From positions 1-64,000 of the forward strand of contig NZ_QCZF01000005.1 of the NCBI RefSeq assembly GCF_003075095.1: a stretch of DNA of 64,000 nucleotides. Direction: 5' to 3'. The DNA is from Blastococcus litoris (lineage in GTDB: Bacteria; Actinomycetota; Actinomycetes; Mycobacteriales; Geodermatophilaceae). The notes under the pieces are model-generated. The model searched no databases. It was not told the DNA's origin and saw only the letters and a list, made by a program, of their open reading frames with translations. A program made the translations under genes and the position numbers. Below, piece after piece: positions 1-64,000 of this stretch. Position 1 is the stretch's first letter. Every line of letters starts with the position of its first letter.

Positions 1-1611
1 GTCGGGGAGGTCCTGGTCCGGAGCGGCCTCGGCACCGTCTTCGGCGTCGTGGGCTCGGGCAACTTCGCCGTCACCACCGCGATGGTCGCCGCCGGGGCCC
101 GCTTCGTCGCCGCCCGGCACGAGGGCGGGGCGGCCACGATGGCCGACGCCCACGCCCGGATGTCGGGTGGGGTGACGGCCCTGAGCGTCCACCAGGGCTG
201 CGGGCTGACCAACGCCCTCACGGGCATCACCGAGGCGGCGAAGAGCCGCACCCCGCTGGTCGTCCTGACCGCGGAGGCCACCTCGCGCCGGTCGAACTTC
301 TTCGTCGACCAGCAGGCGCTGGCCGTGGCGGTGGGTGCGGTGTCCCTGCGCGTGGAGGTGGCGGAGGAGGCCGCCGCGACCGCCGCTGCCGCGGTGGCGA
401 CCGCCCGGGACGAGCGGCGGGTCGTCGTCCTCAACCTGCCGCTTGACGTGCAGCAGCTGCCGGCCCCGCCGGGCGGGGTCGTGGCGCCTCCTGCGCTGCG
501 GGGGCAGCCCGCGGCGGACGAGGTGGGCCGGCTGGCCGATGCCCTGCGGCGGGCCCGCCGTCCGGTGTTCGTCGCCGGTCGCGGAGCGCGGGGGAGCGGG
601 TCCCGCGCCGCCCTCGAGGAGCTGGCCGATCGGTGCGGGGCCCTGCTGGCGACGTCGGCGGTGGCGAAGGGGTTGTTCCGCGGGAGCCCCTGGGACCTCG
701 ACGTCTCCGGCGGGTTCGCCACCCCGGTGGCCGCGGAGCTCATCTCCGGGGCCGACCTGGTGGTCGGCTGGGGCTGCGCCCTCAACATGTGGACGATGCG
801 GCACGGCCGGCTCATCGCCGACGACGCCGTCGTCGCGCAGGTGGACCTCGACCCCGAGGCGATCGGCGCCCAGCGGGAGGTGGCGTTCGGCGTGGTCGGC
901 GACGTGCGGGAGGTCGCGCGGGCGGTCACCGGCGCCGTGCCCGGATTCGCCACGGGCTACCGGACGGCCGAGGTGCGCGAGCTGGTCGCCGGCCGCCGCC
1001 GCTGGCGGGACGAGCCGTTCGACGACGAGGGCGGCGCCGGGCTGGTCGACCCCCGGGCCCTCACGATCGCGCTCGACGACCTGCTGCCCGCCGAGCGCGT
1101 GCTCGCCGTGGACTCCGGCAACTTCATGGGCTACCCGAGCATGTTCCTCGACGTGCCCGACGAGTTCGGCTTCTGCTTCACGCAGGCGTTCCAGTCGGTC
1201 GGTCTCGGGCTCGCGACCGCCATCGGCGCCGCCCTCGCCCGGCCCGACCGGCTGCCCGTCGCCGCCCTCGGCGACGGCGGCGCGCTGATGGGTGCCTCGG
1301 AGCTCGAGACCGTCGTGCGGCTCGGCCTGCCGATGGTGGTCGTCGTCTACGACGACGCCGCCTACGGGGCCGAGGTGCACCACTTCGGTCCGGCCGGCCA
1401 CCCGCTGGACGTCGTCCGGTTCCCCGAGACCGACTTCGCCGCGATCGCCCGCGGGTACGGCTTCGAGGCGGTCACGGTCCGGGACGTCCCCGACCTGCAG
1501 CCGTTGCGGCAGTGGCTGGCCGGCCCGCGGTCGGCGCCCTTCCTCGTCGACGCCAAGGTGACCCGGGACCGGCCCTCCTGGTGGCTGGAGGAGGCCTTCC
1601 GCGGGCACTGA
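1..1611 (+). CDS. Thiamine-diphosphate enzyme, acetolactate-synthase-like (5' partial)
   Basis: The frame is open from base 1, so the start lies outside the window; 536 codons are visible. The domain order is that of the acetolactate synthase/benzoylformate decarboxylase superfamily. An N-terminal domain carries the activating glutamate in HEGGAATMADA (codons 40-50). A central domain follows, then a C-terminal pyrophosphate-binding domain starting GDGGALM (codon 424). The Asn-Asn that usually closes this cofactor motif reads Asp-Asp here (VYDDAAYG), so metal binding may differ. No small regulatory subunit or branched-chain amino-acid gene lies beside it, so a catabolic 2-oxo-acid enzyme is as likely as a biosynthetic one. 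The substrate cannot be read from the sequence. It converges on the Nudix gene with 3 bases between the stops. Confidence 0.85.
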   Translation, partial: VGEVLVRSGLGTVFGVVGSGNFAVTTAMVAAGARFVAARHEGGAATMADAHARMSGGVTALSVHQGCGLTNALTGITEAAKSRTPLVVLTAEATSRRSNFFVDQQALAVAVGAVSLRVEVAEEAAATAAAAVATARDERRVVVLNLPLDVQQLPAPPGGVVAPPALRGQPAADEVGRLADALRRARRPVFVAGRGARGSGSRAALEELADRCGALLATSAVAKGLFRGSPWDLDVSGGFATPVAAELISGADLVVGWGCALNMWTMRHGRLIADDAVVAQVDLDPEAIGAQREVAFGVVGDVREVARAVTGAVPGFATGYRTAEVRELVAGRRRWRDEPFDDEGGAGLVDPRALTIALDDLLPAERVLAVDSGNFMGYPSMFLDVPDEFGFCFTQAFQSVGLGLATAIGAALARPDRLPVAALGDGGALMGASELETVVRLGLPMVVVVYDDAAYGAEVHHFGPAGHPLDVVRFPETDFAAIARGYGFEAVTVRDVPDLQPLRQWLAGPRSAPFLVDAKVTRDRPSWWLEEAFRGH

Positions 1612-1614
1612 CGC

Positions 1615-2250
1615 TCAGCGCCAGGCGAACACCGGCTGCTCGAGATGGTCGACCCGGGCGACCTCGCCACGGCAGGCGATGCGGCAGAACTGGTGGATGA
1701 CCGCGGCGGTCGGCGCGTGCAGGTGCCGGCCCAGCAGCGGCAGCGCGATCACCGGGGCGGAGGACTCCGGTATGCGGGTGAAGAGGGGCTCGACGTCCAG
1801 GTCGGCCAACGGGATCTGCAGGACCTCGGCCACCTCCGCCTCGTCACCCACCAGGTCACCCACCTCGCCGGCCCAGCAGACCACCGGTGTCATCACGTAC
1901 CCGGAGCGGGTCACGTAGTCGTCGAGCACGCCCAGGACGTCGGCGGGGCCGACGGTCAGGAGCACCTCCTCCTCCAGCTCGCGGAGCGCGCAGTCGACGA
2001 CGGTCTCGTCCGGGTCGAGGCGCCCGCCGGGCAGGGCCCACTGCCCGGCGTGCGCGCGGAGGCCGGCGGCGCGGCGGGTGATGACGAGGGCCGGCCGGCC
2101 CTCGTACTCGGTCACGCAGAGCGCCACAGCAGCCTGCCGGAGGTCGGGGCGGTGCGCCGGACGCCGCGGGAAGTCCCGCAGGCGCCCGGCCACCGCCGTC
2201 CGGTCGACCGCTCCGGTGGTGCCGTCAGACGGAGGAGGGGGAACCGGCAT
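1615..2250 (-). CDS. Nudix hydrolase
   Basis: A 211-residue Nudix protein that should hydrolyse a nucleoside diphosphate linked to another group. The Nudix box lies at about residues 76-98 (GGRLDPDE, seven residues, then RELEEEV). The glycine near the end of the consensus is Leu. The preceding RAAGLRAHAGQWALPGG resembles the region before the box in CoA pyrophosphatases, so NudL-like activity is possible. I chose the ATG at 2250 because GGAGGAGGA (2262-2270) lies 11 bases upstream, although this start falls 26 bases inside the upstream coiled-coil gene. The ATG is followed by a Pro-rich leader, and the next in-frame GTG lacks a ribosome binding site. It is the last gene of a minus-strand unit headed by flavohemoglobin. 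Confidence 0.85.
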   Translation of the reverse strand: MPVPPPPSDGTTGAVDRTAVAGRLRDFPRRPAHRPDLRQAAVALCVTEYEGRPALVITRRAAGLRAHAGQWALPGGRLDPDETVVDCALRELEEEVLLTVGPADVLGVLDDYVTRSGYVMTPVVCWAGEVGDLVGDEAEVAEVLQIPLADLDVEPLFTRIPESSAPVIALPLLGRHLHAPTAAVIHQFCRIACRGEVARVDHLEQPVFAWR

Positions 2251-2980
2251 TGGCCGGGACGTCCTCCTCCGCGGGGGCGGCCTGCGCGACGGTGTTGTCC
2301 GAGAACGCGGTGGCCCCACCCTGCTGGGGCTCCCGGTTCGAGCGCTGCGCCGGTGGACGCGGTGGCCCCTGGGGGATGGCGGCGGGGTCGGCCCTGCCCC
2401 ACTCGGTCTCCACGTCGGTGATCAGCGCCTCGAGGTAGGAGCGCAGCTGCACGCGGACCGCCGAACCGAACGCCTTGAGGTAGGCCACCTGCTCCTCGAG
2501 CTCCTCGACGCTGCGACCCGGTGCGTCCGCGCCGGCCGGCGCCGGCCCGGTCATGCGGGCCGCCGCCTCCTGGGCCGCCTGGATGATCGCGCCCGCCCTC
2601 TCGCGCGCCTCCTGGAGCTCCTCCTCGTAGACGCTGCGCGCCTCGCTGGTCATCTGCCGGCTGAACTCCTCCGCCTCGGCGACGTAGGCGTCCGCCGTCT
2701 GCTGCGCCGCCGACAGGATGCGCACCGCCTGGTCGCTCGGCGCCTCGTGCACCGGCGCGCCGTCCACGGCGGCCCGCAGCGCGCGCACCTCGTCGCGGAG
2801 CGCTGCCTTCTCGGCGATGTGCCGGGCCAGCTCCTCGGCCACCCGGCTCATCACCCGGTCGACCTCGGTGTCGACGTAGCCCGGCCGCAGCATCGAGGCA
2901 CGGGTGAACCGCACGTTCTGGACGTCGGCCGGGTGCAGGCCGCGCTCCTCGCCGGTGGGCTCGTTCTGGACGCTGCTCAT
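2225..2980 (-). CDS. DivIVA-like coiled-coil protein
   Basis: 251 residues. The N-terminus (NVRFTRASMLRPGYVDTEVD, residues 22-41) matches the DivIVA/Wag31 pattern of an aromatic-basic patch followed by a Gly-Tyr turn and a Glu-Val-Asp helix start. A long helix with heptads follows to about residue 215, rich in Ala, Glu and Arg, and then a Pro/Gln-rich disordered tail. DivIVA proteins bind curved membrane and recruit partners at poles or septa. This one is shorter than the main cell-pole protein and is probably an accessory paralogue. Its ATG overlaps the stop of the globin-reductase gene by 4 bases (ATGA), so the two are translationally coupled, an unusual pairing. There is no membrane segment. 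Confidence 0.8.
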   Translation of the reverse strand: MSSVQNEPTGEERGLHPADVQNVRFTRASMLRPGYVDTEVDRVMSRVAEELARHIAEKAALRDEVRALRAAVDGAPVHEAPSDQAVRILSAAQQTADAYVAEAEEFSRQMTSEARSVYEEELQEARERAGAIIQAAQEAAARMTGPAPAGADAPGRSVEELEEQVAYLKAFGSAVRVQLRSYLEALITDVETEWGRADPAAIPQGPPRPPAQRSNREPQQGGATAFSDNTVAQAAPAEEDVPANAGSPSSV

Positions 2981-4116
2981 TCGGTCACCTCTCCGTCAAG
3001 ACTGGGCCCCGGTCGGCTGGGGGCGAAGACCTCGCTGTGGATGCGCTGCGCGGGCACCCCGTGCGCCTGCAGCCGGGCGGTCGTGTCGTCGACCATCGCG
3101 CCCGGTCCGGCGACGTAGACCTCCCGGCTGAGCCAGGGGCCGTGCCGCATGACCACGTCACCCACGTCCCCGTGCTCGAGGGAGGAGACCTTGTCCTCGG
3201 AGACGGCCAGGGTGACCGTCAGCCACGGGTTCTCCTGCTCGAGCCGGCGCAGGTCCGCCCGGTCGTAGTGGTGGTCGTCGTTGCGGGCCCCCACGAACAG
3301 GTCGACCCGCCGGGCCGGCCCGTGGCGGGCCACCTGGTCGACCAGCGCCTTCAGCGGCGCCAGCCCCATGCCGCCGGCCACGAGCAGCAGGTCGCGATCC
3401 GACTCGCCGGAGAGCGAGATGTGCCCGACGGGCGGGCCGAGCCGCACGACGTCGCCCACCCGCAGCCTGCGGACCAGCGCGGAGCTCACCGGACCGCCGT
3501 CGCGGGCCTTGACGTGGATCTCCAGCAGGCCGTCGGGGCGAGGCGCATTGGCGGGGGAGTAGTAGCGCCACAGCCGTGGCCGGATGTCGGTCTCCAGCGA
3601 CAGGGACTGCCCGGCCAGGTAGTCGTAGCGGGTGCGCGGCCGCAGCTGGAGGACGGCGACGTCGATCGCCCGCGTCTCGTGCCCGACGACGTCGGCGTCC
3701 CACCAGGCCGGTGCCTCGGCGGCCTCGTCGGCCGCCGCGATCATCACCTCGGCGACGAGGGTGTAGGCCTCGGTCCAGTCCTTGGCGAGCTCGGGGCTCC
3801 ACTCGTCGTCGAAGTGCTCGAGGGTGGCCAGCAGGCTCGCCCCGACGGCCGGGTAGTGCGCGGCGAGCGTCCCGAACTTGCGGTGGTCGCGGCCGAGCTG
3901 CTGGAGGATCGGCACCAGCGCGTCGAGGTCGTCGACCCGCGCGACGACGTCGCCGAGCGCGCTGAAGAGCCGGTCGCGCTGGTGGGCCATCGAGACCGGG
4001 AACATCGCCCGCGTCTCGGGATGGCTCAGGAACAGGTGCGAGTAGAAGTACAGCGGGGCCTCGTCGCCGGTGGCCGCGGCCTTCGCGAAGTTGGCCCGCA
4101 TCGCGGGGATGTCCAC
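2977..4116 (-). CDS. Globin-reductase (flavohemoglobin-like, second copy)
   Basis: 379 residues. A globin domain fills residues 1 to about 135, with the CD1 Phe in TRAMFPVS and the proximal His in GRDHRKFG. An FAD/NAD(P) reductase of the ferredoxin-reductase type follows, with the FAD signature RYYSPAN and the nucleotide-binding GGMGLAPL. This is the layout of NO dioxygenases, but the protein differs strongly from the upstream flavohemoglobin and is shorter. It is probably a separate lineage with another electron acceptor or gas ligand. The GTG at 4116 is preceded by AGGAG at good spacing. The gene sits 61 bases after the flavohemoglobin, with a hairpin between them, and is coupled to the DivIVA-like gene. 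Confidence 0.85.
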   Translation of the reverse strand: MDIPAMRANFAKAAATGDEAPLYFYSHLFLSHPETRAMFPVSMAHQRDRLFSALGDVVARVDDLDALVPILQQLGRDHRKFGTLAAHYPAVGASLLATLEHFDDEWSPELAKDWTEAYTLVAEVMIAAADEAAEAPAWWDADVVGHETRAIDVAVLQLRPRTRYDYLAGQSLSLETDIRPRLWRYYSPANAPRPDGLLEIHVKARDGGPVSSALVRRLRVGDVVRLGPPVGHISLSGESDRDLLLVAGGMGLAPLKALVDQVARHGPARRVDLFVGARNDDHHYDRADLRRLEQENPWLTVTLAVSEDKVSSLEHGDVGDVVMRHGPWLSREVYVAGPGAMVDDTTARLQAHGVPAQRIHSEVFAPSRPGPSLDGEVTE

Positions 4117-4137
4117 GCGCAGCTCCTAGAGGGAGAC

Positions 4138-4161
4138 GCCGTCCGGGCGGTGCCGGACGGC
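4138..4161 (-). terminator. Intercistronic hairpin, possible attenuating terminator
   Basis: A perfect 9-base inverted repeat (GCCGTCCGG and CCGGACGGC) with a 6-base loop lies between the two globin genes. No T tract follows in the minus direction, so it may reduce rather than stop read-through, or protect the 3' end of the flavohemoglobin message. Confidence 0.45.
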
Positions 4162-4177
4162 GGGTGGGCAGGTCGGG

Positions 4178-5434
4178 TCAGGCGCTGTGGCGGCCGGCGC
4201 GCTCCGTGGCGCCGGGTGTCTCCTCCGTCGCGAGGTCGGCCTGCCACAGGTCGGGCCCGAACACCTCGTACTGGATGTCGCGGGCCGGGACGCCTCGCTC
4301 GATCAGCGCGCTGCGCACCGCCTGCATGAACGGCAGCGGTCCGCAGAGGTAGTACAGGGCGCCCCACGGCAGCTCCACGTCGCCCAGGTCCATCTGCCCC
4401 TGCCGCACGCCGTCGACCGGGAGCGAGCACTCCGCGCCGCTCTCGAACCAGACGTGCACCTGGCCGTTCGCCAGCTTCCGCACGTCGTCGAGCACCTGCT
4501 GGCGCAGCGGCCACGACGCCTCGTCGGCGTCGGCGTGCCACAGCCGGACGTCGAGGTGCGAGCCGGCCTCGACGAGGTGCGAGAGCATGCCGGCCATCGG
4601 GGTGATGCCGATGCCGGCGCTGGCGAAGACCACCGGGCGGCCGGAGTCGTCGAGGACGACGTCGCCGAAGGGCAGCGACATGGTCAGCCGGTCCCCGACG
4701 TCCACCGTGTCGCAGAGGAGGTTGGACACCTCGCCGTCGGGCTTGCCCCCGCCGCTGACCCGCTTGACCGAGAACTGGCGGTGCTGGCCGTCGTCGGCAC
4801 GGGTGAGGCTGTACTGCCGCGGCTGCCGCACGCCGTCGGGCATGGGTACCTGCACGGTCACGTACTGGCCGGGCAGGGAGGTCTTCACCAGCCGGTCGTC
4901 GACCTTGCGCATCCGGAAGGTGACGACGTCGTCGGTCTCGCGGACCTTCTCCGCGACCTCCCACTCGCGCCAGACCGTCTCGGGGCGCACCCCGCGGGCG
5001 CTGTACAGCCCCCGCTCCTGGTTGATCAGGGCGTACGCCATCAGCCAGTAGACCTCGTCCCACGCGGCCGCCACCTCGGGCGTGACCGCGTCGCCGAGCA
5101 CGTCGACGATGGCCCAGAACAGGTGCTCGTGGACGACGTCGTACTGGGCCGGCGTGATGCCGAGCGAGGCGTGCTTGTGCGCGATCCGCGACAGCAGGTG
5201 CTCCGGCAGCTGCTCGGGCACCTTCACCAGCGAGCTCGCGAAGACGGCCACCGAGCCGGCCAGCGCCAGCTGCTGGGTCTGCTCGGCCTGGTTCCCGCGG
5301 TTGAACACGCCGTCGAACAGCTCGGGGTGCTGCCCGAACAGGTGGCGGTAGAAGCGGGTGGCGATCTCCGGGATGTTCTCCGCGACCACCGGAAGGGTCG
5401 CCTCGATCACGGGACGGGATCGATCGGAAAGCAC
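4178..5434 (-). CDS. hmp: Flavohemoglobin, nitric oxide dioxygenase
   Basis: 418 residues, the normal length for Hmp. The globin domain has the B10 Tyr (FYRHLF), the CD1 Phe (DGVFN), an E7-region Gln and the proximal His in AHKHASLG. The FAD domain carries RQYSLT, and the NAD(P) domain has GIGITPM and a C-terminal YLCGP. Hmp uses NAD(P)H and O2 to turn NO into nitrate in the cytoplasm. The GTG at 5434 follows AAGGAGGA with ideal spacing; the longer upstream frame has no such site. It is the first gene of the unit and is divergent from a sulfotransferase gene. An inverted repeat in the shared upstream region may be its operator. Confidence 0.92.
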   Translation of the reverse strand: MLSDRSRPVIEATLPVVAENIPEIATRFYRHLFGQHPELFDGVFNRGNQAEQTQQLALAGSVAVFASSLVKVPEQLPEHLLSRIAHKHASLGITPAQYDVVHEHLFWAIVDVLGDAVTPEVAAAWDEVYWLMAYALINQERGLYSARGVRPETVWREWEVAEKVRETDDVVTFRMRKVDDRLVKTSLPGQYVTVQVPMPDGVRQPRQYSLTRADDGQHRQFSVKRVSGGGKPDGEVSNLLCDTVDVGDRLTMSLPFGDVVLDDSGRPVVFASAGIGITPMAGMLSHLVEAGSHLDVRLWHADADEASWPLRQQVLDDVRKLANGQVHVWFESGAECSLPVDGVRQGQMDLGDVELPWGALYYLCGPLPFMQAVRSALIERGVPARDIQYEVFGPDLWQADLATEETPGATERAGRHSA

Positions 5435-5524
5435 GTGTCCTCCTTGCCAGTCGACTAGCCCCCCGCTGGCGCGGTCACGTTCCGCTCTGCACCCGCTACC
5501 CGTCCGCACCGATCCCAGACGTAC

Positions 5525-5553
5525 GAATTCCGCCCGGGCGTGTCGCGGAACTC
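5525..5553. promoter_or_regulatory. Inverted repeat upstream of hmp
   Basis: GAATTCCGC (5525-5533) and GCGGAACTC (5545-5553) pair at 8 of 9 positions across an 11-base spacer, about 90 bases upstream of hmp and 22 bases before the divergent sulfotransferase. A regulator dimer could bind here. I cannot assign it to NsrR or any named family from sequence alone. Confidence 0.35.
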
Positions 5554-5574
5554 CGCCGCGGGCACCCGCGGGGC

Positions 5575-6318
5575 GTGGACGGGATCGCCGGAGCGCTGCC
5601 GGACGTGGTGATCATCGGCGCGATGAAGTGCGGGACGACGTCGCTGCACGCCTACCTGGACGCGCACCCCGACGTGGCGATGTCCGAGCCCAAGGAGCTC
5701 AACTTCTTCGTCGGGCCCGCCGACCGCGCCGGGGACTGGACCGAGGGCAACTGGCACCGCGGGGTCGCCTGGTACGCCGGGCAGTTCGATGCCCGCGCCC
5801 GCGTGCGAGGGGAGAGCTCGCCGGGATACACGTCTCCGGACCACCCCGAGGTGGCCGGCCGGATGGCGGAGGTCGTCCCGGGCGCCCGCCTGGTCTACGC
5901 CGTCCGGGACCCGGTCGACCGGGCGGTGTCCCAGTACTGGCACCACCGGCGGGACGGGACCGAGCCCCGGCCGCCGGAGGAGGCGCTGCTGGACCCGGCG
6001 AGCCAGTACGTGGCGCGCGGCCGCTACCTCGAGCGGCTGGAGCCGTTCCTGGCGGCCGGAGCATTCGAGGGGCGGATCACCGTCGTGGCCCAGGAGGACC
6101 TCCGCGACCGTCCGCGGGCGACGATGCGCCGGCTCTTCGAGCAGCTCGGGCTCGACGACCACTGGTCGTCGGCCATGGAGCAGCGCCGCAACGCCGCTCC
6201 TGACCGGCCCGCGCCGGTGGACGCGGCCGTGCGGGAACGGCTGCGCGCGGCCCTCCGGGACGATGCCGAGCGGCTGCGCGAGGTCACGGGGGAGGAGTTC
6301 GCGGCCTGGTCGCTCTGA
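5575..6318 (+). CDS. PAPS-dependent sulfotransferase
   Basis: 247 residues. The 5'-phosphosulfate loop is IIGAMKCGTTSL near the N-terminus and the 3'-phosphate site is AVRDPVDRAVSQY near residue 109. Both are diagnostic of cytosolic/Stf0-like sulfotransferases that move sulfate from PAPS to a hydroxyl or amine. The acceptor is unknown; sulfated lipids or carbohydrates are common in Actinobacteria. The GTG start at 5575 has only a weak purine stretch upstream. The gene stands alone, and its 3' end overlaps the convergent BrkB gene by 35 bases. Confidence 0.85.
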   Translation: MDGIAGALPDVVIIGAMKCGTTSLHAYLDAHPDVAMSEPKELNFFVGPADRAGDWTEGNWHRGVAWYAGQFDARARVRGESSPGYTSPDHPEVAGRMAEVVPGARLVYAVRDPVDRAVSQYWHHRRDGTEPRPPEEALLDPASQYVARGRYLERLEPFLAAGAFEGRITVVAQEDLRDRPRATMRRLFEQLGLDDHWSSAMEQRRNAAPDRPAPVDAAVRERLRAALRDDAERLREVTGEEFAAWSL

Positions 6319-7276
6319 CACCGTCCGGCGGGGTGCTGTCGGCGACGACGGCACCCCGCTCGCCCAGCGGCCGGTCGGGGCCGACCGTGGAGTCCCGGAG
6401 CGTCTGCCGCTCGGCCTCCGCGTTGACCGCCGCACCGAGGATCACCAGGAAGACGCTGATCCACAGCCACAGCATGCTGATCGCCACCCCGGCCAGCGAG
6501 CCGTAGGTCGACTCGTAGCTGCCCAGGCTCTGCACGTAGGCGAACAGGCCGATGGAGGTGGCCAGCCAGAGGACCGTCGCCACGGCGGCACCCGTGCTGG
6601 TCCACCGCCAGCGGGCCTGCCGCCGGTCGGGGGCGAACCGGTAGAGCACCGCCAGCACCACGGCCATGAGCGTGGCCAGCGCCAGCCAGGTGAAGGCGGG
6701 GCCCAGCGCACGGATCGTGGACGGCGCGCGGTCGAGCGCGTCGGAGATCACCTCGGCCACGGCGATCGCCCCACCCACCACCAGCGCGCCGCCCAGCACG
6801 AACAGGAGCCCGAGCCCCATGCGGCGCAGCAGGCCGCGGGTCTCCGTCTCGTGGTAGGCGAGGGTCAGCGCGTCGATGAGGTAGGTCGCCGCCGTCGTCG
6901 CCGTCCAGAGGGCGAGGACGAGACCGGTGATCCCGCGGACCGTGAGCACGTGCGTCGAGGCCGTCGTGATCGTCGTCAGCTGCTCGGCGACGAGCGGCTC
7001 CAGCTCGGGCGGCAGCGTCCGGGCCACCCCGGAGAGCTGGTCGAGCGCCTCGGCCGGCGTGGTCACCGCTCCGTACACCGACACGGCGGTGACCAGCATC
7101 GGCGCGATGGACAGCAGCGCGAAGAACGAGATGCCGGCGCTGAGCAGCAGAAGCCGGTCGTTGAGGACGTGCCGCACCACGCGCCGCAGGATGCTGCCCC
7201 AGTGCCGCGCCGGAATGCGGTGCGGCCACGAGGCGTCGCTCGCCCGGCCCCGGGAGCCGCTGTGCACCTCCGCCAT
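6284..7276 (-). CDS. YihY/BrkB family inner-membrane protein
   Basis: 330 residues with about six membrane segments. It shows the family pattern: an N-terminal helix with DRLLLLSAGISFFALLS, paired helices in the middle, and a C-terminal GVAISMLWLWISVFLVILG before a charged, Pro-rich tail. BrkB/YihY proteins (once annotated as ribonuclease BN) are membrane proteins of unsettled function. I start at the ATG at 7276, where the recognisable protein begins; the open frame runs further upstream as non-conserved sequence. It is transcribed away from the protease operon. Confidence 0.85.
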   Translation of the reverse strand: MAEVHSGSRGRASDASWPHRIPARHWGSILRRVVRHVLNDRLLLLSAGISFFALLSIAPMLVTAVSVYGAVTTPAEALDQLSGVARTLPPELEPLVAEQLTTITTASTHVLTVRGITGLVLALWTATTAATYLIDALTLAYHETETRGLLRRMGLGLLFVLGGALVVGGAIAVAEVISDALDRAPSTIRALGPAFTWLALATLMAVVLAVLYRFAPDRRQARWRWTSTGAAVATVLWLATSIGLFAYVQSLGSYESTYGSLAGVAISMLWLWISVFLVILGAAVNAEAERQTLRDSTVGPDRPLGERGAVVADSTPPDGVRATRPRTPPP

Positions 7277-7387
7277 GCGCTGACGTGTTCCCCCGTCGCG
7301 GGCCGCTGACCCGTCGCCGTGACGCTGCGGTGACGCCGGCCCACGAGGCTGACCGGCACGGGCCGGTGTCACGACCGGGGGGAGCCC

Positions 7388-7717
7388 ATGGATCTCGAGC
7401 TGCGCTTCGACGGGCTGGACGACGACGTCCTCGACGCCGTCGTGGACGTGCGCGTCGCCGACCTCGCGGTGGCCGACGCGCCGGCGGACGGCCCGGCCGC
7501 CTCGTCGTCCGATCTCACGGTGACGGCGGCCCGGCCGACGGTCCGGGTGACCCTCGACCTGCCGGTCGGCGGCGGGATGTACGAGCCCGGGCTGCTGGTC
7601 CGGGTGCGGGGCCGGACGGCGGACGACGCCCGGGTCGAGTTCTTCACCACGAGCGCCACCCCGGTGGCGGAGCCGGCGGCGGGTCCGGTGCGGGTGCACC
7701 TGTCCCGGATCGCCTGA
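7388..7717 (+). CDS. Small beta-rich hypothetical protein
   Basis: 109 residues, acidic, with alternating hydrophobic strands (LTVTAARPTVRVTLDLPVGGG, then LLVRVRG and RVEFFTT) that suggest a small beta sandwich. There is no signal peptide, lipobox or transmembrane segment. I do not recognise the family; a resemblance to the YbaY/YscW type of small strand-rich domain is only impressionistic. A GGGGGAG ribosome binding site precedes the ATG. The protease gene begins 44 bases downstream on the same strand, so the two probably share a transcript and this may be an inhibitor, chaperone or cofactor of the protease. Confidence 0.6.
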   Translation: MDLELRFDGLDDDVLDAVVDVRVADLAVADAPADGPAASSSDLTVTAARPTVRVTLDLPVGGGMYEPGLLVRVRGRTADDARVEFFTTSATPVAEPAAGPVRVHLSRIA

Positions 7718-7761
7718 CACCTGCAGCACGACACGGCAGCACGACCTTGGAGATGGTGGGC

Positions 7762-9705
7762 ATGAGCACGGACGACGACAGGCAGCTCGGCGGGATCGAC
7801 CACATGGCTGCCAGCCCGGTGAGCGGGGCCGGGTTCCTCACCGGCCCGGGCCTCGTCGAGCACCCGGTCAGGTTCGCGGTCGTAGACGGCCGCGCCATCC
7901 ACGACGGCTGCATCGACATGGGCCCGGTGGAGGAGGTCGAGGCGGAGGCCGCCGAGATCGCCCGGCGCCGCGAGCTCCGGCTGACGACCGCGTTCGCCGG
8001 CAGCGAGGACGGCGCGCTCACCGTCGGCCCGCTGGGCATCGGTCTGCCCACGGACTCGAGCTTCCTGTGGACCAACGGGCAGGTGGCCTACGCCGTCGAC
8101 GCCGGGGTGCCCGACCAGCAGCGGGTGACCGACGCGATCAACCACATCCAGGCGAACACCGGCATCCGCTTCACCCTGCGCACCTCGGCCAACGCCGGCT
8201 CGTGGCCCAACTGGATCCAGGTCGTCAGCAACGGCAACGCGTCGTCGAGCTCGTCGCCGATCGGGATGCGCGGGGGCCGTCAGGACCTGCGCCTGGCCGA
8301 CGGCCACCCGTGGGGGGTGCTCGCCCACGAGTTCCTGCACTCCCTCGGCGTCTACCACGAGCAGTCCCGGTCCGACCGCGACTCGTTCGTGGAGATCAAG
8401 TGGGACAACATCAAGGACGGGCCGCCACCCGAGGGCGAGGACGACGCCCGGCACAACTTCCAGACCAAGCCCGGGTCGACCGACTACTTCGACTACGACT
8501 ACGGCTCGCTCATGCACTACCACGCGACGGCGTTCGCCAAGGACACGTCGAAGCCGACGATCGTGCCGCGGCGGTCGGGCGTGACCATCGGCCAGCGCAC
8601 CGGCATGAGCTTCGGCGACCGGCAGACCGTCGCGAAGATGTACGAGCGGTTCTCCGAGAAGGGCTACTCCGGGGTGTGGCGGGCGGGCACCGGGCGCTAC
8701 GCGCTCTGGGTCAACGACACCTGGGAGGGCTTCGCGGCCAAGTGGCAGCAGTGGAGCGCCGACGGCCTGCGGCTGGTCGACGTCCACGTGCGGCCGGTGG
8801 CGAACGGCGCCCGGTACTCCGGGGTGTTCCTCCCCGGCACCGGCGGCCACGCCCTGTGGGCCAACGCGAGCTGGGAGAGCTTCCAGGCCAAGTGGGACGA
8901 GTGGAGCCGGCAGGGCCTGCGGCTGCACGACATCCACATCGCCAACGTCGGCGGCCAGGACCGCTACACCGGTGCCTTCCTCGCCGGCAGCGGCGGGCAC
9001 GCGCTGTGGGTCGGCGCGAGCTGGGACAGCTTCCGGGCCAAGTGGGAGCAGTGGAGCGGGCAGGGCCTGCGGCTGCACGACCTGCACGTGCACCAGGTGG
9101 GCGGCCAGGACCGCTACACCGGCGTCTTCCTGCCCGGCACCGGCGGCCACGCGCTGTGGGTCAACGCCTCGTGGGCGAGCTTCGTGGCCAAGTGGCAGGA
9201 GTGGGCGGGGCAGGGCCTGCGGCTGGTGGACCTCAACCAGCACCGCGTCGGCGGTGAGATCCGGTTCTCCGGCGCCTTCCTGCCGGGGCAGGACGGCTAC
9301 GCGCTCTGGGCCAACGTGACCTGGGAGAGCTTCCGGGCCAAGTGGGAGGAGCTCGCGGGCCAGGGGCTGCGGCTGGTGGACTTCGAGTTCGTCAACCCGC
9401 CGGCCGGCGCGCTGCTGGACGGCGCCGACACCGCGGAGCTGCCCGCCGCGGACGAGGTGCCCGAGCCCTTCGGCGGCATCGTCGACGCCGTGCGGACCGA
9501 GGCGGCCGACGACGGCTACGGGGCCGCCGAGCTCGACGGCCGCGTCCCCGCGACGGTCGGCGCGGGCGGCGCCGAGCTGCCGAACGTGGTCATGCCGCGC
9601 ACGGCCGGCGACGACGAGGGCGCCGGCGGCCGCGCCGGCGACGACACCGCCGTGCCGTCGGGGGCCGGCGCCGGTGCCGGGGGGATGGTCCGGGACGACG
9701 GGTGA
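7762..9705 (+). CDS. Astacin-type zinc metalloprotease with five tandem repeats
   Basis: 647 residues. The astacin zinc signature is complete (HEFLHSLGVYHEQSRSDRD, about residues 192-210) and is followed by a Met-turn, SLMHYHATAF. From about residue 301 there are five tandem 50-residue units with the core GGHALWVNASWxSFxAKWxEW and QGLRL. They resemble the bacterial tandem repeat (BTRD-type) module found in some secreted hydrolases. The C-terminal ~95 residues are acidic and rich in Gly and Ala. No signal peptide is visible, so export, if it occurs, uses another route. GGAG upstream favours the ATG at 7762 over the ATG at 7753. The gene's stop lies one base from the stop of the convergent GH16-like gene. 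Confidence 0.88.
   Translation: MSTDDDRQLGGIDHMAASPVSGAGFLTGPGLVEHPVRFAVVDGRAIHDGCIDMGPVEEVEAEAAEIARRRELRLTTAFAGSEDGALTVGPLGIGLPTDSSFLWTNGQVAYAVDAGVPDQQRVTDAINHIQANTGIRFTLRTSANAGSWPNWIQVVSNGNASSSSSPIGMRGGRQDLRLADGHPWGVLAHEFLHSLGVYHEQSRSDRDSFVEIKWDNIKDGPPPEGEDDARHNFQTKPGSTDYFDYDYGSLMHYHATAFAKDTSKPTIVPRRSGVTIGQRTGMSFGDRQTVAKMYERFSEKGYSGVWRAGTGRYALWVNDTWEGFAAKWQQWSADGLRLVDVHVRPVANGARYSGVFLPGTGGHALWANASWESFQAKWDEWSRQGLRLHDIHIANVGGQDRYTGAFLAGSGGHALWVGASWDSFRAKWEQWSGQGLRLHDLHVHQVGGQDRYTGVFLPGTGGHALWVNASWASFVAKWQEWAGQGLRLVDLNQHRVGGEIRFSGAFLPGQDGYALWANVTWESFRAKWEELAGQGLRLVDFEFVNPPAGALLDGADTAELPAADEVPEPFGGIVDAVRTEAADDGYGAAELDGRVPATVGAGGAELPNVVMPRTAGDDEGAGGRAGDDTAVPSGAGAGAGGMVRDDG
8662..9411 (+). repeat. 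Five 150-base in-frame tandem repeats in the protease gene
   Basis: Units start at 8662, 8812, 8962, 9112 and 9262, each exactly 150 bases (50 codons). Units 2 to 4 are the most alike; units 1 and 5 have diverged. They encode the ALWVNxSW/KWxEW modules. The fixed length indicates a structural repeat, and unequal crossing-over could change the copy number. Confidence 0.9.
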
Positions 9706-9706
9706 G

Positions 9707-10483
9707 CTAGTTCTCCGAGCCGCGGAGGTGGTCGACGACGAGCAGCGGGACGGCGTCGTCGTCCGCCTCCGGGGCGCGGTCCGGGAAGTCGAAGACCGCG
9801 ACCATCATCTGCACCGGGTAGGCCGGTGGCTGCGGGCAGCTGCGGACCACCTCGCCGTCGACGGAGAACTCCGCCCGCTCCGGGGTCCAGTCGACGGCGT
9901 AGGTGTGGAACTCCGCCACGTCGATCGGCAGCCGGACGGCGGCGAAGTCCTCGGGCGTCGCCGGGTCGCGGAAGGCGTGCAGGCCCATCCCGACGGCGGC
10001 CGAGACCCCCGGCTCGACGGCGTCCCCGAAGACCTCGAACACGCAGATCTCGGCGGAGTGCTCGGGCACGTCCTCCAGGCCGACCATCCACCAGGCGGCC
10101 ATCGACCGGGGCGTCAGCTCGGCGCGGGCCCGCATCTCCAGCCGCCCGTGATCGGGCGTCCAGCCCCAGAACGTCTCCTGCTCCTCGCGGACGACGGCGC
10201 CGTCCCGCCACGGCTGCTGGCCGGTCGTGCTGCCGGCCGGCCCGGAGAAGTTGCCCGACTGCACGCCCGAGACCCGCAGCGGCGGTTCGTGCTCGCCGGG
10301 CAGCCAGAGCCCCTGGTCCCGCGGGATCGACAGGCGCAGGCAACCCTCTCCCACGTGGTACGTGGCCGCCGTGGCCGCGCGCGAGCTCCACGCCGGCAGG
10401 TAGTGCGGCAACCAGACCGACCGGTCGAGCGCGGTGCCGTCGAACTCGTCGGCGAAGACGGGGCTGGTGGTGGACGGCGGCAT
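9707..10483 (-). CDS. Glycoside hydrolase family 16-like protein
   Basis: 258 residues with a concanavalin-A-like jelly-roll pattern of the GH16 (laminarinase/endoglucanase) type: FADEFDG at the N-terminus, WTPDHGRLEMRAR before the active strand, and AVDWTPERAEFSVDGEVV after it. In the active strand the usual E-I-D-x-x-E reads EICVFE. Both glutamates (nucleophile and acid/base) are present, but the assisting aspartate is Cys. No signal peptide is seen, so it is cytoplasmic or exported in an unusual way. Loss of the aspartate suggests weak activity or a binding role. Its ATG is separated by only 17 bases from the divergent GNAT gene. Confidence 0.75.
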   Translation of the reverse strand: MPPSTTSPVFADEFDGTALDRSVWLPHYLPAWSSRAATAATYHVGEGCLRLSIPRDQGLWLPGEHEPPLRVSGVQSGNFSGPAGSTTGQQPWRDGAVVREEQETFWGWTPDHGRLEMRARAELTPRSMAAWWMVGLEDVPEHSAEICVFEVFGDAVEPGVSAAVGMGLHAFRDPATPEDFAAVRLPIDVAEFHTYAVDWTPERAEFSVDGEVVRSCPQPPAYPVQMMVAVFDFPDRAPEADDDAVPLLVVDHLRGSEN

Positions 10484-10500
10484 GCCCCGATCCTGGCACC

Positions 10501-11028
10501 GTGCGCGTCGTGATCCGGACCGACCGGTTGCTGCTGCGCGAGCTGTCGATGGACGACCTGGACGCGCTCGCCGCGCTGTACCGGGACCCGGAGGTGCGGC
10601 GGTACTTCCCCGACGGCACCCGCACGTACGAGCAGACGCGCGAGGAGCTGGCCTGGGTCATCGACGTCTACTACCGCCGGTACGGCTACGGGCTCTGGGC
10701 CGCGGTCGACAGGGGCACCGGCTCCTTCGTGGGCCGGTGCGGTCTGCTGCCCTGGGAGATCGGCGGCCGGACCGAGGTGGAGGTCGCCTATCTGCTCGAT
10801 CGAGCCGTGTGGGGCCGTGGCCTGGCCACCGAGGCGGCCCTGGCGATCGCCGGGCACGCGTTCGCCACGCTCCCGGTGGACCGCCTGATCGCGATGGTCG
10901 ACCCCGCCAACACCGCCTCGCGACGCGTCGCGGAGAAGATCGGCATGACGCTGCTCTGGCCCGGCTTCGTGGACGAGTACGGCACCTGCGACGTCTACGC
11001 CGTCCAGCGGACGCCGTCAGCGGGCTGA
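10501..11028 (+). CDS. GNAT family N-acetyltransferase (RimJ/RimL type)
   Basis: 175 residues. The start, VIRTDRLLLRELSMDDLDAL, is typical of ribosomal-protein and amino-group acetyltransferases of the Acetyltransf_3 type. The acetyl-CoA loop is WGRGLATEAALAI, followed by VDPANTASRRVAEKIGM, the C-terminal motif that completes the fold. It should acetylate an amine or protein N-terminus; the acceptor is unknown. The GTG at 10501 has no clear ribosome binding site, and the GTG at 10510 is an alternative. The 3' end overlaps the convergent transporter gene by 34 bases. Confidence 0.85.
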   Translation: MRVVIRTDRLLLRELSMDDLDALAALYRDPEVRRYFPDGTRTYEQTREELAWVIDVYYRRYGYGLWAAVDRGTGSFVGRCGLLPWEIGGRTEVEVAYLLDRAVWGRGLATEAALAIAGHAFATLPVDRLIAMVDPANTASRRVAEKIGMTLLWPGFVDEYGTCDVYAVQRTPSAG

Positions 11029-11864
11029 GCCGCGGGCGTGTCCGGTTCGGCATCGGGGACACCGAAGCGGGCCAGCAGCAGGGCGCAGCCCACCGTGACG
11101 ACGAACCCCACGGCGGCCAGCCAGCCCAGGCCCTCGGCCGGCCGGTCGCCGACCAGCAGCCCCAGCACCGAACCCAGGGCCGCTTCGGTCGCCACCATCG
11201 TGGTGGTCACCGCGACCACGGTGCCGCGCTGGAGGGCCAGCGCACCGGCGAGCAGGCCGGTGAGCGCGGCGATCCCGCCCGCGTACGCGCTCGGATCGGC
11301 GAGGACGCCCGGCAGCTGCACGGGACCCAGGACGCGGGCGGCCAGCGCGCGGACGCCGAAGGAGCACCCGGCCAGCGCGGCCAGCAGGGCCGCGGCGCGA
11401 GGAGAGGGCCGGCTCGGGCTCGCCACGAGCGTCAGGCCGGCGACCAGGACGGCAGCGGCCAGCACCAGCCACCGGACGAGGTCGGACACCTCGGCGGGCC
11501 CCTGCGGTGCCGCCGCCAGCGCGACGGCCACCAGGCCCACGCCCACACCGCCGAGCGCCAGCTTCTCCGCGCGGAGCAGCCGGGAGCCGAGGAAGACGGC
11601 GGCCAGGACGGCGGTCACCCCCAGGCTGGACGCCCGCCCGGCCTGGACCACGAACAGCGGCAGCGCGCGGATCGCCACGACCGACAGCAGGAAGCCGGCC
11701 GCGACCAGCGCGAGGCCCACGAGGTAGCGCGGGTCCACGGCCAGCCGGCCGAGCAGTCCCCCCACGCCGGTCCGTCCCGACCGGGCGACCGCGGCCGCCT
11801 GGAACACCGCGGACGCGCCGTAGCAGAGCGCCGCCCCGGCGATGGCGAGGACCGAGAGGACCAC
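10995..11864 (-). CDS. DMT/EamA-type membrane transporter
   Basis: About 289 residues with nine to ten hydrophobic helices and few charged loops. It has the duplicated layout of drug/metabolite transporters and some likeness to NIPA/EamA proteins (AGAALCYGASAVFQA, LPLFVVQAGRASSLGVTAV). The substrate is unknown. The GTG at 11864 sits five bases after GAGG and begins directly before the first membrane helix. An ATG at 11897 would add 11 mostly polar residues, and the frame is open to 11951. It is divergent from the glycan operon that begins at 12001. Confidence 0.75.
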   Translation of the reverse strand: MVLSVLAIAGAALCYGASAVFQAAAVARSGRTGVGGLLGRLAVDPRYLVGLALVAAGFLLSVVAIRALPLFVVQAGRASSLGVTAVLAAVFLGSRLLRAEKLALGGVGVGLVAVALAAAPQGPAEVSDLVRWLVLAAAVLVAGLTLVASPSRPSPRAAALLAALAGCSFGVRALAARVLGPVQLPGVLADPSAYAGGIAALTGLLAGALALQRGTVVAVTTTMVATEAALGSVLGLLVGDRPAEGLGWLAAVGFVVTVGCALLLARFGVPDAEPDTPAAQPADGVRWTA

Positions 11865-11987
11865 CGCGACCTCGTTTCCGTGACGTTGGTGCCGCATCGC
11901 CCGGGCCGTCAGCAGTCCGGCCCGTCCCACCCGTACCGCCTGTGACGACACCGCGAGTGCGGCTGTACTCGATTCCGTCCGCCGACA

Positions 11988-11993
11988 TAGATT
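11988..11993 (+). promoter_or_regulatory. Candidate -10 element of the glycan operon (leaderless)
   Basis: TAGATT lies 8 to 13 bases before the GTG at 12001, and no Shine-Dalgarno sequence intervenes. This is the arrangement of leaderless messages, which are common in Actinobacteria. No clear -35 box was found. Confidence 0.4.
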
Positions 11994-12000
11994 GCCGGAC

Positions 12001-13275
12001 GTGACGCAGCCGACGGGGGAGAGGCTGGCGAGCGTGGTCCGGCGCCTGCCTCTCTACACCCTGGGCGCGTTCCTGCTCATGACCGCCGCGCTGTCCGCGG
12101 TGGCGTGGACCACCTACCGGTCGGTCGGAACGCTGCCGGGGCGCGACTTCCTCGACGGCCCGGGCTGGCTGGACGCGTGGTTCCAGGGCGACTCGGGCTG
12201 GTACCACCTGATCGCCTCGGAGGGGTACTCCTACACCCCGGGACGGCAGAGCCCGATCGCGTTCTTCCCCGTCTACCCCCTGCTGGTGCACGTCGCGGGA
12301 CAGCTCCTGGGCGGCGACTTCTCCACCGCCGCCGGGCTGGTCACGCTCGCCTGCGCGGCAGGGGCGGCGATGCTGTTCGCCGCCTGGGTGCGGGCGCGGC
12401 TGTCGCCGCGGGCCGCCGTCGTCGCCGTCGTCCTGCTGCTGGTCTACCCGTACAGCTTCTTCCTGTACGGCTCCGGCTACAGCGACGCGTCGTTCCTGCT
12501 CACCACGCTGGGGGCGTTCGCGCTGCTGGAACGCCGGCACTACGTGCTGGCCGGCCTGGTCGGCGCCCTGGCGACCGCCGGCCGGCCGGTGGGGATCGCC
12601 GTCGCGGTGGGCCTGGTCGTGCGCGCGGTCGAGATGATCGCCCAGGACCGTGCGGCCAGCCGCGAGCCGGTGCTCGTCGGCGCCGGCGGACCCGCTCCGG
12701 ACGCCCCGCCGCCCACTCCGTCCGGCCCGCTCCCGTGGCGCGCCCTCGTGCGGGCGGTGCCGGCGGTGCGGTGGCGGCACGCGGCGCTGCTGGTCTCCGG
12801 CGCCGGGCTGCTCGCGTGGATGGTCTACCTGGGCGTGCGGTTCGGCGACCCGCTGGCCTTCGCGACGGTCCAGGGGGCGCCCGGGTGGGAGCAGCCCGGC
12901 GGGCCGCGCACCTGGTTCAAGGTCGCCTTCTTCGGCCTCCTGTACTACCGCGACTGGGACGTCGCCGTCCTCGTGGTGCCGCAGGCGCTGGCCTGCCTGG
13001 CCGCGGTGCTGCTCGTCCGGGTGGTCTGGCGGCGGTTCGGCTGGGGCTACACCGCCTACACCGTGGTGTCGCTGGCCATCCCGATCATCGGCACCAAGGA
13101 CTTCATGGGGTCGGGCCGGTACGTGCTGGCGGCCTTCCCGGTGATCGCCGCGGCCGCGGTGGTGCTGGCCGGCGACCGCCGCCCGCGCTGGCTGGCACCG
13201 GCGGTGGCCGCGGTGCTCCTCGTGGGGACGGTCGTGGCCACGATCGCTTTCGTGCACGGCGTGGAGGTCTCGTGA
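12001..13275 (+). CDS. Polytopic membrane mannosyltransferase-like protein (PIG-V type)
   Basis: 424 residues with about ten membrane helices. The first large external loop contains WFQGDSGWYHLIASEGY. This matches the acidic catalytic-loop pattern (Asp followed by Trp-Tyr and Gly-Tyr) of GT-C mannosyltransferases related to PIG-V. Such enzymes take a sugar from a polyprenyl-phosphate donor on the outer face of the membrane. A Pro-rich loop near residue 235 divides the helices. It is the first gene of a four-gene unit, and the next gene (GT2) overlaps it by 4 bases. A polyprenyl-phosphate-sugar synthase beside it would supply the donor. Confidence 0.75.
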   Translation: MTQPTGERLASVVRRLPLYTLGAFLLMTAALSAVAWTTYRSVGTLPGRDFLDGPGWLDAWFQGDSGWYHLIASEGYSYTPGRQSPIAFFPVYPLLVHVAGQLLGGDFSTAAGLVTLACAAGAAMLFAAWVRARLSPRAAVVAVVLLLVYPYSFFLYGSGYSDASFLLTTLGAFALLERRHYVLAGLVGALATAGRPVGIAVAVGLVVRAVEMIAQDRAASREPVLVGAGGPAPDAPPPTPSGPLPWRALVRAVPAVRWRHAALLVSGAGLLAWMVYLGVRFGDPLAFATVQGAPGWEQPGGPRTWFKVAFFGLLYYRDWDVAVLVVPQALACLAAVLLVRVVWRRFGWGYTAYTVVSLAIPIIGTKDFMGSGRYVLAAFPVIAAAAVVLAGDRRPRWLAPAVAAVLLVGTVVATIAFVHGVEVS

Positions 13276-14021
13276 ACCGGTCGGCCAAGGTCGAGCTGCT
13301 GTCGGTCTTCTTCCCCATGTGGAACGAGGAGGACTACGTCGAGCGGGCGGTGCGCGCCGCCGAGGAGGAGTGCCAGCGCCTCATCGACGTGGGCGAGATC
13401 GCCGCCTACGAGCTGGTGATCATCGACGACTGCTCGACCGACCGGACGCCTGGGATCGCCGACGCGCTCGCCGCGGCCGACCCCCGGGTGCGCGTGGTGC
13501 ACCACCCGGTCAACCGGGGCCTGGGCGGCAGCATCAAGACCGGGTTCGACGCGGTCCGCGGTGACGTCGTCCTCTACACCGACGCCGACCTGCCGTTCGA
13601 GATGCTCGAGCTCGGCCGGGCCCTGCGGGTGCTGCGCCACTACGAGGCCGACATGGTCAGCGCCTACCGGCTCGACCGCACCGGCGAGGGCCCCCGGCGG
13701 GCCGTCTACTCGTTCGTCTACAACGCGCTGGTGCAGATGCTGTTCGGCACCCGTGTCCGCGACATCAACTTCGCGTTCAAGCTGGTCCGCCGGCACGTCC
13801 TCGAGGCGGCGCGGCCGGTCAGCGAGGGCTCCTTCATCGACGCCGAGCTGGTCATCCGCGCCCAGCGGCTGGGCTTCCACATCGTGCAGATCGGCGTCGA
13901 CTACTTCCCGCGCTCGCGCGGGGTGTCGACGCTGTCCTCCGGGTCGGTCATCCGGCGCATGCTCTCGGAGATGCGGAAGCTGCGGTCGGAGCTCGACCGG
14001 TTGCACCCGATCACCCGGTGA
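13272..14021 (+). CDS. Glycosyltransferase family 2, polyprenyl-phosphate sugar synthase-like
   Basis: 249 residues. The GT-A fold is clear: FFPMWNEEDYVERAV at the N-terminus, IIDDCSTDRTPGIADAL, then the metal-binding YTDADLPFE at residue ~98 and a C-terminal acceptor region (NFAFKLVRRH, SRGVSTLSSG). No membrane anchor is present. It resembles dolichol-phosphate-mannose synthases and probably loads a hexose on polyprenyl phosphate at the inner membrane face. Its GTG overlaps the previous stop (GTGA, 13272-13275) and follows GGAGG. Confidence 0.85.
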   Translation: MNRSAKVELLSVFFPMWNEEDYVERAVRAAEEECQRLIDVGEIAAYELVIIDDCSTDRTPGIADALAAADPRVRVVHHPVNRGLGGSIKTGFDAVRGDVVLYTDADLPFEMLELGRALRVLRHYEADMVSAYRLDRTGEGPRRAVYSFVYNALVQMLFGTRVRDINFAFKLVRRHVLEAARPVSEGSFIDAELVIRAQRLGFHIVQIGVDYFPRSRGVSTLSSGSVIRRMLSEMRKLRSELDRLHPITR

Positions 14022-14857
14022 GCCGCCTCCTGGTGGTCAACGCCGACGACATGGGACTCACGCCCGGTGTCTGCCGCGCCGTCGCGCGCGCCCACGAGGG
14101 GGGTGTGGTGACCTCGACGTCGGTGCTGGCGGTGGGGACGGCGTTCGAGCAGGCCGCCGACGCCGTGCGCCAGGCCGGGGACCTCGGGCTCGGGGCCCAC
14201 CTGGCGATCGTCGGCGAGGACCCCCCGCTGCTCTCGGCGCGGGAGATCCCCACGCTGGTCGACCGGCGGGGCCGGTTCCCGCTGTCGTACCGCACGGTGG
14301 TCGCCCGGGGCGCCGCCGGCCGGATCGACGCCGACGACGTGGCCCGGGAGTTCCGCGCCCAGCTCGACCGGGTGCGCGGCATCGGCGTCCCCGTGACCCA
14401 CCTCGACACCCACCAGCACACCCACCTGTGGCCGGCCGTCGCCCGCGTCGTCGTCGACCTGGCGCGGGAGGGCGGCATCCCGTGCGTGCGGCTGCCCGCG
14501 AGCGCCCGTCGCGGGCCGCTGGGCTCCGGCGTGCGGCTGCTGGCGGGGCGGCTGCGCCGGCGGCTGGAGGGGGCCGGCCTGGCGACCACGGAGGCCTACG
14601 CCGGTCTCGACGAGGCCGGGCACCTGGACGGCGCACGGTTCGCCGCGGCGCTGCGCCGCCTGACCGCCGGCACCGCGGGCACCGCCGAGATCAACACCCA
14701 CCCGGGCGAGGCCGGCGACCCGGAGCTGGCCCGGTTCGCCTGGGGCTACCGCTGGGCCGACGAGCTGGACGCGCTCACCGCCCGCACGACCCGTGAGCTG
14801 GTGAACCGGCTCGGCTGGCGGCTGGGTACCTTTGCCGACGTGGCGGGTACCGGGTGA
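14018..14857 (+). CDS. ChbG/HpnK (YdjC) family carbohydrate deacetylase
   Basis: 279 residues with a polysaccharide-deacetylase-like TIM barrel. The metal ligands appear as NADDMG (residues 8-13) and HLDTHQHTH (about 128-136), and a second His pair sits in INTHPG. ChbG removes an acetyl group from chitobiose, while HpnK acts in hopanoid glycan maturation. Here the neighbours (GT-C, GT2, methyltransferase) point to de-N-acetylation of a lipid-linked sugar. It is coupled on both sides through GTGA overlaps. Confidence 0.85.
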   Translation: MSRLLVVNADDMGLTPGVCRAVARAHEGGVVTSTSVLAVGTAFEQAADAVRQAGDLGLGAHLAIVGEDPPLLSAREIPTLVDRRGRFPLSYRTVVARGAAGRIDADDVAREFRAQLDRVRGIGVPVTHLDTHQHTHLWPAVARVVVDLAREGGIPCVRLPASARRGPLGSGVRLLAGRLRRRLEGAGLATTEAYAGLDEAGHLDGARFAAALRRLTAGTAGTAEINTHPGEAGDPELARFAWGYRWADELDALTARTTRELVNRLGWRLGTFADVAGTG

Positions 14858-15522
14858 GCCGCTGGCCCGATCCGGCCGCACGGCAGGCGCTGCAGGCGTA
14901 CCGCACCGCCCCGCCGGGCGACCGCGCGCACGTGCTGGTGCGCTGGCTGAGCTGCCCGTTCCCGCCGGTGGTCGACGCGCTCCCCTCCGCCGGGCGGGTG
15001 CTCGAGGTCGGCTGCGGCCACGGGTTGTTCAGCGCCTACCTCGCCCGTCGCCGCCCGGGCCTGACGGTGCACGGGGTCGACATCGACGCCGCCAAGGTCG
15101 CCGTCGCGACCGCGTCGGAGCGCGTCGAGGGACGGCTCGACTTCGCCGTGGCCCCGTCGGGCGCCGTCCCTCCCGGGCCGTGGGACGCCGTGGTCCTCGT
15201 CGACGTCCTCTACCTGCTCGACGAGGCCGGCCAGCGGGCGCTGCTGGAGTCCTGCGTCGCGGTGCTCGCGCCGGGCGGGGTGCTGGTGGTGAAGGACATG
15301 GCCACCACACCGGCGTGGAAGGCGCGCTGGAACGCCGCGCAGGAGGCGCTGTCGGTGCGGGTCCTGCGCATCACCGAGGGGTCCCCGGAGTTCACCTTCG
15401 TGGAGCCCCGGGAGCGCGCCCGCTGGATGACCGGCGCGGGCCTGGTGGACGTCCGTGAGGAGCGGCTGGACCGCGCCCGGGTGCACCCGCACCACCTGCT
15501 CGTGGGCCGGCGCCCCGCCTGA
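14854..15522 (+). CDS. Class I SAM-dependent methyltransferase
   Basis: 222 residues. SAM-binding motif I is VLEVGCGHGLFSAYLA (about residues 50-65). The acidic residue that holds the ribose is in VHGVDID, and motif II is AVVLVDVLYLL. The N-terminal helix, QALQAYRTAPPGDRAHVLVR, is a small lid. The acceptor is probably an O or N on the glycan or lipid built by the three genes upstream. The GTG start overlaps the deacetylase stop by 4 bases. This is the last gene of the unit. Confidence 0.85.
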   Translation: MSRWPDPAARQALQAYRTAPPGDRAHVLVRWLSCPFPPVVDALPSAGRVLEVGCGHGLFSAYLARRRPGLTVHGVDIDAAKVAVATASERVEGRLDFAVAPSGAVPPGPWDAVVLVDVLYLLDEAGQRALLESCVAVLAPGGVLVVKDMATTPAWKARWNAAQEALSVRVLRITEGSPEFTFVEPRERARWMTGAGLVDVREERLDRARVHPHHLLVGRRPA

Positions 15523-15535
15523 GCGCCCGGCTCAG
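15519..15535. terminator. Short hairpin holding two convergent stop codons
   Basis: CTGAGC and GCTCAG with a 5-base spacer. The left arm contains the TGA of the methyltransferase and the right arm the TGA of the VOC gene on the other strand. The stem is only 6 pairs with no T tract, so any bidirectional terminator function is tentative. Confidence 0.35.
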
Positions 15536-15906
15536 CCGCCGTAGGGCCGGGTGATGACCTCGAGGACGTGGCCGTCCGGGTCGTGCCAGTAGACGCCGCG
15601 CCCGCCGTCGTGGGTGTTGATCTCGCCGGGCTGCTGCTGGAAGGGGTCGGCCCAGTAGTCCAGCCCCCGCTCGCGGATCCGGCCGAAGATCGCGTCGAAC
15701 TCCTCCTCGGACACGAGGAAGGCGTAGTGCCGCGCCACCACGTGCGGATCGTCCATGAAGTCCAGCGACACGTCGTTGTCCAGCTCGACCACGGCGAACG
15801 GGCCGTAGGTGGCCGGCGGACCCAGCCCGAGCACCTCGGCGAGGAAGCGGGCCGACCGCGCCTTGTCGCTGGCCGCGACGATCGTGTGGTTCAGGTGCAC
15901 GGGCAC
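15532..15906 (-). CDS. VOC family protein (glyoxalase/dioxygenase fold)
   Basis: 124 residues with two beta-alpha-beta-beta-beta modules. The start is LNHTIVAASDKARSARFLAEVLGL, the middle VELDNDVSLDFM, and the end is YWHDPDGHVLEVITRPY, where the C-terminal Glu is a typical metal ligand. The family covers glyoxalases, ring-cleaving dioxygenases and drug-binding proteins; this short form cannot be assigned further. I prefer the GTG at 15906, which gives the common MPVHLNHT start; a TTG at 15918 would add four residues. Confidence 0.8.
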   Translation of the reverse strand: MPVHLNHTIVAASDKARSARFLAEVLGLGPPATYGPFAVVELDNDVSLDFMDDPHVVARHYAFLVSEEEFDAIFGRIRERGLDYWADPFQQQPGEINTHDGGRGVYWHDPDGHVLEVITRPYGG

Positions 15907-15958
15907 GCGCGCATGCAAGCACGGTGCCGGCCGGTCCGGGAGGCCCTCGTGCGCGGGG

Positions 15959-17575
15959 TCAGGACGGGTCGCCGACCACCCTGTCGCGGCCCTGGCGCTT
16001 GGCCAGGTACAGGTGCCCGTCGGCCCGGCCCAGGAGGTCGGCCGGCGCTGCGGGGGAGCTGCCGGAGGTGCCGGCCGAGCCGATGCTGACCGTCACGGGG
16101 AGGTCGCCGAGCAGCTCGTGCCACGGGTGCGCGGCGACGGTCGCGCGCAGGTCCTCCAGCCGTCCGGCGGCGGCCCGCGGAGCGGCCCCGACCTGCACGA
16201 GGAGGAACTCCTCGCCCCCCATGCGGGCGGCGAACGAGCCGTTCCCCGACGAGCCGGCCTCCTCCAGGAGCTCCGCGACCGCCCGGAGCACCTGGTCGCC
16301 GGCCTCGTGGGAGCGGGTGTCGTTGACGGTCTTGAAGTGGTCGAGGTCGAGCAGTGCCACGGTCACCGGCACGGAGCCCGCGGCGGCGCGCTCGAGCAGG
16401 CGCGGGAGCTGGTCGTCGACGTAGCGGCGGTTGTAGAGCCCGGTCAGCGGATCGCGCAGCGAGAGCTCGCGGTAGCGGCGGGTCTGCCGTCGCGCCTCGG
16501 TGGTCTCGTACATCGCCTGCAGCGCGCGGGCCCGGGCGTCACGCTCGGCGGACTGCAGGTCCATGAGCTCGTCGGTGTAGAGCCGGTGCTCCTCGTAGGC
16601 CAGCCGGAAGTCGCCGGCGGCGGCGTGCAGCTCGGCCTGCTCGCGCCGCGCCCGGACGCGGATCGAGGTCAGCCCGTGCCGCTCGCACCGGCGCACGCAC
16701 TCGTCCAGGGTCGCCTGCGCCTCGTCCAGCGAGCCGCGGCGGCGCCGCACCTCGGCCAGGGTGAGCAGGAAGTCCGCGCCGGCGTCCCCGTCGAGGGTGC
16801 GGTCGAGCACCTCGGGCGCCGTCCCGGGCAGCAACGCCTCCTCGGCGTCCTCGAGCCGGCCGAGCTCCACGAGCGCCCGGCCCACGGTGTCCAGCCGCCC
16901 CACGCTCATCGGCACGTCGTGGCGGGCGGCCAGCTCCTGCAGCTGCGTGCTCCAGACCAGCGCTTCCTCGTACGCGCCGACGACGGTCTCGCAGTAGGCA
17001 CGGTTGTTGAGCACCAGCAGCTGGCGGTCGACGTCGCCCAGCTCCTCGGCCAGCGCCAGGACCGTGTCGTAGCGGTCGCGGGCGGCGACGTCGCCGCCGA
17101 GGCCCAGGCAGTCGGCCAGGCGGGCCAGGTGGTCGATGCGGGTCTCGGGCAGGACGTCGTCGCCGAGCAGGTCCACCGCGCGCACGGCGTGCTCCAGGGC
17201 CAGCGAGAGATCGCCGAGCTCCTGGAAGACCGACGCCAGCACGAAGGAGCTGCGCGCGAGCAGGTGCCGCGCGTCGTGCTCGGTGGCCCAGCGCTGGATC
17301 TCCTGGGCGCGGCGGCCGGCCTCCGCGACGTCGCCCCGCCGGCGGAGCAGGTCGGCGCGCACCAGGCGGGCGCGCTGGGCGAGCTCCGCTGCGCCGAGCG
17401 CCTCGGCCGCGTCGACGGCGCGCGACGCCCGCTCGTCGACGTCGGCACGGTCGAACCGGGAGAGGTTCTCCAGCTCGCCGACGGACAGCGACAGCTCCAG
17501 GACGCCGGGCACGGGCGCGGGCACCGCGTCGCGGCAGCCCTCACCCCCGTTGCGCAGGTCCACGGTGCTGGTCAC
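15959..17575 (-). CDS. TPR-type sensor diguanylate cyclase (GGDEF)
   Basis: 538 residues. Helical TPR-like repeats fill residues ~30-350 (for example ARAVDAAEALG, ALEHAVRAVDLLG, EEALVWSTQLQEL), followed by a linker helix and a GGDEF domain at ~375-530. The active motif is RMGGEEFLL and the metal/loop residues sit in LLDLDHFKTVND, so c-di-GMP synthesis from two GTP is expected. The RxxD inhibitory site normally found just upstream of GGEEF is missing, so product feedback should be weak. There is no membrane segment; the TPR part probably senses a protein. It is divergent from the LLM gene. Confidence 0.88.
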   Translation of the reverse strand: MTSTVDLRNGGEGCRDAVPAPVPGVLELSLSVGELENLSRFDRADVDERASRAVDAAEALGAAELAQRARLVRADLLRRRGDVAEAGRRAQEIQRWATEHDARHLLARSSFVLASVFQELGDLSLALEHAVRAVDLLGDDVLPETRIDHLARLADCLGLGGDVAARDRYDTVLALAEELGDVDRQLLVLNNRAYCETVVGAYEEALVWSTQLQELAARHDVPMSVGRLDTVGRALVELGRLEDAEEALLPGTAPEVLDRTLDGDAGADFLLTLAEVRRRRGSLDEAQATLDECVRRCERHGLTSIRVRARREQAELHAAAGDFRLAYEEHRLYTDELMDLQSAERDARARALQAMYETTEARRQTRRYRELSLRDPLTGLYNRRYVDDQLPRLLERAAAGSVPVTVALLDLDHFKTVNDTRSHEAGDQVLRAVAELLEEAGSSGNGSFAARMGGEEFLLVQVGAAPRAAAGRLEDLRATVAAHPWHELLGDLPVTVSIGSAGTSGSSPAAPADLLGRADGHLYLAKRQGRDRVVGDPS

Positions 17576-17712
17576 AGCAGTCCATCGGCGCGATGTCGTT
17601 GCAGCTTGAGACCTTCTCCGACGTGATCTGGCCCGCAGCGAACAGGGGCCGAGCCGGCCGGCGGTCCTCCCCGGCCGGTGGTGCGGTCGTGGGGGCCTGT
17701 TTGACTCGGCCC

Positions 17713-18741
17713 ATGCACCTGGGCATCGACAGCTTCGTCTCGGCGGTCACCGACCCCTCGACCGGCCGGGTGGTCGGCCCGGCCGAGCGGATGGAGCACC
17801 TGCTCGAGGAGATCGAGCTCGCCGACCGGGTGGGCCTCTACTCGTTCGGCATCGGCGAGCACCACCGCAGCGAGTACTACGACTCCGCCCCGCCGGTGAT
17901 CCTCGCGGCCGCGGCGGCGCGGACCTCCCGCATCCGGCTGGGCAGCGCGGTCGCCGTCCTGAGCGCGGCGGACCCGGTGCGGGTGTTCCAGCAGTTCGCG
18001 ACCCTGGACCTGATCTCGAAGGGCCGCATCGACCTCGTCGTCGGCCGCGGGTCGTTCACCGAGGCCTTCCCGCTGTTCGGGCTCAGCCTGCGCGACTACG
18101 ACGAGCTGTTCGCGGAGAAGCTCGACCTGCTGCTGCGCATCCGGGAGTCCGAGCACGTCACCTGGTCCGGGCGGCACCGCCCGCCGCTGACCGGGCAGGG
18201 CGTCTACCCGCGGCCGGTGCAGGACCCGCTGCCGATCTGGGTGGGGGTCGGCGGGACGCCGGAGTCCTTCGTCCGCGCCGGGCTGCTGGGTCTGCCGCTC
18301 ATGGTGGCGATCATCGGTGGCCAGCCGCGCCAGTTCGGTCCGCTGGTCGACCTGTACCGCCGGGCCGGCGAGCAGGCCGGGCACCCGCGGGAGCGGCTGC
18401 AGGTCGGGCTGCACGTGTTCGGGTTCGTCGCCGAGAGCACGCAGGCCGCCGCCGACACGATCTACCCCGGCTGGCACGAGATGTTCGAGAAGGTCTCGCG
18501 CGAGCGCGGTTTCGCCCCGCCGTCGCGTGCCCAGTTCGACGCGACCAGCGGCCCCGACGGCGCCTTCTTCATGGGCGACCCGGAGACGGTGGCCGAGAAG
18601 CTGGTGCGGATCGCCGGCCAGCTCGGCGGGGTCGACCGGATCTCGCTGCAGATGACCAACCCGCGGCTGGCCCACGCCGACCTGCTGCGCGGCATCGAGC
18701 TGCTGGGCACCGAGGTGGCGCCCCGCGTGCGCGAGGGCTAG
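17713..18741 (+). CDS. LLM-class flavin-dependent oxidoreductase
   Basis: 342 residues in the luciferase-like (bacterial luciferase/F420) TIM-barrel family. Recognisable blocks are FGIGEHHRSEYYDSAPPVILAA, LGSAVAVLSAADPVRVFQQFATLD, GRIDLVVGRGSF, and the late region PLPIWVGVGGTPESF. Members use FMN or F420 to oxidise small molecules, and the substrate is unknown. I start at the ATG at 17713, where conservation begins; the frame is open 120 bases further upstream through Arg-rich, non-conserved sequence. Its stop shares the palindrome CTAG with the convergent ligase stop. Confidence 0.88.
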   Translation: MHLGIDSFVSAVTDPSTGRVVGPAERMEHLLEEIELADRVGLYSFGIGEHHRSEYYDSAPPVILAAAAARTSRIRLGSAVAVLSAADPVRVFQQFATLDLISKGRIDLVVGRGSFTEAFPLFGLSLRDYDELFAEKLDLLLRIRESEHVTWSGRHRPPLTGQGVYPRPVQDPLPIWVGVGGTPESFVRAGLLGLPLMVAIIGGQPRQFGPLVDLYRRAGEQAGHPRERLQVGLHVFGFVAESTQAAADTIYPGWHEMFEKVSRERGFAPPSRAQFDATSGPDGAFFMGDPETVAEKLVRIAGQLGGVDRISLQMTNPRLAHADLLRGIELLGTEVAPRVREG

Positions 18742-20273
18742 CCGAGCATCGCGCGGATCGTGTCGACGGTGTCGGCCTCGGCCGCCGTCTTGTCCGGCCG
18801 GTAGCGGAGCACCCGGGCGAAGCGCAGGGCGACACCGCCGGGGTACCGGGTGCTGCGCTGGGCGCCGTCGAGGGCGATCTCCACGACCAGCTCCGGCCGG
18901 AGCTGCACGCCCCACTCGGTGTGCTCGGCGGCGTGCTCGGGGAAGGTCCGCGTCTGCCACTCGAGCAGCTCGTCGGTCATCCCCTTGAACGTCTTGCCGA
19001 CCATCACCGGCGGGCCACCGTCGGGGTCGCGGGCGCCGAGGTGGATGTTCGACAGCTTCCCGGTGCGGCGGCCGTAGCCCCACTCGGCGCCGATGACGAC
19101 CAGGTCGAGGGTGTGCACCGGCTTGACCTTCTGCCACGCCTTGCCGCGCCGGCCCGCGGCGTAGGGGGCGTCCAGCGCCTTGACCACCACGCCCTCGTGA
19201 CCGGCGCTCAGGGCGCCGTCGAGCACGCCGGCCGCCTCGTCGGGGCCGGGGGAGCGGACGCCGGGCATGCGCAGGGCCGCGTGCTCGTCGTCGGCGAGCA
19301 GCAGGGCGAGGGCGTCGAGCCGGACGTGCAGCGGCTCGTCGAGCAGGTCGCGGCCGTCGAGGTGCAGCAGGTCGAAGAAGAACGGGCTGAGCAGCACCTC
19401 GTCCGTCGCCCTGTCGTCCGGGAGACTGCCGAAGCGGCTCATCGTGTCCTGGAACGCGCGCGGCCGGCCGTCGTCGTCCAGGGCCAGTGTCTCGCCGTCC
19501 AGGACGGCGGTGGTGCAGGGCAGCGCCCGGACCCGCTCGACCAGCTCCGGGACGCCGTCGGTGACCTCGCGGAGGGTGCGGGTCCAGACGCGCACCTCGT
19601 CGCCGTCGCGGTGGACCTGGATGCGGGCGCCGTCGAGCTTGAACTCCACGGTGACGTCGGGGCCGAGGTCGGCGAGCGCCGCGTCCAGGGAGGAGCCGGG
19701 GCTGGCCAGCATCGGGCGCACCGGGCGGCCGACCTCCAGTCGGACGGCGCCCAGGGCCTCGACCCCGCCGGCGAGCGCGGCGGCCGCCGTCGCGTCCAGC
19801 CGGCCGGAGAGCATGAACGCCCGGCGGACGCTCGCAGCGGGGACGTCGGCCGCCGTCGCGACCGCGTCCAGGACCACTCCCTCCAGTGCCCCCTGCCGCA
19901 GCTCACCGCCGATGAGCCGGATCAGGAACTGCTGCTCGTCGGCGGTGGCGGCCGCCAGCAGCGAGGTGAGGACGGCGTCGCGCCGGGCGGCCGACCCCGC
20001 GCCGGTGGTGCCGGCGAGCTCGGCGAGGGCGCCGTCGACCGCGGCCACGGTCAGCGACGGGCTGTCCGCGGGGGAGCCGCCCAGCCGGGACAGGGTGCGC
20101 CACCCGACGCCGAGCCGGCCCTGCCGGACCTCGCCGGACAGCCACGCGGTGACCGGCCGGACCTCGTCCGGGCCCGCGGCCCGCAGCAACTCCGCGATCG
20201 TGCCGGCCTTCGCGGTGCGCGACCGGGTGGCCGCCACGGCAGCGGAGGCGGTGACGACGTCGCTGAGCAGCAC
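18738..20273 (-). CDS. ATP-dependent DNA ligase (actinobacterial LigB type)
   Basis: 511 residues, close to the ~507 of mycobacterial LigB. An N-terminal DNA-binding domain (ASAAVAATRSRTAKAGTIAELL, then FLIRLIGGELRQGALEG) precedes the nucleotidyltransferase domain, where the adenylated lysine is in EFKLDGARIQVH (about residue 222). Further motifs are AVLDGETLALD, FDLLHLDGRDLL, GHEGVVVKALDAPY and KAWQKVKP, followed by an OB domain. It seals nicks using ATP and backs up the NAD-dependent LigA. No Ku or LigD gene is nearby, so this is not an NHEJ operon. The start is the GTG at 20273; the open frame upstream is not conserved. Confidence 0.92.
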   Translation of the reverse strand: MLLSDVVTASAAVAATRSRTAKAGTIAELLRAAGPDEVRPVTAWLSGEVRQGRLGVGWRTLSRLGGSPADSPSLTVAAVDGALAELAGTTGAGSAARRDAVLTSLLAAATADEQQFLIRLIGGELRQGALEGVVLDAVATAADVPAASVRRAFMLSGRLDATAAAALAGGVEALGAVRLEVGRPVRPMLASPGSSLDAALADLGPDVTVEFKLDGARIQVHRDGDEVRVWTRTLREVTDGVPELVERVRALPCTTAVLDGETLALDDDGRPRAFQDTMSRFGSLPDDRATDEVLLSPFFFDLLHLDGRDLLDEPLHVRLDALALLLADDEHAALRMPGVRSPGPDEAAGVLDGALSAGHEGVVVKALDAPYAAGRRGKAWQKVKPVHTLDLVVIGAEWGYGRRTGKLSNIHLGARDPDGGPPVMVGKTFKGMTDELLEWQTRTFPEHAAEHTEWGVQLRPELVVEIALDGAQRSTRYPGGVALRFARVLRYRPDKTAAEADTVDTIRAMLG

Positions 20274-20318
20274 GGGGCCATCGTGGCAGTGACCGCGGGC
20301 GCAGGTCAGGATGGGCCC

Positions 20319-21545
20319 ATGGCCGACCAACGGAGCTTCGACCTGGCAGTCTTCGGCGCGACCGGTTTCGTCGGGAGGCTGCTCGCCGCCTACCTGGCCG
20401 ACCACGCCCCCGAGGGCACGCGGATCGCCCTGGCCGGGCGGTCCCGCAGCCGCCTGCTCGAGGCCCGGGCCGCGCTCCCGGCGGCCGCGCGCGAGTGGCC
20501 GGTCGTCGAGGCCGACTCCGGGGACCCCGCGTCCCTGGCCGCGCTGGCGGGGCAGACGCGGGTCCTCGCCACCACGGTCGGGCCCTACGCCCGCTACGGC
20601 ATGCCGGTGGTCGAGGCGTGCGCCGCGGCCGGGACGCACTACGCCGACCTCACCGGTGAGGTGCTGTTCGTCCGCGAGGCGATCGACCGGGTGGACGCCG
20701 TCGCGCGGGGGACCGGCGCGCGCATCGTGCACGCCTGCGGCTACGACTCGATCCCGTCCGACCTCAGCGCCTACCTGCTCGCCGAGCGGGCCCGGGCGGA
20801 TGGCGCGGGCGGGCTGTGCGACGTCCGGCTCGTCGCCACCCTCCGCGGCGGGTTCAGCGGCGGCACGATCGACTCGATGCGCGCCCAGGTCGAGGCGCTG
20901 CAGGAGGACCCGTCGCTGCGCCGGGTCGCCGGGCACCCTTACGCGCTCAGCCCTGACCGGGCCGCCGAGCCGGACACCCGGCAGCCGCGCGACGCCGTCC
21001 CGCCCGCCCGCACGGACGACGGCCGGTGGACCGCGCCGTTCGTGATGGCGCCGTTCAACACCCGGATCGTCCGGCGCAGCAACGCGCTGCAGGACTGGGC
21101 GTACGGCCGCGGGTTCAGCTACGGCGAGGTGATGGGGGTCGGCCGGGGCCCGGTCGGCGCCGTCACCGCCGCCGGGCTCACCGCAGGGCTGGCCGGCACG
21201 CTGGCCGCGATGAGCTTCGGGCCCACCCGCGCCGTGCTCGACCGCGTGCTGCCGGCGCCGGGGACCGGGCCCAGCGAGGAGGTCCGGCGGAAGGGCTGGT
21301 TCCGGATGACGGTGGACGCCACGACGGAGAGCGGCCGCCGCTACCGCGCCGTCGCCGGCGGGCAGGGCGACCCCGGATACGCCGCGACCGCGGTGATGCT
21401 GGGCGAGGCCGGCCTCGCCCTGGCGCTCGACGGCGACCGGCTGCCCGGCCGCGCCGGTTCCCTCACGCCGGCGACGGCGATGGGCGCCGTCCTGGTCGAG
21501 CGGCTGCGGGCGGCCGGCCACACCTACGAGGTGAGCGAGCGCTGA
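20319..21545 (+). CDS. Saccharopine dehydrogenase-like / trans-acting enoyl reductase family protein
   Basis: 408 residues. A Rossmann motif, LAVFGATGFVGRLLAAYLA, opens the protein, and TVGPYARYGMPVVEACAAAGTHYADLTGE follows. That arrangement is typical of the actinobacterial family that includes mycobacterial trans-acting enoyl reductases for phenolic lipids. A hydrophobic stretch near residue 285 (TAAGLTAGLAGTLAAM) may touch membrane. It probably reduces a double bond in a lipid with NADPH. The ATG at 20319 has an AGGATGGG site. It is divergent from the ligase. Confidence 0.82.
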   Translation: MADQRSFDLAVFGATGFVGRLLAAYLADHAPEGTRIALAGRSRSRLLEARAALPAAAREWPVVEADSGDPASLAALAGQTRVLATTVGPYARYGMPVVEACAAAGTHYADLTGEVLFVREAIDRVDAVARGTGARIVHACGYDSIPSDLSAYLLAERARADGAGGLCDVRLVATLRGGFSGGTIDSMRAQVEALQEDPSLRRVAGHPYALSPDRAAEPDTRQPRDAVPPARTDDGRWTAPFVMAPFNTRIVRRSNALQDWAYGRGFSYGEVMGVGRGPVGAVTAAGLTAGLAGTLAAMSFGPTRAVLDRVLPAPGTGPSEEVRRKGWFRMTVDATTESGRRYRAVAGGQGDPGYAATAVMLGEAGLALALDGDRLPGRAGSLTPATAMGAVLVERLRAAGHTYEVSER

Positions 21546-21627
21546 CTGTGTCCGTGTGACACGCGTAACCCATCGGCGAGTCGGCCGTTGTGCTGTCCAA
21601 CAGTCCCCGGCCCCGATGGAGAAGCCC

Positions 21628-22479
21628 GTGCGCCGACTCGCCGCCTGCGTCCTCGCCGTCCTCGCGTTCCTGCTGTTCGGCGCACCGTCGCCGGCCGGTG
21701 CGCACTCGCCCATCCGGTACGTGGCGCTGGGGGACTCCTACAGCGCGGCGTCCGGCGTGCTGCCGCCCGACCCGACGGCGCCGCCGCAGTGCCTGCGCTC
21801 GACGAGCAACTACCCGCACGTCATCGCCGCGGCGACCGGCGCGCAGCTGACCGACGTCACCTGCGGCGGGGCGGACACCGGTGACTACGTCGCGGAGCAG
21901 TACCCGGGGGTCGCCCCGCAGCTCGACGCGCTGGCGCCGGACACCCAGCTGGTCACGATGACCATCGGCGGCAACGACAGCGGGGTGTTCATCAACTCGA
22001 TCGTCCAGTGCGGCGCCGCCGGCCTGTCGACGCTCGGCCAGGGCAGCCCGTGCAAGGACCGGTACGGGTCGTCGTTCGAGGACACCATCCGCAACGTCAC
22101 CTACCCGTCCCTGGTGACGACGCTGCGCGCGGTGCGGGCCGAGGCGCCGCGGGCGCGGGTCGCGATCCTCGGCTACCCGTGGATCATGCCGCGCACCGGC
22201 GGGTGCTTCGACCGGATGCCGGTCGCCGAGGGCGACGTCCCGTACCTGCGCAGCCTTCAGGCGACGCTCAACGACGCCGTCCGGCGCGCGGCCGCCGCGA
22301 CCGGCGTGACCTACGTGGACATGAACCGGGTGTCGGAAGGACATGACGCCTGCGCCCCGATCGGCGTCCGGTGGATCGAGCCGGTGCTGCAGGGCACCAA
22401 CCCGGTCATCGTGCACCCGAACGCGCTGGGCGAGCAGGAGATGGCCGCGCAGGCGATGAGCGTGCTGCGGCTGCGCTGA
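21628..22479 (+). CDS. Secreted SGNH/GDSL hydrolase
   Basis: 283 residues. An N-terminal signal peptide (MRRLAACVLAVLAFLLFGA, cleavage near PAGA-HS) is followed by block I GDSYSAASG with the catalytic Ser, block III IGGNDSG and block V HPNALG with the catalytic His. Several cysteines fit disulfides outside the cell. Relatives are lipases/esterases active on the cell surface. The GTG at 21628 is preceded by GGAGAAG. The ATG at 21616 is also in frame but has no binding site. A strong hairpin terminator follows. Confidence 0.9.
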   Translation: MRRLAACVLAVLAFLLFGAPSPAGAHSPIRYVALGDSYSAASGVLPPDPTAPPQCLRSTSNYPHVIAAATGAQLTDVTCGGADTGDYVAEQYPGVAPQLDALAPDTQLVTMTIGGNDSGVFINSIVQCGAAGLSTLGQGSPCKDRYGSSFEDTIRNVTYPSLVTTLRAVRAEAPRARVAILGYPWIMPRTGGCFDRMPVAEGDVPYLRSLQATLNDAVRRAAAATGVTYVDMNRVSEGHDACAPIGVRWIEPVLQGTNPVIVHPNALGEQEMAAQAMSVLRLR

Positions 22480-22484
22480 GACGG

Positions 22485-22517
22485 CGGGGCACCGGCGCGC
22501 GGGGCGCCGGTGCCCCG
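22485..22517 (+). terminator. Strong GC hairpin terminator after the SGNH hydrolase
   Basis: A perfect 14-pair stem (22485-22498 with 22504-22517) and a 5-base loop. A further ACGGC/GCCGT pairing is possible outside it. The T tract is replaced by a C-rich stretch, as is usual in high-G+C Actinobacteria. Confidence 0.75.
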
Positions 22518-22544
22518 CTCTGCCGTCCCCCCGATGATGACGGC

Positions 22545-23747
22545 GTGGACCGGATCGGTGTCGTCGGTGCCGGCATCGTCGGCCTGGCGGTGGCCCGGCG
22601 GCTCGCGGAGCTCCGGCCCGGTGCCCGCATCACCGTGGTGGACAAGGAGGACGACGTCGCCGTCCACCAGACGGGCCGCAACAGCGGCGTGGTGCACGCG
22701 GGCCTGTACTACGCGCCCGGCTCGCTGAAGGCCCGGCTCTGCACGCGCGGGCGCGCCCTGCTGCAGGAGTTCTGCGCCGAGCACGGGCTGGCGTACGAGG
22801 AGGTCGGCAAGCTCGTCGTCGCCCGGAGCGAGGCCGAGCTGCCCGGGCTGGACGAGATCGGGCGGCGCGCCACGGAGAACGGGGTGCCCGGGCTGCGCCG
22901 GCTCTCCGGTGCCGAGCTGCGTGAGGTCGAGCCGGAGGCGGTGGGCGCGGCCGCGCTGCACTCGCCGCGCACCGCGATCGTCGACTTCGCGGCCGTCGCG
23001 CGGGCGATCGCCGGGGAGCTGCGGTCCGGCGGCCACGACGTCCGGCTGGGTTTCGAGGTGACCGGTGTCCGTCGCGATCCGCTCGGGGGAGTGGTGGTCT
23101 CGTCGGGCAGCGAGGAGGTCACGGTCGACCGGCTCGTCGTGTGCGCCGGCCTGCAGACCGACCGGGTGTCGCTGCTGGCCGGTGACGACGCCGAGCCGGC
23201 GATCGTGCCCTTCCGCGGCGAGTACCACCGGCTCGTCCCGGAGCGCACCGGCCTGGTCCGCGGGCTGATCTACCCGGTGCCCGACCCGCGCCTCCCGTTC
23301 CTCGGCGTGCACTTCGCCCGCCGGGTGGACGGCAGCGTCGACATCGTTCCCAACGCCGTGCCGGCCGCGGCGCGCGAGGGCTACGGCTGGGGCACGGTGC
23401 GGTTGCGCGACGTCTGGGAGACCGCGACCTGGCCGGGGGTGCGCCCGCTGCTCCGGAGGTACTGGCGGACCGAGCTGGCGGAGATCCGGGCGTCCCTGTC
23501 GACGCGGCGGTACCTCGCCGCGGCGCGGGAGTTCGTGCCCGCCCTCCGGGACGACGACGTGGTGCGGGCCCCCGCCGGGGTGCGCGCCCAGGCGGTCGAC
23601 CGCGACGGCACGCTGGTCGACGACTTCCGCATCCACCGGGTCGGGCCGGTGGTGACCGTGCGGAACGCCCCCTCGCCCGCGGCGACCTCGGCGCTGGCGA
23701 TCGCGGAGCACGTGGCCGATCAGGTGCTGGACCCACGCACCGGGTGA
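22545..23747 (+). CDS. lhgO: L-2-hydroxyglutarate oxidase
   Basis: 400 residues of the DAO/GlpD FAD superfamily. The dinucleotide fold is IGVVGAGIVGLAVARRLAE, and the LhgO hallmarks are HQTGRNSGVVHAGLYYAPGSLKARLC (residues ~44-69) and the later PFRGEYHRLVP and LGVHFARRVDG. The enzyme oxidises L-2-hydroxyglutarate to 2-oxoglutarate, passing electrons to quinone or O2, and repairs a side product of central metabolism. The GTG at 22545 lies 27 bases after the terminator and lacks a strong ribosome site, so a leaderless transcript is plausible. Confidence 0.9.
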   Translation: MDRIGVVGAGIVGLAVARRLAELRPGARITVVDKEDDVAVHQTGRNSGVVHAGLYYAPGSLKARLCTRGRALLQEFCAEHGLAYEEVGKLVVARSEAELPGLDEIGRRATENGVPGLRRLSGAELREVEPEAVGAAALHSPRTAIVDFAAVARAIAGELRSGGHDVRLGFEVTGVRRDPLGGVVVSSGSEEVTVDRLVVCAGLQTDRVSLLAGDDAEPAIVPFRGEYHRLVPERTGLVRGLIYPVPDPRLPFLGVHFARRVDGSVDIVPNAVPAAAREGYGWGTVRLRDVWETATWPGVRPLLRRYWRTELAEIRASLSTRRYLAAAREFVPALRDDDVVRAPAGVRAQAVDRDGTLVDDFRIHRVGPVVTVRNAPSPAATSALAIAEHVADQVLDPRTG

Positions 23748-23857
23748 CCTCGGGATTCACAGCCGGAGGCGGGGGCTGCTCACAGGTCCACCACAGGCAC
23801 GGTCCCCAATCTGAGCCGGATCGGCCGGGACAGCCCGGCCCGGACCGAGGAGTGCAC

Positions 23858-24451
23858 GTGCGGAAGAAGCTGATCCTCGCCACGACGGCCGGAGTGCTGA
23901 CCCTGGGTGGTGGCCTGGCGTTCGCGGTACCGGCGCTGGCGGACGACGAGACGGCGACGACCCGGGAGGACCGCATCCGCGACGCGCTGGCCGACCTCGT
24001 GGAGGACGGGTCGATCACCGCCGAGCAGGCGGACGAGGTCGCCTCGACGCTGGCCGACGTGGCCGTGGGTGGTCCCGGCGGCGGTCACGGCGGTCCCGGC
24101 GGCGGGTTCCGGCCGGGCCTCTCGGCTGCGGCGACGGCGCTCGGGATGACCGAGGACGAGCTGCGCGAGGCGCTGCGGGCCGACGACACCTCGCTGGCCG
24201 ACGTCGCGCAGGCGCAGGGCGTCGAGGTCGGCGTGCTGGTGGACGCCCTCGTCACCGAGGCGCAGGAGCGGATCGCGCAGGCGGTCGAGGACGGCGACCT
24301 CACCCAGGAGGAGGCCGACGAGCGGCTCGCCGACCTCGAGGCGCGCATCACCGAGCGCGTCAACAGCGACGACCCGGGCCACCACGGACCGGGTGGCCCC
24401 GGTGGCCCCGGTGGCCCCGGTGGCCGCGGCCACCGCGACGCGGAGGACTGA
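23858..24451 (+). CDS. Secreted helical Gly/His-rich hypothetical protein
   Basis: 197 residues. The signal peptide is MRKKLILATTAGVLTLGGG with cleavage near PALA-DD. The mature part consists of helix pairs with the pattern DGSITAEQADEVASTLAD and EDGDLTQEEADERLADLEA, separated by a Gly/His-rich linker. It ends in a Gly-Pro repeat with histidines that might bind metal. Such small exported proteins are widespread in Actinobacteria and uncharacterised. GAGGAG five bases before the GTG at 23858 fixes the start over the GTG at 23852. Confidence 0.75.
   Translation: MRKKLILATTAGVLTLGGGLAFAVPALADDETATTREDRIRDALADLVEDGSITAEQADEVASTLADVAVGGPGGGHGGPGGGFRPGLSAAATALGMTEDELREALRADDTSLADVAQAQGVEVGVLVDALVTEAQERIAQAVEDGDLTQEEADERLADLEARITERVNSDDPGHHGPGGPGGPGGPGGRGHRDAED
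24392..24427 (+). repeat. Four 9-base tandem repeats (Gly-Gly-Pro)
   Basis: GGTGGCCCC occurs three times, then GGTGGCCGC, in frame at the 3' end of the secreted-protein gene. Slippage would change the length of the Gly-Pro tail by whole codons. Confidence 0.85.
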
Positions 24452-24513
24452 CCGCTCCAGCGGCAGCACGACCGAGCGGCGTCGACCCCACGGGCGGCGC
24501 CGTTCCGTCGTCC

Positions 24514-24920
24514 TCAGCTCCGCAGGGGTGTGCTGACGACGATCTCGCTGTCGTCGGGGCGGAAGGTGCGGCATCTCCCGTCGGGTCCTCGCTCGACGCG
24601 GAACCCGTGGTGGACCCATGCGCGAGTGCCGCCCGCACAGGAGGGCCGCGTTCTCCCGCGACGTCTCGCCGCCGGCGATCCAGTGGACCAGGTGGTGGAC
24701 GTCGCACCAGTGCCTCGGGGCGCCGCAGCCGGCGACGACGCAGGCCTGGTCGCGGAGTTCGACGGCCTTGCTCAGGTGCGGCGGGACCACCCGCTCGGTG
24801 CGGCCCAGGTTCAGCGGTGCCCCGTCCCCGTCGGTCAGCACCGGGGTGATCGATCCACCTCCAGGACTCGAACGCCTGCACGAGGACCAGGGGCGTCGAG
24901 CCACGGTCAGCGTCGCGAAC
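24514..24920 (-). pseudogene. HNH endonuclease remnant (13E12/DUF222 family)
   Basis: The minus strand encodes [19 protein letters not shown], then [21 protein letters not shown] and [17 protein letters not shown]. This is the C-terminal HNH part of the 13E12-repeat endonucleases. Directly after LLCGRH (near 24620) the frame breaks: one extra base shifts reading, and the expected tail ([17 protein letters not shown], ending TPLRS and a TGA at 24514-24516) continues in another frame. The N-terminal DUF222 domain is absent, and the sequence before about 24840 is degenerate. The gap between intact genes is 24452-25037; apart from this remnant I see nothing functional in it. Confidence 0.75.
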
Positions 24921-25037
24921 CCCCGCTCAGGGCCCTCTGCACAGCTGCCGTCGGCCGCTCGACAGGGGCGTTCGGGGTGCCGCTCGCCGAGCGATCCGCC
25001 AGGCTGTGCCGGCACCCGCCCACGAACGAGGAGACCC

Positions 25038-25760
25038 ATGCCCGAGGTCCTGATCCCCGGCGGCGCGAGCGCGCCCGAGCTGCGCGCCCACCTCGCCGTC
25101 CCGCCGGTGGGGGAGGGCCCGTGGCCGGGCGTGGTCGTGGTGCACGAGGCGTTCGGGCTCAACGACGACACCCGCGACCAGGCCGACCGCCTCGCTGCGG
25201 CCGGCTACCTGGCGGTGGCGCCGGACCTGTTCACCGCCGGTGGCGCCGTGCGCTGCCTCCGCTCGACCTTCGCCACGATGCTGCGCGGCAACGGGCCGGC
25301 CTTCGGCGACCTCGAGGCCACCCGGTCGTGGCTGACCGACCGCACCGACTGCACCGGGCGCATCGGCGTCGTGGGCTTCTGCATGGGCGGTGGGTTCGCG
25401 CTGCTCGCCGCGACCCGCGGCTTCGACGCGGCGGCGCCCAACTACGGCCTCGTGCCGCGCAAGGCCGAGGAGGTGCTGCGCGGCGCCTGCCCGGTGGTCG
25501 CCAGCTACGGCCGCAAGGACCTCGCCCTGCGCGGAGCGGCCGGCCGCCTCCGGGGCGCCCTCGACGCCCTCGACGTCCCGAACGACGTCGTGGAGTACCC
25601 CGGCGCCGGGCACTCGTTCATGAACCGGCACAACAGCGGACCGTTCGGCGTCCTGGAACGCGTCGCCGGCTTCAGCTACCACGAGCCCTCGGCGCAGGAC
25701 GCCTGGGCGCGCATCCTGCGCTTCTTCGGCGAGCACCTCCAGCCGGCGGCCACGACCTGA
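25038..25760 (+). CDS. Dienelactone hydrolase family protein
   Basis: 240 residues of the alpha/beta-hydrolase DLH family. The nucleophile elbow is [10 protein letters not shown] with catalytic Cys, the early Glu that activates it is in VVVHEAFGL, and the His is in [12 protein letters not shown] cleaves dienelactone in chlorocatechol breakdown, but many homologues are general carboxymethylenebutenolidase-like esterases, and no aromatic pathway gene is adjacent. GAGGAG precedes the ATG. It follows the HNH remnant and is followed by the DUF6221 gene on the same strand. Confidence 0.88.
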
Positions 25761-25792
25761 ACGCGGACGCCTCGCGGCGGCAGGATGGCGGC

Positions 25793-26164
25793 ATGGACTT
25801 CGAGTCGGGACTGGAACCGGACATGCAGCCGGACCTCGACCAGTTCCTGCTGGCCCGCATCGCCGAGGACAAGCGCATCGCCACCGATGCCGCGGCCGGC
25901 GGGGACGAGTGGGGCGAGGGCTCCGAGCACGTCCGCCGGCACGACCCCGCGCGCGTGCTCGCGGAGTGCACCGCCAAACGGCGGCTCGTGCTGGCCTGCC
26001 GCGACGCCCGGCCGGACCGGGCGTTCCTCGGCGCGCGCCCGGAGGGTCTGGCCGACTTCCCGCTGACCCCGGCGGACCAGCACCAGCTGGCTGCCCTGAC
26101 CCTGGCGCTGCTCGCCCTGCCCTACGCCGACCACCCGGAGTACCGCCCGGAGTGGCGCCCCTGA
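25793..26164 (+). CDS. DUF6221 family protein
   Basis: 123 residues: LDQFLLARIAEDKRIATDA near the N-terminus, the central HVRRHDPARVLAECTAKRRLV, and a C-terminal helix ending ALPYADHPEYRPEW. These are the landmarks of the actinobacterial DUF6221 proteins (function unknown, often near mobile or phage genes). It is entirely soluble. AGGA before the ATG at 25793 supports the start. The 3' end overlaps the convergent STAS gene by 43 bases. Confidence 0.8.
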   Translation: MDFESGLEPDMQPDLDQFLLARIAEDKRIATDAAAGGDEWGEGSEHVRRHDPARVLAECTAKRRLVLACRDARPDRAFLGARPEGLADFPLTPADQHQLAALTLALLALPYADHPEYRPEWRP

Positions 26165-26463
26165 ACCGGTTCGGCACCCCGTCCCCCGAACAGCCGCTCG
26201 ACGTCCGCTGCCCGCCGCAGCTCCACCGGCCGGCCGGCCCGCCCGGCTGCCTCGAGGTGGTCCTGCAGCAGCTCGACCGCCCGGGTGGACAGCGAGGTGA
26301 CCGAACCGGCGTCGATGCCGTCGACCCGCGCCGGTTCCAGGCCGTAGCGCCGCTGGAAGGAGTCCACCGCGGCCGCGTCCACCTCCCCGGCCAGGACCAG
26401 CATCCGGCCGCCCGCGGTGTTGAGCAGGCGGACGATGCCGCGGGCGGGCGTCGGCGAGGTCAC
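26122..26463 (-). CDS. STAS-domain-like protein
   Basis: 113 residues with an alternating strand-helix pattern (RMLVLAGEVDAAAVDSFQRR, then IDAGSVTSLSTRAVELLQDHL, and RPVELRRAADVERLF) like anti-sigma-factor antagonists. The position corresponding to the phosphorylated Ser is in the SLSTRA helix start, so partner-switch control is conceivable. The last ~14 residues are Gly/Arg-rich and lie in the overlap with DUF6221. No kinase or anti-sigma factor is adjacent. The GTG start is inferred from the beginning of similarity and has no good ribosome site. Confidence 0.65.
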   Translation of the reverse strand: MTSPTPARGIVRLLNTAGGRMLVLAGEVDAAAVDSFQRRYGLEPARVDGIDAGSVTSLSTRAVELLQDHLEAAGRAGRPVELRRAADVERLFGGRGAEPVQGRHSGRYSGWSA

Positions 26464-26530
26464 TCCCGCAGTGTCCCGCCGTCCGCGCCGTGCCGCCGCC
26501 CGTGTCGGACCCGTGGGTGACACTGCAGCG

Positions 26531-28189
26531 GTGAACCGGCTCGTCCTCGTGCGCCGCGGCGAGGGCGGGGTCGAGGCCCGGGAGTGCGCCGACGACGGCA
26601 CCCCCGAGGGCACCACCCGCCTGCCCGCCGCCGACCTGCCGGCCTTCGTGCGCGACCGGGAGCGCGAGCCGGTGCGCTGGGTCTGGGACGACACGACGCG
26701 CTGGTACCCGGCGCTGCTCGGGGCCGGCGTCCGCGTCGAGCGCTGCACCGACCTGCGGCTCACCCACGCGGTCCTGCGGCGGTCCCCGTTCGTGGACCAG
26801 GAACTCCTGGCCACCGCCGACACCGCGGGCTGGGACTCCCTCGCCCCGGTCACGGCCACCGACGAGGCGCTGTTCCCGCTGGCGGACCCGGCCGACCGGC
26901 TGGACGTGCTCCTCGAGCACGAGCGCCAGCTCTCCGCGCTCGCGGCCTCGCCCGAGCGCGGCCGGCTCGGGCTCCTCGTGGCGGCCGAGTCCTCGGGTGC
27001 CCTGGTCGCGGCGGAGATGACCCACGCCGGTCTGCCGTGGCGGGCCGACGTGCACGACCGGCTGCTCACCGACCTGCTGGGCCCCCGGCCGGGAGGCGGG
27101 GGCCGCCCCGCGGTGCTCGAGCGCCTGGCCGGCGAGGTCCGCGCCGCACTGGACGACCCCGGCCTCAACCCGGACTCGCCCGTCGAGCTGGTCCGCTCGC
27201 TGCAGCGGGCCGGGCTGCCGGTCGCCGACACCCGCTCCTGGACCCTCGAGCAGGTCGACCACCCCGTCGTCGCGCCGCTGCTGGAGTACAAGAAGCTCTC
27301 GCGGCTGCTGCAGGCCAACGGCTGGAACTGGCTGGACACCTGGGTGCGGGACGGCCGCTTCCGGTCCTGGTTCCTGCCCGGCGGCGTGGTCACGGGCCGG
27401 TGGGCCGCCACCGGCGGAGGTGCCCTGTCGGTCCCGCTCCAGGTCCGCCCGGCCGCGATCGCCGACGACGGGTGGCGGTTCGTCGTCGCCGACGTCGCCC
27501 AGCTGGAGCCGCGGGTCCTCGCCGCGATGAGCGGCGACACCGCGATGGCCGAGGCCGCCCGGGCCAGGGACCTCTACGAGGGGATGGTCGCGAGCGGGGC
27601 GGTGGCCAGCCGGGCCGACGCGAAGCTCGGCATGCTCGGCGCCATGTACGGCGGCACTCGCGGGGAGAGCGGCCGCATGATGCCGCGCCTGACCCGCCGG
27701 TACCCCCGCGCGATCGGCCTGGTCGAGGAGGCGGCGCGGGCGGGGGAGCGCGGCGAGGTCGTGCACACGCTGCTGGGCCGGGGGTCGCCCCGGCCGGGGG
27801 CCTCTGCCGGGAACCCCGACGAGCCCGGCGAGCCGCCCGGGGCCGCCGAACCCGCCGCCGACCGGGACCGGCGGCGCCGCGCCTGGGGCCGCTTCACCCG
27901 CAACTTCGTGGTCCAGGGCACCGGCGCGGAGTGGGCGCTGTGCTGGCTGGCCGACCTGCGCAACCGGCTGTGGCGGCTCGGCGGCGAGGGCGCGCTCGAG
28001 CAGCGGCCACACCTGGTCTTCTTCCTGCACGACGAGGTCGTGGTCCACGCGCCCGGGCACCTGGCCGACGCGGTCGCCGACGAGGTGCGCGCCAGCGCGG
28101 CCGAGGCCGGCCGGCTCCTGTTCGGCGGGTTCCCGGTGGACTTCCCCCTCGACGTGGCCGTCGTCAGCTCTTGGGCGGACGCGGGCTGA
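26531..28189 (+). CDS. Bifunctional 3'-5' exonuclease/DNA polymerase (PolA-like)
   Basis: 552 residues, shorter than DNA polymerase I and lacking the 5' nuclease. The polymerase palm motifs are present: motif A VVADVAQLEPRVLAAMSGD (about residue 321), motif B region KLGMLGAMYGG, and motif C FFLHDEVVVH. The N-terminal half corresponds to a degenerate 3'-5' exonuclease domain (AESSGALVAAEMTHAGLPW). A low-complexity Pro/Gly/Arg insert (about residues 416-453) lies between motifs B and C. Actinobacteria carry this protein beside normal PolA; its role in repair is not settled. The GTG at 26531 is the likely start. Confidence 0.85.
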   Translation: MNRLVLVRRGEGGVEARECADDGTPEGTTRLPAADLPAFVRDREREPVRWVWDDTTRWYPALLGAGVRVERCTDLRLTHAVLRRSPFVDQELLATADTAGWDSLAPVTATDEALFPLADPADRLDVLLEHERQLSALAASPERGRLGLLVAAESSGALVAAEMTHAGLPWRADVHDRLLTDLLGPRPGGGGRPAVLERLAGEVRAALDDPGLNPDSPVELVRSLQRAGLPVADTRSWTLEQVDHPVVAPLLEYKKLSRLLQANGWNWLDTWVRDGRFRSWFLPGGVVTGRWAATGGGALSVPLQVRPAAIADDGWRFVVADVAQLEPRVLAAMSGDTAMAEAARARDLYEGMVASGAVASRADAKLGMLGAMYGGTRGESGRMMPRLTRRYPRAIGLVEEAARAGERGEVVHTLLGRGSPRPGASAGNPDEPGEPPGAAEPAADRDRRRRAWGRFTRNFVVQGTGAEWALCWLADLRNRLWRLGGEGALEQRPHLVFFLHDEVVVHAPGHLADAVADEVRASAAEAGRLLFGGFPVDFPLDVAVVSSWADAG

Positions 28190-28240
28190 CCGGTCCGGAA
28201 CTGGGGGTGTCGACGTGCGCGCGCTGGGCACAGGCATCCC

Positions 28241-29389
28241 ATGCGAGCGATGGTCTACCGCGGCCCGTACAAGGTGCGCGTGGAGGAGAAGGACGTCCCG
28301 GCGATCGAGCACCCCAACGACGCGATCGTCCGGGTGACGCTGGCGGCGATCTGCGGCTCCGACCTGCACCTCTACCACGGGCTGATGCCGGACACCCGCG
28401 TCGGCCACACCTTCGGCCACGAGTTCATCGGCGTCGTGGAGAAGGTCGGCTCGTCGGTGCAGAACCTGCAGGTCGGCGACCGGGTGATGGTGCCGTTCAA
28501 CATCTTCTGCGGCTCGTGCTGGTTCTGCGCCCGCGGCCTGTACTCCAACTGCCACAACGTGAACCCGAACGCGACGGCCGTCGGCGGCATCTACGGCTAC
28601 TCGCACACCACCGGCGGCTACGACGGCGGCCAGTCCCAGTACGTGCGGGTGCCCTTCGCCGACGTCGGTCCCGTTCCGATCCCCGACTGGATGCACGACG
28701 AGGACGCCGTCCTGCTCACCGACGCCGCTGCCACCGGCTACTTCGGCGCGCAGCTCGGCGACATCGCCGAGGGCGACACGGTCGTCGTCCTCGGTGCCGG
28801 CCCGGTCGGGCTGATCGCGGCGCAGTCGGCCTGGCTGATGGGCGCCGGCCGGGTGATGGTCGTCGACCAGCTGGAGGAACGGCTGGAGAAGGCGCGGACG
28901 ATGGCCCACGCCGAGACGTTCAACTACACCGAGTACGACGACATCGTCGTCGAGATGAAGAAGCAGACCGACCACCTGGGCGCCGACGTCGTCATCGAGG
29001 CCGTCGGCGCCGAGGCCGACGGCAGCCTCCTGCAGCACGTCACCGGGACGAAGCTGAAGCTGCAGGGCGGGTCGCCGATCGCGCTCAACTGGGCCATCGA
29101 CTCCGTGCGCAAGGGCGGGACGGTCGGCGTTGTCGGTGCCTACGGGCCGGTGCCGAACGCGGTGAAGTTCGGCGACGCCCTGAACAAGGGGCTCACCCTG
29201 AACATGAACCAGACGCCGGTGAAGCGCCAGTGGCCCCGCATGTTCGAGCACGTGCGCAACGGCTACCTCACGCCCCGGGAGATGGTGACCCACCGGTTCC
29301 CGCTGGAGGACATCGCCGAGGCCTACCACGTGTTCTCCGCCAAGCTCGACGGCTGCATCAAGCCGCTGATCCTGCCCAGCGCGGCCTGA
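28241..29389 (+). CDS. Zinc-dependent alcohol dehydrogenase (formaldehyde dehydrogenase-like)
   Basis: 382 residues of the medium-chain family. The catalytic zinc site is formed by ICGSDLHLYHG, with GHEFIGVV downstream. The structural zinc is held by four cysteines in FCGSCWFCARGLYSNC, and the Rossmann fold is VVVLGAGPVGLIAAQSA. The region HTTGGYDGGQSQYVRVPFADVGP resembles glutathione-independent formaldehyde dehydrogenases and threonine dehydrogenase-like enzymes. It probably uses NAD to oxidise a small alcohol or aldehyde. It starts an apparent three-gene unit with the next two reading frames. Confidence 0.9.
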   Translation: MRAMVYRGPYKVRVEEKDVPAIEHPNDAIVRVTLAAICGSDLHLYHGLMPDTRVGHTFGHEFIGVVEKVGSSVQNLQVGDRVMVPFNIFCGSCWFCARGLYSNCHNVNPNATAVGGIYGYSHTTGGYDGGQSQYVRVPFADVGPVPIPDWMHDEDAVLLTDAAATGYFGAQLGDIAEGDTVVVLGAGPVGLIAAQSAWLMGAGRVMVVDQLEERLEKARTMAHAETFNYTEYDDIVVEMKKQTDHLGADVVIEAVGAEADGSLLQHVTGTKLKLQGGSPIALNWAIDSVRKGGTVGVVGAYGPVPNAVKFGDALNKGLTLNMNQTPVKRQWPRMFEHVRNGYLTPREMVTHRFPLEDIAEAYHVFSAKLDGCIKPLILPSAA

Positions 29390-29400
29390 GAGGAGCCCCC

Positions 29401-29994
29401 GTGCCCGACGCCAAGGACATCCCCAGCGCGTACGTCAAGGACAAGAGGACCTCCACGCCGAGCCGCGAGGAGCTCCGCGCCCGCATCCCCGGCTGGGGCG
29501 TCGACCTCGACCCCGCCGACCGGCCCTCCAGCCGCCGGCTGAACTACGCCCCCGACACGACCGGGGCGCACTGGGACTTCCCCGACCGGCAGCCGGAGCG
29601 GTGGCCGCGGGAGCGCTCGATCGAGCACGCCTTCGTGACGCCGGTGTTCGGGACCGGCCAGCCGCCCAAGGGGCTGTCCGGCGCCATCCGGAAGTTCTCC
29701 TACGCCCGGTACAGCGAGGCGCGGGTCGGGCACTGGCTGCTGCTCATCCTCGCCGACCGGGTCGACGCCTGGGAGGAGCACCTGCGCTCCTTCACCACGA
29801 CCCGCCCGGACAACCCGTTCACCGAGACCGGGATCAAGGGCGAGTTCACCCACTCCGGCCTGCGCTCCCGCAGGGGCCGGGCCGACGCCCGCCACCAGTT
29901 GCTCGACCCGGTGGTCGTCGGCGGTCCGTGGCTGGCCGCCGCGTGGGTGACCACCTGGGGCGTCCGCCGACTGGTCCGCGCCGGCCGGCGCTGA
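29401..29994 (+). CDS. Hypothetical protein linked to alcohol dehydrogenase
   Basis: 197 residues. There is a basic N-terminal half (REELRARIPGWGVDLDPADRP, DFPDRQPERWPRERS), a middle stretch HWLLLILADRVDAWEEHL, and a C-terminal hydrophobic segment VVVGGPWLAAAWVTTWGV that may be one membrane helix. The family is not known to me. AGGAG lies before the GTG at 29401, 11 bases after the dehydrogenase stop, so co-transcription is likely and a role in the same oxidation is reasonable. Confidence 0.65.
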   Translation: MPDAKDIPSAYVKDKRTSTPSREELRARIPGWGVDLDPADRPSSRRLNYAPDTTGAHWDFPDRQPERWPRERSIEHAFVTPVFGTGQPPKGLSGAIRKFSYARYSEARVGHWLLLILADRVDAWEEHLRSFTTTRPDNPFTETGIKGEFTHSGLRSRRGRADARHQLLDPVVVGGPWLAAAWVTTWGVRRLVRAGRR

Positions 29995-30022
29995 ACGCCC
30001 CACCGACGAGAGGAGCACCGTG

Positions 30023-30253
30023 ATGTCGCACCCGGCCGGAGAGACCGACCCCGACGACCGGTCGGGCCGCCGCGACGGGATCGACCCGCGCCGCGGGCGG
30101 AGGCTCGTCCTCAGCACCGCCGTTGCGGCGATCCTGGTCGTGGCCGCCGTGTTCCTGTTGCTCTACCAGTGCGGCAGCAGCGCCGACGACGTCGAGGGCA
30201 GCGCCCTGCGGGCGGCCGCCGGGGCGGCCGGCCTCCTCCGCTCCGGAGGCTGA
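30023..30253 (+). CDS. Small single-pass membrane protein
   Basis: 76 residues: a charged N-terminus (ETDPDDRSGRRDGIDPRRGRR), one membrane helix (LVLSTAVAAILVVAAVFLLLY) and a short Ala/Gly tail with a single Cys just after the helix. The positive-inside rule places the N-terminus in the cytoplasm. AGGAG is 7 bases before the ATG at 30023 and 4 before the overlapping GTG at 30020, so ATG is preferred. It is last in the dehydrogenase unit; no function is known. A small CCTCCG/CGGAGG hairpin sits just before its stop. Confidence 0.6.
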   Translation: MSHPAGETDPDDRSGRRDGIDPRRGRRLVLSTAVAAILVVAAVFLLLYQCGSSADDVEGSALRAAAGAAGLLRSGG

Positions 30254-30256
30254 GGT

Positions 30257-31735
30257 TCAGGTCCCGCAGAAGGTGCGGTACGCGCCGAAGTCCTGGGGGG
30301 CCGGGGCCGCGTAGCGCTCGAGCCCCGGCCGCTCGTCGTACGGGCCGGTCACCGCGTCGAGCAGCCGGTCGAGCGGGTCGAGATCACCTGCGGTCGCCGC
30401 GTCGAGGGCCTCCTCGACGAGGTGGTTGCGGGGGATGTAGACCGGGTTGACCCGGTCCATCGCGTCGGCGTCGGGGCCCAGCTCCCGCCAGCGCGCCGTC
30501 CACGCGTCGAAGCCCGCGAGGTCGAGGAACAGCAGCCGCGCGGGCTCGGCGTCGCCCCGGGCGGCCGAGGCGAGCGCCCGGTAGAACGACGTCGAGTCGA
30601 CGTGGTCGCGGGCGAGCAGGGACAGCAGGTCGTCGACGAGGGGGCCGGCCACCGCCGGGTCGAGGTCCTCCGGCAGACCGAGCTTGGCGCGCATCCCGGC
30701 CGACCAGGTGGCGTTGTACCGCGGACGGAAACCGCCCAGCGCCTCGACGGCCACCGGGATCGCCTTGTCCTGGTCCTCGTCGAGCAGCGGCAGCAGCGCC
30801 TCGGCCAGCCGGGCCAGGTTCCACTCGGCGACGACCGGCTGGTTGCCGTACGCGTAGCGGCCGCTGTGGTCGATCGAGCTGTACACCGTGGCCGGGTCGA
30901 AGGCGTCCATGAACGCGCACGGCCCGTAGTCGATGGTCTCGCCGGAGATCGTCATGTTGTCGGTGTTCATGACGCCGTGGACGAACCCGACGAGCATCCA
31001 GCGCGCCACCAGGTCGGCCTGCGCGGCGACGACGGCCTCGAAGAACGCGAGGTAGGGGAGCCCGGCGTCCGCCGCTCCGCCTCCACCCGACCCGGCCCAG
31101 TGCCGGGCGATCGCGTGGTCGGCCAGGCGGCGCAGCAGGTCGACGTCCCCGGTGGCCCGGGCGTACTGGAAGCTGCCCACCCGCAGGTGGCTGGCCGCGA
31201 CACGGGCCAGGACGGCGCCGGGGAGCAGCGTCTCCCGGTGCACGTGGCGCCCGGTCCCGACGACGGCCAGCGAGCGCGTCGTGGGGATGCCGAGGGCGTG
31301 CATCGCCTCGCTGACGACGTACTCGCGCAGCATCGGCCCGACGGCGGCCAGGCCGTCCCCTCCGCGCGCGAACGGCGTCCGGCCCGAGCCCTTAAGGTGC
31401 AGGTCGCGACGGCTGCCGTCGGCGGCCACGAACTCGCCGAGCAGCAGGGCGCGCCCGTCGCCCAACCGCGGGGTGTAGCCGCCGAACTGGTGCCCGGCGT
31501 AGGCCTGGGCCACCGGGTGGGCGCCGGCCGGGACCGCGTCGCCGACCAGGAAGCGGAGGCCGTCCGGGGACCGCAGCTCGGCCGGGTCCAGCCCCAGCTC
31601 GGTGGCCAGCGGCTCGTTGAGCACCAGGAGCCGGGGGTCGGGGGCCGTCTCGGCCTGCCAGTCGAGCGCGAGCTCGGGGAGGTCGCGGGCGAAGCTGTCG
31701 TCGAGGGTGACGCTGGGCGCCGGCGCGATGCTCAC
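30257..31735 (-). CDS. selO: SelO family protein adenylyltransferase (UPF0061)
   Basis: 492 residues, the normal size. The pseudokinase fold is marked by [37 protein letters not shown] with the nucleotide-binding Lys, and [19 protein letters not shown] with the metal-binding Asn and Asp. SelO transfers AMP to Ser, Thr or Tyr of redox proteins. The C-terminus ends TFCGT, where Cys replaces the selenocysteine of animal SelO, as in most bacteria. The GTG at 31735 begins the conserved part. It lies 34 bases downstream of the MMPL exporter and may be read from the same promoter. Confidence 0.92.
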
Positions 31736-31769
31736 CCCGTCCAGGGTACGAGCGACCGCGCCGGCCCGT

Positions 31770-33974
31770 TCAGCGTTCGCCGGCGCCGACGGCTGCCGTC
31801 TCCCGCTCGGCAGGGGCGGGCGCCGCCTTCTCCAGCGCGGCCCCCTCCACGTCGAGCACGGGCAGCCAGCGCAGCCAGCGCGGCAGCCACCAGGCCCGCT
31901 CGCCCAGCAGCGCGAGCGCCGCCGGCACCAGGACCATCCGCACGACGAAGGCGTCGAACAGGATGCCCGCGGCGAGGGCGAACGCGATCGACTTGATGGT
32001 CGCCTCACCGGCCGGCACGAAGCCGGCGAACACCGAGAACATGATCAGCGCGGCCGCGACCACGACCGGGGCCGCCTGCCGGAACCCGGTGCGGATCGCC
32101 TCGAGCGGAGCGGCGCCGTGGCTGTGCGCCTCGTGCATCCGGGACACCAGGAAGATCTGGTAGTCCATCGCCAGCCCGAAGAGGATGCCGATGACCAGGA
32201 TCGGCGTGAGGCTGATCAGCGGCCCGGTGGTGTCCAGGTTGACCACGTCGGCCAGCCAGCCCCACTGGAACACCGCCACGGTGGCCCCGAGCGAGGCGCC
32301 GATCGTGAGCACGAACCCGAGCACGCCGACCAGCGGGACGAGGATCGAGCGGAAGACCAGCACGAGCAGCACCAGGGCCAGCCCCACGACCAGCAGCAGG
32401 TAGACCGGCAGCGCCTCGTCGAGGCTCTGCGCGACGTCGACGCTCACCGCGGTGGCGCCGGTGACCGCGGCGTCGACGCCGTCCAGGGTGGCGAGCTCGG
32501 CGCGCAGGTCGGCCACCAGCTGCTCGGTGGCCGGATCGGTCGGCCCCGACTGCGGGATGACGGTGAGCAGCGCCGCGGTGTCGTCGGCGTTGGGGATCGG
32601 CGGCGTGACCACCGCGACGTCGTCGAGCTCTGCGATCGCCGGGCTCTCGCCGGCGGCCGCCGCCGAGGCGCCGTCGCCCTCGAACAGGATGGTGATCGGC
32701 CCGTTGAAGCCCTCGCCGAAGCCGTCGGCCAGCAGCTGCTCCGCGCGCGCCTGCGTGCTGTCGGTCGGCGGGATCTGCACCAGCGTGGTCTGCATGGAGA
32801 AGAACGGGACGGCGATCGTCGCGAGTGCGGCCACGGCCAGCACCAGCGACAGCACGCGCTGCCGGGTCACGGTGGTGGCCCAGCCGACCAGGAAGCCGCG
32901 ACCACCCGTCGGGACGGCGGACTCCGCGGTCGCCGCAGCGGCGGCGGTGCGCTGCTTCTTCGGCAGGGCGCGGTAGCCGAGCCAGCCCAGGACGGCGGGC
33001 ACGAGGGTCAGCGCGACGAGCACGGCGACGACGATGGTCGCCGCCGCGGCGATGCCCATCTGGGTCAGGAACGGAATGCCGACGACGAACAGGCCGACGA
33101 GGGCGATGACCACGGTGAGGCCCGCGGTGACCACGGCGGAGCCGGCCGTCCCGACGGCGGTCGCGACGGCGGTCGGCACGTCGGAGCCGTGCCGGAGCTC
33201 CTGCCGGTACCGCGTGACGATGAACAGCGTGTAGTCGATGCCCACGGCGAGGCCGAGCATGGCGGCCAGGGTCGGGGTGGTCGACGACAGGTCGATGAAC
33301 CCGGTCGCGATGGTGACGCCGAGGACGCCGATGCCGACGCCGACCAGCGCGGTCAGGAGGTTCATCCCGGCGATCGCCAGGGCGCCGTAGGTCACGGCCA
33401 GGACGACCAGGGCGATGACGACGCCGATCGCCTCGGCCGGGCCGCCGACGTGCGGCGCCTGCTGGGTGGCCTCGCCGGCCGCCTCGACGGTGAACCCGCC
33501 GTCACGCGCGGCGTCGATCGTGTCGAGCAGGGCGTCCTGCTGGGCGGGCGTCACCTCACCCGGGGCCGCGTCGTAGGTCAGCGTGCTGTAGGCCGTCGTC
33601 TGGTCCCGGTTCACCGAGGGTGCGGCCGGGTCCAGCGGGTTCGTCGCCGACACGACACCGGGGAGCTCCTGCAGCTCGGCCACGAGGTCACCCAGCGCGG
33701 CGGCGTTCTCCGGTGTCGTCAGCGTCTGGCCGTCGGGAGCCACGACGACCACGCGTGCCGTGGCGCCCTCGCCACCGCCGCCGCCGAACTCCTCGCCGAT
33801 GCGGTCCAGCGCGGTGGTGGACTCCTGGCCGGGGATGGAGAAGGAGCTCGAGGTCTCGCCGGACAGGGTGACCGCGCCGACGCCGCCGCCGACGAGGACG
33901 AGCAGCCAGACGAGGACCACCGGGAGGCGGTGCCGGTGCGAGAACGCACCGAGCCGGGACAGCAGAACAGCCAT
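31770..33974 (-). CDS. MMPL-family RND transporter
   Basis: 734 residues with 12 membrane helices in two halves. Each half has one helix, a large external domain (about residues 45-165 and 385-510) and five more helices. Family blocks are [23 protein letters not shown] in the first half and [17 protein letters not shown] in the second, with the proton-relay Asp-Tyr pairs (GIDYT and AMDYQ). MMPL proteins export lipids or hydrophobic drugs using the proton gradient. It lies 3 bases after a TetR gene, which almost certainly controls it. A lipid substrate or an antimicrobial are both possible. Confidence 0.92.
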
Positions 33975-33977
33975 GGG

Positions 33978-34601
33978 TCAGGCCTCCACCTGATCGGGAA
34001 CGGGAAGAGCGGCGCCGGGGCCCGGGTGACGGGTCGTGTGGTGGCCGAGCGCGTCGAAGCAGGTGGCGACGATGTAGGGCCGCCACGCGCTCGTCTGGTC
34101 CTGGGCGTGGGCGGCGAGGGTGAGCACCGCCAGCGCGGTCAGCGAGCCCACGACGCGGATGGCGCGCTCGGACGGCGGCGCGTCGGGGTCGACCCCGAAG
34201 GCCAGCAACGCCGCTGCGCCGGCGGCGTCCAGCTCGGCGACCGCCGGCTCCTGCTCGCCCTGGGTCAGCGGTGCCAGGAGCATCGCGACGAGCCCGGGGT
34301 GGGCGAGCGCCACGTCGACGAGGAATTCGAGGACGTGCCGGTCGCGGGCGGGACCGGCCGGCAGGTCGTCCACCTGGTCGACCACCCGCCGCCCGAGGGC
34401 CTCGGCCTGACCGAGGACCGCCTGGTGCAGCGCCTCCTTGCTGGGGAAGTGGTGCAGCAGGCCGGCCTTGGAGAGGCCGACGGCGTCGGCGAGGTCCTGC
34501 ACGGAGGTCTTGGCGAAGCCGCGTCGCGCGAACAGCGCGGCCGCGGAATCGAGGATGCTGTCCTCGATCTGGTCGCGGAACGGTCGGGCCACGGCGACCA
34601 C
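33978..34601 (-). CDS. TetR/AcrR regulator of the MMPL exporter
   Basis: 207 residues. The N-terminal helix-turn-helix is DSAAALFARRGFAKTSVQDLADAVGLSKAGLLHHFPSKEAL (about residues 17-57). The remaining helices form a ligand pocket and dimer face. Two palindromic sites just upstream (34612-34653) fit binding by such dimers, so it should repress its own unit with the exporter and be released by the exported compound. GTG at 34601 or GTG at 34592 could be the start; neither has a clear ribosome site. Confidence 0.9.
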   Translation of the reverse strand: MVAVARPFRDQIEDSILDSAAALFARRGFAKTSVQDLADAVGLSKAGLLHHFPSKEALHQAVLGQAEALGRRVVDQVDDLPAGPARDRHVLEFLVDVALAHPGLVAMLLAPLTQGEQEPAVAELDAAGAAALLAFGVDPDAPPSERAIRVVGSLTALAVLTLAAHAQDQTSAWRPYIVATCFDALGHHTTRHPGPGAALPVPDQVEA

Positions 34602-34611
34602 CGTACGGGGC

Positions 34612-34653
34612 TACCGACCGATCTGGTCGGTAGCCCGACCGAAGTGGTCGGTA
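34612..34653 (-). promoter_or_regulatory. Two tandem TetR operators
   Basis: TACCGACC, 5 bases, GGTCGGTA (34612-34632) is a perfect palindrome. A second copy (34633-34653) has the same right arm and a left arm with two changed outer bases. The copies are spaced 21 bases, two helical turns, so two dimers would bind the same face. They lie 10 to 52 bases before the TetR start. Confidence 0.8.
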
Positions 34654-34668
34654 ATGTTCCTCACACGG

Positions 34669-35238
34669 TCAGCGAGCGAGGAAGCCCAGTACCCGCTCGG
34701 TGAGGAGCTCCGTGGCGGCCGCGTCGTAGGACGGCAGCGAGCTGTCGGCGAAGTAGTGCTGGTCGCCCGGGTAGAGGAACAGCTCCCCGTCGCCGGCCTC
34801 CTCGACCAGCTCCCGCGCGGCGTCGACGTCGCCCTCGCCCACGAAGATCGGGTCGGCGTCCATGCCGTGGATCTGCACCGGCACGCCGGCCGGCCAGCTG
34901 CCGAACTCCGACGGGGGGAGGCACGAGTAGAAGAACAGCGCCCCACGCGCGCCGGCCCGCGTCTGGGCCAGCCGCTGCGCCGGCACGACCCCGAGCGAGA
35001 ACCCGGCGTAGACCAGCTCCGCCGGCAGCCCCTCGACAGCCCGGACGCCCCGCTCCGCCACCTCGCCGAAGCCGAGCTCCCGCACGTGCGCCATCCCGTC
35101 GTCGAGGGTCGCGAACGTGCGGCCCTCGAACAGGTCGGGCACGTGCACGGTGTGCCCGGCCGCCCGCAGCTCGTCGGCGAACGCCGCGATCCCGGGGGTG
35201 AGTCCCTGCGCGTGGTGGAACAGCACGACCTCGGCCAT
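34669..35238 (-). CDS. Dienelactone hydrolase family protein (Ser-type)
   Basis: 189 residues, a compact alpha/beta hydrolase. The nucleophile elbow reads AGFSLGVVPAQ, with Ser in place of the Cys of classical DLH; the acid is in GMDADPIF and the His in GDQHYF. It is shorter than the 25 kb homologue and probably an esterase. GGAGGAGG precedes the ATG. It lies upstream of the TetR gene on the same strand, 16 bases before the operator pair, so its transcript would run through the operators. Confidence 0.88.
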   Translation of the reverse strand: MAEVVLFHHAQGLTPGIAAFADELRAAGHTVHVPDLFEGRTFATLDDGMAHVRELGFGEVAERGVRAVEGLPAELVYAGFSLGVVPAQRLAQTRAGARGALFFYSCLPPSEFGSWPAGVPVQIHGMDADPIFVGEGDVDAARELVEEAGDGELFLYPGDQHYFADSSLPSYDAAATELLTERVLGFLAR

Positions 35239-35289
35239 CGACGGCCTCCTCCCTCGTGGACTGGTGTCGCGGGCACTCTAGGGACGGGG

Positions 35290-36147
35290 TCAGACATCCC
35301 CGTACTGCTCGCCGAGGAGCCGGCGGAGCGCGCCGAGGTCCGGGGGCGGGCTCCCTCGCCACCAGGCCAGCCGGACGGGGACCGGCGGCGCGTCCCGCAC
35401 CGGCCGGTACACCACACCGGGACGCCGGTGCTGCGCGGCGGTGGCCTCGGCCGAGATGCCCACCGCCTGCCCCGCGGCGACGACGGTGAGCCAGTCCTCG
35501 ATGCCGCGGACCGCGCGCGTCCCCGCAGGCGCCGCGGCCGGCGGCCACAACTGCTCGCTCGTCGTCCCCGTGCGGTCGTCGACGGCGATCGTGCGCCCGG
35601 CGAAGTCGGCGAGGACCAGGCTGCGGCGCCGGGCCAGCGGGTCGTCGGCGGCGAGGGCCGCCCAGCGGCGCTCGTGCCCGAGCAGGGCGGTCTCCACCCG
35701 GTCGTCGTCCACCGGGCGGCGCAGCACGCTGGCGTCGGCGAGCCCCTCCGTCAGGCCGGCCGTCGGGGTGTTGGACTGCACCAGGACGAGCGTCGACCCC
35801 GGGTGCTCCTCGGCCCAGCGCCGCTGCACGGCGGCGGTGTGCCGGCCCAGGGCCGACCAGGCGTAGCCGATCCGCACCTCGCCGCGCGCCTGGTCCGCCG
35901 CGCGCCGGATCGCCGCCACCTCCTCGACCACCCGGCGGGCGTGCCCGACGACGCGGGCGCCGACCGCGGTCAGCGACACCTCCCGGGTGGTGCGGTGGAG
36001 CACCCGCGCGCCCAGCGCGCGCTCGAGCGCCGCCACGGTCCGGGAGACCGACGCCTGCGACACCCCGAGGACGTCGGCGGCGCCGGTGAAGGTGCCCGCG
36101 TCGACGACCGCGAGCAGCGCGCGCAGCTGGCGGACCTCCGGATCCAT
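35290..36147 (-). CDS. LysR-type transcriptional regulator
   Basis: 285 residues. The winged helix-turn-helix is MDPEVRQLRALLAVVDAGTF and ADVLGVSQASVSRTVAALERALG (residues 1-50). The effector domain begins near residue 90 (VRIGYAWSALG). It is divergent from a DMT-type exporter with a 70-base gap, the usual arrangement for LysR regulators that control the neighbour gene in response to the exported metabolite. Confidence 0.9.
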   Translation of the reverse strand: MDPEVRQLRALLAVVDAGTFTGAADVLGVSQASVSRTVAALERALGARVLHRTTREVSLTAVGARVVGHARRVVEEVAAIRRAADQARGEVRIGYAWSALGRHTAAVQRRWAEEHPGSTLVLVQSNTPTAGLTEGLADASVLRRPVDDDRVETALLGHERRWAALAADDPLARRRSLVLADFAGRTIAVDDRTGTTSEQLWPPAAAPAGTRAVRGIEDWLTVVAAGQAVGISAEATAAQHRRPGVVYRPVRDAPPVPVRLAWWRGSPPPDLGALRRLLGEQYGDV

Positions 36148-36217
36148 TCGCGAACCGTATCGCCGGGTGCGTGTCGGGCATTTCCCTCGTGCCCACGGCG
36201 TGCTGATACTCCGACGA

Positions 36218-37207
36218 GTGCAGACCGAGGCCGCCCCCGCGCAGCACCCGTCCGCCCTCCGCGGCGTGGCGATCATGCTGGGCGGCGCCTCCAGCAGCCA
36301 GGTCGGCGCCGCCGTCGGCGCGCACGCCTTCGGCGCCGTCGGCCCGGCCGGTGTGGTCGGGGTCCGGCAGGTCGTGGCCGCGGCGGTGCTCATGCCGGTC
36401 GCGCGTCCGCCCCTGCGGCGCATGACCTGGTCCCAGTGGTGGCCGGCGCTGCTGCTGGCCGTCGTCTTCGGCTGCATGAACCTCGCGCTCTACACGGCGA
36501 TCGACCGGCTGGGCCTCGGTCTGGCCGTCACGCTGGAGTTCCTCGGGCCGCTCGCCGTGGCGCTCGCCGCCTCGCGCTCCCGGCGCGACCTGCTCCTGGC
36601 CGCGGCAGCGGCGGCCGGCGTCTACGTCCTCGTGCTCCCCGGCCCCTCCAGCGACTGGGTGGGCATCGGCATCGGCGCGCTCGGGGGCGCGAGCTGGGCG
36701 GCCTACATCGTGCTCAACCGGGTGGCCGGCGCGCGGCTGCCGGGCCTGCAGGCGCCGGCTCTCGCGGCACTGCTGTGCGCCGTGGCCTACCTGCCGGTCG
36801 TCGTCCTGCTCGCCGTCGCCGGCCGGTTCACCTGGGCGGCGCTGGGCTTCGCCGTCGTCGCCGGGCTGCTCTCGTCGGTCGTGCCGTACGCGGCCGACCT
36901 CACCGCGCTGCGTTTCGTGCCGACGCGCTCCTTCGGGGTGTTCATGAGCGTCCACCCGGTCCTCGCGGCCCTGGTCGGCACGGTCCTGCTGGGCCAGCAC
37001 CTGGCGGCGCACGAGTGGAGCGGCATCGCGGTGGTCGTGCTGACCAACGCCCTGGCCGTCGCCGGGTCGCCCGCCCGCGCCGACGAGATGCCGGGGACCT
37101 CGGGGACGGGAACGATGACCGTCCCCGACCCGGACGGAGCGGACCTGTGCACCTGCGCAACGGCGCCCACGGCTACGGGGTCGTCACCAAGGCGCTCCAC
37201 TGGCTGA
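36218..37207 (+). CDS. EamA/RhtA-type exporter
   Basis: 329 residues with ten membrane helices. Blocks such as GGASSSQVGAAVGAHAF, LALYTAIDRLGLGLAVTLEFLGPLAVAL, and LRFVPTRSFGVFMSVHPVLAALVGTVLL match the RhtA group of threonine/homoserine exporters. The last ~45 residues are hydrophilic and lie in the region overlapping the next gene, so this tail may not matter. It is probably regulated by the divergent LysR protein. The GTG at 36218 has a GATACT sequence 8-13 bases upstream, which may be a leaderless promoter. Confidence 0.87.
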   Translation: MQTEAAPAQHPSALRGVAIMLGGASSSQVGAAVGAHAFGAVGPAGVVGVRQVVAAAVLMPVARPPLRRMTWSQWWPALLLAVVFGCMNLALYTAIDRLGLGLAVTLEFLGPLAVALAASRSRRDLLLAAAAAAGVYVLVLPGPSSDWVGIGIGALGGASWAAYIVLNRVAGARLPGLQAPALAALLCAVAYLPVVVLLAVAGRFTWAALGFAVVAGLLSSVVPYAADLTALRFVPTRSFGVFMSVHPVLAALVGTVLLGQHLAAHEWSGIAVVVLTNALAVAGSPARADEMPGTSGTGTMTVPDPDGADLCTCATAPTATGSSPRRSTG

Positions 37208-37797
37208 CCGTCGCGGCGATCGCGGCCCAGTTCGGGGTGGGCCTGGCGATGGACCTCGACGACGTCACCGACCGGGCCGAGGACCGCCTCGGCGCCGAGG
37301 AGGAGCGCCTCGAGGAGGGGGCCGAGGGGCGCGGCGAGGCCGCGGAGGAGCAGGCGGAGGCGGAGATCGAGCGTCGCGAGGACGCCCTCGACGCCCGTGC
37401 GGACGACGCGGCCGGCGACGTCGTCACCGACGTCGTGGGCGGGGACGCCGTCGCCGACGGCCTCTCGCTGCCCGAGCTGCACGTCGTGCTGGGGCTGTCG
37501 ATCGTCGCGCTCGGCGTCGTGCGGCTCCTCTGGCGTCGCGCCACGCCGCTGCCGCCCTGGGCCGAGCACCTCAGCGCGGGGGAGCGGCGCCTGGAGGGCG
37601 GGCTCGAGAAGGTGCTGCTGGGTTCGCTGCTGGTCGTCCCTGCGACCGGCCTCCTCCTCGTGGCGGCCGGCGACGACTGGCTGCCCCTGCACGTCACCGC
37701 CCAGCTGGTCTTCCTCGCGGCGATCGCCGGCCACGTCGGCCTGGTGCTCCGGCACACCGTCCTCCGGCGGGACCGGCACCTCGCCCGCATGCTCTGA
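37147..37797 (+). CDS. Cytochrome b561-type membrane protein with charged insert
   Basis: 216 residues. Four membrane helices carry histidines fit for two b hemes: GYGVVTKALHWLTVAA, LSLPELHVVLGLSIV, LPLHVTAQLVFLAAIAGHVGLVLRH. This is the layout of the bacterial cytochrome b561 (YodB-type) quinol oxidoreductases. Between helices 1 and 2 is a ~65-residue, strongly charged, predicted coiled-coil insert (EEERLEEGAEGRGEAAEEQ and onward) not usual for the family. The GTG at 37147 lies inside the exporter gene and overlaps it by 61 bases, with GGAG 8 bases upstream. Confidence 0.82.
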   Translation: MHLRNGAHGYGVVTKALHWLTVAAIAAQFGVGLAMDLDDVTDRAEDRLGAEEERLEEGAEGRGEAAEEQAEAEIERREDALDARADDAAGDVVTDVVGGDAVADGLSLPELHVVLGLSIVALGVVRLLWRRATPLPPWAEHLSAGERRLEGGLEKVLLGSLLVVPATGLLLVAAGDDWLPLHVTAQLVFLAAIAGHVGLVLRHTVLRRDRHLARML

Positions 37798-37918
37798 CCC
37801 CGGCACCACCGCCAAATCCCCTTGCTCCCGGAGCCCGGGCGCGCGACCCTCGGACCGCCGAACGGATCCCCCGGTCCGGCGAGGTGTGCCCGCGGGCACG
37901 GTGACCAGGCGGCGGCGG

Positions 37919-38848
37919 ATGGACACAGTCGAGGCCGAGCAGCCCGGCGACGTCCGGCCCGGTACGCGGTGGCTGCTGGTCGCGTTCACCGTGCTCACCC
38001 TGCTCGCCGTGTTCCAGCTCCTGCTGCTGGCCGACGTCGCCGACCGGTACTGGGCCTGGACGATCCGGACGGAGCTGACCGCCGCCTTCCTGGGCGCCGC
38101 CTACGGCGGGGGGTTCGTGCTCGCGGTCGTCGCCCTGCGGCAGCGGGAGTGGAGCCGGATCCGGCTGCCGGTGATCACCGTCGCCGCCTTCACCTGGCTG
38201 ACGGCGGTCGCGACGCTGATCCACCTGCACCGGCTGCACCTGCTGGACGGCGGTCCGATCGCCCGGGTGGTGGCCTGGGTGTGGCTGGCGGTCTACCTCG
38301 TCGTGCCGATCGCCTGCCTGCTCGTCGTCGTGGCGCAGGAACGGCGGCGGGTCCGGGTGCCGGTGCTGCGGCCGCTGCCGGACGGGCTGACCGTGGCCCT
38401 CGCCGTCGAGGGGGCGGTGTTCTTCGCCGCGGGTGTGCTGCTGTTCGCCGGCGGGATGACCGTGCACCACGACGAGCCGCGCAGCGCCGCGGCGTTCTGG
38501 CCCTGGGAGCTGACCCCGCTCAGCGCCCAGGTCATCGGCGCGTGGCTGATCGCGCTCGGTGTCGCCGCGGCGCTGGCGCTGGTCCAGGGCGACGTGGGCC
38601 GGCAGCTGGTGGCGGCGACGACCTACACCGCGTTCGGCCTCTTCGAGTTCGTCGCCGTGGCCTGGTACTGGCCGCAGCTGAACCGGCACGACGCCTGGCT
38701 GTGGGTGTACCTCACCTTCCTCGCCGCCGTCGTCCTCACCGGGGCGCTCGGCGTCCGGGCGGCCCGGCGCGGGGCCGCCGCGGGAGCAGCCGGCCCCTCC
38801 TCGGCTGCGCGGACGACGACCACGACGAGCGGTCGCCCGGCCGCCTGA
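37919..38848 (+). CDS. Seven-helix membrane protein, unknown function
   Basis: 309 residues with about seven to eight hydrophobic helices (WLLVAFTVLTLLAVFQLLLL, WVWLAVYLVVPIACLLVVVA, GAVFFAAGVLLFAGGMTVHH, LTFLAAVVLTGALGV), a short N-terminal tail and a Ser/Thr/Arg-rich C-terminal tail. No transport or redox motif is evident; HH in GMTVHHDEP might bind metal. The ATG at 37919 lies 121 bases after the cytochrome stop. The gene is followed by a hairpin terminator. Confidence 0.7.
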   Translation: MDTVEAEQPGDVRPGTRWLLVAFTVLTLLAVFQLLLLADVADRYWAWTIRTELTAAFLGAAYGGGFVLAVVALRQREWSRIRLPVITVAAFTWLTAVATLIHLHRLHLLDGGPIARVVAWVWLAVYLVVPIACLLVVVAQERRRVRVPVLRPLPDGLTVALAVEGAVFFAAGVLLFAGGMTVHHDEPRSAAAFWPWELTPLSAQVIGAWLIALGVAAALALVQGDVGRQLVAATTYTAFGLFEFVAVAWYWPQLNRHDAWLWVYLTFLAAVVLTGALGVRAARRGAAAGAAGPSSAARTTTTTSGRPAA

Positions 38849-38872
38849 GCCGCGGCGCATCCCGGCGGGACC

Positions 38873-38900
38873 CCGGCGCCTCCTGACAGCGAGGCGCCGG
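38873..38900 (+). terminator. Hairpin terminator
   Basis: CCGGCGCCTC and GAGGCGCCGG form a perfect 10-pair stem with an 8-base loop between the membrane protein and the LysE gene. There is no T tract. Confidence 0.65.
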
Positions 38901-38935
38901 CTCGGGACCGGGGCCGTCGTGGATCGGGGTCCCCG

Positions 38936-39559
38936 GTGGACGGCATCTGGGCGTTCGTCGCGATGACCGTGCTGCTGTCGGTCTCCCCGGGGCCGGACGA
39001 CGTCCTGGTCCTCCGGGCGGCCCTGCGCGGCGGAGCCCGGCTGGGTCTGGCCACCACGGCCGGCGTCGCGGTGGGCACGCTCGCCTGGGGCGTGGCGGCT
39101 GCGGTGGGCCTGGCGGCGGTGGTGGGGCGGTCGGCGCCCGTCCACGACGCGCTGAGCCTGGCCGGCGCGGGCTACCTCGTCCTCCTGGGCGTCGTGCCGC
39201 TGGTGGCGGAGCTGCGCGGACGAGCGGCACCCGTCCCCGTACCCCCGCGCTGCTCACGGGGAGGGGCCGGACGGGCGTTCGCCGCCGGTCTCGCCAGCGA
39301 CCTGCTCAGCCCGAAGATCGGGGTGTTCTACCTCGCCGTCGTGCCGCAGTTCGTGCCGGACGGCGCCTCGACCCTGCAGTGGTCGCTGCTGCTGTGCGCC
39401 CTCGACGTCGCCGTGGCGGTGGGGTGGCTGACCGGGTTGTCGTGGCTGGCGCACGCCGCGGTGGCCTGGCTGGAGCGACCGGCCGTCGTGCGGTGGACCC
39501 AGCGGGCCTTCAGCGCGTCGCTGATCGGCATCGGCTCGGCCTCGGTGGTCGGCCTCTGA
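38936..39559 (+). CDS. LysE/RhtB family translocator
   Basis: 207 residues and six membrane helices. The family signature is near the N-terminus: FVAMTVLLSVSPGPDDVLVLRAALRGGARLG, with the SPGP motif, and later FAAGLASDLLSPKIGVFYLAVVPQFV. Such proteins export amino acids or small metabolites. The GTG at 38936 starts right at the first helix. It has no adjacent regulator. Confidence 0.87.
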   Translation: MDGIWAFVAMTVLLSVSPGPDDVLVLRAALRGGARLGLATTAGVAVGTLAWGVAAAVGLAAVVGRSAPVHDALSLAGAGYLVLLGVVPLVAELRGRAAPVPVPPRCSRGGAGRAFAAGLASDLLSPKIGVFYLAVVPQFVPDGASTLQWSLLLCALDVAVAVGWLTGLSWLAHAAVAWLERPAVVRWTQRAFSASLIGIGSASVVGL

Positions 39560-39567
39560 GCGCATCC

Positions 39568-39597
39568 TTGTGGCCCAGGTCACGCCGCCCCTAGTCT
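39568..39597 (+). promoter_or_regulatory. Candidate promoter of the MFS gene
   Basis: TTGTGG (39568-39573) and TAGTCT (39592-39597) are separated by 18 bases, 68 bases before the MFS start. TAGTCT fits the actinobacterial TANNNT -10 pattern. The flanking region also holds GTCAC and GTGAC arms (39580 and 39627). Confidence 0.45.
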
Positions 39598-39664
39598 GCC
39601 GCTGACCACGGGGCGTCACTCCTGCGTGACCAGCCGGCCGGCCACACGGAGCACGGGGAGAGCG

Positions 39665-40972
39665 ATGTCGGTCGTGCCGCAGCCTGCCGGGGTCACCGCG
39701 CCGAGGCCGGGACCGCGCCTCGGCCCGGAGGGGCACGACCCGCAGGAGACCGCACGGGTGCCGGTCACCGGCCGGCTGCGGCGGCTGCTGGTCTGGTACG
39801 GGTTGGCCAGCCTCGGCGTGTACCTGTCCCTCGGAGCGGTGAACAGCGTCCTGCTGCCCCTGCAGGTCGAGGCGCTCGACCCCGCCCAGAAGGCCGCGAA
39901 CCTCGGTCTGGTCAGCGCCGTCGGGGCGGTGGGCGGCATGCTCGCGCAGCCCATCGCCGGCCTGCTGTCGGACCGGACGCGCACCCGGTGGGGACGGCGG
40001 GCGCCGTGGATCCTCACCGGGGCGCTCGGCGCCGCCGCCTCGATGGTGGTCCTCGGCGGGACGAGCGGGCTGGCCGGGATTGCCGCGGTGTACCTGCTGG
40101 TGATGGTCTCGCTGAACCTCTACTTCTGCCCCAAGTCGGCGGTGATGCCCGACCGCGTGCCGCGCGGGGTCCGGGGCCTCTTCTCCGCCGCCGGCGGGCT
40201 CGGCGTCCTCGTCGGGATCACCGGCGGCATGGGGCTGGGTGCGGTCCTGTCCGGGACGCCGGGCGTCGGGTACGGCGTGCTCGCGGTGCTGGTCGTGCTG
40301 GCCGGTGGCGGGTTCGTCCTGTTCAACCCCGACCACGACAACCGCGACGAGCCGCGCGAGCCCGTGCAGTGGTCGGCCTTCGTCCGCACCTTCTGGGTCA
40401 GCCCGCGGGCGCACCCCGACTTCGCGTTCGGGTTCCTCGGCCGGCTGCTGACCATGACCGGCTTCTACGTCACGACGACGTTCCAGGTCTACCTGCTGCA
40501 GGACTACGTCGGCCTCGGCGACGACGCCGTCGACGTGCTGCCGCTGATCTCCGTCGTCTCCCTGCTCGCCACCCTCACCAGCACGCTGATCGGCGGACCG
40601 CTGAGCGACCGCATGGGCCGCCGGAAGCCGGTCGCCGTCGTCGCCGGCCTGCTCATCGCCCTGGGCCTCGTCGCGCCCTGGGCGATGCCCACCATCCCCG
40701 GGGTGCTGGTCTTCGCCGTCCTCGCAGGGCTGGGCTTCGGCTCCTACCTGGCCGTCGACCAGGCGCTGCTCTCGGAGGTCCTGCCCACCACGGAGGACAA
40801 CGGCCGCTACCTCGGCGTCCTCAACATCGCCGTCACGCTGCCGCAGGCGCTGGCGCCGGCGATCGCCGGGCTGATCGTCAGCACCCTCGGCTACGCCGCA
40901 CTGTTCCCGATCGCGATGGTCGTCGCCACGGCCGGTGCGCTGGCCGTCCTCCCCATCCGCTCGGTCCGCTGA
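39665..40972 (+). CDS. MFS transporter, sugar:cation (GPH/SLC45-like)
   Basis: 435 residues with 12 membrane helices after a ~40-residue hydrophilic N-terminus. The loop between helices 2 and 3 reads GLLSDRTRTRWGRRAPWIL, which is the hallmark of GPH and SLC45 sugar symporters. The symmetrical GGPLSDRMGRRKPVAV appears in the second half. It probably imports a glycoside with H+ or Na+, or exports it. GGGGAG precedes the ATG at 39665. Confidence 0.88.
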   Translation: MSVVPQPAGVTAPRPGPRLGPEGHDPQETARVPVTGRLRRLLVWYGLASLGVYLSLGAVNSVLLPLQVEALDPAQKAANLGLVSAVGAVGGMLAQPIAGLLSDRTRTRWGRRAPWILTGALGAAASMVVLGGTSGLAGIAAVYLLVMVSLNLYFCPKSAVMPDRVPRGVRGLFSAAGGLGVLVGITGGMGLGAVLSGTPGVGYGVLAVLVVLAGGGFVLFNPDHDNRDEPREPVQWSAFVRTFWVSPRAHPDFAFGFLGRLLTMTGFYVTTTFQVYLLQDYVGLGDDAVDVLPLISVVSLLATLTSTLIGGPLSDRMGRRKPVAVVAGLLIALGLVAPWAMPTIPGVLVFAVLAGLGFGSYLAVDQALLSEVLPTTEDNGRYLGVLNIAVTLPQALAPAIAGLIVSTLGYAALFPIAMVVATAGALAVLPIRSVR

Positions 40973-41022
40973 CCTGGTAGAACGCCTGCGCGGGTGGGGC
41001 CGGGAAGTTTTCTCGCGCGAGC

Positions 41023-41052
41023 TGTCGATCCTGGTCCCGGGCGCGTGTCGTA
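41023..41052 (+). promoter_or_regulatory. Candidate ECF42-dependent promoter
   Basis: TGTCGA at 41023-41028 equals the -35 motif that I recall for ECF42 sigma factors in Streptomyces. A CGTG (41044) or CGTA (41049) could serve as -10. It lies upstream of the DGPF/ECF42 gene pair, so the pair may be autoregulated. Confidence 0.45.
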
Positions 41053-41097
41053 GGGATGTGGGCCCGAATCCGCGGGCCGCGGACCCGAGGGGACGAG

Positions 41098-41442
41098 ATG
41101 ACGAAGTACATGATCCTGATCTACGAGGACGAGGCGTCCTACGCCACGGCGACGCCGGAGGTCATGGGCGAGGTGATGCAGGCGCACGACGAGTTCTCGG
41201 CCGGCGTGGAGAAGTTCGGCGCCACGCTGCTCGGCGGAGAGGCCCTCGAGCCGACGCCCACCGCCACCAGCGTGCGCGGCGGGTCGGAGGTGACCGACGG
41301 CCCGTTCGTCGAGACCAAGGAGGCGCTGGGGGGCTACTACGTGATCGACGCCCCCGACCTCGACACCGCGCTCGCCGTCGCCCGGACGTGCCCGGCCCGC
41401 TTCGGCGGCGTCGAGGTCCGGCCGGTGATGACGTTCGACTGA
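41098..41442 (+). CDS. DGPF (YciI-like) protein
   Basis: 114 residues. The YCII-type ferredoxin-like fold shows MTKYMILIYEDEASY at the start and the eponymous DGPFVETKEALGGYYVID near residue 67. Proteins with this DGPF motif are the standard genetic partners of ECF42 sigma factors, and their biochemical role is not known. GAGGGGACGAG precedes the ATG. The sigma factor gene begins 19 bases downstream. Confidence 0.92.
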   Translation: MTKYMILIYEDEASYATATPEVMGEVMQAHDEFSAGVEKFGATLLGGEALEPTPTATSVRGGSEVTDGPFVETKEALGGYYVIDAPDLDTALAVARTCPARFGGVEVRPVMTFD

Positions 41443-41461
41443 GCCGGCGGACCGACGCGCC

Positions 41462-42733
41462 ATGACCGTCGCGGACAGCTCCGCCGTCGCCGCCGCGGTC
41501 GCCGACGCGCACCGTCGCGAGTGGGCCTTCGTGCTCGCCGCGACGGTGCGCGTCACGCGCGACCTCGACGTGGCGGAGGAGTGCGTGCAGGACGCCTTCG
41601 CCACGGCGCTCGGCGACTGGCGCGCGCACGGGATCCCGGTGCGGCCGGGTGCCTGGCTGACCACCGCGGCCAGGCGGCGGGCGCTCAACGTCGTCCGCCA
41701 CCGCGGCGTGGAGCACCGCTACCTGCCGCTGCTGGTCGAGGACGACGTCGTGCCGGGCCCCGACGACCTGGTGGCCGATGCCGACGAGGCGCCCATCCCG
41801 GACGACCGGCTGCGCCTGGTCGTGACCTGCTGCCACCCCGCGCTGGACCGGCCGGCGCAGGTGGCGCTCACCCTGCGGCTGATGTGCGGCCTGTCCACGG
41901 CCGAGGTGGCCCGCGCGTTCCTGGTCAGCGAACCGACCATGGCCGCCCGGATCACCCGCGCCAAGAAGAAGATCGCCGTCGCGCGCATCCCGTACCGGGT
42001 GCCGCCCGCGGCGGAGCTGCCCGAGCGGGTGGACGCCGTCCTCTCCGTGGTGCACCTGCTGTTCACCACCGGCCACACCACGCCTGCCGGGGCCGAGCTG
42101 GTGCGGCGCGACCTCGTGGAGCGGTCGGTGGAGCTGGCGCGGATGCTGCGCCGGCTGCTGCCACGGGACGCGGCCGTCGCGGCCCTGCTCGCCCTCCTCC
42201 TGCTCACCGACGCCCGCCGCGAGACCCGCACCGACGGCGACGGCCGCCTCCTCCTGCTGGAGGAGCAGGACCGTTCCCGGTGGGACCGGGCGGCCATCCG
42301 CGAGGGCGTGGCGCTCGTCCAGGAGGCGCTGCGCGACCGGCCCCCGTCGCGGTACGCCCTGCAGGCGGCCATCGCGGCGGTCCACGCCGAGTCACCCACG
42401 TGGGACGACACGGACTGGGGCGAGATCCTCGCCCTCTACGAGCTGCTGACGACGCTGTGGCCCTCCCCGGTCGTGGCGCTCAACCGGGCGGTGGCCGTCG
42501 GGTTCGCCCGCGGCGCGGCAGCGGGGCTCGCCGCACTGGACGCCCTGACCGACGAGCCCCAGCTCGCCGGCTACGGCTACCTGTCAGCCGCCCGGGCGGA
42601 CTTCCTCCGCCGGCTCGGCCGCGTGGCGGAGGCCCGGCTGGCCTACGGCGAGGCGCTGGCGCTGACCGGGAACGCCGTCGAGCGCGAGTTCCTCGCCGGG
42701 CGACTGCGCGCCCTGGGACCCGAGCGGTCCTGA
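41462..42733 (+). CDS. ECF42-type RNA polymerase sigma factor
   Basis: 423 residues, more than twice the usual ECF length. Region 2 (ADAHRREWAFVLAATVRVTRDLDVAEECVQDAF) recognises the -10 element. Region 4 (LRLMCGLSTAEVARAFLVSEPTMAARITRAKKKI) recognises the -35 element. A C-terminal ~230-residue helical TPR-like domain (DUF6596 type) follows and is needed for activity in the group. No anti-sigma factor is adjacent; ECF42 factors are thought to be controlled by the extension and the DGPF partner. The last 150 bases overlap the convergent FAD oxidoreductase gene. Confidence 0.92.
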   Translation: MTVADSSAVAAAVADAHRREWAFVLAATVRVTRDLDVAEECVQDAFATALGDWRAHGIPVRPGAWLTTAARRRALNVVRHRGVEHRYLPLLVEDDVVPGPDDLVADADEAPIPDDRLRLVVTCCHPALDRPAQVALTLRLMCGLSTAEVARAFLVSEPTMAARITRAKKKIAVARIPYRVPPAAELPERVDAVLSVVHLLFTTGHTTPAGAELVRRDLVERSVELARMLRRLLPRDAAVAALLALLLLTDARRETRTDGDGRLLLLEEQDRSRWDRAAIREGVALVQEALRDRPPSRYALQAAIAAVHAESPTWDDTDWGEILALYELLTTLWPSPVVALNRAVAVGFARGAAAGLAALDALTDEPQLAGYGYLSAARADFLRRLGRVAEARLAYGEALALTGNAVEREFLAGRLRALGPERS

Positions 42734-44077
42734 GCCGGCCCGCGAGCGCGGGCGCCCGAGCTCCGTGCGCAGCTCGAGCAGCGCGTGCAGGAACGCTTCC
42801 GAGAACGTCGGGAACGGCTGGATGACGTCGTCGAGGACGTCGAGGGGCACCCGGGCCCGGATGGCGAGGGTCGCCTGCTGCAGCCACTCGCCGGCCTCGG
42901 GGCCGAGGCCGTACGCACCGGTGAGCCGCTCGCCGTCGGACACCAGCGTCAGGAACCCCGGCTCGGTGGCGTAGCTGCGCGTGTAGGTGGCGGTGCGGGC
43001 GACGCCGGAGAGCGGGACGGTGACCACGACCGGCCCCTCCGCGTCGCCGACCGCCGCCGCCTCCGGGTCGGTGAACATCACGCGCGGGACCGCGGAGTAG
43101 TCCGCGTGGCGCGGCCGGCCGAGGATGTTCGACGCCGCGATGCGGGCCTGGTACTTGCCCACGTGGGTGAGCGGGAACGGCGTCATCACGTCGCCGACCG
43201 CCCACAGCCCGCTGCCCGCGTTCATGCGCGAGTCGACGCGCAGCTGCTCGATGCCGAGGGTCTCCAGCCCGACGTCGCCCACCCGGGGGCGCCGGCCGGT
43301 CGCGACCAGCAGCCGGTCGCCGCGCAGCGGCTCCCGCCCGGCGAACTCGAGCACGTACTCGTCGCCGTCCAGGCGCGCCCTCGACGCCATCTCGCCGAGC
43401 ACCAGGCCGATGCCCTCGGCGGCGAAGGCGGTGCCGAGGGCATCGCCCAGCGGCCGCGGTTCGCGGGGCAGCAGGTGGTCCATGCCCTCGACGACCGTCG
43501 CCGTGCCACCCAACCGCGTGACGGCCTGGGCCATCTCCACGCCGACAGCACCGCCGCCGAGGACGATCAGGTGGCGCGGGACCGCGGACATGCTCGTCGT
43601 CTCCCGGCTGCCCCACACCCCGGGCAGCTCCCGCAGCCCGGGGACCGGCGGCACGAACGGCTCCGAACCGGTGGCCAGGACGACGTGGGCGGCCGTGTGC
43701 ACCTCGTCGCCGACCGCCACGCGGCCGGGGCCGGCCAGCCGGCCGTGCCCGCGGATCACGTCGATGCCCTCGCCGGCCGCCCAGGCGGCCGCCCCGGAGT
43801 CGTCGTAGCCCGACACCATGAAGTCGCGCCAGGCCAGCACCGCGGCCACGTCGATCTCCCCGGTCACCGCCTGCGCGGCGCCCGGCGCCCGCCGCGCGGC
43901 CGCCAGCGCCTGGCCGGGCCGCAGCAGCGTCTTCGACGGGATGCAGGCCCAGTACGAGCACTCGCCGCCGACCCGCTCGCGCTCGACGATGGCGACCCGC
44001 AGGCCGCCCTCGGCCAGCCGTGCGGCGCAGTGCTCGCCGGGAGCGCCGCCGCCCAGGACGATGGCGTCGTAGTTCAT
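42584..44077 (-). CDS. FAD disulfide oxidoreductase (mercuric/lipoamide dehydrogenase-like)
   Basis: 497 residues. FAD binding is VLGGGAPGEHCAARLAEGG, and the redox-active pair is GGECSYWACIPSKTLL (C-x4-C). NAD(P) binding is HLIVLGGGAVGVEMAQAV, and the late FAD motif is LWAVGDVMTPFPLTHVGKYQARIA. It should use NAD(P)H to reduce a disulfide or other acceptor. The dimer-interface His-x4-Glu end is poorly preserved (FPTFSEAFLHALLELR). The final ~60 residues are Gly/Arg-rich and lie in the antisense overlap with the sigma factor, so they are probably read-through. It is divergent from a redoxin gene across the first paired element. Confidence 0.87.
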   Translation of the reverse strand: MNYDAIVLGGGAPGEHCAARLAEGGLRVAIVERERVGGECSYWACIPSKTLLRPGQALAAARRAPGAAQAVTGEIDVAAVLAWRDFMVSGYDDSGAAAWAAGEGIDVIRGHGRLAGPGRVAVGDEVHTAAHVVLATGSEPFVPPVPGLRELPGVWGSRETTSMSAVPRHLIVLGGGAVGVEMAQAVTRLGGTATVVEGMDHLLPREPRPLGDALGTAFAAEGIGLVLGEMASRARLDGDEYVLEFAGREPLRGDRLLVATGRRPRVGDVGLETLGIEQLRVDSRMNAGSGLWAVGDVMTPFPLTHVGKYQARIAASNILGRPRHADYSAVPRVMFTDPEAAAVGDAEGPVVVTVPLSGVARTATYTRSYATEPGFLTLVSDGERLTGAYGLGPEAGEWLQQATLAIRARVPLDVLDDVIQPFPTFSEAFLHALLELRTELGRPRSRAGSGPLGSQGAQSPGEELALDGVPGQRQRLAVGQPGLRHAAEPAEEVRPGG

Positions 44078-44118
44078 GGCCGCTCCTGTCGGTGCCGCAC
44101 GCGGTGGGGGACGACCCC

Positions 44119-44148
44119 GACCGTCGCGTCCCACCGAGGACCGTCGCG
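44119..44148. repeat. 20-base direct repeat next to the paired element
   Basis: GACCGTCGCG occurs at 44119-44128 and again at 44139-44148, a 20-base period (two helical turns). It is on the FAD-oxidoreductase side and overlaps the left arm of the inverted repeat. Confidence 0.55.
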
Positions 44149-44216
44149 CCCGTGGAAGTCCCTGGTGTGGACCGGCCCGGGCGGAGTCGCGGACCAGGGG
44201 GTTCCACGGGCGCGAC
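44143..44216. promoter_or_regulatory. Long inverted repeat, paired element 1
   Basis: Arms 44143-44166 and 44193-44216 (24 bases each) are complementary at 22 positions around a 26-base spacer. Read outward, each arm is ACCAGGG, four variable bases, then CCACGGGCGCGAC. One arm points at the oxidoreductase (66 bases to its start), the other at the redoxin (104 bases). The variable core is GGGACTT in the left arm and GGGGGTT in the right. Confidence 0.7.
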
Positions 44217-44320
44217 CGCCGGCAGCACGCGGGAGGGTCGGGACCGCGCCCGACCCGCCGCTCCGAGGAGGCAGCCGTGGATCTCTCCCGCCTCGCCGTT
44301 CCGCGCCCCGGGAGCTGACC

Positions 44321-45268
44321 GTGTTCCGCCGGCTGCACATGCCGTCGCTGGACGGGGCCACCGCGTGGCTGAACTCCGAACCGCTCACCCCCGAGGCCCT
44401 GCGCGGCCGGGTGGTGCTGGTCAACTTCTGGACGCTGACCTGCATCAACTGGCTCCGGCAGGAGCCGTGGGTCAGGTCGTGGGCGCGGGCCTACCGGGAC
44501 GACGGGCTGGTCGTCCTCGGCGTGCACACCCCGGAGTTCTCCTTCGAGCACGACGTCGAGGGCGTGCGCCGGGCCGTCCGCGACCGGGACATCGACTACC
44601 CGGTCGCCGTCGACGACGGCTACGAGATCTGGAACGCCTTCACCAACCACTACTGGCCGGCCCTCTACTTCGTCGACCGCGAGGGGCTCGTCCGCGACAG
44701 CCAGTTCGGCGAGGGCCGCTACGAGGAGTCCGAGCGCGTGCTCCAGCGGCTGCTCGGCGTGGACCGGGAGCCGCTCCGCGTCGAGGGGACCGGGGTGGAG
44801 GCGGCCGCCGACTGGGCGAACCTGCGCACGCCCGAGACCTACCTCGGGTACGCGCGCGGTGAGCAGTTCGCCTCGCCCGGAGGAGCCGCCGTCGACCGCA
44901 GCCAGGGATACCAGCTGCCCGGACGCCTGCGGACCGGTCAGTGGGCGCTGGACGGGCGGTGGACGGTCGGCCGCGAGGCCGTCGTCCTGGACGAGGCCGG
45001 CGGCAGCCTCGCCTGGCGCTTCTCCGCCCGCGACGCGCACCTCGTCCAGTCGGGCGGGGGAGGGGAGCCCGTGCCGTTCCGCGTCCTCCTCGACGGCGAG
45101 GCACCCGGCGCCGACCACGGCGTCGACGTCGACCCCGAGGGCGACGGCGTGCTCCGCGAGGGGCGGATGTACCAGCTCGTCCGCCAGCGGGACGGCGTGC
45201 GGGAGCGGACCGTCGAGGTCACCTTCGCCGCGCCGGGCGCCGGGGCCTACTGCCTCACCTTCGGCTAG
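44321..45268 (+). CDS. Redoxin (TlpA/DipZ-like) with CINW active site
   Basis: 315 residues. Residues ~25-145 form a thioredoxin fold (RGRVVLVNFWTLTCINWLRQEP, then VVLGVHTPEFSFEHD, and the cis-Pro region YWPALYFVDREG) like the C-terminal part of DipZ proteins. The usual C-x-x-C reads CINW: the first Cys is kept and the resolving Cys is Trp. A second domain (~175-315, QYQLPGRLRTGQWALDGRW type, beta-rich) may bind carbohydrate, as in DipZ. There is no signal peptide. GGGAG is 8 bases before the GTG at 44321. Confidence 0.82.
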   Translation: MFRRLHMPSLDGATAWLNSEPLTPEALRGRVVLVNFWTLTCINWLRQEPWVRSWARAYRDDGLVVLGVHTPEFSFEHDVEGVRRAVRDRDIDYPVAVDDGYEIWNAFTNHYWPALYFVDREGLVRDSQFGEGRYEESERVLQRLLGVDREPLRVEGTGVEAAADWANLRTPETYLGYARGEQFASPGGAAVDRSQGYQLPGRLRTGQWALDGRWTVGREAVVLDEAGGSLAWRFSARDAHLVQSGGGGEPVPFRVLLDGEAPGADHGVDVDPEGDGVLREGRMYQLVRQRDGVRERTVEVTFAAPGAGAYCLTFG

Positions 45269-45272
45269 CCGC

Positions 45273-45998
45273 TCACACCAGCTGCTGGCCGCCGTCGACG
45301 TCGAAGGTCGCACCGGTCAGCGCGTCGTTGGTCATCACGTGCAGCGCGAGGGCGGCGACGTCCTCGGGCTGGACGACGCGACGCACCGGCAGGGTGGCCC
45401 GCAGCTCCGCGCGGCGCGCCTCGAGGCCGTCGCCGAGCAACCGCGCCGACAGCGGCGTGTCCACGAAGCCGGCGGCGATCAGGTTGACGCGCACCGGGGC
45501 CACCTCCAGTGCCAGGTTCGCCACCAGCGCCGGCATCGCCGCCGTGAGCGCACCGATCAGGCTCAGCCCCACCCCGCGGCGACGGCCGCCGGTACCGCCC
45601 ACGAACAGCAGCGTGCCGCCGGGCCGGACGGTGCCGACGGCCGCGCGCGCGACCCGCATCGGCAGCCACAGGTGCGCGTCGACGTCGCGCTGCCCCTGGT
45701 CGAAGTCGAACTCGGCCAGGGGCGCGTAGTAGGGCCCGCCGCCGGTGACCAGCACGTGGTCCACCGGGCCGGGCAGGTCGCGGAAGAACGCCTCGAGGAG
45801 GACGGGGTCGGTCGCATCGAAGGCGGCCGTGGCCAGCGGCGCCAGCTCGTCGGCGGCGGCGCGCAGGCGGCCGGGGTCCCGTCCGGTGAGGACGACGTCG
45901 GCTCCGGCCGCCCGCGCGGCCCGGGCGGTGGCCAGGCCGATGCCCGCGGTGCCGCCGAGCACGACGACGGTCGTGCCCTTCAGCGGCTGGGCGGTCAC
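45273..45998 (-). CDS. Short-chain dehydrogenase-like protein without Tyr-Lys
   Basis: 241 residues. The NAD(P) fold is VVVLGGTAGIGLATARAA, and the C-terminus (GATFDVDGGQQLV) is typical of SDRs. At the position of the catalytic YxxxK the sequence reads GVGLSLIGALTAAM, with neither Tyr nor Lys. The protein may therefore be a binding subunit or use another mechanism. It is coupled to the MFS gene by a GTGA overlap (45995-45998) and is the last gene of the VOC/small protein/MFS unit. Confidence 0.85.
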   Translation of the reverse strand: MTAQPLKGTTVVVLGGTAGIGLATARAARAAGADVVLTGRDPGRLRAAADELAPLATAAFDATDPVLLEAFFRDLPGPVDHVLVTGGGPYYAPLAEFDFDQGQRDVDAHLWLPMRVARAAVGTVRPGGTLLFVGGTGGRRRGVGLSLIGALTAAMPALVANLALEVAPVRVNLIAAGFVDTPLSARLLGDGLEARRAELRATLPVRRVVQPEDVAALALHVMTNDALTGATFDVDGGQQLV

Positions 45999-47521
45999 GG
46001 CCGCGCCGTCCCGGTCAGCGTCGGGCCGTCGACCGGGAGGGCGCAGCTGTGCACGCGGGGTGGGACGGGCATCGGCGGCAGCGGGGCGGGCCGGTCGGAG
46101 ACGAACACCGCGGTGACCGCCGCGGCGGCCAGGGTCAGCCCGCACATCACGAGCATCGCGGGCCGGTAGCCGTCGGCCAGCGCGGGCCCGAGCTCCCCGG
46201 AGCCGACGCCCACCAGGACCGGCACCAGTGCGACCAGCAGGAGCGCGCCGACCCGGGACGCGGCGTCGTTCACGGCCGAGGCCTCGCCGAGGTCCTCGTC
46301 GCTCACGGCGGCGAGGACGCCGGCGGTGAGGGGCGCGACGGTGAGCCCGAGGCCCAGGCCCCACAGGAGTGCGCCCGGCAGGACCGCCGCGACGTACCCG
46401 TCGCCGGCCTCGACGGCGGAGAGCGCGAAGAAGGCCCCGGCCATGAACAGGATCCCGACGACCATCAGGCGCCGGGGACCGAACCGGCCGACCAGCCCGC
46501 CGACGACGGGGGAGACGAGCAGGAACACCACCGACTCGGGGATGAGGATCGCCCCGGCCGCCGTCGCGCTGTAGCCCAGTTGCAGCTGGACCTGCAGCAC
46601 GAGCAGGTACCCCCCGGCGGCGAGGGCGCCGTAGAGCAGGAGCGTCGTGACGTTGATGGCGTCGAACTGCCGGGAGGCGAACAGCGACAGACGCAGCATC
46701 GGGCTCTCCTGACGCCGCTCGACCGGCACCAGCGCGACCAGGCAGAGCACGCCGACGACGCCCGGCAGGAGGACGCGGACGCTGAGCCACCCGGCGGCCG
46801 GTCCGGCCATCAGCGCGTAGATCGCCCCGCCGAGGCCGGCCACCGACAGGACGGCCCCGGCCACGTCCAGGGAGAGCGGGCGCCGGTCGCTGTGGACGTC
46901 GGGCACGTGGCGCAGCACCGCCAGCGCGCCGAGCACCAGCGGCACGTTGAGCAGGAACAGGTAGCGCCAGGAGGTGACGTCGACGAGCCAGCCCCCGGCG
47001 TACGGGCCCAGCGTCATGCCGATGGTGGCCAGCCCGGCCCAGACGCCGATGCCGCGAGCGCGCTCGGCCACCCGCAGCGTGCCGTTGAGCAGGGCGAGGC
47101 TGCTCGGCACCACCAGGGCCGCGCCCGCGCCCTGCACCAGGCGGGCACCGATCAGGGTGCCGGTCGTCGGGGCGACCGCGCACAGCACCGAGGCGACGAG
47201 CATGACCAGCAGGCCCGCGACGAGGACCCGGCGGCGCCCGAAGTGGTCGATGACCGCGCCGGCCGGCAGCAGGAGCGCCGCCGCGGTGAGCAGGTAGGCG
47301 GCCACGACCCACTGGACACCGGCGACGCCCGCGCCCAGGCTGCGACCGATCGCCGGCACCGCGACGTTGACCACGGAGGCGTCCAGGAAGGCCACCATCG
47401 ACGCGAGCACCGTGCCGGCGATCAGCGCGACGCCGGGCCGGCTCCGCAGGGTCACCAGGGAGTCGGTGCCGGCGCCGCGAGCCGCGGCCGGGGCGGTCCG
47501 CCGGGGGCGCACGAGGTTCAT
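45995..47521 (-). CDS. MFS drug exporter (DHA2, EmrB/QacA type, 14 helices)
   Basis: 508 residues. The DHA2 signature appears in the first helices: MVAFLDASVVNVAVPAIGRSL, then GAVIDHFGRRRVLVAG (motif A), RLVQGAGAALVVPSSLALL, and GPYAGGWLVDVTSWRYLFLLN. It has 14 helices and exports drugs or small metabolites by proton antiport. GGAGGTGGG precedes the ATG at 47521. It is third in a minus-strand unit whose leader region contains the second paired element; no dedicated TetR/MarR gene is adjacent. Confidence 0.92.
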   Translation of the reverse strand: MNLVRPRRTAPAAARGAGTDSLVTLRSRPGVALIAGTVLASMVAFLDASVVNVAVPAIGRSLGAGVAGVQWVVAAYLLTAAALLLPAGAVIDHFGRRRVLVAGLLVMLVASVLCAVAPTTGTLIGARLVQGAGAALVVPSSLALLNGTLRVAERARGIGVWAGLATIGMTLGPYAGGWLVDVTSWRYLFLLNVPLVLGALAVLRHVPDVHSDRRPLSLDVAGAVLSVAGLGGAIYALMAGPAAGWLSVRVLLPGVVGVLCLVALVPVERRQESPMLRLSLFASRQFDAINVTTLLLYGALAAGGYLLVLQVQLQLGYSATAAGAILIPESVVFLLVSPVVGGLVGRFGPRRLMVVGILFMAGAFFALSAVEAGDGYVAAVLPGALLWGLGLGLTVAPLTAGVLAAVSDEDLGEASAVNDAASRVGALLLVALVPVLVGVGSGELGPALADGYRPAMLVMCGLTLAAAAVTAVFVSDRPAPLPPMPVPPRVHSCALPVDGPTLTGTARP

Positions 47522-47591
47522 GGACAACCCACCTCCGGGCGGATCGCGAGCGGGCGGCCGTGGCGGGCGGCGCGGGGCCGCCCGGCCGGGC

Positions 47592-47783
47592 TCAGCGGGG
47601 GGCGCCCTCGACGACGAGGGTCGCGTCGGCGACGGCCTGCAGATCGCTGCGGCCGTGCTGGCGGGCGACGATGTAGCCCGCGTACCAGTCCGACCAGTGG
47701 TGCGGCGGCGCGGTCGCCTCGTACGCGCCGTGGTGCTCCTCGGCCTCCCGCAGCAGGGCGGTCAGCGTGGCGACGTCCATCAT
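47592..47783 (-). CDS. Small helical protein next to a VOC gene
   Basis: 63 residues: TLTALLREAEEHHGAYEATA, HHWSDWYAGYIVARQHGR, then a short helix. It is soluble, with several His and Trp. Similar short proteins are often found next to VOC genes in Actinobacteria and are sometimes mislabelled bleomycin resistance. A GAGAGGACC site lies before the tandem ATG ATG (47783/47780). It sits between the VOC and MFS genes. Confidence 0.75.
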   Translation of the reverse strand: MMDVATLTALLREAEEHHGAYEATAPPHHWSDWYAGYIVARQHGRSDLQAVADATLVVEGAPR

Positions 47784-47822
47784 GGTCGTGGTCCTCTCGG
47801 GTCGGTCTGGCCGCCGGCCGGC

Positions 47823-48269
47823 TCAGCGGCCGGGCAGCCGGGTGGTGAGCTCCTGGAGCACGAAGGTGTTGCCGTCCGGGTCGTCGAACGTGGCGTAGGA
47901 GGCGTAGCTGCGGCGTTCGGGATCGGGACCGGGCGCGTGCGTCGCGGGGTCCGCGCGCACGGCGAGACCGCCGCCGGCGTCGTGGTAGATCTCGCTGACC
48001 TGCGCCCCGTGGTCGAGGAGCTCCGCGCGTGCGGCCTCGATGTCGGTGACCGCCAGGAACATGCCGGCGATCGAGCCGGGCGGGGCCGGCGGCAGCCCGA
48101 CGCCGAAGTGGATCGAGCAGGTGGAGCCGGGAGGCGTCATCTGGACGATGTGGAACCCCTCGTCGACCAGGAAGTCGGCGTCCTCCCGCCAGCCCAGGCC
48201 CTTGTAGAACTGCTTCGAGCGGTCCACGTCGGTCACGGGCACGACGACGGCCTCGAGTTTCATGTCCAC
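47823..48269 (-). CDS. VOC family protein (glyoxalase-like)
   Basis: 148 residues. The fold shows KLEAVVVPVTDVDRSKQFYK with the first ligand region, STCSIHFGVGLPPAPPGSIAG, and SYATFDDPDGNTFVLQEL with the terminal Glu. Homologues bind toxic small molecules or isomerise them. GAGGAG is 7 bases before the GTG at 48269 (MDMKLEAV start); the ATG at 48263 would be 13 bases away. It is the first gene of the VOC/small protein/MFS/SDR unit behind paired element 2. Confidence 0.85.
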   Translation of the reverse strand: MDMKLEAVVVPVTDVDRSKQFYKGLGWREDADFLVDEGFHIVQMTPPGSTCSIHFGVGLPPAPPGSIAGMFLAVTDIEAARAELLDHGAQVSEIYHDAGGGLAVRADPATHAPGPDPERRSYASYATFDDPDGNTFVLQELTTRLPGR

Positions 48270-48344
48270 GGTGCGCTCCTCGTCCTGTCGGGGGTCTCTG
48301 GTACCGGGATGCCGGTCCGACGAGCCTCGCGCGGCCCTCCGGCG

Positions 48345-48434
48345 CCTCGCCCCAGGGGAAGTCCCTGGTCTGCCTCCCGGGCCCACCCGCCCGTCGCCGA
48401 CGGTGGGGAACCAGGGGGACCGACGGGCGCGAGG
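48345..48434. promoter_or_regulatory. Paired element 2, related inverted repeat
   Basis: Outward arms 48369 to 48345 and 48410 to 48434 (25 bases) both begin ACCAGGG and end in GGGCGAGG or GGCGCGAGG, with a 40-base spacer. The VOC start lies 75 bases beyond the left arm, and the AhpC-type gene 77 beyond the right. The left arm shares the GGGACTTCC core with element 1, and the right arm shares GACGGGCGCGA. Confidence 0.65.
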
Positions 48435-48511
48435 GCGGCGGCGGACCGTGCAGGGTCGTCGCACCGGGCGTCGAGGGCCCGGGCAGCGCGGCGAGGCCGG
48501 AGAGGTGGGCC

Positions 48512-49105
48512 ATGCGTTCCGACATCACGCCCGGCGGCGTCTTCCCCGACTACCGGCTGCCCGACCACACCGGCACCGACCGCACGTTGAGCGAGTTGCA
48601 GGGACGGGATCCGATGGTGCTCACGCTCGCCCGCGGGCACTACTGCCCCGAGGAGCACCAGCAGCACCTGCAGCTGGCGGCGCTGCAGCCCGTGCTCGCC
48701 GTCGCCTGCACGCAGGTCGTAACCATCACGACCGACGAGCGGCGCACCCTCCAGGAGTTCCGGGCGTCGGTCGGCGCCCGGTGGACGTTCCTGTCCGATC
48801 CCGGCCGCATCGTCCAGCGCGACCTCGACATCCAGGAGTACACCGACCCCCGGAACGACCCGATGATCCCGCACACCCTGGTGCTCGAGCCGGGGCTGGT
48901 CGTCCACACGGTCTACAACGGCTACTGGTTCTGGGGCCGCCCCTCGATCGCCGACCTCTGGCACGACCTGCGGACGGCGTCGGCGGGGAGCCGGCCGGAC
49001 TGGGACCTCGGCACGCCCGGCCTGCGTGAGGCGTGGGACGCCGGCGAGTGGCCGTCCTTCCCCGGCTGGGACCGCCGTTCCCGGGACGCCGTCCCGGCGG
49101 GGTGA
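48512..49105 (+). CDS. AhpC/TSA-family redoxin
   Basis: 197 residues with a peroxiredoxin-like thioredoxin fold: FPDYRLPDHTGTDRTLSELQG at the start and TLARGHYCPEEHQQHLQ at the active position. A single Cys replaces the CPFC motif of its relatives, and VVTITTDERRTLQEFRA follows. It could reduce peroxides by a one-Cys route or act as a disulfide partner. GGAGAGG lies before the ATG. It is divergent from the VOC gene and controlled by the same element region. Confidence 0.82.
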   Translation: MRSDITPGGVFPDYRLPDHTGTDRTLSELQGRDPMVLTLARGHYCPEEHQQHLQLAALQPVLAVACTQVVTITTDERRTLQEFRASVGARWTFLSDPGRIVQRDLDIQEYTDPRNDPMIPHTLVLEPGLVVHTVYNGYWFWGRPSIADLWHDLRTASAGSRPDWDLGTPGLREAWDAGEWPSFPGWDRRSRDAVPAG

Positions 49106-49119
49106 CGGTGCGCGCCGCG

Positions 49120-51888
49120 TCAGGCCGAGGTGCGGGCGAGGGCCGCGACGAGCTCGCGCCGCGAGCTGACGCCGAGCTTGGTGAACACCTTGCGCAGGTG
49201 CCACTCCACCGTGCGGGGGCTGAGGAACAGCTGCGTGCCGATCTCCGGGTTGGTCAGCCGCTCGCCGGCGAGCCGGGCGATCTGGGCCTCCTGGGCCGTC
49301 AGGTCGTCCAGCGTGGCGACGACGCGTCTGCGGGCCGTCGCGCCGGTGGCGGTGAGCTCCTGCCGGGCCCGTTCGGCGAAGGCCTCCATGCCGATGTCGA
49401 CGAACGCGCGGTGGGCCGCGCGCAGCTGCTCGCGGGCGTCGGTCCGGCGGCCCTCGCGCCGCAGCCACTCGCCGTAGAGCAGCCGGGTCCGGGCGAGGGC
49501 GACCTGGACGCGGGTGCGGGCCAGCCGGTCGACCGATTCCCGGAAGAGGGCCTCGACCTCGTCGTGCCCGGCGAGCAGGGCCCGGCACCGGGCCTCGACG
49601 CCCAGTGCCCAGTCGCTGCCGCTCGCCCGGGCGAACCCCGCGAAGTGCGCCGCCGGACCGGTGGCCCGCTCGGGGTGGCCGCTGCGGACGGCCGCCTCGA
49701 CGACCTCGGGCCACACCCAGGTCCAGAGCTCGAGCCCCTCGGCGTGCCGGGCTGCACCCTCCGCCGCCTCGAGGGCCTCCCCGTACCGGCCCAGGCCGAT
49801 CAGCAGCACGGCCATGGTCCAGTCGGCCGAGATCAGCCAGAGCCCCTCCCCGCGGCGCAGGACGTCGGCGCGGCCGGCCTCGATCAGCGCCCGGGCCTCG
49901 GCCTCGCGCCCGCGCCAGGTCGCCAGCGAGACCGAGCCGTACGGGGTCACGCGGCTGCCGATCGCCTCCGTGACCGCGGCCGCCTCGCCCGCCAGCGCGG
50001 TGGCGGCGGAGAGGTTGCCGGCGAACAGTTGCATGCTGAATCGCTCGGTCAGCGCCGTCGGCAGCAGGGACAGTGCGCCGGTGCGGCGGGCGACCTGCAC
50101 CTGGCGCTCCGAGAGCACGTCCCAGCTCGCGTCGTCGAAGAGCGCGCGGGCGGTGCGGCAGGCCAGCCACAGCCAGCGCAGCGCGTCCTCCTCGTCGATC
50201 TCGTCGTCCCGGAAGGCGGCGAGGGCACCGTGCAGGACGGGGACACCGGCGGCGTAGCCCTCGGTGACGAGGAGCGCCAGCCCGTCGAGGAGCAGCCCGC
50301 ACGGACGCGGCAACCCGGCGGCGTCGGCTCCCCACCCGGCGGCGAGGAAGGCGGTGGCGACGTCGCGCAGGTCCGCGGCGTGGGCCTCCCGTCCGGCGGC
50401 GACCGCGGCGGTGAAGGCATCGAGGTAGGTCGCCCGCGCGAGCGTGGTGTCCAGCGGCTCGAGCCGCCGGGCGGCCGAGAGGAGCAGCCCGGGGGCGTCC
50501 CGGCCGTGGGTGGCGGCGAACGTGATCTGGGCGTGCAGCAGGTCGGCCCGTGCCTCGTCCAGCTCGTCCAGCGGCCCGGACCGGGCCGTGGTGAGCAGCT
50601 CCAGCGCCCGCTCCGGCGCCCCCGCGAGGTTCTTGCCGTGCGCCGCGGCCAGGGCGCGCCGTGCCCGGCGCGCAGGATCCGGGGTCAGCGCCACGGCCCG
50701 CTCGAGGAACGCCGCCGCGGCCGCCTGCCCGCCCCGGGCGCGGGCCCGCGCCGCCGAGCGCTCGAGCTCCTCGGCCACCTCCTCGTCGAGGCCCGCGGTC
50801 GCCTGCGCCCGGTGCCAGGCGCGGCGGTCGGGATCGGTGCCGGGGTCGATCGTCGCGGCCAGGGCACCGTGGGCAGCTCGTCGACGGTCCGGGGACGCGG
50901 CCCGGTAGACCGCCGACCGCACGAGCGGGTGCCGGAACCGCACGCTCGTGCCGATCTCGACGAGGCCCGCCCCGGTCGCCGGTGCCTCGGCCCCCGCGTC
51001 GATGCCGAGCCGCTCGGCGGCGCGCCAGACCAGCACCGGGTCCCCGACCGGGTCCGCCGCGGCGATGAGCAGGAGCTCACGCGTGTCGGCCGGCAGGGGC
51101 TCGAGCCGCCGGCGGAAGCTGTCCTCGATGCGCCCCGCCAGCGGCGCCGCCTCGGGCAGGCCGAACCCGCCGGCGAGGTCGGCCGGCGTGTGCCCCTGCG
51201 GCAGCTCCAGCAGCGCGAGCGGGTTGCCGTGGCTCTCGGCGACGATGCGGTCGCGGACGCGGGGGTCGAGGGCCCCGGTCACGGCCGACTCCAGCAGCGC
51301 GGTGGCGTCGCCGGTGCTCAGCCCCCGGACGACGAGCTCGGGCAGGCCCAGGAGGAGCGGTTCCCGGTCGGAGGGCCGCACGGCGAACACCACGGCCACC
51401 GGCTCCGCGGCCAGGCGTCGGGCGACGAACTCCAGCGTCTGCGCCGAGGCCTGGTCCAGCCACTGGACGTCGTCCACCACGCAGACCAGCGGTCGCTCCT
51501 CGGCCACCTCCGAGAGCAGCGTGAGCACCGCCAGGCCGACCAGGAAGCGGTCGGGGGCGGAGCCCGAGCGCAGGCCGAAGGCGGTGCCGAGCGCCTCCTG
51601 CTGCGGGCCGGGGAGCGTGGGGAGCCGGTCCAGGAACGGCCCGCAGAGCTGGTGCAGACCGGCGAAGGCCAGCTCCATCTCCGACTCCACACCGGCGGCG
51701 CGGCCGATCCGGCACCCGGTCGCGCGCAGCAGCAGGAAGTCCAGCAGCGCCGTCTTGCCGATCCCCGCCTCTCCGCGCAGCACGAGGACCTGGCTGCGCC
51801 CGGCCTTGGCGGCGCCCACGAGGCGGCTCAGGGCCTCGCACTCGTCCCGGCGCCCGAGCAGACCGGGCCAGGAACTGGTACTCCGCAT
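49120..51888 (-). CDS. Large ATP-binding LuxR-family (LAL/MalT-like) regulator
   Basis: 922 residues. The AAA-type ATPase domain starts LLGRRDECEALSRLV, with Walker A RGEAGIGKTALLDFL (about residue 40) and Walker B LVCVVDDVQWLDQAS. A long TPR-like sensor region spans ~330-840, and the C-terminal LuxR helix-turn-helix is LTAQEAQIARLAGERLTNPE, then SPRTVEWHLRKVFTKLGVSS. LAL proteins bind ATP and an inducer and activate adjacent operons. It lies next to the redox and efflux locus and divergent from a TetR gene. A sequence resembling the paired-element arm is present 73-97 bases upstream of its start. Confidence 0.92.
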   Translation of the reverse strand: MRSTSSWPGLLGRRDECEALSRLVGAAKAGRSQVLVLRGEAGIGKTALLDFLLLRATGCRIGRAAGVESEMELAFAGLHQLCGPFLDRLPTLPGPQQEALGTAFGLRSGSAPDRFLVGLAVLTLLSEVAEERPLVCVVDDVQWLDQASAQTLEFVARRLAAEPVAVVFAVRPSDREPLLLGLPELVVRGLSTGDATALLESAVTGALDPRVRDRIVAESHGNPLALLELPQGHTPADLAGGFGLPEAAPLAGRIEDSFRRRLEPLPADTRELLLIAAADPVGDPVLVWRAAERLGIDAGAEAPATGAGLVEIGTSVRFRHPLVRSAVYRAASPDRRRAAHGALAATIDPGTDPDRRAWHRAQATAGLDEEVAEELERSAARARARGGQAAAAAFLERAVALTPDPARRARRALAAAHGKNLAGAPERALELLTTARSGPLDELDEARADLLHAQITFAATHGRDAPGLLLSAARRLEPLDTTLARATYLDAFTAAVAAGREAHAADLRDVATAFLAAGWGADAAGLPRPCGLLLDGLALLVTEGYAAGVPVLHGALAAFRDDEIDEEDALRWLWLACRTARALFDDASWDVLSERQVQVARRTGALSLLPTALTERFSMQLFAGNLSAATALAGEAAAVTEAIGSRVTPYGSVSLATWRGREAEARALIEAGRADVLRRGEGLWLISADWTMAVLLIGLGRYGEALEAAEGAARHAEGLELWTWVWPEVVEAAVRSGHPERATGPAAHFAGFARASGSDWALGVEARCRALLAGHDEVEALFRESVDRLARTRVQVALARTRLLYGEWLRREGRRTDAREQLRAAHRAFVDIGMEAFAERARQELTATGATARRRVVATLDDLTAQEAQIARLAGERLTNPEIGTQLFLSPRTVEWHLRKVFTKLGVSSRRELVAALARTSA

Positions 51889-51960
51889 GCCGCGCACCGC
51901 CAGGGCTGGGGGAAGGGCAGGGTGGCCGGACCGGCGGCACGCGCGGGTACGCGGGACGCC

Positions 51961-51985
51961 GACGGGAGTGAGAGTCCCTCTCGCG
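51961..51985 (-). promoter_or_regulatory. Weak paired-element-like arm before the LAL regulator
   Basis: On the minus strand this region reads AGAGGGACTCTCAC, then CCCG. It shares AGGGACT and the spaced CAC with the outward arms of the two paired elements (about 12 of 20 positions). Its distance to the regulator start (73 bases) is close to that of the better arms. Confidence 0.3.
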
Positions 51986-52134
51986 ACCGCCCGGCGGAAC
52001 CGGCCCGGCTCCCCGGCCGGGGCGAGCCGCCCCTGTGGCGGGTCGCCGTCACGCTGTGTCGCCACGCCATGGGCCGTACGCTCGGGCCGCGCCGACGCGG
52101 TCCCGTCCGACCCGCCGGCGGGCTGTGAGGTGCC

Positions 52135-52758
52135 ATGCGGGGGACGTCGGGGCGCGCCCGGTCGCGCGAGCAGCGCACCGCCCGCATCGAGCAGGTCGCC
52201 CTCGAGCTCTTCCGCAGCCGCGGGTTCGACCGGGTGACGGTCGAGGACGTCTGCGCCGAGGCGGGCGTCGGCCCGGCGACCTTCTACCGGCACTTCGGCA
52301 CCAAGGAGGGGGTCGTCTTCTCCTACCGGGATGCCTTCACCGCGGCGCTCCGGGCGTCGATCGAGGCGGCCGCCGGTGCCCCGGCGCCGGCCCGCCTCGG
52401 TGCGGTCCTGGGCCGGTTCGCCGGCTTCCTCGAGACGCAGCGCGAGCTGCTCGCCGTCCGCGACGAGATCGTCCTGGGGAACGAGCGGCTCCTGCACCGG
52501 ACGCTGGTCGTGCAGCGCGACATGGAGGCGCAGCTGGCCGAGGGCCTGGCCGCCCTGCGCGGGGTGCCGCCGTCCGACGCCCTCGTGCGGCTCGAAGCGG
52601 GGCTCGGCGTCCTCGTGCTCCGTACTGCCGTCCGGTCGTGGCGGGCGGGGGAGGAGGACGCGCTCCCGGCCGCCGTGGACCGCGCCCTGGCGGACGTGCG
52701 CGGCCTGCTCGCACCCCCACCGCGGGTGACCGGTCCCGGGGACACCCTCCGGAGCTGA
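52135..52758 (+). CDS. TetR/AcrR family regulator
   Basis: 207 residues. The helix-turn-helix is VALELFRSRGFDRVTVEDVCAEAGVGPATFYRHFGTKEG (about residues 22-60). The C-terminal part is a helical bundle with no named ligand signature. It precedes the NADH dehydrogenase-like gene by 55 bases and is divergent from the LAL regulator across 246 bases, in which I see no clear palindrome. A partner gene is not obvious. Confidence 0.88.
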   Translation: MRGTSGRARSREQRTARIEQVALELFRSRGFDRVTVEDVCAEAGVGPATFYRHFGTKEGVVFSYRDAFTAALRASIEAAAGAPAPARLGAVLGRFAGFLETQRELLAVRDEIVLGNERLLHRTLVVQRDMEAQLAEGLAALRGVPPSDALVRLEAGLGVLVLRTAVRSWRAGEEDALPAAVDRALADVRGLLAPPPRVTGPGDTLRS

Positions 52759-52813
52759 CGCGGACGCGTCCGGAGGGGTGTCGGATCGGTCGGCAGCGGA
52801 GGAGCCTGCCCGC

Positions 52814-54277
52814 ATGACCGGCACGACACCTCGCCGCCGTCCCTCCCTCCGTCTCCCGCGGCCGCGGCGTGCGGCCGAGGGCCGGGACGGTGAGGTCGAC
52901 CCGGCAGGCGGTGCCGGGCGCCCACCGCGGGTGGTGGTCGTCGGCGGCGGCTTCGCCGGCTTCTACGCGCTGCGCTCGCTGCAGCGGCACCTGCCGCGGG
53001 GACGTGCCGAGCTGCTCCTGGTGAACCCCAACGACTACTTCCTCTACAGCCCGCTGCTGCCCGAGGTCGCCACCGGCGTGGTCGAGGCCCGGCACATCGC
53101 CGTGTCGCTGCGCCGGCCCCTCCGGCGGGTGCGGCTGGTGCTCGGTCGCGTGCAGGACGTGGACCTCCCTGAGCGGACGATCACCGTGCGCCGCGGCGAC
53201 CTGGAGCAGCGGTTCGGGTGGGACCACCTCGTCCTGACCCCCGGGTCGATCACCCGCCAGTTCGAGATCCCCGGCGTCCCCGAGCACGCCCGCGGGCTCA
53301 AGACCCTGGTGGAGGCGGTCTACCTGCGCGACCACCTGCTCGAGCAGCTCGACCTCGCCGACGCCCAGCCCGACACCACCGAGGGGCGGGCGGCGCGGGC
53401 GGCCATGCTCACCGTCGTCGCCGTCGGTGCCGGCTACACCGGGACGGAGTTCGTCGCGCAGGCGCACCGCTGGCTGACCCGCATCGAGCGCCGCTGGGAC
53501 CACACCCGTGCCCGCGACGTCCGCTGGGTGCTGGTCGACGTCGCCCCGGCCGTGCTGCCGGAACTCGGCCCCCAGCTGGGGGACCACGCCCTGGGCGTGC
53601 TCCGGCGCAGGGGCGTCGACGTCCGCCTGAACACGAGCGTCCGCTCGGCCGACGACAGCGGCGTCGTCCTCACCGACGGGACCTCGATCGCCACCCGCAC
53701 CCTGGTGTGGGGCGCCGGTGTCGTGGCCAGCCCCCTCGTCGGCGGTCTCGGCCTGCCGACGCGGCGGGGCCGCCTGGTCACCGACCCGGACCTCTCGGTG
53801 CCCGGGGTCGAGGGGCTGTGGGCGGCAGGGGACGCCGCCGCCGTCCCCGACCTGGCCGCCGGCCCGGGTGACGACGGCGAGCTGCCCGACACCCAGCCGA
53901 CGGCGCAGCACGCGCAGCGGCAGGGCACAGCGGTGGGACGCAACATCGCCGCCGCCCTGGGGTTCGGCACGGCACGCGAGTACCGGCACCGCGACCTGGG
54001 GCTGGTCGCGGACCTCGGCGGCTTCGACGCGGTGGCCAGGCCGCTGGGCATCCGCCTGACCGGGCCCGTCGCGAAGCTGGTCACCCGCGGGTACCACCTG
54101 CTGGTCCTGCCGTCGGTGTCCAACCGCGTCCGGGTGGCGCTCGACTGGGCGTTCCAGACCCTGCTCCCGCCCGACGAGACGCAGCTGTCGGTGGTCCGCG
54201 AGGAGGACGCCCGCCTGGCCAGCGCGCAGGCCACGGCCATCTACGGCCCGGGGGAGGAGCGGCGATCGGCGGTGTGA
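52814..54277 (+). CDS. NDH-2-like NADH:quinone oxidoreductase
   Basis: 487 residues. FAD binding is RVVVVGGGFAGFYALRSLQ after a ~45-residue Arg/Pro-rich N-terminus. LLVNPNDYFLYSPLLPEVATG and HLVLTPGSITRQFEIPGVPEHA are characteristic of type II NADH dehydrogenases. NADH binding is TVVAVGAGYTGTEFVAQ, and GLWAAGDAAAVPD marks the late FAD motif. It should transfer electrons from NADH to quinone without pumping protons, with a C-terminal amphipathic part touching the membrane. GGAGGAG precedes the ATG at 52814. Confidence 0.88.
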   Translation: MTGTTPRRRPSLRLPRPRRAAEGRDGEVDPAGGAGRPPRVVVVGGGFAGFYALRSLQRHLPRGRAELLLVNPNDYFLYSPLLPEVATGVVEARHIAVSLRRPLRRVRLVLGRVQDVDLPERTITVRRGDLEQRFGWDHLVLTPGSITRQFEIPGVPEHARGLKTLVEAVYLRDHLLEQLDLADAQPDTTEGRAARAAMLTVVAVGAGYTGTEFVAQAHRWLTRIERRWDHTRARDVRWVLVDVAPAVLPELGPQLGDHALGVLRRRGVDVRLNTSVRSADDSGVVLTDGTSIATRTLVWGAGVVASPLVGGLGLPTRRGRLVTDPDLSVPGVEGLWAAGDAAAVPDLAAGPGDDGELPDTQPTAQHAQRQGTAVGRNIAAALGFGTAREYRHRDLGLVADLGGFDAVARPLGIRLTGPVAKLVTRGYHLLVLPSVSNRVRVALDWAFQTLLPPDETQLSVVREEDARLASAQATAIYGPGEERRSAV

Positions 54278-54328
54278 CCGGACCTCCCGGTGGCGGCCCG
54301 GCGGCGGGGCCCTACCGTGGTGGGGGCC

Positions 54329-54673
54329 ATGCCGAACACTTCCCACGGCCGTCCCCCCGGGACCGCAGGCTCCCCGCCCGCGGACCGGGACGACGACGCC
54401 TCGCCGGCCGCCCCCGCCATCCCGTCCTTCGCCTCGCTGCGGGCACCGCGCCGGCGCACGGCCGTCGACGTCCTGCTGCCCGAGGCGCCACCGGCCCAGC
54501 CGGAGCCGACGCCGGCGGCGGGGCCGCGGCCGGCCGAGTACGCCGACCTCTGGCTGCTCGGCGTGCGCACCGCGCGCGTGTTCGCCGGCCTCCCGTGGCG
54601 GGTGGCCTCCTGGTCGGTGCGCGCACCCGCCGCCTGCGTCGGGCGGCTGCTCGGCCGCCCGCAGCAGAGCTAG
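54329..54673 (+). CDS. Proline-rich hypothetical protein
   Basis: 114 residues. The N-terminal two-thirds are disordered and Pro/Ala-rich (PPADRDDDASPAAPAIPSF), and the C-terminal part YADLWLLGVRTARVFAGL then WRVASWSVRAPAACVGRLL is an amphipathic or membrane-peripheral segment. I do not recognise the family. The ATG at 54329 follows GTGGGGG. Its stop overlaps that of the convergent DivIVA-like gene in CTAG (54670-54673). Confidence 0.6.
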   Translation: MPNTSHGRPPGTAGSPPADRDDDASPAAPAIPSFASLRAPRRRTAVDVLLPEAPPAQPEPTPAAGPRPAEYADLWLLGVRTARVFAGLPWRVASWSVRAPAACVGRLLGRPQQS

Positions 54674-55692
54674 GCGGCGCTCCTGCCGCGCTGGCCGGCG
54701 GCCACCCTGGTCGCCGACCGCCACGGGACCGCGTGCGCGCCGATGCGGTCATGGATGCGGTCGAGGTAGCCCCGGGCGGCAGGGGCCGACGGGGCGGGCA
54801 GCTCCGGGCTGCTGCCCGGCTCGGCCAGCAGCTGCGCGCGGCGACGCTCGAGCTCGGCCACCTCGGCCTGCAGCACGGCGCGCCGTGCGGCGGCCTCGCG
54901 GTCGAGGCGCTCCCGGGTGGCCGCGGCCTCGGCGTCCGCGCGCCGCCGCTCCTCCCGGCCGGTGCCCAGCATGCGCACGACCTCGTCACGGGCGCGCAGC
55001 CGGGCGGCGAGGGCCTCCTCGGTCGCCCGCTCGCGGATCCGCGCCGCCTCCGCGATGGCGCGGGCCTGCACGGCGCGGGCGTCGGCCAGGTGCGCGGCCG
55101 CCGCGCCGCGGACGTCGCGCCCGGTCTGCTCGGCCTCGGCCAGCGTCCGGTCGGCCTCGGCGATCCGGTCGGCCACCTCCGTCTCCGCGTCGGCCAGCAG
55201 CTGCTGCGCCTCGGTGCGCGCGTGGGCGAGCGCTCGGCGGGCGTCGGCGGTCAGGACCTCCGCCTGGGCGCGCACGACGGACCGGTGGTTCTCCGCCTCG
55301 GCCCGGATGTTCTCGGCCTCGTCGGCCGCGCCGGCGAGCAGGCCCCCGATCCGGCGGGAGACCTGCACGAGCCGGCCGCCGGCGGGGGAGTGGGACAGCA
55401 GCTCCCGCGCCTCCTCGAGCGCCGCCTGCGTGCTGACCTGACGGGCCAGCAGGTGCTCGCGCTCGCGGTCGGCGGCGACGAGCTCGTCCTCGGCCCACCG
55501 CACGTAGGTGTCGACCTGGAACCGGTCGTAACCGGCCAGGACGCGTCGGAACATCGGCCCGACCTGCAGGACCGTGGGCAGGTCGCCGGAGACGTTCGGG
55601 CGCGCCCGCTCCGGGCGCGCGGCACCCAGGACGGCGTGCGGCCCCCCATCGGTGCGTGCGGCCCCGTCGTCGGTGCGCAGCTCGGTGCTCAT
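54670..55692 (-). CDS. DivIVA-like long coiled-coil protein
   Basis: 340 residues. The N-terminal FRRVLAGYDRFQVDTYVRWAEDEL (about residues 48-71) matches the DivIVA N-terminal pattern. A ~190-residue Ala/Glu/Arg coiled coil follows, then a short Pro-rich break and a basic C-terminal tail (GYLDRIHDRIGAHAVPW). It lacks membrane helices and probably polymerises. It is a second, longer DivIVA-type paralogue, distinct from the one at 2.2-3.0 kb. The ATG is preceded by GGGGAGG and AGGTGGG. Confidence 0.75.
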   Translation of the reverse strand: MSTELRTDDGAARTDGGPHAVLGAARPERARPNVSGDLPTVLQVGPMFRRVLAGYDRFQVDTYVRWAEDELVAADREREHLLARQVSTQAALEEARELLSHSPAGGRLVQVSRRIGGLLAGAADEAENIRAEAENHRSVVRAQAEVLTADARRALAHARTEAQQLLADAETEVADRIAEADRTLAEAEQTGRDVRGAAAAHLADARAVQARAIAEAARIRERATEEALAARLRARDEVVRMLGTGREERRRADAEAAATRERLDREAAARRAVLQAEVAELERRRAQLLAEPGSSPELPAPSAPAARGYLDRIHDRIGAHAVPWRSATRVAAGQRGRSAA

Positions 55693-55915
55693 CCCACCTG
55701 CCTCCCCTCGCAGTTCGGTCCGAGGTTCGGGAACGCTACGGCCCCGGATCGCCTCCGCGCCCCCGCGGACCGGGCGGCATCACCCGGAGGGGCGGTGCCC
55801 GCGCCCCGATCCGGTAGCGCGGGCGCCGGCCCTCGCTCTGCGTGACCTCGCTCACCCGGGTGAGGACTCCCGTGCAGCGGGTGTGGCCGCGCCCGCGGCA
55901 GCGCACCCTCGTCCC

Positions 55916-56143
55916 ATGGCGCCCGTCCCGACCTCGCCCGCACCGGGGAGCATGACCGTCCCGCCGCTGTTCGGCTGGGAGACCATCCTCGTCGTGCTGG
56001 TCGCCGTCGTGCTGGTCGCCGTCGCCTTCCTGCTGCTCGGCGCGGCGCGGGCCAGCGGCAGCGAGCGGTCGGAGTTCCAGGCCTGGCTCGACGGCCGGTC
56101 CGGCACCCGCGCGGGCGACACGTCCGACGCCCGGCGTGACTGA
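55916..56143 (+). CDS. Small single-helix membrane protein
   Basis: 75 residues: a short N-terminal leader, one strong membrane helix (ILVVLVAVVLVAVAFLLLG) and a charged C-terminal tail. No family is recognised. The ATG at 55916 is the longer start without a ribosome site; an ATG at 55952, after GGGGAG, begins at MTVPPLFGWE and would give 63 residues. It lies between the DivIVA-like and MarR genes. Confidence 0.55.
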   Translation: MAPVPTSPAPGSMTVPPLFGWETILVVLVAVVLVAVAFLLLGAARASGSERSEFQAWLDGRSGTRAGDTSDARRD

Positions 56144-56171
56144 CGCCTCAGACGCTTTGTGCCCCAACGAT

Positions 56172-56181
56172 TGGTGCACCA
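56172..56181. promoter_or_regulatory. Palindrome in the MarR promoter
   Basis: TGGTGCACCA is a perfect 10-base palindrome that ends three bases before TAACCT, a possible -10 element. It sits inside a looser CCCCA/TGGGG pair (56162-56166 and 56189-56193). This is a plausible autoregulation site for the MarR protein. Confidence 0.45.
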
Positions 56182-56183
56182 GC

Positions 56184-56189
56184 TAACCT
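56184..56189 (+). promoter_or_regulatory. Candidate -10 of the MarR gene (leaderless)
   Basis: TAACCT lies 8-13 bases before the ATG at 56197, with no ribosome site between them. This fits a leaderless message that overlaps the putative operator. Confidence 0.4.
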
Positions 56190-56196
56190 GGGGTGC

Positions 56197-56694
56197 ATGA
56201 GCACCACGACCGCTCCACCCGTCGACGCGGAGGACGTGCTCGCGCTCGACCGGCAGGTCTGCTTCGCCCTGTCCGTGGCCGCGCGCAACGTCGTCGCCGT
56301 CTACCGGCCGGTCCTCGAGCCGCTGGGGCTGACCCACCCGCAGTACCTGGTGATGCTGGCGCTGTGGCAGCACGGGTCGCTGTCGGTCAAGCGGCTCTCC
56401 GGCCTGCTGCAGCTCGACCCGGGCACGCTCTCACCGCTGCTCAAGCGGCTGGAGTCGGCCGGCCTGCTGCGGCGGGAGCGCGACGCCGGTGACCAGCGCA
56501 ACCTGGCGCTCTCGCTGACCGAGAAGGGGCAGGCGCTGCGGGCGGAGGCTGAACGCATCCCGGCCGGCATCGTGGAGCGGCTGGGCATGCCGGTCGACGA
56601 GCTCGTGACCCTGCACGCCGCGCTCACCGGGGTGATCGCCGCGTCCCAGCGGGCGCTGGCGGAGAGCGAGGGGAGCGGTCGTGGCGAGCGCTGA
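56197..56694 (+). CDS. MarR-family regulator, OhrR-like
   Basis: 165 residues. The winged helix has THPQYLVMLALWQHGSLSVKRLS and LQLDPGTLSPLLKRLESAGLLRRERD. The N-terminal LALDRQVCFALSVAARN carries the conserved Cys that is the peroxidatic sensor in OhrR proteins. Oxidation by organic hydroperoxide would release DNA. No ohr gene is adjacent; the following DUF5313 gene overlaps it by 14 bases. It probably controls its own unit through the palindrome upstream. Confidence 0.87.
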   Translation: MSTTTAPPVDAEDVLALDRQVCFALSVAARNVVAVYRPVLEPLGLTHPQYLVMLALWQHGSLSVKRLSGLLQLDPGTLSPLLKRLESAGLLRRERDAGDQRNLALSLTEKGQALRAEAERIPAGIVERLGMPVDELVTLHAALTGVIAASQRALAESEGSGRGER

Positions 56695-57124
56695 CGTGGC
56701 GGCCCCGGTCGTCCGGCCCGCTCCGCACCGGTGGCTCTGGTACGCCTTCGGGGGCGCGCTCCCCGCGCGGCACCGCGGCTGGGTGCTGCACGACACCACG
56801 ACGCGCACCTGGTGGCTGCGCCACGTCGTCCGCACGCTCGTGCAGCTCGCCGTCCCGATCGTCCTGCTGCTGGTGCTCCTCCCCGCCGGGTGGGGGCTGA
56901 AGCTGGCGTGCGCCGGCGGCGGTCTCGCGCTGGCGCTGTTCTACTCGTCGGCCTACATGCCCGAGGCGGTGGAGAACCGGGTCGTGAAGGCCGGCTACCC
57001 GGCCGGCACCGCCACCCGGCACCGCGACGCCGCCGGGCTGGTGCGCCAGCAGGCGGAGAGCGAGCGCAAGCGCGCGGCCGCCGCGAGGCGGGCGGCCCGG
57101 TACCGGGAGCGCCTCGGGCGCTGA
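56681..57124 (+). CDS. DUF5313 membrane protein
   Basis: 147 residues. The family landmark RPAPHRWLWYAFGGALPARHRGWVLHD and TWWLRHVVRTLVQLAVPIVL lead into two membrane helices (about residues 55-95), and the C-terminal tail is a basic helix (RKRAAAARRAARYRERLG). Function is unknown in this actinobacterial family. Its GTG lies inside the MarR gene, and the two are probably co-expressed. Confidence 0.85.
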   Translation: MASADVAAPVVRPAPHRWLWYAFGGALPARHRGWVLHDTTTRTWWLRHVVRTLVQLAVPIVLLLVLLPAGWGLKLACAGGGLALALFYSSAYMPEAVENRVVKAGYPAGTATRHRDAAGLVRQQAESERKRAAAARRAARYRERLGR

Positions 57125-57131
57125 GGCCGGG

Positions 57132-58250
57132 TCAGCCCACCGCGGCCGCGGCCCGTGCCGGGTCCATCCGCCGTGCCCGGGCGATGATCCGGCGGCAGCG
57201 CAGCTCCAGCAGCACGACGGCGACGCCGAAGAGCCGGAACTGCCTGTTCGTCGTCTGGCCGGTCCAGTACCGCTGGTAGACCTGCTGGGCGATCACGGCG
57301 ACCCGGAACAGGCCGAACACCTCGTACCAGGCCCACTCCCGCCGCGTGACGCCCCGGCCGCTGCGCGCGCAGTAGTGGGCGACGACCTGCTCGCGGGTCA
57401 TCATCCCCGGCAGGTGGGTGGGCTGGCGCCGGAACGCCTGCATCAGCCTGCCGTCGTCGGCCTGCAACCAGTAGCCGAGCGATCCGGCCAGGTCCACTAG
57501 CGGATCGCCCACGGTGGCCAGCTCCCAGTCGAGCAGGCCGATCGGCCGCGTGGGGTCGGCCGGGTCGAGGACGACGTTGTCGAAGCGGAAGTCGTTGTGC
57601 ACCAGCGTGTGCGGGCGGTCCTCCGGCTGGTTCTCGTCCAGCCAGCGCATGACGCGCTCGAAGCTGCCGACGTTCCAGGTGCGCGCCCGGCGGTAGCGCT
57701 CGCTCCACCCCTCGACCTGGCGGCGCACGTAGCCCGGGCCCTTGCCGAGGTCGGCCAGCCCGGACGCCTCGACGTCGACGGCGTGCAGCTCCACGAGCAG
57801 GTCGACGACGTTGCGGCACAGGGCGGCGACCTCGTCGCGGGACAGCTGCACGCCGCGGGGCAGCTCCTTGCGGGGGATCGGCCCCTCGATCCGCCGCATG
57901 ACGTAGAAGGGCGTGCCGACGACCGACACGTCCTCGCAGAGCGCGACGGTCCGCGGCACGTAGGGGAGCACCCGCCCCAGCGCCGTCTGGATGCGGTGCT
58001 CCCGCGCCATGTCGTGGGCGCCCTTGTGGTGCGTGCCCCGGGGCGGGCGGCGGAGGATCAGGTCGTCGTCCGGGTAGCGCAGCAGGTAGGTCAGGTTCGA
58101 GACGCCGCCGGAGAACTGCTGCACCCCGGGCACGGCGGTGAGGTCGACGCCGGCCGCCTCGCGGTCGGCGTGCGCGGCGAGCCACGCGGCGACCGCGGCG
58201 ACGTCGAACGCGTCCTCGGTCCGGACGTCCCTGGCGTCCGGCGAGGTCAC
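57132..58250 (-). CDS. APH-type phosphotransferase family protein
   Basis: 372 residues. The kinase-like fold shows the nucleotide loop QQFSGGVSNLTYLLR, the catalytic HNDFRFDNVV (about residue 216) and the metal-binding IGLLDWELATVGDP. Proteins of this subfamily are often encoded with acyl-CoA dehydrogenases or SDRs in fatty-acid or sterol degradation and may phosphorylate a hydroxy-acyl intermediate. It overlaps the SDR upstream by GTGA and is the third gene of a coupled unit. Confidence 0.85.
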   Translation of the reverse strand: MTSPDARDVRTEDAFDVAAVAAWLAAHADREAAGVDLTAVPGVQQFSGGVSNLTYLLRYPDDDLILRRPPRGTHHKGAHDMAREHRIQTALGRVLPYVPRTVALCEDVSVVGTPFYVMRRIEGPIPRKELPRGVQLSRDEVAALCRNVVDLLVELHAVDVEASGLADLGKGPGYVRRQVEGWSERYRRARTWNVGSFERVMRWLDENQPEDRPHTLVHNDFRFDNVVLDPADPTRPIGLLDWELATVGDPLVDLAGSLGYWLQADDGRLMQAFRRQPTHLPGMMTREQVVAHYCARSGRGVTRREWAWYEVFGLFRVAVIAQQVYQRYWTGQTTNRQFRLFGVAVVLLELRCRRIIARARRMDPARAAAAVG

Positions 58251-58987
58251 GTCAGCTTCCGGACGGCGGACAGCGGCAGCACCCGCATGAGGAACCCGAT
58301 CGGCACCCACGGCCACGCCGGCACGTACGCCGTCGCCCGGCGGGCCTCGATGGCGGCGACCATGCTGCGCACCCCGGTCGGGGTGTCGACCATGAACCGG
58401 GTCCTCTGCTGCACGTGCTCGTTCATCTCCGAGCGGATGTAGCCCGGGTAGATCACCGACACGTCCAGACCCGGGATCCGTTCGGAGCGCAGCCCCTCGG
58501 CGATCGAGGCGACGCCGGCCTTGGTGGCGGCGTAGACGGTCATCGACTTCCGCATGCCGCGCAGCGCCGACATCGAGGAGATCAGCACCAGGTGCCCGCG
58601 CTGCTGGCGGCGGAAGATCTCCAGCGCCGCCTCGCACTGCGCGAGCGCGCCGACGAAGTTGGTCATCGCCGTCTCGCGGTTGGCGTCGGCGCGGCCGGTG
58701 CCCAGCGGGGCGCCCTTGCCGAGGCCGGCGTTGACCACGACCCGGTCGACGGTGCCGAACGCCTCGGCGAAGCGGGCGAAGACGGCGGGGACGGCGTCGG
58801 CGTCGGTGACGTCGAGCGCCGCGGTCGCCACCCGCCGTCCCGTCGCCGTCCGGATCTCCTCGGCGAGGGCGTCGAGCCGGTCGGTGCGCCGGGCGCAGAG
58901 CGCGAGGTCGTGGCCGAGCGCGGCGAACTGGCGGGCCATCTCCGCGCCGAGGCCGGAGCTGGCCCCCGTGATCAGGACGGTGCTCAC
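58247..58987 (-). CDS. Short-chain dehydrogenase/reductase
   Basis: 246 residues. NAD(P) binding is VLITGASSGLGAEMARQFA, the catalytic Ser is in LISSMSALRG, and the Tyr-Lys pair is VYAATKAGVAS. A C-terminal segment (PAWPWVPIGFLMRVLPLSAV) could dip into membrane, as in some lipid SDRs. It is the second of three coupled genes and shares GTGA overlaps at both ends. Confidence 0.9.
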   Translation of the reverse strand: MSTVLITGASSGLGAEMARQFAALGHDLALCARRTDRLDALAEEIRTATGRRVATAALDVTDADAVPAVFARFAEAFGTVDRVVVNAGLGKGAPLGTGRADANRETAMTNFVGALAQCEAALEIFRRQQRGHLVLISSMSALRGMRKSMTVYAATKAGVASIAEGLRSERIPGLDVSVIYPGYIRSEMNEHVQQRTRFMVDTPTGVRSMVAAIEARRATAYVPAWPWVPIGFLMRVLPLSAVRKLT

Positions 58988-59778
58988 GCCGCGCCCCCGT
59001 CCAGCTCGGCGCGGTGGATGCGCGCGCCCATGCCGCGCATCTGCCGGTCGTAGAGCGGCCGCGCCAGCCGCTTGCTCCAGTAGGCGATCCGTGCGTTGCG
59101 GTCGGGGAGCACCAGGAACCGCTTGGCGTCCACCGCGCTCACCACACGGTCGGCGATCTCGTCGGCGCCGAGCTTCGAGCGCTCGATGAGGCGGGTGGCC
59201 ACCTGGTCCATCAGGGGGTCGTCCCCGCGGAGGGAGGCGGCCAGGTTGGTGCGGAAGAAGGTCGGGCAGACGACGGAGACGTCGACGCCCCACGGCCCCA
59301 GCTCCCAGCGCAGGCTCTCCGAGAGGGCGACGACGGCGGCCTTGCCGGCGTCGTAGGAGGTCATCGCCGGCGGGTGCACCAGGCCGGCCGCCGAGGCGAC
59401 GTTCACCAGGTGGCCCGAGCCCTGCTCCTTGAACAGCGGCACGAACGTGCGGCAACCGGTGACCGCCCCGAGCACGTTGACGTCGAGGACGCGCCGCCAG
59501 TGGTCGGCGCCGAGCCGGTCGATCCGCCCGCCGGCGGCGATGCCGGCGTTGTTGACCAGCACGTCGAGGCCGCCGAACTCCGAACGGACCCGCTCCAGCG
59601 CCGCCACCCAGTCCGCTTCCGACGTGATGTCGAGCCGCTGGTAGGACGCGCCGGCCGGGACGTCCGCCGTCCCGGCCAGGTCACCGACGAGCACGCGGTC
59701 ACCCCGGGCGGCGTACCGGGCGGCCAGCGCGGCACCGAGCCCGGAGGCGCCGCCGGTGACCAGCACGCGCCGGGTCAT
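58984..59778 (-). CDS. Short-chain dehydrogenase/reductase
   Basis: 264 residues. The Rossmann motif is VLVTGGASGLGAALAAR, NNAGIAAGG follows, and the catalytic Ser and Tyr-Lys are VNVASAAG and SYDAGKAAV. It is longer than the downstream SDR and ends in a basic tail. It is the first gene of a three-gene unit (SDR, SDR, phosphotransferase), which suggests successive oxidation/reduction steps on one hydroxylated lipid or steroid-like substrate. The start is the ATG at 59778. Confidence 0.9.
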   Translation of the reverse strand: MTRRVLVTGGASGLGAALAARYAARGDRVLVGDLAGTADVPAGASYQRLDITSEADWVAALERVRSEFGGLDVLVNNAGIAAGGRIDRLGADHWRRVLDVNVLGAVTGCRTFVPLFKEQGSGHLVNVASAAGLVHPPAMTSYDAGKAAVVALSESLRWELGPWGVDVSVVCPTFFRTNLAASLRGDDPLMDQVATRLIERSKLGADEIADRVVSAVDAKRFLVLPDRNARIAYWSKRLARPLYDRQMRGMGARIHRAELDGGAA

Positions 59779-59870
59779 CGCGGGGCCACGGGCGAGGAGG
59801 AGCGGCAGGAGATCATGCGGGCACGCTACGGAAGAGCCGCAGGTCGGCGGCGGGTGGCTCCGGCGGCCGG

Positions 59871-60305
59871 TCAGCCGACGCGGCGGTAGGTGATCGCGAG
59901 GTCGGGATCCCAGATGACTCCGTCGCGCGACAGCTCGCCCTGCCCGGCGATCGTCGTGCCGTCCGGGCCGAGGGTGCCGGTGAACCTCTGGGCGAACCCA
60001 GGAGTGGCGTTCCGGTAGCGCCAGGTGCCGGGGGCGACGTCGACCTCGAAGACGCGGTGCACGCCCCGGACGTCGAAGTAGTGCATGGCCGGCGCCCCGT
60101 CGAGGGTGCCGATGACGGCGAGCGCGTCCGGGATCGCGTCGTGCTCGACGTGCGTGCGCAGGACCAGCAACTGCTGGTCCTCCAGCCACTCGAACGTGGC
60201 CCGTCCGTGGATGACCTCGCCGGGCAGGCCCGGGTGGGTCGCCTCCGTCGTCCACTCCCCGAGCAGCCACCGCCACGGGTGGGACGGCTGGTCCGGTGGC
60301 TGCAC
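59871..60305 (-). CDS. Calycin-like (DUF1579-type) hypothetical protein
   Basis: 144 residues, a beta-barrel pattern. HPWRWLLGEWTTEATHPG starts it; then FEWLEDQQLLVLRTHVEH, APAMHYFDVRGVHRVFEVD and a C-terminal strand LAITYRRV. The layout is that of small lipocalin/nitrobindin-like proteins that bind hydrophobic or heme ligands; the fold call is by pattern only. GAGGAGGAC lies 3 bases before the GTG at 60305. It follows the MBL gene on the same strand with a 29-base gap. Confidence 0.65.
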   Translation of the reverse strand: MQPPDQPSHPWRWLLGEWTTEATHPGLPGEVIHGRATFEWLEDQQLLVLRTHVEHDAIPDALAVIGTLDGAPAMHYFDVRGVHRVFEVDVAPGTWRYRNATPGFAQRFTGTLGPDGTTIAGQGELSRDGVIWDPDLAITYRRVG

Positions 60306-60334
60306 GGCGTCCTCCTCGATGCGGCGGGGAGCTG

Positions 60335-61258
60335 CTAGCACAGCCTCGCCCACGGGTCCTCCCGCCGCCAGACGGTCGGGAGGTGCAGGCCGACTCCCTG
60401 GTCGGCCGCCAGCCGGCCGAGCACCCGCAGGGTCACGTCGAGGTCGTCGCCGGCGTAGGGCAGCGCACGCAACGGCTCGTCGAGGGGGCGGAAGAAGTCG
60501 TCCCAGTGCACGAGGACGACGTCCCGCGCACCGACCGCCTCGACGGTGTGCCGCCAGTACTCGCGGATGTAGGCCTCGTCCAGGACGCCGAGCTGGCCCA
60601 CGCCGAGGTAGGCGATGTCGGCGGTCCGGCCCTCGAGGGCGCCGGCGACGAACCCGGCGCTGCCCTGCACGAGCGCGGTGCGGCCGCCGGCGTGGCCGAC
60701 CAGCAGGGACCACGCCTCCCCGCACCGGTAGGCGCCGGCCCGCACGGGCGGGACCGGGGGCGCGGTGATCTCCCCGGGGTAGCGGTCCGGCGGGCAGTGG
60801 TCGGACACCAGCGGGGTGACCGTGAAGCTACCGAGGGCGATCGGCTCGCCGGGTGCGGCGACCACGATCCGGTCGGCGGGGAGACCGGCGCCGCGGGCCA
60901 GGTTGGCCGCCGAGCGCCCGCCGACCACGTCCGCGCCGGTGCGCTGCGCCACGGCGGCGGAGTCCAGGGCGTGGTCGTAGTGGGTGTGCACCGGCAGCAC
61001 GGCGCGCAGCCGGCCGCCCAGGTCCAGCCGGGCCAGGGCGGCGTCGATCCGGGCGTCGTCGGGCGCCACCTTCCCGAGCCCCACCCGCAGCAGCGAGGGC
61101 CGGGAGAAGAAGCCGTCGGTCAGCAGCGCGTGCTCGCCGTCGTCGAACAGCAGGCTGGAGACGCCCAGGAACGTCACGCCGAAGGCTCCGGTCGCCGCCG
61201 GGACGTCGAAGAGCCCCGCGTGCGGACGAAGGTCGGGGCGGCCGGGCCTCAGCCGCAC
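60335..61258 (-). CDS. MBL-fold metallo-hydrolase in the kynurenine operon
   Basis: 307 residues. The metal motif is PVHTHYDHALDS (H-x-H-x-D-H), further ligands are likely in LVSDHCPP and VLVHWDDFF, and the fold begins GVTFLGVSSLLFDDGEHALLTDG. It resembles the UlaG/RomA-like branch of beta-lactamase-fold proteins, whose substrates vary. Its GTG lies within the kynureninase gene (10-base overlap) with GGAGG before it, so it belongs to the tryptophan-degradation unit. It might hydrolyse a formyl or lactone intermediate. Confidence 0.85.
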   Translation of the reverse strand: MRLRPGRPDLRPHAGLFDVPAATGAFGVTFLGVSSLLFDDGEHALLTDGFFSRPSLLRVGLGKVAPDDARIDAALARLDLGGRLRAVLPVHTHYDHALDSAAVAQRTGADVVGGRSAANLARGAGLPADRIVVAAPGEPIALGSFTVTPLVSDHCPPDRYPGEITAPPVPPVRAGAYRCGEAWSLLVGHAGGRTALVQGSAGFVAGALEGRTADIAYLGVGQLGVLDEAYIREYWRHTVEAVGARDVVLVHWDDFFRPLDEPLRALPYAGDDLDVTLRVLGRLAADQGVGLHLPTVWRREDPWARLC

Positions 61259-62493
61259 GGGACCTCCGCGAGGATCTGCCGTACGTGCGCCAGGGCCGTG
61301 GCGAGCTCGCCGAAGCTCGTGCTCAGCGGGGAGAGGCCGACGCGCAGGCCGCGCGGCTGCCGGAAGTCGGGGATGACGCCCCGCCGCCACAGCTCCTCGA
61401 CCACGGTCTTCATCGCGTCGTGCTCCAGGGTGACGTGACCGCCGCGGGTGGCGGCGTCCCGCGGCGAGGCGACGACGACGCCCAGCGGCGCCAGGACCCG
61501 GTCGGCGACGGTGATCGCGTACTCGGTGAGCGCCACGGACTTCGCCCGGACGGCGGGCATCCCGGCCCGCTCGACCAGCGTCAGCATGTCCTCGACCGGG
61601 ATCATCGACAGGATCGGCGGCGTCCCGCTCAGGAAGCGCCGGATGCCGGTCGCCGGGACGTAGTCCGGGCCCATCGCGAAGGGCTCCGCGTGCCCCATCC
61701 ACCCGGTGATGGGCTGCACCAGCTCGTCCTGGAGGCGGCGGGCGACGTAGCCGAAGGCAGGGCCGCCGGGGCCGCCGTTGAGGAACTTGTAGCTGCAGCC
61801 GACGGCCAGGTCGACGTCCGCCGCGTCGAGCGCCGTCTCCACGACGCCGGCCGAGTGGGACAGGTCCCAGAGGACGAGCGCGCCGGCGCCGTGGGCTGCG
61901 GCGGTGATCGCGGACAGGTCGGCGACGTAGGCGGACTTGTAGGCGACGTGGCTGAGCAGCACCAGCGCCGTCCGGTCGGAGAGCACCGCGGCCACCTCGG
62001 CGGGCTGCACGCCGGTGGCCGGGTCCGGCTCGATCCAGCGGATCGTCCGGCCGGTCTCCGCGGCCACCGACGCCAGGACGAAGCGGTCGGTGGGGAAGTT
62101 CTCGGTGTCGGCCACGATCTCGGTGCGCTCGGGCCGGGCGTCGACGGCGGCCCGGACGAGCTTGTAGAGCAGCACCGTGGTCGAGTCGCCCACGACCGTC
62201 TGGCCCGGGGCGGCGCCGAGCACGACCCGCCCGATGAGGTCGCCCACGGCGGTCGGGCGGTCCAGCCACCGCTCGTCCCAGGCGCGGATCAGCCGCTCGC
62301 CCCACTCGTCGTCGACGAACCGGGCGAGCCGCTCGCCCGTGACCCGCAGCGGCCGGCCGAGGGAGTTGCCGTCGAGGTAGGCGAGCACGCCGTCGGGCAG
62401 CACGAACTCCGACCGGTACCCGGCCAGCGGGTCGCGCGCGTCGAGCTCGGCGGCGAGGTCGACCAGCTCCTCGGGGAGGCGGGGCTCAGGCAC
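61249..62493 (-). CDS. kynU: Kynureninase
   Basis: 414 residues of the aminotransferase class V fold. The family pattern is [34 protein letters not shown], and the PLP-binding lysine in [14 protein letters not shown] (about residue 232). It cleaves L-kynurenine to anthranilate and alanine. It begins with GTG at 62493, overlapping the dioxygenase stop by 8 bases, so the two are translationally coupled. Confidence 0.95.
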
Positions 62494-63334
62494 CGATCCA
62501 CGTCCGCACGGTGTACAGCTCGGGGAAGAAGGTGAGGTCCAGTGCCCGCCTGAGGAAGTCCACGCCCGAGCTGCCGCCGGTACCGGTCCGGAAGCCGATC
62601 GTGCGCTGCACGGTCCGCAGGTGCCGGAAGCGCCACAGCTGGACGGCGTCCTCGAGGTCGACGAGGTCCTCGCAGGCCGCGTACTCGGCCCAGTGCGTCG
62701 TGGTGTCCTCGTAGATCCGCTGGAACACCGGCAGCAGGGCGGCGTCCTCCACCCAGGCCTTCCGGACGTCGCGGTCGAGGACGGAGCGGGGGACGTCGTG
62801 CCCGTGGCGGGCGAGGAAGGCGAGGAAGGCGTCGTAGACGGTGGGGGAGTCGAGCAGCTCCGCGAGCATGCCGTGCGCCTCGGGCCGGGACTCGAAGACC
62901 TTCAGCATGCGGGCGTTCTTGTTGCCGAGGACGAACTCGACGGCCCGGTACTGCCAGGACTGGAAGCCCGACGCGTTGCCGAGCACGCCCCGGAACTCCG
63001 TGTACTCGCTGGGCGTGAGGGTCGCGAGGACCGACCACTGGTCGGTGATGGTGCGGAAGACGTGCTTGACCCGCGCCAGCCCCTTGCGCGCCCGCCGCAC
63101 GTCGTCGGCGTCCAGGTAGGTGCGGACGGCGCGCAGCTCGTGCAGCGCCAGCTTCAGCCACAGCTCGGTCGTCTGGTGCGCGACGATGAACAGCGGCTCG
63201 TCGTGGTGGTCGCTGATCGGTTGCTGCGCCGACAGCAGGGCGTCCAGCGACAGGTAGCCGCCGTAGTCCATCCGCGCGGTGAAGTCCGTCTGCACGCCGT
63301 CCTCGATCGCGCGGACGCCGTCGTCGATCGCCAT
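62486..63334 (-). CDS. kynA: Tryptophan 2,3-dioxygenase
   Basis: 282 residues, the bacterial length. Landmarks are [34 protein letters not shown] and the heme-ligating His in [15 protein letters not shown]. It opens the indole ring of L-tryptophan to N-formylkynurenine using heme iron and O2. It is the first gene of the minus-strand unit; the ATG at 63334 is 80 bases from the divergent hydrolase gene. Confidence 0.95.
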
Positions 63335-63414
63335 GCCGCCTCCCGGGTCCGGGCCCGACGCTACCGATCGGGTACACCTGGTCCGTGGTCGCCGCCGGAT
63401 CGGAGGACAGATCG

Positions 63415-64000
63415 GTGCTGAGCCGGTCGGCGTCCGCTCCCGACGCCGTCGTCCCGTACGGCCCGGACGGCGACCAGGTCGCCGACGTCCGGTACGCCCG
63501 GGGGCCGGCTGCCCACCGGCCGGTGCTCGTCCTCCTGCACGGCGGCTTCTGGCGCCCGTCGTTCGACCGGCTGCACCTGCGGTCCACGACGGAGGCCCTC
63601 GCGGCGGCCGGCTGGACGACGGTGGCGCCGGAGTACCGGCGGGTCCCGGGGCGCCCGGACCGCACCGTGGCGGACGTCGCCGCCGCGGTGCGCGCCGTCG
63701 CGGGGCTGCCCGGGCTGGCCGGCCGGGCGGTCCTGCTCGCGGGGCACTCGGCCGGGGGCCACCTGGCCCTGCACGCGGCCGCCACCCTCGACGTGCCCGC
63801 CGGGGTACTGGCCCTCGCCCCGGTGGCCGACCTCCGCCTGGCGCAGGACCTCCGGCTGGACGGCGACGCGGTGACCGCCTTCCTCGGGGAGGACGCCGCC
63901 GCCCGCCCCGACCTCGACCCCGCGGCGCTGCCGTCCCCGGCCTGCGCGGTGCGGATCGTGCACGGCCGCGACGACGGCATCGTCCCGGTGGCGGTGAGCG
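63415..64000 (+). CDS. Alpha/beta hydrolase, likely kynurenine formamidase (3' partial)
   Basis: 195 codons are visible and the gene runs off the window. The oxyanion motif is LLHGGFWRP, the nucleophile elbow is [12 protein letters not shown], and the acid lies in [10 protein letters not shown]; the His is beyond the end. HGGFW plus GHSAGG is the pattern of the kynurenine formamidase (BNA7-like) group. The position, divergent from tryptophan dioxygenase and kynureninase, fits the missing second step. GGAGGA is 7 bases before the GTG at 63415. Confidence 0.75.

What the first reader, a model, noticed from the sequence alone, without database searches (positions are those of the whole stretch)
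44143..48434. Two related paired-arm elements in a redox/efflux locus
The divergent regions 44078-44320 and 48270-48511 each contain an inverted repeat with long arms (24 and 25 bases) whose outward-read arms share ACCAGGG, a variable core and a G/C-rich end. Each arm points to a gene about 66-104 bases away. Each region has a thioredoxin-fold gene on the plus side (CINW redoxin; single-Cys AhpC type) and an oxidoreductase or VOC-MFS-SDR unit on the minus side. A single regulator probably coordinates four transcripts. The left arms hold a GGGACTT core like a DevR/DosR half-site, but the second half-site of that box is not present, so the regulator is open.
Basis: partly seen in the sequence, partly recalled or inferred. 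Interest (0 to 1): 0.8.

Follow-up and report, generated by a model that had tools for sequence, protein, structure and literature searches.

The report
Operators of a LAL detoxification regulon
The two mirrored elements are four copies of one DNA switch, each fused to a promoter, and comparison across related bacteria points to the large LuxR-type (LAL) regulator encoded next door as the protein that turns on these detoxification and redox genes.

Summary
The arms are real. They are not a paired structural element but four copies of a 23-nt operator, RCCAGGGNNTTCCACGGGCGCGA, each built into the presumed -35 of its own outward promoter. Of 61 sites compared, 52 have a -10-like [GTC]ANNNT[CG] 17 or 18 nt after GCGA. 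In this 4.63-Mb genome a model of the element finds the four arms and one weak hit.

In relatives the element stands upstream of CINW redoxin, epoxide hydrolase, VOC, redoxin and oxidoreductase genes; 20 of 69 sites form ten divergent pairs, 9-278 nt apart. It travels with orthologues of the neighbouring LAL gene (49120-51888): 15 of 15 family genomes with the LAL have it, 2 of 97 without. In 80 loci picked by the redoxin alone it is in 11 of 14 with a LAL and 2 of 66 without.

LAL paralogues with other recognition helices sit beside same-layout operators with other half-sites.

The DevR/DosR idea is not supported. Against: 20 LAL loci of other families gave no convincing hit with the strict model. 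Binding, activation and inducer are untested. Known kind of system; new operator and regulon.

The parts
44144..44166 (-). operator 1L (ACCAGGGACTTCCACGGGCGCGA); its 3' end GCGA(C) is the presumed -35; drives the oxidoreductase 42584-44077
   Evidence: E 1.6e-8
44120..44125 (-). -10-like GACGGT, 18 nt after operator 1L
   Evidence: sequence; spacing rule
44193..44215 (+). operator 1R (ACCAGGGGGTTCCACGGGCGCGA) for the CINW redoxin
   Evidence: E 1.7e-7
44233..44238 (+). -10-like GAGGGT, 17 nt after operator 1R
   Evidence: sequence; spacing rule
48347..48369 (-). operator 2L (ACCAGGGACTTCCCCTGGGGCGA; second half-site CCCTGG, an inverted copy of the first) for the VOC-small protein-MFS-SDR unit
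   Evidence: E 2.7e-8
48323..48328 (-). -10-like GAGGCT, 18 nt after operator 2L
   Evidence: sequence; spacing rule
48410..48432 (+). operator 2R (ACCAGGGGGACCGACGGGCGCGA) for the second redoxin
   Evidence: E 1e-4
48451..48456 (+). -10-like CAGGGT, 18 nt after operator 2R
   Evidence: sequence; spacing rule
42584..44077 (-). pyridine nucleotide-disulphide oxidoreductase, presumed target
   Evidence: Pfam Pyr_redox_2 and Pyr_redox_dim; gene
44321..45268 (+). CINW redoxin (AhpC-TSA plus Thioredoxin_10), presumed target
   Evidence: gene
45273..45998 (-). short-chain dehydrogenase, last gene of the presumed VOC unit
45995..47521 (-). MFS transporter
47592..47783 (-). 63-residue small protein, no Pfam match; present in 10 of the 15 LAL loci compared, the window included
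47823..48269 (-). VOC/glyoxalase-like protein, presumed target
48512..49105 (+). AhpC-TSA redoxin, presumed target
49120..51888 (-). LAL regulator (AAA_16 ATPase, C-terminal GerE HTH with recognition helix SPRTVEWHLRK); presumed activator. No operator was found in front of it

Best explanation
Each arm is one operator-promoter module. A LAL (MalT-like, GerE-HTH) activator, most likely the product of 49120-51888, binds the operator CCAGGG-N5-CCCTGG / C(C/G)ACGGG, in many relatives with a second CCAGGG half-site 11-13 nt upstream. The operator ends in the presumed -35 (GCGA[C]) and a -10 of the [GTC]ANNNT type follows 17-18 nt later, so the regulator sits where it can touch RNA polymerase at -35 (class II activation). 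In the window four modules, as two divergent pairs, would switch on four units together: oxidoreductase, CINW redoxin, VOC-small protein-MFS-SDR, and the second redoxin. The inducer may be a reactive electrophile or oxidant, judging from the target genes. Shown by comparison: operator, promoter geometry, target sets, co-occurrence with the LAL. Inferred: binding by the LAL, activation rather than repression, transcript limits, and the inducer.
For: Own genome: only the four arms, in two intergenic regions. Family: LAL orthologues of at least 1300 bits in 15 of 112 genomes; model hits at E<=5e-4 in all 15 and in 2 of the other 97 (Fisher p 9e-17; both cut-offs were set after seeing the lists). 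Sites beside the LALs of G058:C7 and G063:C12 were in no training set, though other sites of these genomes were. In other families the model found sites beside LALs in L195, L196, L198, L199. CINW-centred loci: operator in 11 of 14 with a LAL, 2 of 66 without, matrix trained on family loci only, p 2.5e-9; outside the family 4 of 7 against 1 of 64, p 1.7e-4 (cut-off 16 or 18; at 14, 2 of 64 and p 5e-4). Promoter: 52 of 61 sites have [GTC]ANNNT[CG] at 17 or 18 nt, 1 match at any other offset from 12 to 25; 26 of 61 have an extra half-site 11-13 nt upstream. Covariation: among 34 LAL-centred loci, 9 of 10 with RTVDF helices carry CCYGGCGGTTCTCCCGGCGTGA-type sites, 0 of 24 others (the pattern was first seen in these loci); L203, L205, L211 with HTVEW helices carry CCACGnACTCTCAnnGGCGCGA. 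Parallel: Actinoplanes MalT, TCATCC-5nt-GGATGA over the -35 of 17 start sites (PMC7567727, passages read).
Against: No binding or expression data. Two family genomes (G057, G112) have a strong site but no LAL of at least 1300 bits; at E<=1e-3 two more, G034 and G043, join them with partial matches. In 20 loci around LAL homologues of other families (over 1000 bits) the strict model found nothing convincing, best E 0.0072 on a partial match, similar to 20 loci of distant LALs, best 0.013. A looser matrix gives sites in 2 of 4 of these loci that hold an RTVEW LAL (L207, L220), none in L216 and L218; and one distant-LAL locus, L231, has a site of score 23. L040 has a LAL and no site; L047 a site and no LAL in view. 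G177 has a site (L197) with no LAL within the 13 kb fetched. The tree-corrected test of RTVEW against operator has too few pairs (4 on supported branches; median p 0.5). The LAL profile A2 was made from LALs of operator-bearing loci, so the 1300-bit cut leans towards them (two genomes, G058 and G063, were held out and pass). The LAL itself has no operator.
Confidence: 0.75

Rival explanations
1. A dedicated sigma factor reads the 23-mer plus -10 as a promoter, with no activator.
For: The element keeps a fixed distance to a -10-like box and points outward.
Against: The conserved block is long, holds a CCTGG-type second half in 13 of 61 sites and extra upstream half-sites in 26 of 61; the -10 resembles the ordinary TANNNT class, with TAGCGT after many operators of the RTVDF LALs; LAL co-occurrence would be unexplained. 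Sigma-factor genes were not searched for.
Confidence: 0.08
2. The TetR-type protein at 52135-52758 is the regulator, as a repressor over the -35.
For: It lies next to the LAL; relatives occur in some LAL clusters.
Against: A relative is present in 5 of the 15 one-per-genome LAL stretches, 7 of 15 if the neighbouring stretches L065 and L066 of two of these genomes are counted; the 15 were chosen for having the LAL. TetR does not explain the other operators beside other LAL clades.
Confidence: 0.05
3. DevR/DosR-type hypoxia regulon.
For: GGGACTT in the two left arms; the LAL DNA-binding domain is recognisably like that of DosR (1zlk, E 1.8e-5).
Against: The AC of GGGACTT is variable and the partner half-site is missing. 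The Streptomyces DevR orthologue OsdR uses AGGGCCGATCGGCCCT (PMC5069765, passages). No universal stress protein gene was recognised among the targets named here.
Confidence: 0.03
4. The inverted repeat works as a hairpin, terminator or mobile-element end.
For: Region 1 alone is a near-perfect inverted repeat.
Against: 49 of 69 sites are not in a divergent pair, and pair spacing varies from 9 to 278 nt; region 2 pairs poorly; the same site is found in other genera with different neighbours.
Confidence: 0.01

Closest known systems
Actinoplanes sp. SE50/110 MalT (ACSP50_3915), LuxR/MalT-like activator of a 51-gene region (PMC7567727, passages read)
   Same: Two hexamers 5 nt apart overlapping the -35 of many promoters around the regulator gene; a local regulon; sites conserved in relatives.
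   Different: Hexamers are TCATCC/GGATGA, not CCAGGG/CCCTGG or CACGGG; targets with a proposed role are mostly amino-acid metabolism, not redoxins and epoxide hydrolases; binding of the window's LAL is not tested.
TpdR of Rhodococcus jostii TMP1, LAL activator of the tetramethylpyrazine operon (PMC6099782, passages read)
   Same: LAL activator; direct repeats, one over a -35; a catabolic setting.
   Different: Proposed box TnnAAnnGCGGAnTC; one promoter region; a 788-residue protein.
PAS-LuxR regulators of the PimM type (PMC9774167, passages read)
   Same: Binding site CTVGGGAWWTCCCBAG in the -35 region, similar GGGA...TCCC half-sites.
   Different: PAS regulators of polyene antibiotic and other secondary-metabolite genes; no LAL ATPase domain (recalled); spacing one base shorter than in operator 2L.
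E. coli MalT
   Same: Prototype of the LAL family, direct-repeat boxes near -35 (as described in PMC7567727 and PMC6099782).
   Different: Box GGA(T/G)GA; maltose regulon.

Membership tests
LAL (MalT-like LuxR) regulators | N-terminal ATPase domain | tested here: met
   AAA_16 E 5e-14, 53.5 bits; Walker A GEAGIGKT is seen in the translation of the 1234-aa frame
LAL (MalT-like LuxR) regulators | C-terminal GerE/LuxR helix-turn-helix, about 900 residues | tested here: met
   GerE E 7e-13 at 838-890 of 898 in the stretch given; 922 residues in the gene call; PDB relatives ComA, GerE, DosR
LAL (MalT-like LuxR) regulators | binds repeats at or upstream of the -35 of its target promoters | tested here: inconclusive
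   position, co-occurrence and covariation only; no binding assay
LAL (MalT-like LuxR) regulators | ATP- and inducer-dependent activation | not testable with these tools
   needs protein work
DevR/DosR box | conserved GGGAC(T/C) half-sites in palindrome | tested here: not met
   positions 8-9 variable over 61 sites; no second half-site. The box itself is recalled
Sigma-70-type promoter | -10 of TANNNT type, 16-18 nt from the -35 | tested here: inconclusive
   spacing met: [GTC]ANNNT[CG] 17/18 nt after GCGA in 52 of 61 sites; first base is mostly G by eye, not T; TAGCGT occurs beside the RTVDF LALs; no transcription start was mapped

The most novel reading that the evidence does not exclude
Actinobacterial LAL regulators share one operator layout (half-site, TTC-like core, second half-site, GYGA as the -35, 17-18 nt, -10) and their recognition helix sets the half-site: RTVEW reads CCAGGG, HTVEW reads CCACGG, RTVDF reads CCYGGCGG. 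This would be a readable code giving operators, and hence regulons, for very many uncharacterised LAL proteins.
Probability: 0.4. Interest if true: 0.75.

Novelty: new member of a known kind. Interest (0 to 1): 0.56.

Why it matters
LAL proteins are numerous in actinobacteria, and few of their binding sites are known; one tested LAL, SCO6993, gave footprints without a consensus (PMC9628970, passages). Here an operator, its promoter geometry and its target genes can be read from sequence and tied to one group of LALs, with two further operator types beside two other groups. That makes DNA recognition by LALs directly testable and suggests a function (a joint detoxification and redox response) for a widespread epoxide hydrolase-redoxin gene set.

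Tried and rejected
Rejected: DevR/DosR box (variable core); paired-arm or hairpin function (single copies, varying spacers); TetR as regulator (5, or 7 with neighbouring stretches, of 15 loci). Considered and left open: a dedicated sigma factor (not searched for).

Led nowhere or negative: R1 over 20 LAL loci of other families, no convincing hit, similar to the distant-LAL loci; intergenic matrix hits at score 10 or more were 7 in the first set and 8 in the second; the tree-corrected test of helix against operator was too weak; in LAL-centred loci operator A against RTVEW was not significant (1 of 3 against 1 of 31, p 0.17; 34 of 40 loci entered, as L215, L230, L231, L234, L237, L238 gave no LAL row, and the helix pattern there missed L207_6920, which one search shows to be RTVEW). 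A possible 13-codon leader frame before the CINW gene looked unconserved by eye in the relatives printed and was dropped.

Of the 20 genomes besides the own one with class-level model hits at E<=0.002, I looked at the loci of five, G159, G177, G231, G310, G326, all of which had LAL hits; four of these five have a LAL beside the site. The other 15 were not looked at.

Paper searches for prior reports (open-access library only): no listed title or abstract opening told of this operator or regulon; that is not proof that none exists.
Full report
What was checked. Region 1 is a 24-nt, 92% complementary pair, 26 nt apart. Region 2 holds the same two outward elements, but they pair at only 17 of 25 positions and the repeat finder did not report them. 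So the common object is the arm, not the pair. The four arms lie 67, 106, 78 and 80 nt before called genes.

The element is real and specific. A pattern with up to 3 mismatches finds only the four arms in the 4.63-Mb own genome, with one match of the reversed control. A 50-nt sequence-only model (R1, from 49 sites that include the arms) finds in the own genome the four arms (E 1.6e-8, 2.7e-8, 1.7e-7, 1e-4) and one further weak match at 0.01.

It looks like a promoter with an operator. Lining up 61 sites from the window and related loci, positions 2-7 (CCAGGG), 15, 17-18 and 20-23 (GCGA) are nearly fixed (the sites were found through this operator), positions 8-9 vary, and the second half-site is ACGGG (36 of 61), CCTGG (13) or another form (12). 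After GCGA a [GTC]ANNNT[CG] box follows at 17 nt (28 sites) or 18 nt (24 sites), 52 distinct sites, with one match at any other offset from 12 to 25. In 26 of 61 sites a second CCAGGG (up to one mismatch) lies 11-13 nt upstream of the first; single other offsets give 0-6. Sites were chosen on the 23-mer only, so the -10 and upstream signals were not selected for. GCGA(C) resembles the GAC of a -35 TTGAC, which puts the operator across the -35.

Targets in relatives. Family-wide pattern search: 29 of 112 genomes matched at up to 2 mismatches, 45 matches against 13 of the reversed control, so part of these are chance. Twenty 18-20 kb stretches around chosen hits were gene-called and scanned. Sites lie in intergenic DNA upstream of CINW redoxin, epoxide hydrolase (EHN plus alpha/beta hydrolase), VOC, Pyr_redox oxidoreductase, redoxin, DUF1330 and hydrolase genes, and of SDR genes (L047, L192). 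Some sites at score 8-17 fall inside genes and are taken as chance. In the window and 34 fetched stretches 69 intergenic sites score 16 or more; 20 form ten divergent pairs, with 9 to 278 nt between arms.

The regulator. The LAL gene 49120-51888 has AAA_16 and GerE domains. Orthologues at 1300 bits or more occur in 15 of 112 family genomes; there is a gap to the next group at 1148 bits. R1 sites at E<=5e-4 occur in the same 15 and in 2 others, G057 and G112; at 1e-3, G034 and G043 are added. Fisher p 9e-17, not corrected for kinship, with cut-offs set after seeing the lists; the 15 genomes are in four genera, in three of which most genomes searched lack both (the fourth has one genome). Sites beside the LALs of G058:C7 and G063:C12 were not used in training, though other sites of these genomes were in A1. 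A selection independent of operator and LAL is the set of 80 loci found by the CINW protein: with a matrix trained only on 46 family sites, 11 of 14 loci with a LAL have a site against 2 of 66 without (p 2.5e-9); leaving out the family, 4 of 7 against 1 of 64 (p 1.7e-4). Three LAL-positive loci missed: L006 and L058 carry visible variants (CCCAGGGGTCACTACGGGGGCGA and CCCAGGGTCTCGACGGGGGCGA), L040 none. Of the two LAL-negative hits, L079 lies on a contig whose length equals that of G063:C12 (717,567), which carries LALs elsewhere.

Covariation with the recognition helix. Distant LAL paralogues of the same family (38-44% identity), picked by score only, mostly have the helix RTVDF, and beside them recurs CCYGGCGGTTCTCCCGGCGTGA, in many cases followed 17 nt on by TAGCGTC (50 matches at up to 3 mismatches in 16 of 20 loci, some inside genes, against 12 in 20 comparison loci, of which 8 are operator A itself). 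Per locus: 9 of 10 RTVDF loci against 0 of 24 others (p 2e-7); the pattern was noticed in these same loci, so this is a description, not an independent test. The own genome holds one such LAL as well (L233, 3 sites). LALs of other families with HTVEW have no operator A in view, except L207, where an RTVEW LAL lies beside; three such loci (L203, L205, L211) carry CCACGnACTCTCAnnGGCGCGA, with CCACGG-like repeats upstream. This third pattern, searched in 345 genomes of the class at up to 1 mismatch, matched 5 genomes with no control match shown; three of the five matches are the loci already seen, one is new and beside an HTVEW LAL (L244), one is not beside a LAL within the 3 kb held (L245). Which helix residues touch bases is recalled from NarL and DosR structures, not tested.

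Results against. Twenty loci around LALs of other families scoring over 1000 bits gave no convincing R1 hit (distant-LAL loci). A looser matrix found sites in L207 and L220 but none in L216 and L218, all four with an RTVEW LAL; one distant-LAL locus, L231, has a site of score 23. The tree-based test has only 4 usable pairs and cannot reach significance. Of 32 RTVEW LALs, 14 came from stretches fetched for their sites or LALs, and six of the 13 CINW-centred ones are the same loci as training loci. The LAL's own promoter has no site in the window.

What it works like, and what it is. The layout matches the MalT regulon of Actinoplanes, TCATCC-5nt-GGATGA over the -35 of 17 start sites around the malT gene (PMC7567727, passages), and TpdR, where a direct repeat overlaps a -35 (PMC6099782, passages). 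The protein is a LAL by domain content; operator binding is inferred. PAS-LuxR sites CTVGGGAWWTCCCBAG, also at -35, are similar in half-site (PMC9774167, passages). The DevR orthologue OsdR has a different palindrome (PMC5069765, passages).

Organism.

Noticed in passing
L225-L240 (e.g. L225:10955, L226:4967, L235:7861): A second, different operator family CCYGGCGGTTCTCCCGGCGTGA, often followed after 17 nt by TAGCGTC, beside distant LAL paralogues (many next to an MFS gene) in the same family, several copies per locus.
   Followed up: partly
L203:10291, L205:4899, L211:14922, L244, L245: A third operator-like sequence, CCACGnACTCTCAnnGGCGCGA, with CCACGG-like repeats upstream in several, beside LALs with an HTVEW recognition helix in four of the five.
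   Followed up: partly
L003-L082: Epoxide hydrolase followed by the CINW redoxin is a widely kept gene pair in Micromonospora and Solirubrobacterales, mostly without the LAL or the operator in view.
   Followed up: partly
L231:13753 (minus): An operator-A-like site (CCCAGGTAGTTCCACGGAGGCGA, score 23) in a locus fetched for a distant LAL; its regulator is unclear.
   Followed up: no
window 44277-44318: A 13-codon open frame with a good ribosome site precedes the CINW gene; it looked unconserved by eye in relatives.
   Followed up: no
L188 (G063:C12:283786-286548): The closest LAL relative (82%) is reported with one in-frame TGA in the genome search, yet its locus keeps operators.
   Followed up: no
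L119, L136: A gene for a protease of FtsH type (named by eye from its sequence) stands directly before the CINW redoxin in two genera.
   Followed up: no
window 47592-47783: A 63-residue protein with no Pfam match is present in 10 of 15 LAL loci, next to VOC or oxidoreductase genes in several.
   Followed up: no
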